This document shows, in pieces, positions 1 to 36,643 of a stretch of 36,643 nt of DNA; position 1 is the stretch's first letter; every line of letters begins with the position of its first letter. Source of the DNA: Paludibacter sp. (lineage in GTDB: Bacteria; Bacteroidota; Bacteroidia; Bacteroidales; Paludibacteraceae); assembly GCA_030653695.1 (NCBI GenBank), contig JAURYY010000231.1:1-36643 (forward strand), written 5' to 3'. Both the position numbers and the translations under genes were made by a program. Below the pieces are notes generated by a model. It was not told the DNA's origin. It did not search any database and worked only from the letters and a program-made list of their open reading frames with translations.

Positions 1-18
1 TAAAATTGGATATACGAT

Positions 19-216
19 ATGATAGACGAAGCAAAAATTGTGTTAGAAAACACCATTGATATTGAGAATGTAGAAACACCTTTTGGCGCACGATATGGAG
101 GTGATGTTTTTTATATCACAGAGGAGGACATTGAAAACCTAAAAAACGGAAAACTCATTGCATTAGATGTGATGAATGAATACATCACGTATTTAAAATT
201 TAAGAAAAATGAGTGA
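19..216 (+). CDS. Small hypothetical protein (65 aa) in the type I RM locus, overlapping the hsdS start
   Basis: ORF track; its stop (214-216) overlaps the hsdS ATG (209), suggesting translational coupling; no recognisable domain. Confidence 0.6.
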   Translation: MIDEAKIVLENTIDIENVETPFGARYGGDVFYITEEDIENLKNGKLIALDVMNEYITYLKFKKNE

Positions 217-1531
217 ATGGAAAAAATATAAGTTGGGGGAGGTTGCGGAAATAACCAGCAGTAAAAGAATTTTTTTGGCTGATTATGTTTCTAATGGTAT
301 TCCTTTTTATCGTTCAAAAGAAGTAATAGAAAGGTTTAAGAAAAGTACTATATCCACTGAATTATTTATTGAAAAATCTAAATTCGAAGAAATTAAAAAC
401 AAATTTGGAGCACCAAAAGAAAATGACATTTTACTTACTTCAGTTGGAACTATTGGTATTCCGTTTAAAGTGCGAAAAGATGATGAGTTTTATTTTAAAG
501 ATGGAAATTTAACTTGGTTTAGAAATTATAGTGGGCAATTAAACCCTGACTACCTTTTTTATTGGATACAATCAAGTATTGGAAAGGAAGCAATTGGGAA
601 GACCAAAATTGGTTCTACACAACAAGCATTAACTATTGCTTCATTAAAGCAGATTGAAATCACCGTCCCCGACCTCACCACCCAAACCCAAATAGCCCAA
701 ATCCTCACTTCCCTTGACGATAAAATAGAACTCAACCTCCAAATGAACCAAACCCTCGAAGCAATGGCGCAAGCGTTGTTTAAAGAGTGGTTTGTGAAAT
801 TTAACTTTCCAAAATGTCTGAACCTTGATTCACTTGATTTGCCTGATGAACAGGATTTTGATAAGGAAAAGGAAAAAAATCAAGGCAATCAAGAAAATCC
901 CAAAAATCACGGTTCAGACAATGGCTTACCGAAAGGGTGGAAAGTGGGGAAATTGGGAGAGATAGTTGATGTCAAAGGTGGAACTACACCAAGTACAACA
1001 ATAGAGGAATATTGGAATGGTGAATTTTATTGGACAACACCAAAAGATTTATCAAATATTCAAGCACCTGTTTTAATTGATACAGAAAGAAAAATTACTG
1101 CATTAGGTGTAAAACAAATCAGTTCAGGTGTTATGCCAAAAGGAACATTGCTTTTATCTTCAAGAGCACCTATCGGGTACATTGCAATTTCACAAGTTCC
1201 AATTTCAATAAATCAGGGATACATAGCTATTCAAGGGAAATTAGTATCAAACTTATTTATGCTTTTTTGGCTCAAACAAAATATGGATGCTGTTAAAAGC
1301 AAAGCAAATGGTTCTACATTTCAAGAGATTAGTAAGTCTAATTTTAGAGAAATTGAAACTACAATTCCTTCAAAAGAAGTTTTAGAGCAGTTTGATGAAA
1401 TGGCAAATCCAATTTTTGAAAAAATAGTTGAAAATGTTTTTCAAATCCAAACCTTAACCCAAACCCGTGATACTTTATTACCCAAGTTGATAAGTGGAAA
1501 AATAAGTCTGAACTATGATTTTTGTGATTAA
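209..1531 (+). CDS. hsdS: Type I restriction-modification system specificity subunit S
   Basis: 440 aa with two TRD halves and conserved spacer motifs (QTQIAQILTSLDDKIELNLQMNQTLEAMAQALFKEWFVKF; LPKGWKVGKLGEIVDVKGGTTPS; TRDTLLPKLISGKI) typical of HsdS. Confidence 0.95.
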   Translation: MSEWKKYKLGEVAEITSSKRIFLADYVSNGIPFYRSKEVIERFKKSTISTELFIEKSKFEEIKNKFGAPKENDILLTSVGTIGIPFKVRKDDEFYFKDGNLTWFRNYSGQLNPDYLFYWIQSSIGKEAIGKTKIGSTQQALTIASLKQIEITVPDLTTQTQIAQILTSLDDKIELNLQMNQTLEAMAQALFKEWFVKFNFPKCLNLDSLDLPDEQDFDKEKEKNQGNQENPKNHGSDNGLPKGWKVGKLGEIVDVKGGTTPSTTIEEYWNGEFYWTTPKDLSNIQAPVLIDTERKITALGVKQISSGVMPKGTLLLSSRAPIGYIAISQVPISINQGYIAIQGKLVSNLFMLFWLKQNMDAVKSKANGSTFQEISKSNFREIETTIPSKEVLEQFDEMANPIFEKIVENVFQIQTLTQTRDTLLPKLISGKISLNYDFCD

Positions 1532-1541
1532 TTGATTTACT

Positions 1542-1961
1542 ATGATTAAAGAAGAGTTTAAATATTCTGAGTTAACAGGCAAAATAATTGGCTGGGCAAT
1601 GAAAGTACATTCGGCACTGGGCAATGGCTTTCAAGAAGTTATTTATCAACGAGCCATGGAAATTGAGATGGCAGATAACGGAATTATTTTTAGCAGAGAA
1701 TTTGAAATGCCTGTGTATTATAAAAATCAGCAGATTGGCACACGAAGGGTTGATTTTTTAGTGGAAGGAGTTGTATCCGTTGAGTTGAAAGCTACTATTC
1801 AGTTAGAAGATGTACATTTGGCTCAAGCCATTAACTATTTAGAAGCTTATGATTTAGAGATTGGTTTATTAATCAATTTTGGTGCAAAAAGTTTGCAGCA
1901 TAAACGCATTTCAAATAAAAAATTCAAACAAAAAAATCAGGGAAATCCGCAAATCAAATAA
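1542..1961 (+). CDS. GxxExxY family protein
   Basis: 139 aa; contains GNGFQEVIYQRAMEIE (GxxExxY-type) and RRVDFLVEGVVSVELKA, typical of the family. Confidence 0.88.
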   Translation: MIKEEFKYSELTGKIIGWAMKVHSALGNGFQEVIYQRAMEIEMADNGIIFSREFEMPVYYKNQQIGTRRVDFLVEGVVSVELKATIQLEDVHLAQAINYLEAYDLEIGLLINFGAKSLQHKRISNKKFKQKNQGNPQIK

Positions 1962-1983
1962 ATCACAGTTCAGACAATTAATT

Positions 1984-2259
1984 ATGAAGCAATCCAATAT
2001 CATTCTGTATAGCACTCCAAAAGGGCATGTAAATATCGAAGTGGTATTTCATAACGAAACATTTTGGCTCACTCAAAAACGAGTAGCAGAATTGTTCGGG
2101 GTGGAAGTTCCGGCTATCAGCAAACATTTGAATAATATTTACGAAACCGGTGAGCTGCAAAAAGAAGCAACTGTTTCCATTTTGGAAACAGTTCAAAAGG
2201 AAGGCGACAGAAGCATTAAAAGAAATTTGGAATTTAAACGATTAGAAGGAAAAAAATGA
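1984..2259 (+). pseudogene. RhuM-family (virulence RhuM / Fic-associated) protein, C-terminally truncated
   Basis: ATG at 1984 inside ORF 1879..2259; N-terminus IILYSTPKGHVNIEVVFHNETFWLTQKRVAELFGVEVPAISKHLNNIYETGEL is RhuM-like, but the frame ends abruptly after KRNLEFKRLEGKK. Confidence 0.75.
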
Positions 2260-2330
2260 GCAAAAATAGTCAAATAATCGTAAAAGGAATAAAGGTTACG
2301 AATTCGTTACCTTTAAAAAATGAAAAGTAA
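2256..2330 (+). pseudogene. Possible N-terminal remnant of a KilA-N domain protein
   Basis: ATGA overlap with the preceding ORF; 24-aa frame MSKNSQIIVKGIKVTNSLPLKNEK* resembles the start of KilA-N proteins, then stops. Confidence 0.35.
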
Positions 2331-2427
2331 ATTTTGGTGGTGTTTTAAAAAGTATGATAACATAATATTCTTTGTGATAATACGTTAGTGTTCTTTTAAA
2401 GCCATAAGAAGATAGAGATTACACTAA

Positions 2428-2718
2428 TATGCTTTTTACACTGCATTGGAAGTAAACAACAGTGCAGTTGCCATTTTGGGTGACGAGACACTTAAACACA
2501 TTGCACAAGAACTTTTACAAAGTGTCAGAAATAGTGCAACAATTGACTGGACAATTAAAGAAAGTGTACAATCAGCATTAAGACGGAATATTCGCAGAAT
2601 TTTACGTTTGCATGGTTACCCACCTGACTTGCAAGAAAAAGCCGTTGAAACAGTTATTACACAAGCAAAAATGTTAGCAGAAGACTTGGTGAAAAACGAC
2701 AAGACGACAGAACAATAA
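2428..2718 (+). pseudogene. 3' remnant of a type I restriction endonuclease R subunit
   Basis: Frame YAFYTALEVNNSAVAILGDETLKHIAQELLQSVRNSATIDWTIKESVQSALRRNIRRILRLHGYPPDLQEKAVETVITQAKMLAEDL matches the HsdR C-terminal region; preceded by an in-frame stop at 2425. Confidence 0.82.
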
Positions 2719-2912
2719 TCCACGCACTTGTTGACTAATCGGCTGAATAATTGGGAAGAGACGCTAAACCAAGGCACCTGAAGAAAAGCCCGCTTACAGA
2801 AAAAAATTACAAAACGCAAAACAAAACGCAGTATATTAACTCTCTATAAAATTCAAAGTGTAAGTCTGATTTAATGATTATATAAAGAAGTTAAATACAC
2901 AATATATATTGA

Positions 2913-5267
2913 ATGCATCCAACTATTCAACATACAATAGAACAAATAATTGCTGAAACCGGAACAGCAAGTAACCAACTGATTCCCATACTTCAGGCAA
3001 TTCAAGCTGAGTTTAATTACTTGCCGGTGGAAGCATTGGTGAAAGTATGTGAGTTGACCGAAATCACACAGTCTCAAATTACCGGTGTTTCTACATTTTA
3101 TTCACAGTTCAGACATTCGCCTGCCGGCAAACACACCATAAAAGTTTGTGTAGGAACAGCTTGTCATGTGAAAGGAGCCATGCAGGTTTTCGATGCTTTC
3201 AAACGTCAACTAAAGCTCGAAGGAGAAAACGATACGGATACCGAAGGACTTTACACCCTTGAACAAGTGGCCTGTTTGGGTTGCTGTACACTGGCACCGG
3301 TTGTTCAACTTGATCAGGTAACTTACGGACATGTAAGTCAAAGTGAAATAGAACAAGTAATTGAAGATTTTACGGGTAAAAGAAACACGGATGAAACTGT
3401 TAAAAATGAATTTATCCGAACCGATCTGAAAAAAGGAGAAATCCGTTTGGGTCTCGGTTCATGTTGTGTAGCAAGCGGAAGTGCCGAAATAGAAGTACAA
3501 GTAAACCATACAATTTCAAAAAACAGCATTGCAACCACTGTAAAACAGGTTGGCTGCGTGGGCATGTGTCATCAAGTGCCATTGCTCGAAATAATAGAGG
3601 AAAACAAAGAACCTGTTTTATACGCTAAAGTAAAGCCCGAAGATGTCAAAGAAATAATTTTAAAGCATTTTAAACCAACAGGTTTAGGTCAAAAAATAAA
3701 AAGCCGGTTTCTATCAACTGTAGAGAATATTTACAACAATCCCGAATCTTCGTCGGTAACAAACCGATTTTTGGATGTTCGCGAAAAACAGGTCGAAAAT
3801 TTTTTGAATAAACAAAAACACATTGCCACCGAACTCAAAGGAGTATTAAATCCTGTTGACATTCAAGAATATAAATCGAATGGTGGTTTTCAGGCTTTGC
3901 TCAAGTGTTTGCGAAATATGTCGCCACAAGAAGTAGTTGAACAAATCAAAATCAGTGGATTGCGCGGGCGTGGTGGAGCTGGTTTCCCAACCTGGATAAA
4001 ATGGGATATGGTTCGAAACGAGCAAACAGCCGAAAAATACGTGATTTGCAACGGCGATGAAGGCGATCCCGGCGCATTTATGGATCGCATGTTACTCGAA
4101 TCGTTTCCATTCCGTATCATCGAAGGTCTGATCATTGCCGCATACTCAACCGGTGCTAATAAAGCATTTTTATATATTCGTGCCGAATATCCTTTGGCAG
4201 TCAAACGCATTCAGGATGCGATCGAAGCCTGTAAAAACCATCATTTATTGGGCGATAACTTGTTAAGCAGCCATTTTTCGTTACAAATGGAAGTGTTTCA
4301 GGGCGCGGGAGCATTTGTTTGTGGCGAGGAAACCGCTTTAATTGCATCGATGGAAGGAGAGCGCGGTATGCCGAGAATTCGTCCGCCCTACCCCGCCAAA
4401 GAAGGACTGAATAAATTTCCAACTTTGGTGAATAATGCTGAAACTTTGGCCAATATAGCCTGGATTATCAGCAATGGAGCTGATCAATTTAAAGCCATTG
4501 GCACTACTGACAGTTGCGGAACAAAAGTTTTTGCATTAGCCGGAAAAGTAGCACGCGGAGGATTGATTGAAGTGCCTATGGGTATTACTATCAACGAAAT
4601 AGTGAATGATATTGGCGGCGGAATTCAGAACAACAAGAAATTTAAGGCGGTGCAGATTGGCGGTCCTTCGGGAGGTTGTATTCCGGCTTCGCTGGGCGAA
4701 ACACCCGTTGATTTCAAACATTTAATGGAAATTGGCGCCATGATGGGTTCGGGCGGATTGGTGGTGTTGGACGAATCGGATTGTGCGGTGGATATTGCCC
4801 GTTATTTTCTGAGTTTTACGCAAAATCAATCGTGCGGAAAATGTGTTTTTTGTCGAACCGGAACCAAACACATGCTCACTATATTGGAACGAATTTGCAA
4901 TGGCGATGGTAAAATGGAAGATTTGGAAATGCTTGAAAATCTTGCTAAAAAAGTAATTAAAGGAAGTTTATGCGGACTTGGAAAAACAGCCCCCAATCCC
5001 GTTTTAACCTCGATGAAATATTTCCGCGAGGAATATATTGCTCACATCAATGGTTCTTGTCCGTCCAAAAAATGCCAGGCTCTCATTCGTTATCATATCG
5101 ATGAATCATGTATCGGATGCACCAAATGTGCTCAGAATTGTCCGACTGATGCCATCGAAAATTTGCCGCATCAGTTGCATAGTATCAAACAGGAAAAATG
5201 CATCAAATGTGATGTTTGCCGCATGGTTTGCCCCATCGATTCGGTAAAGATTACCCCTAACTCCTAA
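2913..5267 (+). CDS. NuoE-NuoF fusion, NADH:(acceptor) oxidoreductase subunit with C-terminal 2x[4Fe-4S] domain
   Basis: N-term NuoE-like (CVGTACHVKGA...ACLGCCTLAP), second thioredoxin-like 2Fe-2S segment (CCVASG...GCVGMC), NuoF core (GLRGRGGAGFPTWIKW, CNGDEGDPGAFMDR, SCGKCVFCRTGT), C-term CIGCTKCAQNCP / CIKCDVCRMVCP. Confidence 0.92.
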   Translation: MHPTIQHTIEQIIAETGTASNQLIPILQAIQAEFNYLPVEALVKVCELTEITQSQITGVSTFYSQFRHSPAGKHTIKVCVGTACHVKGAMQVFDAFKRQLKLEGENDTDTEGLYTLEQVACLGCCTLAPVVQLDQVTYGHVSQSEIEQVIEDFTGKRNTDETVKNEFIRTDLKKGEIRLGLGSCCVASGSAEIEVQVNHTISKNSIATTVKQVGCVGMCHQVPLLEIIEENKEPVLYAKVKPEDVKEIILKHFKPTGLGQKIKSRFLSTVENIYNNPESSSVTNRFLDVREKQVENFLNKQKHIATELKGVLNPVDIQEYKSNGGFQALLKCLRNMSPQEVVEQIKISGLRGRGGAGFPTWIKWDMVRNEQTAEKYVICNGDEGDPGAFMDRMLLESFPFRIIEGLIIAAYSTGANKAFLYIRAEYPLAVKRIQDAIEACKNHHLLGDNLLSSHFSLQMEVFQGAGAFVCGEETALIASMEGERGMPRIRPPYPAKEGLNKFPTLVNNAETLANIAWIISNGADQFKAIGTTDSCGTKVFALAGKVARGGLIEVPMGITINEIVNDIGGGIQNNKKFKAVQIGGPSGGCIPASLGETPVDFKHLMEIGAMMGSGGLVVLDESDCAVDIARYFLSFTQNQSCGKCVFCRTGTKHMLTILERICNGDGKMEDLEMLENLAKKVIKGSLCGLGKTAPNPVLTSMKYFREEYIAHINGSCPSKKCQALIRYHIDESCIGCTKCAQNCPTDAIENLPHQLHSIKQEKCIKCDVCRMVCPIDSVKITPNS

Positions 5268-5311
5268 AGGGATATTAAAAAACAAGAAACGCGAAACTTG
5301 AAATATATTAA

Positions 5312-6856
5312 ATGTCTGAATTAAAAATAAATAACATATCTTACTCAGCCTATCCGGATGAAACCATCCTGACAGTAGCGCAACGTGCCGGAATTCATAT
5401 TCCAACTATGTGCTGGATAAAGGATTTTAAACCTTCGACTTCGTGCATGGTTTGTGTGGTGCAGGACGTGCGTAACGGCAAAATTCTGACTTCCTGTTCG
5501 GCATTGGTTGAAGAAGGAATGGACATTGAAACAGATAACGAGGAAGTCCTCGATATGCGGAAAACTGCATTGGAGTTGTTGCTGAGCGAGCATTACGGCG
5601 ATTGCGAAGCACCTTGTCAGCGTGTTTGTCCAGCCGAAATGGATATTCCGCTGATGAATAGGTTGATAGCTGAAGACAAAATGGACGAAGCATTGAAAAA
5701 TGTAAATGAAACCATTGCTTTGCCTACTATTTTGGGCTATATTTGCCCGGCACCATGCGAAAAAGCTTGTCGCCGCAAGGATATTGACGAAGCTGTTTCC
5801 ATTTGTTTATTGAAACGCTTTGTGGGCGAAAATGAAAAACCCCAATTAGAAATAAAACCTAAAAACGGAATCAAAGTAGCAGTTATTGGAGCAGGTCCGG
5901 CCGGTTTGTCAGCTGCATTTTATTTAGCTAAAAATGGTTTTAACTGTCATGTTTATGACAACAATGAACTGCCCGGCGGTAAAATGCGCACGGATATTTT
6001 GGAAGAAAAACTTCCGCGTAAAGTACTCAATTTAGAAATTGAAACCATAAAATCGTTGGGCGTTGAGTTTTTTCAAAAACAAATGATAAATGTCGAGATT
6101 ATTAAAAATGAATTTGCCGAAAAATATCAATTTGTTTTACTTACAATAGGTGCTGAAACAACGATTGATACATCAATATTCTGCAAAACTTCCTTTTCAA
6201 CCATCAAAGAATTAGACATTTACACGCTCAATAGTGTTTATATTTTTGCTCCTATACAAATTCCAAACAAAAGCAAAATGGCTGTCAGGGCTTCGGCTTT
6301 GGGGCGAAAACTGTGTGAGTGGACAATGGAATTCATCGACAAACAAGCGGTTTCGACAACAACCCGAAAGTTTAATTCGGTTTACAAAAGAATTGCAAAA
6401 GAAGAACAAGTTGAATTTTTAAAAGAATCCCTAAATCATTCGGGACAATTGAAAACTACTGATTACCTGATAGGATTTACAAAAAAACAGGCTATAAACG
6501 AAGCCCAACGCTGCCTGCATTGCGATTGCCGTAAAAAAAATGATTGCGATTTACGCAATTTATCGACCGAATACAAAGCAAGTCAGCGTGTTTATACCTT
6601 GGATAAACATAAACGAATGGTTAAAAATTTGGAGCACGAACAAATTATTTTTGAGAGCCTGAAATGCATAAAATGTGGAATTTGTATTCAAACAGCACAA
6701 CTCTCGGGCGATAAAACCGGTTTTGCATTTTCGGGTAGAGGTTTCGATGTTCAAATAGCCATTCCGGTCGAAAAAAACATAACTGAACTGAGCAATAAAA
6801 CAACAATTGATTGTGCTAATAACTGCCCGACAGGCGCTATTGCAATAAAAAAATAA
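5312..6856 (+). CDS. 2Fe-2S (NuoG N-term-like) + GltD-like FAD protein with C-terminal ferredoxin-like domain
   Basis: CWIKDFKPSTSCMVC...C 2Fe-2S motif; HYGDCEAPCQRVCP and CPAPCEKAC GltD N-term motifs; VAVIGAGPAGLSAAFYLAKNG FAD motif; C-term CIKCGIC...FSGRGFDVQI...CANNCPTGAI. Confidence 0.85.
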   Translation: MSELKINNISYSAYPDETILTVAQRAGIHIPTMCWIKDFKPSTSCMVCVVQDVRNGKILTSCSALVEEGMDIETDNEEVLDMRKTALELLLSEHYGDCEAPCQRVCPAEMDIPLMNRLIAEDKMDEALKNVNETIALPTILGYICPAPCEKACRRKDIDEAVSICLLKRFVGENEKPQLEIKPKNGIKVAVIGAGPAGLSAAFYLAKNGFNCHVYDNNELPGGKMRTDILEEKLPRKVLNLEIETIKSLGVEFFQKQMINVEIIKNEFAEKYQFVLLTIGAETTIDTSIFCKTSFSTIKELDIYTLNSVYIFAPIQIPNKSKMAVRASALGRKLCEWTMEFIDKQAVSTTTRKFNSVYKRIAKEEQVEFLKESLNHSGQLKTTDYLIGFTKKQAINEAQRCLHCDCRKKNDCDLRNLSTEYKASQRVYTLDKHKRMVKNLEHEQIIFESLKCIKCGICIQTAQLSGDKTGFAFSGRGFDVQIAIPVEKNITELSNKTTIDCANNCPTGAIAIKK

Positions 6857-6895
6857 AATTAAACACACATCGCTAAATATCAATATATTAAACTT

Positions 6896-6903
6896 TATAT
6901 TTG
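6896..6903 (+). promoter_or_regulatory. Candidate Bacteroidota -7 element (TATATTTG) for the 6934 gene
   Basis: Match to TAnnTTTG 31 bp upstream of the ATG; no clear -33 element at standard spacing. Confidence 0.4.
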
Positions 6904-6933
6904 CAACAAAGAATATTTAACAACTAATTAAAA

Positions 6934-8346
6934 ATGGAAAAATACACAAAAATACTAAGCTCACTTACTTCGGATCAAAAAATTGATTTTCTCGAAAAAG
7001 TGTTGCTAAGCTCAAAAGACTTACAATCGCAATTTGTGAAATACTTTACGAATGATTTGAAAGAAAAAATAAGTTTAGCTTTTAATTTTAACGATAAGGT
7101 AAAAGAAATGGCTTCGGAGTATCAAGAAACCTTAGAGGCGATGGACCTCGAACCCGACTATGACCGCTATCACCATAGACACGACAGGTATTACGAGGAA
7201 TGGGAAATGGGACAAGAAGCTGTAGAAGAAGTAGTTGATGAATTATTTGATATAATAAAAGCAGATTTGATTATTCAAATTTCACAAGGTAATATTGAAT
7301 TAGTTATGGCTCAACTAACCGGCTTGTTAATTGCTTGTTACGAATCCGAAATTGAGGATGAATACGATAATTTGGGCGATCCGCAGGATTATTTTGTTAA
7401 TTGTCTTCAAGAAATTGAAAAAGATTTAGAGGTAGAAATAAACCGAACTATACTGAATAGTAAAGCTATTTCTGAAACAATAATTAATACTATGCTATGC
7501 TTCAAATCAGGTGAAGCGAATCAATTCTCAACAAAAATTCATGATTTGATTATGACTTGCCTTTTGAACAATAACACCGAAAGTTGTGCTGATGTGTATG
7601 CCGTCTGCAAACAAAATATCGAATATACTCAACTTTTCCCCAATACATACCTACAGGCAACTCACTTCGCAAATGCTGAAACATGGGTATCAGAAGCCGA
7701 AAAACTTTGTAGCTTAGATATAAAAGTAGCATCTGACTTGCTTGTTTATCAACAGGATGAAGATAAAATAGGGTTTCATAAAAATGCTAAAACACTGTTT
7801 CTTATATTTAACAATCAATTAGTCAACATTATAGCAAACGGTATGAATGACGAATATGACATTGAATTCAGCAAAAAAGTATTGAGTTATAAAATAAATG
7901 CTCAAAAAAAAATCGATGACTATAAAAGGTTAGCCTGTTTATTATCAACAAACGAAAAACTCGATTTTATCAATTCAATTAAGAATAATTTTTCGCATAA
8001 ATTTTATATTGAAATACTTGAGACAGAAAATATGCACTCTGAAATTTTAGACTATTCAAAAATTTACAATGGTAACCTTTCAAATTTAGCAAGCATAATG
8101 CATTCTATTATAAACAAATACCCATCAGAGTGCTTTCTAATTGTTAAACCTAAAATTCTTTCACTGCTCGAAAACAACATGGGTAGAAATTACTACCACG
8201 AAGTAGCGGTATTGATAAGATTTCTTTTATCATCAACTTCAAATACCATTGCAGTGAATGATTTAATTGAGGAATTATGTAGAATTTACTCACGACGACC
8301 GGCTTTGCGCGATGAACTCAGACAGCAGGGATTACTAAAAAAATAG
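6934..8346 (+). CDS. Hypothetical protein (470 aa), helical-looking, no recognised domain
   Basis: Long intact ORF with a plausible upstream promoter; C-term YSRRPALRDELRQQGLL is faintly like the C-termini of SWIM-zinc-finger-associated proteins, but no SWIM motif was seen. Confidence 0.8.
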   Translation: MEKYTKILSSLTSDQKIDFLEKVLLSSKDLQSQFVKYFTNDLKEKISLAFNFNDKVKEMASEYQETLEAMDLEPDYDRYHHRHDRYYEEWEMGQEAVEEVVDELFDIIKADLIIQISQGNIELVMAQLTGLLIACYESEIEDEYDNLGDPQDYFVNCLQEIEKDLEVEINRTILNSKAISETIINTMLCFKSGEANQFSTKIHDLIMTCLLNNNTESCADVYAVCKQNIEYTQLFPNTYLQATHFANAETWVSEAEKLCSLDIKVASDLLVYQQDEDKIGFHKNAKTLFLIFNNQLVNIIANGMNDEYDIEFSKKVLSYKINAQKKIDDYKRLACLLSTNEKLDFINSIKNNFSHKFYIEILETENMHSEILDYSKIYNGNLSNLASIMHSIINKYPSECFLIVKPKILSLLENNMGRNYYHEVAVLIRFLLSSTSNTIAVNDLIEELCRIYSRRPALRDELRQQGLLKK

Positions 8347-8394
8347 TAATAGCATTATAATACAGGAATCAATAGGGCTTAAATTTTTAATTAA

Positions 8395-9507
8395 ATGTCA
8401 CATCTATTTTCTATTATATTTTCCATAACCATTTTTGGGCAACTCTTTGCTCAAACCCCCACAAGTTGGCCAAATTACCGAGGAAGCAATGTACTGAATG
8501 GCGTTTCGCACAGCACTTTCAACACGCCCATAAAGCTGCTTTGGTCGTTCAAAACAGGCGATGAAATTAAATCTTCACCCATTATAAACGAAAATCTGAT
8601 TTTTGTTGGTTCAATGGACGGAAACCTTTATGCCTTGGACAAAACAGGAAAAGTAAAATGGAAATTCAAAGCCGAATCGTCCATCGAATCGTCGCCCATT
8701 GTAATACGAAAAACTGTAATTACATGCAGTTCAAGTGGTTTGGTATATGCATTAGACGAAATAACCGGCAAATTGAAGTGGAAATTTAGAACCGATGGGC
8801 AAATTATGGGTTCTGCAAATTGGCTGTCCGATGGAAACGGGATTCAGATTTTGATACCAAGTTACGATTTTTGTTTGTATAGCATCAGGCTCGAAACCGG
8901 AAAACTAAACTGGAAATGTCAGACTGAAAACTACCTGAATGGTGCTGCAGCAACCGATAACAAAAAAATTGTGATTGGAGGTTGCGACTCGTATCTGCAT
9001 ATTATTGATGCAAAAACAGGAAAACAAATTGGCAAAGTCGAAATTGGGACTTATGTGGCTGAATCATCGGCAATAGCTGAAAACCTGGCTTTTGTGGGCG
9101 ATTACGATGGTGGATTTACTTGTGTTGACTTGGTAAAAAACAAAAAGAAATGGAAATTCACCAACCCCAAAGCAACTCCGTTTTTAAGTTCTCCGGCGGT
9201 TAATGCCGATCGTGTTTTTATCGGTTCGCACGATAAAAAAGTCTATTGTTTCGACAAGCAAACCGGAAAAATCCTTTGGACATATCAGGCTTACGGAAAA
9301 ATTGAAAGTTCACCCGTTATTTTAAAAAATAAATTAGTTATTTGCTCGAACGATGGCATAATTCACTTTATATCAACTGAAAACGGAAAAAAATTATATA
9401 CTTACGAGTTGGGTATTGCCATGAAAAGCACACCCGCAATTACCAATAATTTGATGGTAGTAACGGCAAAAGATGGAAAGGTGTATGCTTTTAAAGGAAA
9501 AGATTAA
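8395..9507 (+). CDS. PQQ-binding-like beta-propeller repeat protein (BamB-like), secreted
   Basis: Signal-peptide-like N-term; repeated blades (VYALDEITGKLKWKFRTDGQI, VYCFDKQTGKILWTYQAYGKIESSPVI). Confidence 0.88.
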   Translation: MSHLFSIIFSITIFGQLFAQTPTSWPNYRGSNVLNGVSHSTFNTPIKLLWSFKTGDEIKSSPIINENLIFVGSMDGNLYALDKTGKVKWKFKAESSIESSPIVIRKTVITCSSSGLVYALDEITGKLKWKFRTDGQIMGSANWLSDGNGIQILIPSYDFCLYSIRLETGKLNWKCQTENYLNGAAATDNKKIVIGGCDSYLHIIDAKTGKQIGKVEIGTYVAESSAIAENLAFVGDYDGGFTCVDLVKNKKKWKFTNPKATPFLSSPAVNADRVFIGSHDKKVYCFDKQTGKILWTYQAYGKIESSPVILKNKLVICSNDGIIHFISTENGKKLYTYELGIAMKSTPAITNNLMVVTAKDGKVYAFKGKD

Positions 9508-9663
9508 TTTTATATTTATCTTTACACCAAAAGCCCGTTGAATTGAACAGTTTTTGATTTTTTTCAACCAACCTCTGTTGTAATTTTTTTCTTTTCAAGC
9601 AAATTAATTTTTGAAATCAATATCAAACAAAAAATAAATAAAAAAACATTCATAACTTCTAAA

Positions 9664-10740
9664 ATGATAAAAACAACACAACGCATTATTTTACTATTTA
9701 TTCTTAGTATTTTTCTTGTTAGCTGGGGAAACGGAGGTCATTACATTATCAACAACAAAAGCCCCGAATCCTTTCCGGTATCGATGAACGCTTTTCGGGT
9801 GTGGACCGACTCGCTGAGTATGAATGCATCGGCAGCCGATATACGCAAAAGTTCCGATCCCGACGAAGGGATTCGACATTATATTGATTTGGATAATTAC
9901 GATGTTTTTCTGTCGAAAGGTCGTATACCCCAAACCTACGATTCGGTAGTAAACACCTATGGATTAAGTTTTGTGAAAGCCAATGGAACGCTTCCGTGGG
10001 CTACGCTGAACACCTATGACTCTCTGAAATTAGCTTTCATACAACGAAGGTGGAACAAAGCCATGCTTTTCGCTTCCGACCTTGGACATTATGTAGCCGA
10101 TGGACACATGCCCTTGCATCTGACAGCCAATTACGACGGTCAACTCACCAATCAAAAAGGTATTCATTCGCGGTACGAAAGCACCATGGTCTCCACCTTT
10201 ATTGCCGATCTCAGAAATTATGGAAGCAGAACGGTAAATTTTGTTCCAAACGTGAACAAATATATTTTCGACTACATGTATTTAAATTATAAATCGCTTG
10301 CCGATATTTTGGCTGCCGATATATATGCAAAAAACCTGACCGAAAGTACAAGTTCGAGTCAATATTACGCAGCTTTGTGGAGCAAAACACAAGTGATAAC
10401 CACTACACTTTTCCAAAAAAGTTCCCAAGCATTAGCTGAGTTGATTTATACGGCATGGGTCGAATCGGGCAGTCCGGCTTATAAATCGCAAACCGGATTT
10501 TTTTCATCACCTTCGATTGGCAACGGTAGTTCATTTTTTCCTAACCCCACAAAAGGTGCTGTAAAAATGAAAGATGATAATATTTACAAAACAGAAATTT
10601 TAGATTTGACAGGAAAGATAGTGGGAACGTTTTTCGAACATCATTTTGATGTAAGCCATTTACCCAATGGAATGTATCTGCTCAATATTTATGAAAGAAA
10701 AGGTGGAAACAAAATGGAGAAAGTTTTGTTGTTGAAATAG
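9664..10740 (+). CDS. S1/P1 nuclease / zinc-dependent phospholipase C superfamily protein with T9SS C-terminal sorting domain
   Basis: Signal peptide followed by WGNGGH; ASDLGHYVADGHMPLHLTANYDGQLTNQKGIHSRYE zinc-ligand signature; C-term FFPNPTKGAVKM...DLTGKIVGTF...HLPNGMYLLNIYERKGGNKMEKVLLLK is a type A T9SS tail. Confidence 0.82.
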   Translation: MIKTTQRIILLFILSIFLVSWGNGGHYIINNKSPESFPVSMNAFRVWTDSLSMNASAADIRKSSDPDEGIRHYIDLDNYDVFLSKGRIPQTYDSVVNTYGLSFVKANGTLPWATLNTYDSLKLAFIQRRWNKAMLFASDLGHYVADGHMPLHLTANYDGQLTNQKGIHSRYESTMVSTFIADLRNYGSRTVNFVPNVNKYIFDYMYLNYKSLADILAADIYAKNLTESTSSSQYYAALWSKTQVITTTLFQKSSQALAELIYTAWVESGSPAYKSQTGFFSSPSIGNGSSFFPNPTKGAVKMKDDNIYKTEILDLTGKIVGTFFEHHFDVSHLPNGMYLLNIYERKGGNKMEKVLLLK

Positions 10741-10760
10741 CAAGGGGGCATGCCCCCTTG
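10741..10760. repeat. Perfect 20-bp palindrome CAAGGGGGCATGCCCCCTTG
   Basis: Equals its reverse complement exactly; starts directly after the stop codon at 10738-10740. Confidence 0.9.
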
Positions 10761-10785
10761 TCTTAAGGGAATTAAAGAATTGATT

Positions 10786-12078
10786 ATGAAAATTGCATAT
10801 TTATTACCGGGCTCAGGCGGTTCGTTTTATTGTGGCAATTGTTTGCGCGACAAAGTTTTTACAAAATCGCTCAAACAATCGGGGCATGACATCCTCATGA
10901 TTCCCATGTATTTGCCGTTGAGTATTGACCAATGCGATGCCGACAGCCCCATATTTTATGGTGCAGTCAATATTTATTTGGAACAACTTAGTCCGATATT
11001 CAAAAAAATGCCTCACTGGTTGAAAAAGTTTTTGGACTCCGATAAAGTGTTGCGCTTTGCCGCCAAACAATCGGGTTCGACCAAAGCCGAAGGCAACGAA
11101 AGTATGACCATTTCGATGCTTCAAGGAACACACGGTAAACAATCGGAAAATTTAGACGAACTGATTTATTGGCTGAAAGAACACGAAAAACCTGATGTAG
11201 TGCATTTATCCAACGCATTACTTTCGGGATTGGCCCAGAAACTGAAACAAGAACTTAATTGTACTGTGGTTTGTACATTGCAGGACGAAGATGAATGGAT
11301 TGATGAGATGAGAGAACCTTTCGCATCACAAACCTGGAAATTAATTGAATCGAATGCCGCTTATATTGATTCTTTTATTGCAGTAAGTGAATATTATGCA
11401 GCATTGATTAAATCAAAAATTCAAATTCCGGCTGAAAAATTACATGTAGTATATAACAGTATTGGAATTGATACAATAAGAGAAAGCAAACACGATAAAA
11501 ACCATCACACCATTGGTTATATGTCGAAAATCAACAGTCTTTTCGGAGCCGACTTGCTCTTCGATGCTTTTGTTGAATTGAAAAAAGAAAAACAATTTTC
11601 GACATTAAAATTAAAATATACCGGCGGATATACCGATGATTTCAGCAAGGTGGTTCGGACCATTAAACAAAAAGCAAAACAAAACAGCATCGAAAATGAT
11701 GTTGAATTTTTTGATGATTTATCGAGTATCGGGAAAAATAAATTTCTTGATTCTATCAGTATTTTATGCGTTCCTTCGCGCCGAAAAGAAGCTTTTGCTA
11801 TTCAAGTGCTCGAAGCTTATGCAGCTGAAGTACCATCCATTTTGCCAAATACGGGAGCTTACCCCGAAATTAACAACAGAAGTAATGCCGGCTTGCTTTA
11901 TGTGCCTAACGATACAAAAAACCTTGTAAACGTACTAAGAGAACTGCTTACTAATGAAGTTTTGTATCACGAACTAAAACAAAATTGTCATAAAGCAATT
12001 CAATCGGTTTTCAACAGTAGGGAGCAATCGCTTCAAATAATTGAAATTTATAACAATGCTGTCTTTAATAAAAAATAA
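10786..12078 (+). CDS. Glycosyltransferase family 4 protein
   Basis: MKIAYLLPGSGGSFYCGNCLRD N-term, central HVVYNSIGID, C-term EAFAIQVLEAYAAEVPSILPNTGAYPEI. Start moved from 10750 to 10786 because the first 12 codons lie in the palindrome. Confidence 0.85.
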   Translation: MKIAYLLPGSGGSFYCGNCLRDKVFTKSLKQSGHDILMIPMYLPLSIDQCDADSPIFYGAVNIYLEQLSPIFKKMPHWLKKFLDSDKVLRFAAKQSGSTKAEGNESMTISMLQGTHGKQSENLDELIYWLKEHEKPDVVHLSNALLSGLAQKLKQELNCTVVCTLQDEDEWIDEMREPFASQTWKLIESNAAYIDSFIAVSEYYAALIKSKIQIPAEKLHVVYNSIGIDTIRESKHDKNHHTIGYMSKINSLFGADLLFDAFVELKKEKQFSTLKLKYTGGYTDDFSKVVRTIKQKAKQNSIENDVEFFDDLSSIGKNKFLDSISILCVPSRRKEAFAIQVLEAYAAEVPSILPNTGAYPEINNRSNAGLLYVPNDTKNLVNVLRELLTNEVLYHELKQNCHKAIQSVFNSREQSLQIIEIYNNAVFNKK

Positions 12079-12103
12079 TTGCCAAACATAAAAGGTAAAA
12101 ACG

Positions 12104-12775
12104 ATGTTGAAAGTTGAAAATTTATCCAAGTCATTCGAGAATCAGCGCATACTCAATGATCTATCATTTGAAATTGAAAAGGGCAATTCGGTGGCAATTG
12201 TCGGTCCTTCGGGTTCAGGAAAAACCACTTTTCTGAATATCATTGGTGCACTCGATGTGGCTGATAGCGGTTTTGTTTATTTTAATGAACAAGATATTAA
12301 TAAAATGACAGCAAACCAGCGCAGCGCATTTCGGAACAAACATATAGGTTTTGTTTTTCAGTCGCATTACTTATTGCCGCAATGTACAGTCATCGAAAAT
12401 GTGTTATTACCTACACTCACTTATACAAATAAAGCAGATAAAATAGCCGCCCGAGTGCGTGCCGAAGAATTATTAGATAAATTAGGCATGATGCCACACA
12501 AAGATAAACTTCCGGGACAACTTTCGGGGGGCGAATGTCAGCGTACGGCTTTCGCCAGAGCATTAATCAATCAACCCCAACTGATCCTTGCCGATGAACC
12601 AACCGGATCGCTCGATGAAGAAAATGCAGCATTATTATCAAACGAGTTAATTCAATTGAATAAAGAAATGAATACCAGCCTGATAGTGGTAACGCATTCG
12701 TTAAAATTAGCCGAACTTATGAACAGGGTTCTATATTTACGCCATCACAAGCTAATTACTGATTCAGTTTTTTAA
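12104..12775 (+). CDS. ABC transporter ATP-binding protein (LolD/MacB-type)
   Basis: Walker A GPSGSGKT, signature LSGGECQR, Walker B LILADEPTGSLD. Confidence 0.95.
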   Translation: MLKVENLSKSFENQRILNDLSFEIEKGNSVAIVGPSGSGKTTFLNIIGALDVADSGFVYFNEQDINKMTANQRSAFRNKHIGFVFQSHYLLPQCTVIENVLLPTLTYTNKADKIAARVRAEELLDKLGMMPHKDKLPGQLSGGECQRTAFARALINQPQLILADEPTGSLDEENAALLSNELIQLNKEMNTSLIVVTHSLKLAELMNRVLYLRHHKLITDSVF

Positions 12776-12790
12776 ACAAAACCTGTATTT

Positions 12791-15700
12791 ATGAACCCGT
12801 CTAAACTCATTTTTCGCAATCTGAATTACTACCGAAAAGAGCATGTTTTGCTGTTTATCGGATTGGTTTTGAGTACTGCCATACTTACAGCGGCGCTTAT
12901 CATTGGCGATTCGGTAAAGTTTAGTCTGAATACTATCGTCGAAAAACGATTAGGCAAAACGCAACAAATAATTTTAACTCAGGAGCGGTTTTTCCCTGCC
13001 GAATTTTCGAAAACGCTTTCAACTGAACTAAAAACAGCCATTGCCCCGGTACTGATGCTGCGTGGAATGGCTCAAGCGGAAAATACCAAAGTAGTATTGC
13101 CCGATGTGCAGGTATGTGGCATCGACAGTAATTTTTGGAAAATGGGCAACTGCACCATGCCCGAAATCAAAGAGAATGAAGTTATTATCAATTATAAATT
13201 AGCCGACAAACTCCAACTGAAAGTAGGTGATGAACTTTTTACCCGCATCGAAAAAATAAGTTTTGTAACCGAAAATGCACCGTTTGTACCTACCGATGAT
13301 AATACCATTGCCTTGAGAATGAAAGTGAGAGCCATTGCTGACAAACAATGCTTTGGCGATTTTAATATACAAACCAACCAAATAACACCTGCTACGGTTT
13401 TCTTTTCGTTGCAACAACTGTCGAAACTGAATTTTGATGGTAATTTTGCTAACTTGATGCTTATTTCGGAAAATCAAAAGTCAGTGGAAGAAATTAATAA
13501 GGCAATAAAAAATTGTTGGACAATCGATGTTATTAACCTGAAAATAAGATCAATAAAAAAGCAAGATAAAGTCGAATTAATTTCTGACAAAGTATTTATT
13601 GAAGATACAATTCTCAGTATTCTAAAAAATGCCGGTCTGCATCCCGAACCGCAGTTTACTTATCTGATAAATTTTATTCAGACAAAAAACAAATTTACCC
13701 CTTATTCATTTGTTTCGGCTCTATCGCATTATCCCAACTTTCAGTTGAAAGGAAACGAACTCATTATCAACTCGTGGTTGGCTGCCGATTTAGGTGCAAA
13801 AGTGAACGACACGCTTCGTTTGCAATATTTCACGCTCGAATCATTCCGTAAATTAAAGGAACAAACCACTTTATTCGTTGTAAAAGATATCGTTGATATT
13901 AAAGGATTTGCAGCCGATAGTTTGCTTATGCCGGCTTTCGAAGGTTTAGCCGGTGTTGACCGTTGCAGCGATTGGGAAGCCGGAATTCCGGTTGATTTTT
14001 CGAAAATACGAGATAAAGATGAGGCATGGTGGAATAAATACAAAGGTACGCCTAAAGCATTTATCGCTTACGAAATGGCAGTTGAACTTTGGGGAATGAA
14101 TTTTGGAAATTCCACTTCTATACGTTTCGACAGCCAGGCAGATACCACAAAAATAAAACAGGTTATTCTGAATGAGTTGCAACCAGCCCAAGTTGGGTTA
14201 AATATTTACGATATTAAAAACAATGCAGGTTGGTCGGCGTCCAATGCGGTCGATTTTGCTCAATTGTTTCTTGCGCTGAGCTTTTTCCTCATTTTAGCGG
14301 CATTTTTATTGAGCGGATTGTTGTTTTCAATGCTTGTAGTTCAACGCCGGAAAGAACAGGGAGTCTATCTATCGATGGGATTGTCGCAAAAAATAATCTA
14401 TAGGATTTTTTTCGGCGAGGGGCTTTCGAATGCTTTAATCAGCAGTTTTGTAGGTGTTTTTGCAGGAATTTTGCTGAGTCAACTCGTTTTGCTTTTCCTA
14501 AATTCTATCTGGTACGATATTGTACGTACTTCATCTATTCAACTTTTTATCAACCCGATAACACTATTTACAGGGCTCATAACTAATATTTTAATAGCTG
14601 CAACTATTATTTTTCTACTCCTAAAATCTCATTTCAAAAGGCAAATTGGCGAACTCAACAAAAATATCAACAACAAGCGAATAAGTCATACAGCCAAGAA
14701 CCAAAAAATAAGTTTTTACATTGGGGTAAGCACCGCAATTTTACTTTCAGCCATCGTGCTGTATAATTTACAACAGGGCGTTTATCAGAATAGTTCGATG
14801 TTTTTAATGTTCGGCTTACTGCTTCTTATTTCGCTCACTTCATGGTTTGCCTTTTTCGTTCTGAAAAGCAGCGATTCAAAACCGCTCATTTTTTCTAATA
14901 TCCATTGGGCGATGCAAAATCTGAGATTTGATTTCAAACGTAATATTATCATTTCAGTCATTATTTCCATTGGTATTTTTATTGTCATTTCCACCGGAGC
15001 GAATCGTGTCGATTTTAAGAGAGATGCCAATGTAAACACTTCTGGCACCGGAGGTTTCGACTTTTTTGTTGAAACAAATATCGGAGTAAATACGGACTTT
15101 TCGAGTGCTAAAGACCGCGAACAATTGGGAATTTCGGAAAATCTCGGCGATGTAACATTCGTACAATTGCTTCGATACAAAAGCGACGATGCCAGTTGCC
15201 TGAACCTGAACAGGATAGTACGTCCTTCGGTGTTGGGTCTAAATCCGGATAAATTCGAAGAACGGAATGCTTTCTCATTCATAAAAACATTATCGCAAGA
15301 AGGTTACACAAATTGGGAAATTCTTCGTCAACCCATGTCCGAAAACTGTATTCCTGCCGTAGCCGATCAAACTGTAATTACGTGGGGTTTAGGTAAATCG
15401 CTTGGCGACAGCATTATGTACACAAACGAACGCGGCCAAACAATTTATTTAGTGCTTGCAGGAGGATTAGAAAATTCTGTTTTTCAAGGCAATCTGATTA
15501 TTTCGGAAGAGAACTTCTTGAAACATTTTCCGTCCATAAGCGGAAGTAATATAATTTTAGCTGATGTAAAAACCGAGTTTGTTGCCCAATTCCATGAAAA
15601 TCTTGAAGGTGCACTGCGGTATTACGGCGTTCATATCCAAAGCGCCCCCGAACGATTAGCTATTTTCAATTCGGTAACCAATACCTATTTAGATATTTTT

Positions 15701-16063
15701 CTGGCTTTGGGCGGAATTGCTTTGATACTTGGCACTTTTGGCATTGCCATTATTTTCATCAGAAGCATCAATTCCCGAAAAAATAATTATGCCATGATGC
15801 AGGCAATAGGTATTTCACAAAAAAACATACGGAAAACTATTGTCATCGAATTTGCAATCATTTTGTTTTCAGGAATAATAATTGGTTTATTATCAGCCGC
15901 TTTGGCAAGCCTTCAAAGTTTAATCGCCGGAAATGCCGATGTTCCTTTTGGGCTGCTCTTCTCGATAATAATTGTGTTTACAGCCAACGGTTTTTTTTGG
16001 ATTTATGTGGGCAGTAGAATAAGTGTGAAAAGTAATTTTATCTCGAAACTGAGAAATGAGTAG
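12791..16063 (+). CDS. FtsX-like ABC transporter permease (1090 aa)
   Basis: Directly downstream of the ATPase; N-term TM segment, two clusters of TM helices (aa ~490-620 and ~990-1080) with FtsX-type motif RRKEQGVYLSMGLSQKIIYRIFFGEG. Confidence 0.9.
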   Translation: MNPSKLIFRNLNYYRKEHVLLFIGLVLSTAILTAALIIGDSVKFSLNTIVEKRLGKTQQIILTQERFFPAEFSKTLSTELKTAIAPVLMLRGMAQAENTKVVLPDVQVCGIDSNFWKMGNCTMPEIKENEVIINYKLADKLQLKVGDELFTRIEKISFVTENAPFVPTDDNTIALRMKVRAIADKQCFGDFNIQTNQITPATVFFSLQQLSKLNFDGNFANLMLISENQKSVEEINKAIKNCWTIDVINLKIRSIKKQDKVELISDKVFIEDTILSILKNAGLHPEPQFTYLINFIQTKNKFTPYSFVSALSHYPNFQLKGNELIINSWLAADLGAKVNDTLRLQYFTLESFRKLKEQTTLFVVKDIVDIKGFAADSLLMPAFEGLAGVDRCSDWEAGIPVDFSKIRDKDEAWWNKYKGTPKAFIAYEMAVELWGMNFGNSTSIRFDSQADTTKIKQVILNELQPAQVGLNIYDIKNNAGWSASNAVDFAQLFLALSFFLILAAFLLSGLLFSMLVVQRRKEQGVYLSMGLSQKIIYRIFFGEGLSNALISSFVGVFAGILLSQLVLLFLNSIWYDIVRTSSIQLFINPITLFTGLITNILIAATIIFLLLKSHFKRQIGELNKNINNKRISHTAKNQKISFYIGVSTAILLSAIVLYNLQQGVYQNSSMFLMFGLLLLISLTSWFAFFVLKSSDSKPLIFSNIHWAMQNLRFDFKRNIIISVIISIGIFIVISTGANRVDFKRDANVNTSGTGGFDFFVETNIGVNTDFSSAKDREQLGISENLGDVTFVQLLRYKSDDASCLNLNRIVRPSVLGLNPDKFEERNAFSFIKTLSQEGYTNWEILRQPMSENCIPAVADQTVITWGLGKSLGDSIMYTNERGQTIYLVLAGGLENSVFQGNLIISEENFLKHFPSISGSNIILADVKTEFVAQFHENLEGALRYYGVHIQSAPERLAIFNSVTNTYLDIFLALGGIALILGTFGIAIIFIRSINSRKNNYAMMQAIGISQKNIRKTIVIEFAIILFSGIIIGLLSAALASLQSLIAGNADVPFGLLFSIIIVFTANGFFWIYVGSRISVKSNFISKLRNE

Positions 16064-16102
16064 AACTGAAATTCTTTTATTATTTTGAAATTGAAAAAAA
16101 CT

Positions 16103-16136
16103 AAAAAACCATTTCCAAACTGGAAATGGTTTTTTT
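16103..16136. terminator. Bidirectional rho-independent terminator
   Basis: AAAAAACCATTTCCA-AAC-TGGAAATGGTTTTTT, 15-bp stem with a 3-nt loop; between the permease (+) and tRNA-Thr (-). Confidence 0.85.
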
Positions 16137-16139
16137 CTG

Positions 16140-16213
16140 AGCCTCTTGTCGGATTCGAACCAACGACCCCGAGATTACAAATCACGTGCTCTGGCCAACT
16201 GAGCTAAAGAGGC
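16140..16213 (-). tRNA. tRNA-Thr (anticodon TGT)
   Basis: RC GCCTCTTTAGCTCAGTTGGCCAGAGCACGTGATTTGTAATCTCGGGGTCGTTGGTTCGAATCCGACAAGAGGCT folds as a cloverleaf; anticodon loop TTTGTAA. Confidence 0.95.
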
Positions 16214-16217
16214 AAAA

Positions 16218-16314
16218 GGGTAAGCCCCCTGCATCGCACCGCTACAACTTTCTACCCTTGCTGCGATCAAGCCCTGGGGGAGTTCGAAAGGAGCTGGTCG
16301 TACAGGACTTACCC
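16218..16314 (-). ncRNA. ffs: Bacterial signal recognition particle RNA (small, 4.5S-type)
   Basis: RC GGGTAAGTCCTGTACGACCAGCTCCTTTCGAACTCCCCCAGGGCTTGATCGCAGCAAGGG...GCAGGGGGCTTACCC: paired ends GGGTAAG/CTTACCC and a domain IV-like CAGG...AGCA internal loop with correct spacing. Confidence 0.82.
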
Positions 16315-16319
16315 CGACA

Positions 16320-16350
16320 CAAAAGTAGTGCTTTTTAAGGAATATGCAAA
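16320..16350 (-). promoter_or_regulatory. Bacteroidota sigma-ABfr-type promoter for SRP RNA (and probably tRNA-Thr)
   Basis: RC TTTG-N19-TACTTTTG, matching TTTG/N19-21/TAnnTTTG, just upstream of the SRP RNA 5' end. Confidence 0.75.
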
Positions 16351-16430
16351 ACCATTTAATGAAATTTTTTACACAAAGCCTCTACCCTATTCATTTTCAG
16401 AAAACTATTGATTAAAAATATTTCAGAAAT

Positions 16431-16461
16431 AAAAAAACCGGAACTGCATTAGCCCCGGTTT
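16431..16461 (-). terminator. Rho-independent terminator after the DUF4465 gene
   Basis: RC AAACCGGGGCTAATGCAGTTCCGGTTTTTTT: 7-bp stem plus three further pairs (two G-U) and a T run. Confidence 0.75.
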
Positions 16462-16510
16462 AAAGTATGAAATGCAAATATTATGGCAGATAAAAGCAAA
16501 GATTCATACT

Positions 16511-17245
16511 TTATTTTGTCGAAATGGTCTGCGTAAACTCAATATTATCAATACAAACATACGCCGGAGTATTCATTCCCCATTGCCCTTTATCGCTCGA
16601 ATCGAATGTAAAAGTTACTTGATCCACTTTGCCAAGACTGCTTACATCTACTTTATTCCATGTATTCGACATGAATGTTTTGCCATCTCGGAAATCAGAC
16701 AAATAGTAATCAACAGCTGATTTATTAATATTATTCAAATAACCCGTTATCGTAACTTTAAACCAATCGCCGGCAACAAATTTTTTACTGACACCGGGAG
16801 TTCCGCTCATCATATCAAGATAAGCATAAGTCGAATTTGTCAACATCAGACTTTTAATGCTGAAATTTCCATAAACATTGCTATCGCACTGTAATGTGGC
16901 TGCTCCGTAAGCTAAGGCAAATTGTTTTGAACCTGAGGCTCCTGAGCCTGCCGAAACACTATATTGATTAGTGTAACCCGGCGTTGTTTTGTTTTTTTTG
17001 GCCGAACATGCAAATCCTGACCACGAGAACCATGCAGCATTGTAACTGTTGTTGAATGTTGCCACTTTGGTGGTAAAAAAGCCCGAACCATCTGAGCCGT
17101 TCCAAATACTGTCGACATTTAATTTAACATTTTCAAAATCGACAATGGTCGATACAGTTACCGAATCGGATGTTAATTCCGGTTCACACGAAGTTAACAC
17201 AATTGCAAATACGCTTAAAGCAAAAAATAATTTAATTGTTTTCAT
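16511..17245 (-). CDS. DUF4465 domain-containing lipoprotein (candidate BtuH-type corrinoid-binding surface lipoprotein)
   Basis: Lipobox FAIVLTSC, 244 aa with DUF4465-like features (NAAWFSWSGFACS, ...YVCIDNIEF); downstream of a cobalamin riboswitch. Confidence 0.82.
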   Translation of the reverse strand: MKTIKLFFALSVFAIVLTSCEPELTSDSVTVSTIVDFENVKLNVDSIWNGSDGSGFFTTKVATFNNSYNAAWFSWSGFACSAKKNKTTPGYTNQYSVSAGSGASGSKQFALAYGAATLQCDSNVYGNFSIKSLMLTNSTYAYLDMMSGTPGVSKKFVAGDWFKVTITGYLNNINKSAVDYYLSDFRDGKTFMSNTWNKVDVSSLGKVDQVTFTFDSSDKGQWGMNTPAYVCIDNIEFTQTISTK

Positions 17246-17430
17246 TTTTTTTTATATTATTGATTATTAAATAGATAATTTTCAATTCAACAAATAACAA
17301 AATGTCAATGCACAGGATGTAATTATCGTATCAGACAATTATAAAAATAAATGAAGAATGTGTACACGGTTGATGTGTTCAAACTCTGTTTGCCGTTAAT
17401 CCCGAAAGCAAAAACATAATTGTTGAAAAT

Positions 17431-17703
17431 GGCAGGTCTTCTGACTTGCTCCCGTAATTGAACGCCTTCCCGATTGGGTTGATAAGTTAAATTTGTTAAT
17501 AAGTGAGTCGTTTTTTTAAACTATCAACTATCAACTGTCAACTGTCAACTGTTTTAACCAGTGGCAAAAGTGTTGTTCAATACGTTTTTGTTAATCGTTA
17601 ATCATTTATTATTAACCATTAAACAGAGCTTACAGCAGCGGGTACTGTTCCGGAACTACACCGGATTCCCTTTTTATCGGTTCATCGAAACAATAAACCG
17701 ATA
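17431..17703 (-). promoter_or_regulatory. Cobalamin riboswitch (class I-like) with expanded peripheral arms
   Basis: RC contains AAAAAGGGAATCCGGTGTAGTTCCGGAACAGTACCCGCTGCTGTAAGCT, GCCACTG, CGGGAAGGCG and GCAAGTCAGAAGACCTGCC in canonical order; 5' hairpin TATCGGTT/AACCGATA. Confidence 0.95.
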
Positions 17704-17842
17704 CCAAAATCGAATGCAAAAATACATTTTTTTTTGAACAATATTGAACCATATCTTATTAATTTATCAACAAAAGGTTGTTTTCACTATCAATTCGGAT
17801 TTAATATGAAAATAATCAGCAATTTATGAAAGGTAAAAATAA

Positions 17843-17876
17843 TTTTGAATTTTGTAAACTTAATGTAGTAATTTTG
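17843..17876 (+). promoter_or_regulatory. Candidate Bacteroidota promoter for the 17898 gene
   Basis: TTTTG, 21-nt spacer, TAATTTTG; 22 bp upstream of the ATG. Confidence 0.5.
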
Positions 17877-17897
17877 AACGCTAATTAAGGACAATCA

Positions 17898-19076
17898 ATG
17901 AATACTGAAACTTTAGATTTTATACGCAAACATTTGCTTGACGATGTGCAACAACTTGCACTCTATGCATCACGCTTTCCTAATATTGATATGACTTTTG
18001 CGCTTCGTCAGATTGAAGGAAGACAAAAAGCAAAAAATAAAATTCCGATTTTCGTTGCCAACGAAAATATTTTATATCCGGCAAAACTCTCGATTGAACA
18101 ATCGTCTTCCGAATTAACAGCCGTCTATAAGTCAACACTTTGCCAAGGTGAGTGCTTCGTAGATCTGACCGGAGGTTTCGGCATTGATTGCTATTTCATT
18201 TCAAAAAATTTTACTCAAACAACATATATTGAACGCAATAACGAATTATGCGAAATAGCCCGTCATAATTTCAAAGCATTGGACATCGAGAATGTAAGCG
18301 TTTTCAACTTACAGAGTGAAGAATTTTTGAATGCAATGCAACCAGTTGATTTTATTTTTATCGACCCTGCGCGTAGAAATGATGTAGGGAACAAAGTGAT
18401 TTCGCTTTCCGATTGTGAACCGAATGTGGCTGAATTATCAACTTTATTATTGGCAAAAGGTAACAATGTCATGATAAAACTTTCGCCAATGCTCGATATA
18501 ACAAAAGCTATACAGGATTTGCCGGCAACCAAACATGTACATATTATTTCGGTCGATAACGAATGTAAAGAAATTCTACTGCTGATGAATGCTGAGCCGA
18601 AGCAACAATTGACAATTACAACCATCAATATATTTAAAAACAATACAAATCAGGTATTTAATTTTGATCAGCATGAGGAAACTGCTGCCAATGCCGAATA
18701 TACATCCAACTTGCTTCAATATTTATACGAACCGAACAGTTCGGTGATGAAATCGGGAGCATTCAAACTTATTGCTCAGCGGTTCGATTTGAAGAAGTTG
18801 GAAAAAAATACGCATTTATATACTTCCAATGAATATTCTGTTGATTTTCCGGGTCGGATATTTCAGATTGAATCAATTAGCGGAAGTTCGAAACCGGAAA
18901 TAAAACAATTAAAAACGAAGGTAACTAAAGCCAATATTGCAGTTCGGAATTATCCGTTGACAGTAGCAGAGTTCAGAAAAAAAACCGGAATATCGGAAGG
19001 GGGAGACCACTATATTTTTGCATGCAAATTGGTTAACAAAAAAAATGCAATAATAATTTGTAAAAAAGTATCTTGA
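17898..19076 (+). CDS. Class I SAM-dependent methyltransferase with THUMP-like domain
   Basis: FVDLTGGFGIDCYFISKNF (SAM motif I), VDFIFIDPARR, conserved C-term RNYPLTVAEFRKKTGISEGGDHYIFACKL. Confidence 0.85.
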   Translation: MNTETLDFIRKHLLDDVQQLALYASRFPNIDMTFALRQIEGRQKAKNKIPIFVANENILYPAKLSIEQSSSELTAVYKSTLCQGECFVDLTGGFGIDCYFISKNFTQTTYIERNNELCEIARHNFKALDIENVSVFNLQSEEFLNAMQPVDFIFIDPARRNDVGNKVISLSDCEPNVAELSTLLLAKGNNVMIKLSPMLDITKAIQDLPATKHVHIISVDNECKEILLLMNAEPKQQLTITTINIFKNNTNQVFNFDQHEETAANAEYTSNLLQYLYEPNSSVMKSGAFKLIAQRFDLKKLEKNTHLYTSNEYSVDFPGRIFQIESISGSSKPEIKQLKTKVTKANIAVRNYPLTVAEFRKKTGISEGGDHYIFACKLVNKKNAIIICKKVS

Positions 19077-19150
19077 TTCTAAACAATTTTTATATTTTTC
19101 AGAGCATACTGTTTGTTCTAAACCAAGTCAACTAACCTTCTTAATATTAA

Positions 19151-21283
19151 TTATTTTATTAACTTCAACGCCACCCTTTTCCGTACAATATCAACTTCGA
19201 GCACCTTCACTTTCACGTGCTGATGTAGCGAAATTACTTCGGCTGGATTTGAAATGTAGCGATCAGCCATTTGAGAAATATGAATCAAACCGTTTTCTTT
19301 GATGCCAATATCTACAAATGCACCAAAATTGGTGATATTGGTCACAATTCCGGGTAATTCCATGTCCATTCGCAAGTCGTTGATTGACTTTACCGTAGCA
19401 TCAAAATCGAAAACTTTTACCGTACTGCGCGGATCACGCCCGGGCTTTTCTAATTCCTGTATTATATCTTTCAAAGTGGGTAATCCTACTTTATCGGTTA
19501 TATATTTTTGTAAATCAATCGATTGAATAAGTCCTTTATCGTTGATCAAAACTAAAATTTCAGTTTTCAAATCTTTTGCCATGGCTTCAACCACAGCATA
19601 ACTTTCAGGATGAACTGCCGAATTATCGAGTGGATGATCCGAATCGGGGATCCTTAGGAAACCTGCACACTGTTCAAAGGTTTTCGCTCCCATTTTCGGC
19701 ACTTTCATCAACTGTTTACGGTTTCTGAAAGCTCCGTTATCAGTCCGGAAAATAACAATATTCTGTGCGAGCTGTGGACCGAGACCTGATATATAAGTTA
19801 ATAAATGTTTACTCGCCGTATTGAGGTTCACTCCTACCCGATTCACCGCATTTTCAACGGTTTGATCGAGCGATTTCTTCAATTGACTCTGATCTACATC
19901 GTGTTGATATTGACCCACACCAATCGATTTCGGGTCAATCTTTACCAACTCAGCCAACGGATCCATCAAACGCCGACCGATAGAAACTGCACCACGCACG
20001 GTTACATCATAATCGGGAAACTCTTCGCGGGCAGTTTTCGAAGCCGAATAAATAGAAGCTCCATTTTCGCTCACCACAAAAACTTTCACATCGCGGTCGT
20101 AACGCACGTTTTGAATAAAATGTTCTGTTTCGCGGCTTGCTGTTCCGTTGCCAATTGCAATCGCCTGTATATTGTATACTTCTACTAATTTCTGAATCTT
20201 TCGCATGGCTTGCGAATGCTCATTCTGAGGCGGATGCGGGTAAATAGTTTCATTATGAAGCAAATTTCCCTGTGCATCCAAGCAAACTACTTTGCAGCCG
20301 GTTCGGAAACCGGGATCAATGCCCAACGTACGTTTTTGTCCCAATGGTGGTGCCAGCAGCAACTGCCTGAGATTTTCGGCAAAAACCCTGATGGCTTCGG
20401 TATCGGCTTTGGCTTTACTCTCAGCAGCAAATTCGGTCTCAATAGCAGGCTTTAAAAGGCGCTTGAAAGCATCTTTAACAGCTTGATTTACTAATTCTGC
20501 CGATTCATTTTTACCTTTCACGAAAATTCGCTCTAATTTTTCAAGACAATGTTCGTCATCCGGACTGATATTCACCCGCAAAAAACCCTCCGCTTCGCCA
20601 CGCCGCATAGCCAGCAACCGATGCGATGAACAACGGCTTAGTTTTTCGCTCATATCGAAATAATCGCGGTATTTCTGCCCTTCTTCCTCTTTACCTTTTA
20701 TCAGTTTAGATGAAATAACTGCTTCATAATTAAATATTTTACGCACCGAATTACGGGCTGTTTCGCTTTCGTTCACCCATTCGGCTATAATGTCTTTGGC
20801 TCCGGTCAGTGCATCTTCCACACTTTCCACTTTGTCTTTCACAAAAGGCAAAGCCATGCGGTTCACATCGTTCGAGTTTTGAGCCATAATCATTTTAGCA
20901 AGCGGTTCCAGCCCTTTTTCACGGGCAATTTCGGCTCTGGTGCGGCGTTTGGGCTTGTAAGGCAGATAAATATCTTCCAATTCGGTAGAGTTCCAGCAAT
21001 TTTCGATCCGATGTTTCAGTTCATCAGTCAGCATTCCCTGTTCTTCAATGGTTTTGAGTATGGTTTCCTTGCGTTTTACAAGCTCACACAATTTATCATA
21101 TTGTTCTTTGGTATCGCCTAACTGAACTTCGTCCATTCCATCAGTCATTTCCTTGCGGTAACGGCTTATAAATGGAATGGTGGCACCTTCGTTGAATAAC
21201 TGAATAGCATTGCTAATTTGTTTTTCGCTAAGTTGAAGCGAGGTGGAAATAAGTTTTATAAATTGAGGAAGGTAGGATGACAT
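19151..21283 (-). CDS. tex: Tex family RNA-binding transcription accessory protein
   Basis: Full-length Tex features: IPFISRYRKEMTDGMDE, LGIDPGFRTGCKVVCLD, C-terminal S1 domain GIVTNITNFGAFVDIGIKENGLIHISQM. Confidence 0.97.
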   Translation of the reverse strand: MSSYLPQFIKLISTSLQLSEKQISNAIQLFNEGATIPFISRYRKEMTDGMDEVQLGDTKEQYDKLCELVKRKETILKTIEEQGMLTDELKHRIENCWNSTELEDIYLPYKPKRRTRAEIAREKGLEPLAKMIMAQNSNDVNRMALPFVKDKVESVEDALTGAKDIIAEWVNESETARNSVRKIFNYEAVISSKLIKGKEEEGQKYRDYFDMSEKLSRCSSHRLLAMRRGEAEGFLRVNISPDDEHCLEKLERIFVKGKNESAELVNQAVKDAFKRLLKPAIETEFAAESKAKADTEAIRVFAENLRQLLLAPPLGQKRTLGIDPGFRTGCKVVCLDAQGNLLHNETIYPHPPQNEHSQAMRKIQKLVEVYNIQAIAIGNGTASRETEHFIQNVRYDRDVKVFVVSENGASIYSASKTAREEFPDYDVTVRGAVSIGRRLMDPLAELVKIDPKSIGVGQYQHDVDQSQLKKSLDQTVENAVNRVGVNLNTASKHLLTYISGLGPQLAQNIVIFRTDNGAFRNRKQLMKVPKMGAKTFEQCAGFLRIPDSDHPLDNSAVHPESYAVVEAMAKDLKTEILVLINDKGLIQSIDLQKYITDKVGLPTLKDIIQELEKPGRDPRSTVKVFDFDATVKSINDLRMDMELPGIVTNITNFGAFVDIGIKENGLIHISQMADRYISNPAEVISLHQHVKVKVLEVDIVRKRVALKLIK

Positions 21284-21418
21284 TTTTATTTACAATTTTT
21301 AAAAATTTCAGTTTGCGATTCTTTTAAGTTTCTTGTTGAATTTTATTCATTTTCAATGCTAAAACTCATTTAATAATTTACTCAAATAAAAAAATGCAAC
21401 ATCGTGTTTTTCATTACA

Positions 21419-22435
21419 TTAATGCATAATCTTAAATATTAGCTCTTTCAGCAAATCTCCATCTTCCACACCATTACTTTCTACTCCTTTTCCGCGTGCA
21501 TCGGTTTCGCGGATATCCGAAATGATATTCATAGTTTTCCAAGCATTGTATGCTTGTGCCGCTTTTTGAAAGTCTTTCACAAAATATGGGTTGATCTTTA
21601 ATTCACTCGCCACCGTGCCCTGACTTTTATCGGGCAGATAATGATACATCATCACGTTACTGAAAAAACTGAAGAGTTGTGACAGCACTACGACCATGGG
21701 ATTGGCTTTTTTGTTGTTGGCAAAATAACGAATGATACGGTTGGCTTTCAACACATCTTTGTTTATCAATGCTGCCTGAAGTTCAAATACATTGAAATCT
21801 TTGCTGATGCCAATATTTTTTTCGACATGTTCGGGGGTTATACGAGTAACATTAGCTGGCTTAGTAAGGAGCAATTTATCAAGTTCATTGGCCATTTTAC
21901 TTAAATCGGTGCCCAGAAACTCCGTAAGCATTACAATAACCTTCTCGTCAGCGGTTACGCTTTTGTTTTTTAAATACTGAGTAATCCACGCCGACATTTC
22001 GTAATCGCGCAATTTCTCCGAATCGAAAATAACACCGGTTTTTCCGATATCCAAAACCCATTTCTTGCGTTTATCGGGAGTTCCGTATTTGTAACAGAAA
22101 ACTAAAATTGTAGAACTTAACGGTTTGTTTACATAGTACTGCAATGGTTCCCAGTCCTTTATCAATTGAGCCTCTTTCACAATAACCACCTGTACCGGCG
22201 ACATCATCGGATAACGTTTGGCTGCATTTACAATAGTAGTCATTTCGGTATCTTTTCCGTAAACGACTAATAAATCAAATTCCCGTTGACTTTCATCCAA
22301 CACATTATTTTGAATTTCATCCGAAATCTTATCAATATAATAAGGTTCATCGCCCATTAACAAATAAATAGGTTTAAATACATTACGTCGTAAGTCATTC
22401 ATTATCTGATCATAATAAATACCTTGTTTTGCCAT
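21419..22435 (-). CDS. holA: DNA polymerase III subunit delta
   Basis: PIYLLMGDEPYYIDKISDEI N-term and FNVFELQAALINKDVLKANRIIRYF; 338 aa. Confidence 0.93.
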   Translation of the reverse strand: MAKQGIYYDQIMNDLRRNVFKPIYLLMGDEPYYIDKISDEIQNNVLDESQREFDLLVVYGKDTEMTTIVNAAKRYPMMSPVQVVIVKEAQLIKDWEPLQYYVNKPLSSTILVFCYKYGTPDKRKKWVLDIGKTGVIFDSEKLRDYEMSAWITQYLKNKSVTADEKVIVMLTEFLGTDLSKMANELDKLLLTKPANVTRITPEHVEKNIGISKDFNVFELQAALINKDVLKANRIIRYFANNKKANPMVVVLSQLFSFFSNVMMYHYLPDKSQGTVASELKINPYFVKDFQKAAQAYNAWKTMNIISDIRETDARGKGVESNGVEDGDLLKELIFKIMH

Positions 22436-22573
22436 GAATGTGGTTGAGTGGTTGAGTGGTTAATGGTTAATGGTGAATGGTTAATGGTGAATGGTTAATG
22501 GTGAATGGTGAATTGGTTGATGGGTTGATTAATGGTTAATTGGTGAAATGGTTGATTGGTTCATTGGTTGAGT
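22436..22573 (-). repeat. Degenerate 7-bp minisatellite (GGTTAAT/GGTGAAT on +) abutting the holA start codon
   Basis: Runs of tggttaa/tggtgaa/tggttga units with only one C on the + strand across ~138 bp. Confidence 0.93.
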
Positions 22574-22616
22574 GAAAATATTAAACACGGAACATGAAAC
22601 CTGAAACAACAAACAT

Positions 22617-23390
22617 TTATTCAAACCTTAAATGCTTGATTGTTTTGCTATTATGAATTAATGAAGTAAGTGCTTTTACACCAATTCTAATGTGTTCTTC
22701 CACAAAGCTTGCCGTTACTTTTTTATCACTTTCGGCAGTTTTTACGCCATCTGCTTGCAAAGGCATATCCGACACAAGCAGCAAGGCTCCGATAGAAATA
22801 CCATTATGAAAAGCCACTGTAAACAAAGTGGCTGTTTCCATATCGATAGCCATAGCGCGGGTCGATCGCAAATACTCTTTAAATTGTTCGTCATGTTCCC
22901 ACACCCTGCGGTTGGTAGTATAAACTGTTCCTGTCCAGTAATCCTTACCAAAATCGCGAATGTTGGACGAAACAGCACGTTGTAAACTGAAAGCCGGAAG
23001 AGCAGGAATCTCGGGCGGAAAATAATCATTGGACGTTCCTTCGCCACGAATAGCAGCGCTCGGGAGTATGTAATCGCCAATCACATTTTTATCGCGCAAA
23101 CCACCGCATTTGCCCAGAAAAAGTACTGCTTTGGGATGTATTGCAGTTAAAATATCCATTATCAAAGCCGCATTGGGGCTGCCCATTCCAAAATTTATGA
23201 TGGTTATTCCATTTGCCGAAGCGTTAATCATAGTACCATCCCGTCCAAGAACAGGAACATTAAACCACTCGGCAAACATTTCGACATAATTATTAAAATT
23301 AGTGAGTATAATGTAGTCGGTAAATTCTGATAATGGTCGTTTGGTGTATCGGGGTAACCAATTTTCGATAATCTCTTGTTTTGTTTTCAT
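22617..23390 (-). CDS. amn: AMP nucleosidase
   Basis: Nucleoside-phosphorylase fold motifs (VLFLGKCGGLRD, AIDMETATLFTVAFHNGISIGALLLVSDMP); length typical of Bacteroidota AMP nucleosidase. Confidence 0.9.
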   Translation of the reverse strand: MKTKQEIIENWLPRYTKRPLSEFTDYIILTNFNNYVEMFAEWFNVPVLGRDGTMINASANGITIINFGMGSPNAALIMDILTAIHPKAVLFLGKCGGLRDKNVIGDYILPSAAIRGEGTSNDYFPPEIPALPAFSLQRAVSSNIRDFGKDYWTGTVYTTNRRVWEHDEQFKEYLRSTRAMAIDMETATLFTVAFHNGISIGALLLVSDMPLQADGVKTAESDKKVTASFVEEHIRIGVKALTSLIHNSKTIKHLRFE

Positions 23391-23475
23391 TATATATTTA
23401 GTTTTTGTAATTTCGCATCGGTTTCAGAGAGCGTTTTCTGAAAACATAATTTCTGAATACAAAAATACAAAAAAA

Positions 23476-23925
23476 ATGTGGCAATTAAATCTTCCTGAAT
23501 ACAATTTCAACATAAAAAATGAAAATGGAAAATTATTGATTTTTGATATTATCAGAAAAAAATTCGTTTCACTAACGCCCGAAGAATGGGTGCGTCAGCA
23601 TTTTGTCCGGTTTTTGGTGGAAGAAAAAGGGTTTCCGGGCTCTTTAATAGCTATCGAAAAGCAACTAAACGTAAACGGTTTAAAAAAAAGATGCGATGCT
23701 GTTTTATATAGCATTGATACGCAGCCAAAAGTAATTATGGAATTTAAAGCTCCAACAGTGGCAATTAGTCAAGATACTTTCGATCAGGCGGCGGTTTATA
23801 ATTCGAAACTGATGGTAAATATTCTTATGGTAAGTAACGGACTGACTCATTATTGTTGCAAAGTGGACACCAACAATTCAAAATACACCTTTTTCCCCGA
23901 AATTCCCCATTTTGACACCTTGTGA
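23476..23925 (+). CDS. Type I restriction enzyme HsdR N-terminal domain-like protein (PD-(D/E)XK fold, standalone)
   Basis: RKKFVSLTPEEWVRQHFVRFL, KRCDAVLYS...KVIMEFKAPTV; ATG reassigned to 23476. Confidence 0.87.
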   Translation: MWQLNLPEYNFNIKNENGKLLIFDIIRKKFVSLTPEEWVRQHFVRFLVEEKGFPGSLIAIEKQLNVNGLKKRCDAVLYSIDTQPKVIMEFKAPTVAISQDTFDQAAVYNSKLMVNILMVSNGLTHYCCKVDTNNSKYTFFPEIPHFDTL

Positions 23926-23954
23926 ACATTAAAATGACTGCTCTTCCCGTTTTA

Positions 23955-24848
23955 TCATTTAATTGTTGGCGGCATAAATTTCATTGAAGGTTTTTCCATT
24001 CCCCCTGTTATAAAAAAACTTTTTTTATCCATTTTTTTTGAAAAAATAAAAGGATTTAGAAATAAACCAGGTTTATCCTTGAATGAATCTAACCAGACAT
24101 TTGCAACATGATCAGGAAGATGCATGGCAACATTATGTTTGGCACTAATGAATTTGCGGGTTAAGGCGGCGTTTTCAATCTTTGCAAAATCCTCATTGAT
24201 TAGTCCTACATCGATGTTCGATTCGTTTAATTTTATACCCGTAAACTTATCAATTTGTAAAGGGTCGATGTCAGCCGAATGGAATACTGATTTGCCGTTA
24301 ACTGAAACTAAATAAGCAATATTCTGCACATTTTTATGTCTTTCGCCCGGATGTGCAAACCGGCAGACATGTAAATCAACACCTTCAATATGAATAAATT
24401 GTGATGTAAAAGTATCGGGAGTACATTCAATAATACGAGTCTTTATTTTTTGATACAATGAGTCATTTTCACTCAGTTTCGCAATTACCTGTTGCGGACA
24501 AATTAAAGTGGCTGATGAATTATTCAACATACAATTCAAAACCATATTTTTATCAAAATGATCTTCGTGCGTATGCGAAACCAATATCAGATTTATATTA
24601 TTAAATGGATATTGAGCCGCTTCAAGCAGTTTTTGTGTACTTGCGTTGGGTGTCGGATAACGATTGTGTCCCGATTTAAACAGTCCATCAATGATAATTT
24701 TTTGGGAATCAATTTTAATTAAAAATCCACAATTTGCAATGTATGTAATTCCAATTGAATCGCTTCTACCATAAAGCATCCCGTTATTTAATAAAAAGAA
24801 CAGGAAAAATATCAAAAGATTTTTTTTAGTCTTAGGAATTGTCAACAA
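23955..24848 (-). CDS. MBL-fold metallohydrolase, exported
   Basis: N-term signal-like segment; LVSHTHEDHFD metal motif; HSADIDP. Confidence 0.88.
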   Translation of the reverse strand: MLTIPKTKKNLLIFFLFFLLNNGMLYGRSDSIGITYIANCGFLIKIDSQKIIIDGLFKSGHNRYPTPNASTQKLLEAAQYPFNNINLILVSHTHEDHFDKNMVLNCMLNNSSATLICPQQVIAKLSENDSLYQKIKTRIIECTPDTFTSQFIHIEGVDLHVCRFAHPGERHKNVQNIAYLVSVNGKSVFHSADIDPLQIDKFTGIKLNESNIDVGLINEDFAKIENAALTRKFISAKHNVAMHLPDHVANVWLDSFKDKPGLFLNPFIFSKKMDKKSFFITGGMEKPSMKFMPPTIK

Positions 24849-24932
24849 TTAATATGCTCGTGTATTATTTGTTGATATATTTATAATCATGCATATATGA
24901 TACTATGTTGAGTACTTTATTAATTGACAATT

Positions 24933-26390
24933 CAATGTCGTTAAGTTAAGGAATTGACATAAGTAATTGAAAAATAGTTCTTTGAAAGTTTTGTAGTTTG
25001 ATTTAATTTATTTATCTTTATAGGGTATAAGGGGGGTAACTCTCAATGTGTAACCAAAGAAGATAATCGTGATAAATTAAATAAAAACATAGAGTATGAG
25101 CTTGATAATAAAGAGTTTACGAGCCGTTCAAAAGACGGCCTTATTGGGGTATTCACTCGTGATCGGAAACTTCCGCTAAAAAATTTACTTGTTTTGATTA
25201 TGTCATCGTGTAGTTCGATTCAGCGAGATTTGGACAGATTCTATAAAAGTTTGAACAATAGCGACTTTAACATACGCAAGGCCACAAAGAGTGCCTTTAC
25301 TCAGGCTCGCAAAAAACTGAACCCATGGGCGTTTAAGCGGTTAAACGAAGTTACGGTAAATACTTTCTATGAAAATAATGAGGTTTACACTTGGTATGGT
25401 ATGCGGGTAATGGCTGTTGATGGAACGCGATTAGTGCTGCCAAATCACCCCACTGTTAAGGAGGAATTTGGAGTACATGAGTTTGGCCCAAATGCTGACA
25501 GCGAGCGTTCATTGGCACTTTGTTCTGTATTTTACGATGTATTAAATTTGTTAGCGATAGATTCACAGATTTCACCTTATGCATCGAGCGAGCGAGATTT
25601 GCTGTACAAACATTTGGAATTTGCCTTAGAGAATGATTTGATTCTTTTGGATAGGGGCTATCCAAGCATGGCTTTATTTTTCTTGCTATTGGCCAAAAAG
25701 CTGCATTTTTGCATCAGAATGAAAGACAATTGGTGGCTTGCGGTAGATAAGTTTAATATAAGTGGTCTGAATGAGCAGATTGTAACTTTTAAGTTGCCAA
25801 AAAAAGACAGAAAGTTATTAAAGGATTTTCCTGAATGGCACGATAAAGAAATAAAATGTCGACTCATAAAAGTTGAACTTCCAAATGGGGAAAACGAAAT
25901 ACTTTGTACCTCATTAACAGATATGGAAACGTATTTATACGATGATTTTATTCAACTGTATCATTATCGTTGGAATGAAGAAGAAGCATATAAACTGCTC
26001 AAATGCAGAGTGGAAGTTGAAAATTTTTCAGGAAAAACGGCGAATGCCGTTAAGCAAGATTTTTATGCTAAAATGTTCCTACTCACACTCTGTGCGGCTT
26101 ATGCGCATCCAATAGAAGAAAAGGTAAGGGAGGAATACAAAGCGAATGAAAATAGAAAATATGATCAAAAAATTAATAGAACAAATGCAATAGCAATGAC
26201 CAAAAATATTTTAATTGCAGTGTTCATCAAGAAAGAGTACAGAGCAGCAATTCAGGCATTCGATGATGTGGTAGCAAAAACCCGAGAAATCATCAGACCT
26301 GGAAGATCAAATGAAAGAAATCATCGACCGAAGAAGCTTTACTCTATGAATTACAAAAGATTATGACTTTTTACTAACTTAACGACATTG
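24933..26390 (+). mobile_element. Complete IS4-family insertion sequence, 1458 bp
   Basis: Perfect 16-bp TIRs CAATGTCGTTAAGTTA (24933-24948, RC at 26375-26390) flanked by perfect 10-bp direct repeats ATTGACAATT (24923-24932 and 26391-26400). Confidence 0.97.
25194..26366 (+). CDS. IS4-family transposase (frame remains open upstream of 25194)
   Basis: DDE-type motifs: MAVDGTRLVLPNH, ILLDRGYPSMALF, YHYRWNEEEAYKLLKCRVEVENFSG (YREK-like region). True start uncertain. Confidence 0.92.
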   Translation: MIMSSCSSIQRDLDRFYKSLNNSDFNIRKATKSAFTQARKKLNPWAFKRLNEVTVNTFYENNEVYTWYGMRVMAVDGTRLVLPNHPTVKEEFGVHEFGPNADSERSLALCSVFYDVLNLLAIDSQISPYASSERDLLYKHLEFALENDLILLDRGYPSMALFFLLLAKKLHFCIRMKDNWWLAVDKFNISGLNEQIVTFKLPKKDRKLLKDFPEWHDKEIKCRLIKVELPNGENEILCTSLTDMETYLYDDFIQLYHYRWNEEEAYKLLKCRVEVENFSGKTANAVKQDFYAKMFLLTLCAAYAHPIEEKVREEYKANENRKYDQKINRTNAIAMTKNILIAVFIKKEYRAAIQAFDDVVAKTREIIRPGRSNERNHRPKKLYSMNYKRL

Positions 26391-26585
26391 ATTGACAATT
26401 CCTTAATCAATTTAGTGAGTCTTTTTTAAAATTTTGGTATCTTTTTTTACATTGCGCCTCAGTTTCGAGGCATTTTTCCGAAAAACAATCCTCAAAAACC
26501 GGATTCTAAAAATTAATTGCTTATCAAATGAAGATTGTAACCCAAATTTGCAGTAGAAATCTACTGAAATGTATGTCTATTCGTT

Positions 26586-27704
26586 TCAAAAAATTTTTAT
26601 ATTATTCAACCGTTTTCGGGTTTCATTGTCAAAATACATCAAAGCGGCACTATCGGTTTTATTTAACATGAAGCGCGAAGGATCATTTACAAAATCGGTG
26701 GTTGGTATTAAATGATATTGATATACATTATCCAAAACACCTTTATGCACATAAACAGGTAAATATGAAGTTTCCAATATTTGTTTCGATTGAGTTCCGA
26801 TTTCAACTTTCACCATGATTCCACCGTCCGTATCGGGTTTTCGTTGGTTCGAAATTGAATTACCCAACGAATAGAATACCGGAACTGCTATACTATCAAT
26901 ATTATACAGAATTTCAGCATTTTGCACCACATGTGGATGACTGCCAATAACCAAATTGACACCCTGGCGCACAAAAAAATGCGCTAATTTACGTTGTTCG
27001 TCATTTGCCTTGGTCATATATTCGGCACCCCAATGTACAGTCATGAAAATTAAATCTGCATCTCTCGATTTGGCTTTGCAAATATCTTCTTTAATTTGCA
27101 CTGTATCAAGCATGTTAACCATGTTTGGTTCCGAAACAGCTATGCCGTTTGTACCGTAAGTGCAATTGAGCAGTGCTATTTTAACTCCTTTTTGTTCAAT
27201 AAATAAAGGATAAATACTGTCACGTTGAGCAATATTCAAATAACTTCCTGCTTGTTTAAGTTGGCGGTTGTTAATGATTGTATTGGTACGTTCAAGTCCT
27301 TTCTTTCCTCGGTCAACTATATGGTTATTAGCGGTTAATATCACATCGTATCCGGCATTTTTCATACCATCGAGCAATGCATCGGGACTCGAAAAATTAG
27401 GATATCCGCTGTATGGTGCGCCAGCCAGCGTAACTTCGAGGTTGGCAATGGCAAAATCAGCTGATTCGATATGGGTTTTTACATGTCGGAAACAAATATC
27501 ATAGTGGTAGGTTTTGTCGATAGGATGGTAAGCAGCTTGAAATTGAGGAGAATGCCCCATAATATCGCCTGCAAAAATCAACGAAACAGTTTGATCCGCA
27601 TCGCCGGCAAATTCTTTCACTGTATATTGCAGTTCTGAATTTGTATTTTGAATAAATACCGAAAAGAAAATTAAAGATGCAATTAAAACAAAAACTCTTT
27701 TCAT
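26586..27704 (-). CDS. CapA family protein (PGA_cap metallophosphatase-like)
   Basis: LIFAGDIMGHSPQ, NLEVTLAG, TANNHIVDRGKKGL, VIGSHPHVVQ. Confidence 0.92.
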   Translation of the reverse strand: MKRVFVLIASLIFFSVFIQNTNSELQYTVKEFAGDADQTVSLIFAGDIMGHSPQFQAAYHPIDKTYHYDICFRHVKTHIESADFAIANLEVTLAGAPYSGYPNFSSPDALLDGMKNAGYDVILTANNHIVDRGKKGLERTNTIINNRQLKQAGSYLNIAQRDSIYPLFIEQKGVKIALLNCTYGTNGIAVSEPNMVNMLDTVQIKEDICKAKSRDADLIFMTVHWGAEYMTKANDEQRKLAHFFVRQGVNLVIGSHPHVVQNAEILYNIDSIAVPVFYSLGNSISNQRKPDTDGGIMVKVEIGTQSKQILETSYLPVYVHKGVLDNVYQYHLIPTTDFVNDPSRFMLNKTDSAALMYFDNETRKRLNNIKIF

Positions 27705-27750
27705 AGGAAGTAATTTTAAATTACTTATATTCAGCCATATTTAATTATTG

Positions 27751-28662
27751 TCATGTTTCGAGTGCTCCGATCAGGTCATATATCGAATTAAAATTATTTT
27801 TATTCAAATATTCCCCAATTCCATCTATTATTTTTACTGTAACAGTAGGATCGATAAAATTGGCAGTGCCAACCTGAATGGCAGTTGCCCCAGCCAATAA
27901 AAACTCTATTGCGTCAGTTGCATTCATTATTCCCCCCATTCCTACAACCGGAACTTTCACTGCTTTTGCAACCTGCCACACCATGCGCAATGCTATTGGT
28001 TTTACTGCCGGACCTGATAAACCACCGGTAATGGTTGATAAAATGGGTTTGCGTTTATTGGCATCGATTGCCATACCGAGTAAGGTATTAATAAGTGATA
28101 TAGAGTCAGCACCTTCGGCTTCAACTGCCCTTGCAATCTCCGAAATATCGGTAACATTCGGCGAAAGTTTCACCATAAGTTCATTTTTATACACCATTCG
28201 CACTGCTTTAACTACTTGAGCAGCAGACAAACAGCTTGTTCCGAAAGCCATTCCGCCTTCTTTTACATTGGGACAAGAGATATTTAACTCTATTCCGGGT
28301 ATTTTTTCGAGTGAATTTAACTTTTCGGCAGTAATAATATACTCTTCGAGTGTCGATCCTGATACATTCACAAATATATTTGTATCGATGTTCTTGATGG
28401 TTGGGTAAATGTGATCAATAAAATAATCTATACCCTTATTTTGCAGTCCCACAGCGTTTAACATACCGGAAGGAGTTTCTGCCATGCGTGGATATGGGTT
28501 TCCTTGTCGCTCGCGAAGTGTAGTTCCCTTTACAATTATACCGCCTATTCGCGATATATCGATGAAGTCGGAATACTCGGTACCATAGCCAAAAGTACCC
28601 GATGCAGTCATTACCGGATTTTTCAGTTGTAATTTTCCTAATTTTACTTTTAATTCTGCCAT
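27751..28662 (-). CDS. pyrD: Dihydroorotate dehydrogenase, catalytic subunit (class 1B)
   Basis: [57 protein letters not shown]. Confidence 0.96.
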
Positions 28663-29429
28663 TTCAGGGTTGTAATATTAAATACCGGTCCTTCGGTGCA
28701 AACACAAACATGACCATCTACTGTATCGGTTACGCAACACAAACATGCTCCTATTCCACATGCCATTGTATTTTCTAAAGAAACTTCGCAAAAAATGCCT
28801 TTTTCAGCAGCATACAGGGCAACTGCTTTCATCATTGGGGTAGGTCCACATGAATAAATAGCTTCAAAATTTGTCGATTTCAACAACGAATGCTGTGTTA
28901 CAAATCCACGTTCACCATGACTTCCATCTTCGGTAGTTGTGTGTACATTTCCGAATCGTTCAAATTCACAAAGTTGCAATAAATTCTCCTTTGAACGACC
29001 GCCCAGTAAAAAGTTACACTTATAACCCAGCTTATGAAGATACGATCCCCAGAAAAGTAGAGGAGCAATTCCTACTCCGCCGCCTATTAAAAGTAAATTT
29101 GAATCCTTTTTGGCGGGTAATGTGAATGAATTCCCCAGTGGAAATATCAGATTTAGAAAGTTACCCGCCTTCAATTCGCTTAATTTACGCGTTCCAGCCC
29201 CTATAATTTGAATTAGAAGCCACAATTCATTCATTTCCCTATCCACGTAATTAATAGAGATTGGACGCCTTAAAAATGACTCCGAGGAACCATCCACCCG
29301 AACTTCTACAAACTGTCCGGGCAACATTTCGGGAAGTTTTTCGGGAGATGAAAGTTTAAGTATAAAATATTGGTTGTTAAGAAACTCATTGTTCTTAACA
29401 ACTAAATCAAGCATGAATTTTTTTTTCAT
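28650..29429 (-). CDS. pyrK: Dihydroorotate dehydrogenase electron transfer subunit
   Basis: [44 protein letters not shown]...CVCTEGPVF; overlaps pyrD. Confidence 0.95.
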
Positions 29430-29592
29430 GTATTTAATTGTTTATCAAGACATTTTATGAAGTAATCCTTCATCTGTAATGAATAGCTTCGAATAATTCA
29501 ATGCAAATTTACTATTTTGGGATGAAACTGCAAAAATTTTCATTTCAAGCACTGCTTTTTCTCTTCTGAGCAAAACAGAAAATTTATTTTAT

Positions 29593-30075
29593 TCAGTGTC
29601 CGATAAATTCCTGAAAAGTGTTGTCGGAATAATAAACAATAATTTTATTAACCAATTTATTCACTGATTCTGATTTCAGCTCGTTCGATGTTGGTAATTC
29701 CGGTATAAGCGCGGCTCTAATGTCAACCGAAGCGACTTCATTTCTCTTTTGAGTGAAAACGGATTGTAATTTTTGGTCAGCTTTTTGTTCCGAAATCACT
29801 GTATTTGTGTTAGTTTCATCATCAAAAGGGAACAAAGTGGGTGTCTGAGAATGCTTTTCGTGACGATACATTGTTCCGGTGTCTAAAATAAGCCAGTCTG
29901 AATTGATTGTCCGGAAACGATTCAGGATTTTTTTTAATACCTCAAGGCTCGGTTTATTACGTCCGTTCAGAATGTGCGAAAGAGTAGAGCCTTGAATGCC
30001 AATTTCAGCAGCAAATTGAACAGAGTTCATTTTTTCAATCTGCATGATTTTTTCAATTTTTTCTTTGTCGTCCAT
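29593..30075 (-). CDS. XRE-family helix-turn-helix transcriptional regulator
   Basis: NSVQFAAEIGIQGSTLSHILNGRNKPSLEVLKKILNRF HTH region. Confidence 0.9.
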   Translation of the reverse strand: MDDKEKIEKIMQIEKMNSVQFAAEIGIQGSTLSHILNGRNKPSLEVLKKILNRFRTINSDWLILDTGTMYRHEKHSQTPTLFPFDDETNTNTVISEQKADQKLQSVFTQKRNEVASVDIRAALIPELPTSNELKSESVNKLVNKIIVYYSDNTFQEFIGH

Positions 30076-30127
30076 AATGCAACATATTTTTGTGAATATT
30101 TACAATTCAATTACGGTACAAATATAT

Positions 30128-30141
30128 GTGAATTAATTCAC
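30128..30141. promoter_or_regulatory. 14-bp perfect palindrome GTGAATTAATTCAC, candidate operator
   Basis: Exact palindrome ~53 bp upstream of the XRE regulator ATG. Confidence 0.45.
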
Positions 30142-30613
30142 TTATGCAAATGTTTTACATTTGTGTATTATATACATTTGTATCATTAAATTGTTTTTTA
30201 CAACTGTAATTTATGTTTAATGATATATTATATTGATATTCATGTTTTTAAATCAACAATAATAAATATTTTTCTATAATTATTATATTAAACTAATTGT
30301 TTAATTATAATTAGTTATATTAACTGATTTACAAGTTAATACATTGTAATTAGTATCTATTTTATTCGTTTTAAACACTTCCATTACAGATGTAATTATA
30401 TAGATAAATATAAACTTTAGAAATAATATGTATTTAGCTGACTGTAAGGTTTATATAATCAAAAATATTGATTTATTAAAGGTATGGTATTGTGTGTTTT
30501 TACAATATTAAATTGTGTGTTTTTGTATAAATTTAGTTGTATAATTGTGAATATATAACAGTAATTTTATTGAATATATTTGTGAATTTTACAAATTATT
30601 TTGTGAAACGAAC

Positions 30614-30639
30614 TTCACATTACAAATGTATAATGTGAA
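30614..30639. repeat. Inverted repeat TTCACATTA-N8-TAATGTGAA
   Basis: Perfect 9-bp arms around CAAATGTA; shares the TTCAC/GTGAA half-site with the 30128 palindrome. Confidence 0.7.
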
Positions 30640-31009
30640 TTTTAATTCGTTAACAATTACCTAAACAATATGAAATTTGTTTCATCTACTTTTTTGGAAG
30701 GAAAATAAAGCGGTGTCAAATGCACGAAAGTATAATACGATATTTAATGAGGACGAAAAGAATAAATAGCTGATAGAATAAAAATGACTCCACTACTCTG
30801 CTTTTTTTCTAACTTACCAAAAAACCAGTCTATTTTTATAAGATATTTAATTATAGTTCGGGTTTTTTCTATAAATTAAAAAAACAGACCCATTAAAACA
30901 CAAGCTAACAAACAGATTTTAAGCAATATAAACGAATTTATATGCGCTGAGATTTCAATATTTTATAAAATGACTATATACGGGAAGGAATTTTTCATTA
31001 TCAGACATA

Positions 31010-31044
31010 AAAAAAAGTCTGAAACAGATGTTCAGACTTTTTTT
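31010..31044. terminator. Bidirectional rho-independent terminator
   Basis: AAAAAAAGTCTGAA-ACAGATG-TTCAGACTTTTTTT, GTCTGAA/TTCAGAC stem flanked by A/T runs, just downstream of the 31067 gene. Confidence 0.85.
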
Positions 31045-31066
31045 ATTAAAAAAAAATGCTTTTTAT

Positions 31067-31843
31067 TTAATCAGCATCATTTATGGGATGAATACCAGCC
31101 AATTCAGGATCGACTAAAATTCTGCCGCAATACTCACACACAATAATTTTTTTGCGAAGCCGTATATCCAACTGGCGTTGTGAGGGGATTTTATTGAAGC
31201 AACCGCCGCAAGCATCGCGTTGAACGTAAACAACAGCCAAACCATTACGTGCATTTTTTCTGATTCTCTTAAAAGCGGTCAGAAGGCGTTGTTCAATTAC
31301 CAATTCAATTTGTTTAGCATGTTCACGAAGTTTTTCTTCTTCTTGTTTGGTTTCTTGAACTATTTCGTTCAACTCCCCTTTTTTCTGCTCTAAATCGAGT
31401 TTGCGTTCGGACAACTGATCGACAGTAGTTTTAAGTTCGAGTGTTTTAGATTCTTTAAGAGCAGTAAATTCGCGAATTCGCTTTTCGGATAACTCAATTT
31501 CAAGCGTTTGAAATTCAATTTCTTTCGATAAAAAATCGTACTCACGGTTGTTTCTTACATTGTCTTGTTGTTCTTTGTAACGGGCAATTTTAGCGCGAGC
31601 TTCTTCAATTTCAATTTTTTTGTTTGTAATAGATGCATGAATTTCAGCGATTTCGGCATTGAAATGTTCAAAACGGGTTGTTAAACCAATTATGTCATCT
31701 TCGAGATCCTGAACTTCTAAAGGAAGTTCGCCGCGTAAAATCTTAATTTCATCTATTTTCGTTACTACTTTTTGAAGTTCATACAATGCATGAAGTTTAT
31801 CTTCAACAGTAATATCTTTTTCCGGTTTTGCTTCTGTAGCCAT
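31067..31843 (-). CDS. Coiled-coil C4-type zinc ribbon domain protein
   Basis: Long coiled coil then CGGCFNKIPSQRQLDIRLRKKIIVCEYCGRIL. Confidence 0.9.
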   Translation of the reverse strand: MATEAKPEKDITVEDKLHALYELQKVVTKIDEIKILRGELPLEVQDLEDDIIGLTTRFEHFNAEIAEIHASITNKKIEIEEARAKIARYKEQQDNVRNNREYDFLSKEIEFQTLEIELSEKRIREFTALKESKTLELKTTVDQLSERKLDLEQKKGELNEIVQETKQEEEKLREHAKQIELVIEQRLLTAFKRIRKNARNGLAVVYVQRDACGGCFNKIPSQRQLDIRLRKKIIVCEYCGRILVDPELAGIHPINDAD

Positions 31844-31848
31844 ATTGA

Positions 31849-32943
31849 TTACAAGTAATTTATGGGATTTGTTTTTATCTCTGAAATTTGGACTGCAAAT
31901 GTAGGCATTTTTTTTGTAATTATCTCATAAAAAATGTCTTTTGTGAATTGTTCACTCTCATAATGTCCTACATCGGCTATTAATATCCGATTTCCGGCAT
32001 CGAAGAATTCGTGATATTTGAAATCGGCCGATATAAAAATATCAGCATTCAATCTGATGGCATCATTTAACAAACCACTGCCTGACCCTCCACACAAGGC
32101 AACTGTTTTAATTTTTTCCCCAAGCAGGTTTGAATGTCGGATTACAGAACATCCGAACAATGATTTGATTCGATGAAGGAAAGTTAATTCTTCTTCCTCG
32201 TCGCTCAACTCTCCTATCAGCCCTGCTCCTGCTTTGCTCCATTCATTTTGAAGGGGAATAATATCAAAAGCGGGTTCTTCGTAAGGATGTTTTTTTAATA
32301 ATGTGTTGATTACCTGCGTTTTTAAATAATCAGGAAAAATCATTTCAATTCGTATTTCGGGTTCGGAGTGAAACTGATTCAGTTCGCCTACAAAGGGCTT
32401 TGAATGATCGTTGCCACGAAAAGTTCCGGTTCCTTCGACATTAAAACTGCACGAATCGTAATTCCCGATATGTCCGGCACCTGCTTCGAACAATGCTTCA
32501 CGTACGCCGAAAGCATGAATCTTGGGCACAAAAGTAATTAATTTAAGCAGTGTATTTTGCTTTGGCTGAAGAACTTTTCTGTTTTTCAACCCCATTTTAT
32601 CGGCTATTCTACCATTTACACCATGCAGTACATTATCAACATTGGTATGGGCAGCATATATGGCAATATCATTTTTTACCGCCATTTTCACACATCGTTG
32701 AACCTCATTTTGTCCAACCAATCGCTTTAACCCATTAAATATAAGCGGATGATGCGAAATAATCAGATTGCATTTTTTAATGATTGCTTCTTCGATAACG
32801 GCTTCTGTAATATCGATTGTAATCAGCACACCGGCAACTTCCATATCCGGATCGCCAACCAATAGTCCCGAATTATCATAACTTTCCTGTAATGATAATG
32901 GAGCAAAATTTTCAATGAGATTTATAAGCGTTTTAACAATCAT
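31849..32943 (-). CDS. Nif3-like dinuclear metal center hexameric protein
   Basis: NLIISHHPLIFNGLKRL, AIYAAHTNVDNV, ISADFKYHEFFDA, IADVGHYESE; with the internal insert typical of ~365-aa members. Confidence 0.95.
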   Translation of the reverse strand: MIVKTLINLIENFAPLSLQESYDNSGLLVGDPDMEVAGVLITIDITEAVIEEAIIKKCNLIISHHPLIFNGLKRLVGQNEVQRCVKMAVKNDIAIYAAHTNVDNVLHGVNGRIADKMGLKNRKVLQPKQNTLLKLITFVPKIHAFGVREALFEAGAGHIGNYDSCSFNVEGTGTFRGNDHSKPFVGELNQFHSEPEIRIEMIFPDYLKTQVINTLLKKHPYEEPAFDIIPLQNEWSKAGAGLIGELSDEEEELTFLHRIKSLFGCSVIRHSNLLGEKIKTVALCGGSGSGLLNDAIRLNADIFISADFKYHEFFDAGNRILIADVGHYESEQFTKDIFYEIITKKMPTFAVQISEIKTNPINYL

Positions 32944-33049
32944 GTTTGAAGTCTGATTCGTAAAATATATTTTACAAAAACTTTTTTATTGACACCGAAA
33001 TACTGAAAAGCCGGAGCGGTAACTATAAATTAAAAAAACATTTGAACCA

Positions 33050-33067
33050 TCCCGATAGCTATCGGGA
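33050..33067. repeat. 18-bp perfect palindrome TCCCGATAGCTATCGGGA
   Basis: Equals its reverse complement; intergenic. Confidence 0.9.
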
Positions 33068-33155
33068 AAGACGCAATAATTCAATTTTTTGCAAAAATCA
33101 AAATGTAAGTCAGATTTGATGTTTATTATATGAATTGTGTTTTCTCAGCCTTTGC

Positions 33156-33599
33156 CTACGCCTCTACCTTTTCCTCAGCCTTCTCCTCTGCCTCTGCCTC
33201 CGCTTTCTCAACCTCAACAAAATCGGTTAAATTATTGTTGATAAGCACATTATACCAGACAATCAACTTTCTTATATCGCTCGGATACACCCGTTCCTGA
33301 TCGTAGTCGGGAAGAATTTCGGTCATATATTTACGCAAAGTATCATTATCTGCTTTCGAATCGATTGGACAAATTAGTCCATTTTCTTTTATTTTCAGAT
33401 TTTCAAGTACCTGACCTAATGGCACTTCAGTTGTTTGTGTAAACATTGCAATATCACCCAATGAAATTACCTTATCCTTCGAAAATGTAGGAATCCGTTT
33501 TCCATCTGTTAACGATTCAACTATTAACATGTTTTTACCCTTCGAAACAAGTTTGTAAAGCCCCGGTTTTCCGGAAATTGATAAAATTTCTTTTAACAT
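33156..33599 (-). CDS. DUF5606 domain-containing protein
   Basis: MLKEILSISGKPGLYKLVSKGKNMLIVESLTDGKRIP; low-complexity A/E-rich C-terminal tail. Confidence 0.85.
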   Translation of the reverse strand: MLKEILSISGKPGLYKLVSKGKNMLIVESLTDGKRIPTFSKDKVISLGDIAMFTQTTEVPLGQVLENLKIKENGLICPIDSKADNDTLRKYMTEILPDYDQERVYPSDIRKLIVWYNVLINNNLTDFVEVEKAEAEAEEKAEEKVEA

Positions 33600-33728
33600 A
33601 TATAATTCTTATTTTTTTGAACTGACAAAAATAATTTATTTTTTTGTACCAAATTGCAATCGGAATATAATTGTAGCTTTTTTTATAGTTATTTGTAACA
33701 AATCCCTTTTTTAAAAATTCATTATCAA

Positions 33729-34451
33729 CTAAATAAAGAATTTGGTTAATTCATTCAGTTTAATTTTATTTTCGTAAATTGCTTTCCCAATAATTACTGC
33801 CTGGACTTTATCTTCGTGCAGGAGTTCAATATCACTGATTGAACTTACACCACCACTTGCAATGAGATAAATACAGGGGATTTTGTTGCGCATTTTTTTA
33901 TAAAGTTCGTTTGAAGTGCCCTGTAACATGCCATCTTTGCTGATATCGGTGCAAATCACCTGGCTGATTCCTTGCTTCATATAATTATTGACGAATGAAA
34001 TAATCTCTAAATCAGTGGTTTCGACCCACCCACCGACTGCTATTTTTTCATCCTTCACATCGGCTCCGAGAATAATTTTTTCGCCGCCATACTTTTGTAT
34101 CCACGATATAAATAATTCGGGATTACGCACGGCAATACTTCCACCGGTTACCATTTGTGCGCCACATTCGAATGCGATGCGCAAATCATCATCCGACTTC
34201 AATCCCCCGCCAAAATCGACAATCAGATTTGTTTTTGAAGTAATCAGCCCCAACACTTTATGATTGACAATGTGATTGGCTTTGGCACCATCAAGGTCGA
34301 CAAGATGCAAACGGCGCAGTCCGGCATCGGCAAACATTCGGGCTACTTCAAGCGGATTTTCATTATAAATTTTTTTTTGTGAATAATCGCCTTGTGTAAG
34401 ACGTACACATTTTCCATCTATAAGATCAATGGCAGGAATTATTTCAATCAT
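33729..34451 (-). CDS. hisA: 1-(5-phosphoribosyl)-5-[(5-phosphoribosylamino)methylideneamino]imidazole-4-carboxamide isomerase
   Basis: MIEIIPAIDLIDGKCVRLTQGDY, LHLVDLDGAKA, DFGGGLKSDDD, ASGGVSSISDIE. Confidence 0.95.
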   Translation of the reverse strand: MIEIIPAIDLIDGKCVRLTQGDYSQKKIYNENPLEVARMFADAGLRRLHLVDLDGAKANHIVNHKVLGLITSKTNLIVDFGGGLKSDDDLRIAFECGAQMVTGGSIAVRNPELFISWIQKYGGEKIILGADVKDEKIAVGGWVETTDLEIISFVNNYMKQGISQVICTDISKDGMLQGTSNELYKKMRNKIPCIYLIASGGVSSISDIELLHEDKVQAVIIGKAIYENKIKLNELTKFFI

Positions 34452-34774
34452 AAAGTAATATTCTCATTTTGTTTTTTAAAATACAAAAGTACTAAAAAGC
34501 AATCAGAATAAATAATTAGAAATGAATTTTGATTGCTGTTTCTAATCTATCATTTTGAAATTGAACAATATAAATCTATTATTCGGGAAATAAATATCAA
34601 ATATTTTAAAAATTATATTTTCCACTTTTTTATTTTTATAATCGTGTTATATTAACAAATTATAAATTGAAACCGAAAATGTGTAAACCTACAATATAAT
34701 TTTGTAACTTCGTTTGGTTTTTAAATAAAATTTTTTAGTAATATTAAATTCTTAACCACCTAATTTACAAGAAG

Positions 34775-35761
34775 ATGTTTAACTTTTTAAAATTGATCCG
34801 TGTTCAGAATCTGATTTTTATTGCATTCATACAATTGATAATGCGACAAACAATTCTGATTCCGATTTTACAAAAATATGGTTTTGAAGCTACACAGGCA
34901 TCCGGAATGATAGGACTACTAATAATTGCTACTGTTTTAATTGCAGCAGGTGGTTACGCATTGAATGATTATTTTGATGTGAAAATAGATGCTATCAATA
35001 AGCCCGAAAAACAGGTTGTTGGAACATTTATACCGCGAAAAACGGCCATGTTGATGCACCAGTTACTTAGCGGTTTAGGAATTATACTCGGTTTATTATT
35101 AGCTTATGTGGCACGAAGTTTCACTTTAGGATTTATTTTTATTGTAGTGCCGGGCTTATTGTGGTTTTATTCGGCAAGTTACAAGCGTCAGTTTCTGACA
35201 GGAAATTTGACTATAGCATTTGTTTCAGCAATCACCGTATTAGTTGTGGGAGTAATGGAGCTAGCATTTTTGCGCAAAGAATTTGGCACGTTGATTTTTG
35301 AAACCCTTATTCCAAAAGAGATTTATGCCTGGATAGGCGTATTTTCGATTTTCTCGTTTCTGTGTACATTGATTCGTGAAATTATCAAAGACATGGAAGA
35401 TGAAAAAGGCGACCGAGAATTCGAATGTCGTACAATGCCTATTAAATGGGGAATTGCAAAGACAAAAATATTTTTATATGTATTAATATTAATCACAAAT
35501 ATAGCATTGTACGTTGTTAATTATCAATTTGTTCCATTTGAAGGAACGTTGACTTTGCGTTACATAATTTTTGGTTTGTCATTGCCTTTCCTTGCATTAG
35601 GTTACTTCATTTTTATTGCAAAAACTCCGAAGGATTTTCATAATGCCTCGAATTTTGCAAAAATCATCATGCTCATCGGCGTATTGTACGCATTCGTTTT
35701 ATATTTTCTTCAGGCTAAAACTTACGGAATTAGCCTATTTAACTTGTTTATTGTTAAATAA
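34775..35761 (+). CDS. UbiA-family prenyltransferase (geranylgeranylglycerol-phosphate geranylgeranyltransferase-like)
   Basis: NDYFDVKIDAINKPEKQ and LIREIIKDMEDEKGDREF aspartate motifs with multiple TM helices. Confidence 0.9.
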   Translation: MFNFLKLIRVQNLIFIAFIQLIMRQTILIPILQKYGFEATQASGMIGLLIIATVLIAAGGYALNDYFDVKIDAINKPEKQVVGTFIPRKTAMLMHQLLSGLGIILGLLLAYVARSFTLGFIFIVVPGLLWFYSASYKRQFLTGNLTIAFVSAITVLVVGVMELAFLRKEFGTLIFETLIPKEIYAWIGVFSIFSFLCTLIREIIKDMEDEKGDREFECRTMPIKWGIAKTKIFLYVLILITNIALYVVNYQFVPFEGTLTLRYIIFGLSLPFLALGYFIFIAKTPKDFHNASNFAKIIMLIGVLYAFVLYFLQAKTYGISLFNLFIVK

Positions 35762-35789
35762 TTATCAATTTTATAACAAAAATATTACA

Positions 35790-36377
35790 ATGGAAATTCT
35801 GAGCAATTTAAATAATTATCATATCATCCTTGGTTCACAATCGCCACGCAGGCGCGAACTTCTGACCGGGCTTAATATTCCTTTTGAAGTAAGACATATA
35901 GATGTTGAAGAGACCTATCCCGAATTTATGGTTGGTGTGGATATACCCATGTATTTAGCCGAAAAGAAAGCCAACGCATTCGCCGATAAAATGCATGAAA
36001 ACACCTTGCTCATAACAGCCGATACGATTGTTTGGCACGAAGGAATTGCACTGGGCAAACCGGCAAACAGAGAGGAAGCTGTAAAAACGCTCCAAAAACT
36101 GTCAGGAAAAACACATCAGGTGATTACAGGCGTTAGTATTTCGACTTTTGATCGAAGAAAAACCTTTCATGTAATATCCGATGTGCGCTTTGCAAATTTA
36201 ACTCCAAATGAAATTGAATATTACCTCGATAATTTTCAACCTTACGACAAAGCCGGTGCTTATGGCGTTCAGGAATGGATCGGATTTGTAGGTGTTGAGC
36301 ACATTAACGGATCGTATTACAATGTAATGGGATTGCCGGTTCAACGACTTTACAACGAACTTAAACGCTGGAAATAA
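35790..36377 (+). CDS. maf: Maf-like nucleotide pyrophosphatase
   Basis: IILGSQSPRRRELL, LITADTIVWHEGIALGKP, DKAGAYGVQEWIGFVGVEHINGSYYNVMGLPV; start moved to 35790. Confidence 0.95.
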   Translation: MEILSNLNNYHIILGSQSPRRRELLTGLNIPFEVRHIDVEETYPEFMVGVDIPMYLAEKKANAFADKMHENTLLITADTIVWHEGIALGKPANREEAVKTLQKLSGKTHQVITGVSISTFDRRKTFHVISDVRFANLTPNEIEYYLDNFQPYDKAGAYGVQEWIGFVGVEHINGSYYNVMGLPVQRLYNELKRWK

Positions 36378-36386
36378 GGCTTTTAC

Positions 36387-36643
36387 GTTTCAAAGGTTTC
36401 AGAGGTTTCAGGGGTTTCAGGGGTTTTAGGGGTTTCAGAGGTTTCAGAAGTTTCAGAGGTTTCAGAAGTTTCAGAGGTTTCAGAGGTTTCAGAGGTTTCA
36501 GAGGTTTTAGGGGTTTCAGAGGTTTCAGAGGTTTCAGAGGTTTCAGAAGTTTCAGAGGTTTCAGAGGTTTTAGGGGTTTCAGAGGTTTCAGAGGTTTCAG
36601 AGGTTTCAGAGGTTTCAGAGGTTTCAGAGGTTTCAGAGGTTTC
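36387..36643 (+). repeat. 9-bp tandem repeat (GTTTCAGAG)n, 28 complete units plus a partial, continuing past the window edge
   Basis: Direct reading; all units exactly 9 bp, variants GTTTCAGAA, GTTTCAGGG, GTTTTAGGG. Confidence 0.97.

Follow-up and report, generated by a model that had tools for sequence, protein, structure and literature searches.

The window (the whole stretch of DNA that was analysed, 36,643 nucleotides) is contig C90 of a draft genome in 383 contigs, designated here G000. It carries on its reverse strand a cobalamin riboswitch, in agreement with the original prediction: cmscan matched RF00174 with 75.9 bits (E 3.7e-17, gathering score 31.5) over the full length of the model (positions 1-189), the aptamer reaching 310 nt compared to the 189 positions of the model. 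Its 5′ edge carries the motif TAnnTTTG, which we take to be a −7 promoter element of the Bacteroidota type and which was found near the 5′ end of 42 of 44 aptamers of the genus, the two exceptions beginning at a contig edge. Downstream of the aptamer, the hairpin predicted in the expression platform has a CGGG loop that could kiss the CCCG of L5. Such L5-L13 kissing is established for the cobalamin riboswitch class (PMC9600662), and it is by analogy with this class that the riboswitch of the window would exert a regulatory action. A regular expression for L5-L13 complementarity matched 13 of the 44 aptamers of the genus, this pattern being too strict to be informative. The putative target gene begins about 170 nt downstream of the aptamer and encodes a DUF4465 protein; B12 is bound by proteins of this family (PMC13398666), BtuH of Bacteroides (PMC8941943) serving as comparison. 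According to cmscan, this gene is followed on its 3′ side by a small SRP RNA and then by a tRNA gene. The same riboswitch - SRP - tRNA order was found in two other genomes (G022 and G023), whose riboswitches likewise lie upstream of DUF4465-related genes. At the end of the window (36387-36643), TRF detected about 28.6 copies of the nonamer GTTTCAGAG running to the contig end, an array that probably explains the contig break. The features of the locus are gathered in Table 1.

Table 1. Riboswitch, repeat arms and neighbouring features identified in the window
Feature	Position	Strand	Basis
Regulated gene (predicted): DUF4465 protein, B12-binding family	16511..17245	-	PF14717, E 8.9e-48
Expression platform: predicted hairpin P13/L13 (stem TTTGC/GCAAA)	17389..17412	-	read from sequence
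Cobalamin riboswitch aptamer (RF00174)	17414..17723	-	cmscan
Insert forming arm B (87 nt, flanked by GCCACTG and GGGAAGG)	17472..17558	-	7-22 nt in members of the genus without an insert
TATCAAC on the RNA strand (GTTGATA forward), end of the decayed 3′ strand of arm B	17478..17484	-	predicted partner: outermost unit, 17545-17549
Arm B 5′ strand, array AGTTGAC AGTTGAC AGTTGAT AGTTGAT AGTTT	17519..17552	-	TRF, score 54
Arm A: hairpin insert made of heptamers of the GGTTAAT type, RNA strand TTAATGGTTAAT-AATAAATG-ATTAACGATTAA	17591..17622	-	absent from orthologues; z −3.5
−7 promoter element TATTTTTG (TAnnTTTG, presumed) at the aptamer 5′ edge	17717..17724	-	sequence pattern
Array of GGTTAAT/GGTGAAT heptamers, immediately before the start codon of ORF 22435-21419 (-)	22441..22571	.	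TRF, sequence

Two arms, A and B, are inserted inside the RF00174 match and outside its conserved blocks, so that the repeats do belong to the aptamer. The coordinates and letters originally given for them (17591-17622 for arm A, 17522-17549 and 17478-17484 for arm B) proved exact. Arm A reads TTAATCGTTAAT-CATTTATT-ATTAACCATTAA on the forward strand and had been described as a hairpin with 11 of 12 possible pairs; we likewise found 11 of 12 complementary positions, and only 2 of 500 shuffled sequences were equally stable. This arm is missing from the orthologous riboswitches G022_C450 and G023_C126, in which the site measures 33-34 nt compared to 66 nt in the window, and the G005_C35 riboswitch is devoid of both arms. 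In arm B, positions 17522-17549 of the forward strand are TATCAAC TATCAAC TGTCAAC TGTCAAC. They are part of an array of 4.9 copies with 96% matches according to TRF, in which 26 of 27 positions match at lag 7, whereas 100 dinucleotide shuffles of the whole window gave at most 21. According to these shuffle tests, neither arm is attributable to chance. The four tandem heptamers reported in arm B are therefore present, as full AGTTGAY units followed by a partial fifth one, but they do not face a single GTTGATA: the opposite 3′ strand also contains decayed heptamers with the consensus TTAACNA.

It had also been proposed that this GTTGATA can pair in alternative registers with either of two perfect copies. 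A standard energy model, which includes neither tertiary contacts nor ligand, does not bear this out: GTTGACA, the outermost unit, is the predicted partner of the 3′ TATCAAC with a probability of about 0.9 (up to 0.92), whereas the probability that this TATCAAC pairs with the two perfect GTTGATA copies is close to 0, whether the arm is folded by itself or within the whole aptamer. The register is thus predicted to be fixed by the remainder of arm B; other registers can be drawn, but the model does not predict that they are populated.

The occupancy of the two sites was analysed in RF00174 matches gathered from 48 genomes of the genus, 91 aptamers from 45 genomes being parsed. The sites of insertion are fixed. 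Site B is filled in 62 aptamers, site A in 51, both in 38 and neither in 16, and at least one filled site was found in 41 of the 45 genomes; the 29 aptamers without arm B have 7-22 nt at this place. The second half of the aptamer set was obtained after the pattern had been noticed in the first half, and shows this pattern again. In the rest of the order, for which each genus was represented by one genome, about 2 of 123 aptamers are at least 240 nt long. TPP riboswitches, considered as a second host, were rejected, since they carry no insert and are uniform in length (94-100 nt). The inserts comprise at least five repeat families, assigned with hand-written patterns and, for a few of them, by eye; those found at site B include AGTTGAY/TTAACNA, CAGTRAA/CTGATAA, GACAACA/CTGTCAA, C-rich CCTCCCC hairpins and GTTAGAA.

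Comparison of these families with the phylogeny of the aptamer cores, built without the inserts, revealed a turnover. Placing the family labels on the core tree takes 28 changes, compared to 28.6 for shuffled labels, on a tree in which only 8 of 40 inner branches are starred as well supported; the starred clades themselves mix empty sites with AGTTGAY, CAGTRAA and CTGTCAA arms. Families are exchanged, and arms gained and lost, between very similar cores of related species: G000_C119 has an 8-nt loop and G016_936 an 85-nt CAGTRAA arm (cores 91% identical), G015_C99 carries CAGTRAA repeats and G023_C126 AGTTGAY repeats (92%), and G005_C37 is empty whereas G007_C309 carries CAGTRAA repeats (93%). 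Conversely, pairs of riboswitches from the same genome have a family in common in 11 of 20 cases compared to 3.5 expected (p = 0.001), and one genome, G016, harbors the same element in two riboswitches in opposite orientations. Since the families are scattered on the core tree and common within a genome, the inserts are tied more closely to the genome than to the lineage of the riboswitch. A separate observation concerns the 5′ strand of arm B, of which 41 nt are identical between G000_C90 and G022_C450 while the cores share 83% identity and the DUF4465 proteins about 40%; this could reflect recent transfer or selection. In addition, a second repeat-bearing B12 riboswitch of G000 spans a contig break (C71/C134, end of L090 and start of L091), and these two contig ends bear one and the same repeat and probably overlap.

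The heptamers of the riboswitches were also found between genes at many sites of the genus genomes that were searched. In the stretches of the window's genome that were searched, a loose pattern gave about 16 array sites, with 42 matches compared to 26 for the reversed control, and the GGTTAAT type builds several longer arrays, one of which lies in the window (Table 1). The G023 genome contains 39 matches to the arm of the window. In G016, the element shared by two riboswitches also forms heptamer ladder hairpins on the flanks of both tRNA genes in the spacer of an rRNA operon (L170, about 5000-5380), and near-identical copies of these hairpins occur at three places in the genome, which fits three rRNA operons, one of which was inspected. 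Extra sequence of about 40-65 nt was found in P12 of the RNase P RNA of G014 (L134), G017 (L144), G020 (L136) and G023 (L140), and in the last three it consists of C-rich repeat hairpins of the CCCTCTCC/GGAGAGGG type. This shows that dispersed repeats enter a second structured RNA, although these are C-rich repeats and not heptamers.

Overall, the explanation that we consider probable, taken jointly, is that dispersed heptamer repeats have repeatedly entered permissive loops of an ordinary cobalamin riboswitch predicted to control a B12-binding surface protein, arm B forming one long imperfect hairpin with one main register. The accessory loops would be occupied by members of the dispersed heptameric repeats of the genus, which would spread by some process acting on DNA; the repeats that fold back would be kept since they disrupt neither the ligand-binding core nor the GCCACTG/GGGAAGGC stem, and the arm B hairpin would hardly affect, if at all, the sensing of B12. 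The repeats look like tolerated genomic repeats and not like a device tuning length. Some observations fit this explanation less well: the length uniformity of the occupied arms, which exceeds what mere tolerance would lead one to expect (33 of the 45 arms of at least 70 nt measure 79-87 nt, across unrelated families), the 41-nt identity between G000 and G022 despite diverged cores and proteins, and the weak support of the tree within the genus. A search for a transposase, a target-site duplication or another mobilization mechanism of the heptamer repeats gave none, the comparison of filled and empty sites, in which no target-site duplication was apparent, being made by eye only.

The uniformity in length would be explained if arm B were a selected accessory helix, locked at about four heptads plus a cap per side whatever the family, whose length or shape matters for folding or contact and for which the repeats are a replaceable raw material kept at size. 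Several results favor this possibility. The AGTTGAY arms of riboswitches score 3-5 units (n = 11, nearly all with four complete units, one genome per species) compared to 3-15 for free arrays elsewhere; the unit number is narrower inside riboswitches (Levene p = 0.025, on related data points). Draft short-read assembly may shorten tandem arrays or hide unit differences, and the single-contig genome G016 likewise has a four-unit arm. The heptamer inserts also fold better than arrays located elsewhere (median z −3.2 vs −1.2, p = 4e-5), even though the free arrays were granted their best window and strand, which suggests that only inserts able to self-pair are kept. Finally, rungs of 4-5 bp separated by internal loops of 2-3 nt recur as a ladder in several families. 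We nevertheless regard a length-locked helix as rather doubtful, since arm B is lacking in almost a third of the aptamers, some with cores 89-93% identical, and since equal lengths could be inherited from a common 80-nt ancestral repeat. Compensatory covariation was rejected for the AGTTGAY arm, in which 29 pairs, many of them invariant, gave no instance of it, as was selection on the RNA strand through G.U pairs (sense strand more stable in 22 of 52 cases); in the absence of compensatory changes and of strand bias, selection on the RNA helix is unproven. An extension of the same idea, according to which the repeats land, or undergo conversion, preferentially in the accessory loops and unrelated families are repeatedly recruited as one functional RNA part, a length-locked ladder helix of interchangeable sequence, is unlikely.

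The original prediction favored another origin, a minisatellite expanded in place within tolerated loops, whose slippage could alter unit number and register and possibly tune the ligand response. It is favored by the perfect tandem heptamers, which face a matching strand, and heptamers are generally slippage-prone according to the citation of Mrazek et al. in PMC4679880. Part of this proposal holds, since the arms are derived from repeats, lie inside the aptamer in tolerated loops and are gained and lost between related species. However, relatives differ by gain, loss or replacement of whole arms and not by unit steps, whole families being swapped, and expansion of the array in place is not supported. 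The predicted variation in length was not recovered either: the unit number is nearly constant across species, and unit number varying between close relatives, as expected of a hypervariable minisatellite, was not found with one genome per species and drafts that may hide differences. Together with the near-zero probability predicted for the alternative registers, this makes slippage-driven tuning highly improbable. Mobilization of the arms as REP- or MITE-type elements by a transposase appears extremely unlikely. The repeats are indeed dispersed, palindromic and present in both orientations, and Y1 transposase genes were found in 21 of 24 genomes, but 20 Y1 loci are bordered by ordinary GC-rich REP-like hairpins and the heptamer arrays adjoin none of them; furthermore, the heptamers located elsewhere differ from REPs in forming tandem arrays whose copy number varies. 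The involvement of RAYT/REP mobilization was rejected on this ground, the REP-like hairpins flanking the common Y1 genes being of another kind. As a side observation, stand-alone Y1 (RAYT-like) genes number at most 10 per genome, and many have their own short GC-rich REP-like hairpins of differing sequence (L215-L234).

Our literature search, most subscription papers lying outside its scope, retrieved no report of repeats filling riboswitch arms. The repeats described here nevertheless resemble known elements: they consist of tandem 7-nt units with many dispersed noncoding copies, like the STRRs of cyanobacteria. Heptanucleotide repeats occur in the tRNA-Leu introns of these bacteria. STRR heptamers have also been reported within the RNase P RNA of heterocystous cyanobacteria (Vioque 1997, known from its title cited in PMC2858038). 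In these cyanobacterial RNAs as in the riboswitches, 7-nt tandem repeats dispersed in the genome are lodged in the peripheral helix of an RNA with a defined structure; in contrast, the host is here a riboswitch of Bacteroidota, with two sites, several families exchanged at one site and complementary paired arms, and the insert of P12 in the RNase P RNA of the genomes analysed here is a C-rich repeat, not a heptamer. Our results thus extend the cyanobacterial RNase P RNA phenomenon to heptamer repeats entering structured RNAs in Bacteroidota. Furthermore, near-identical B12 aptamers whose only difference lies in zero, one or two long repeat arms, of unlike sequence, constitute a natural experiment on riboswitch architecture. 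The P6 accessory region of cobalamin riboswitches is highly variable (PMC9600662); both arms appear to be located there, the match between this name and the model positions being our own, and the source of the variation is here identifiable as dispersed heptamer repeats. Direct TAACTGA repeats were reported in Beggiatoaceae, Cyanobacteria and five Bacteroidetes, including Paludibacter propionicigenes with two sets, and were proposed as binding sites of a translational regulator, in a paper that does not mention riboswitches (MacGregor 2015, PMC4679880). Arm B of G016_936 carries the identical heptamer TAACTGA four times, and these copies, G016 being taken as P. propionicigenes, are likely one of the two published sets. 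Repeats of the TAACTGA type, reported as possible regulator-binding sites, can therefore instead be parts of a riboswitch arm.
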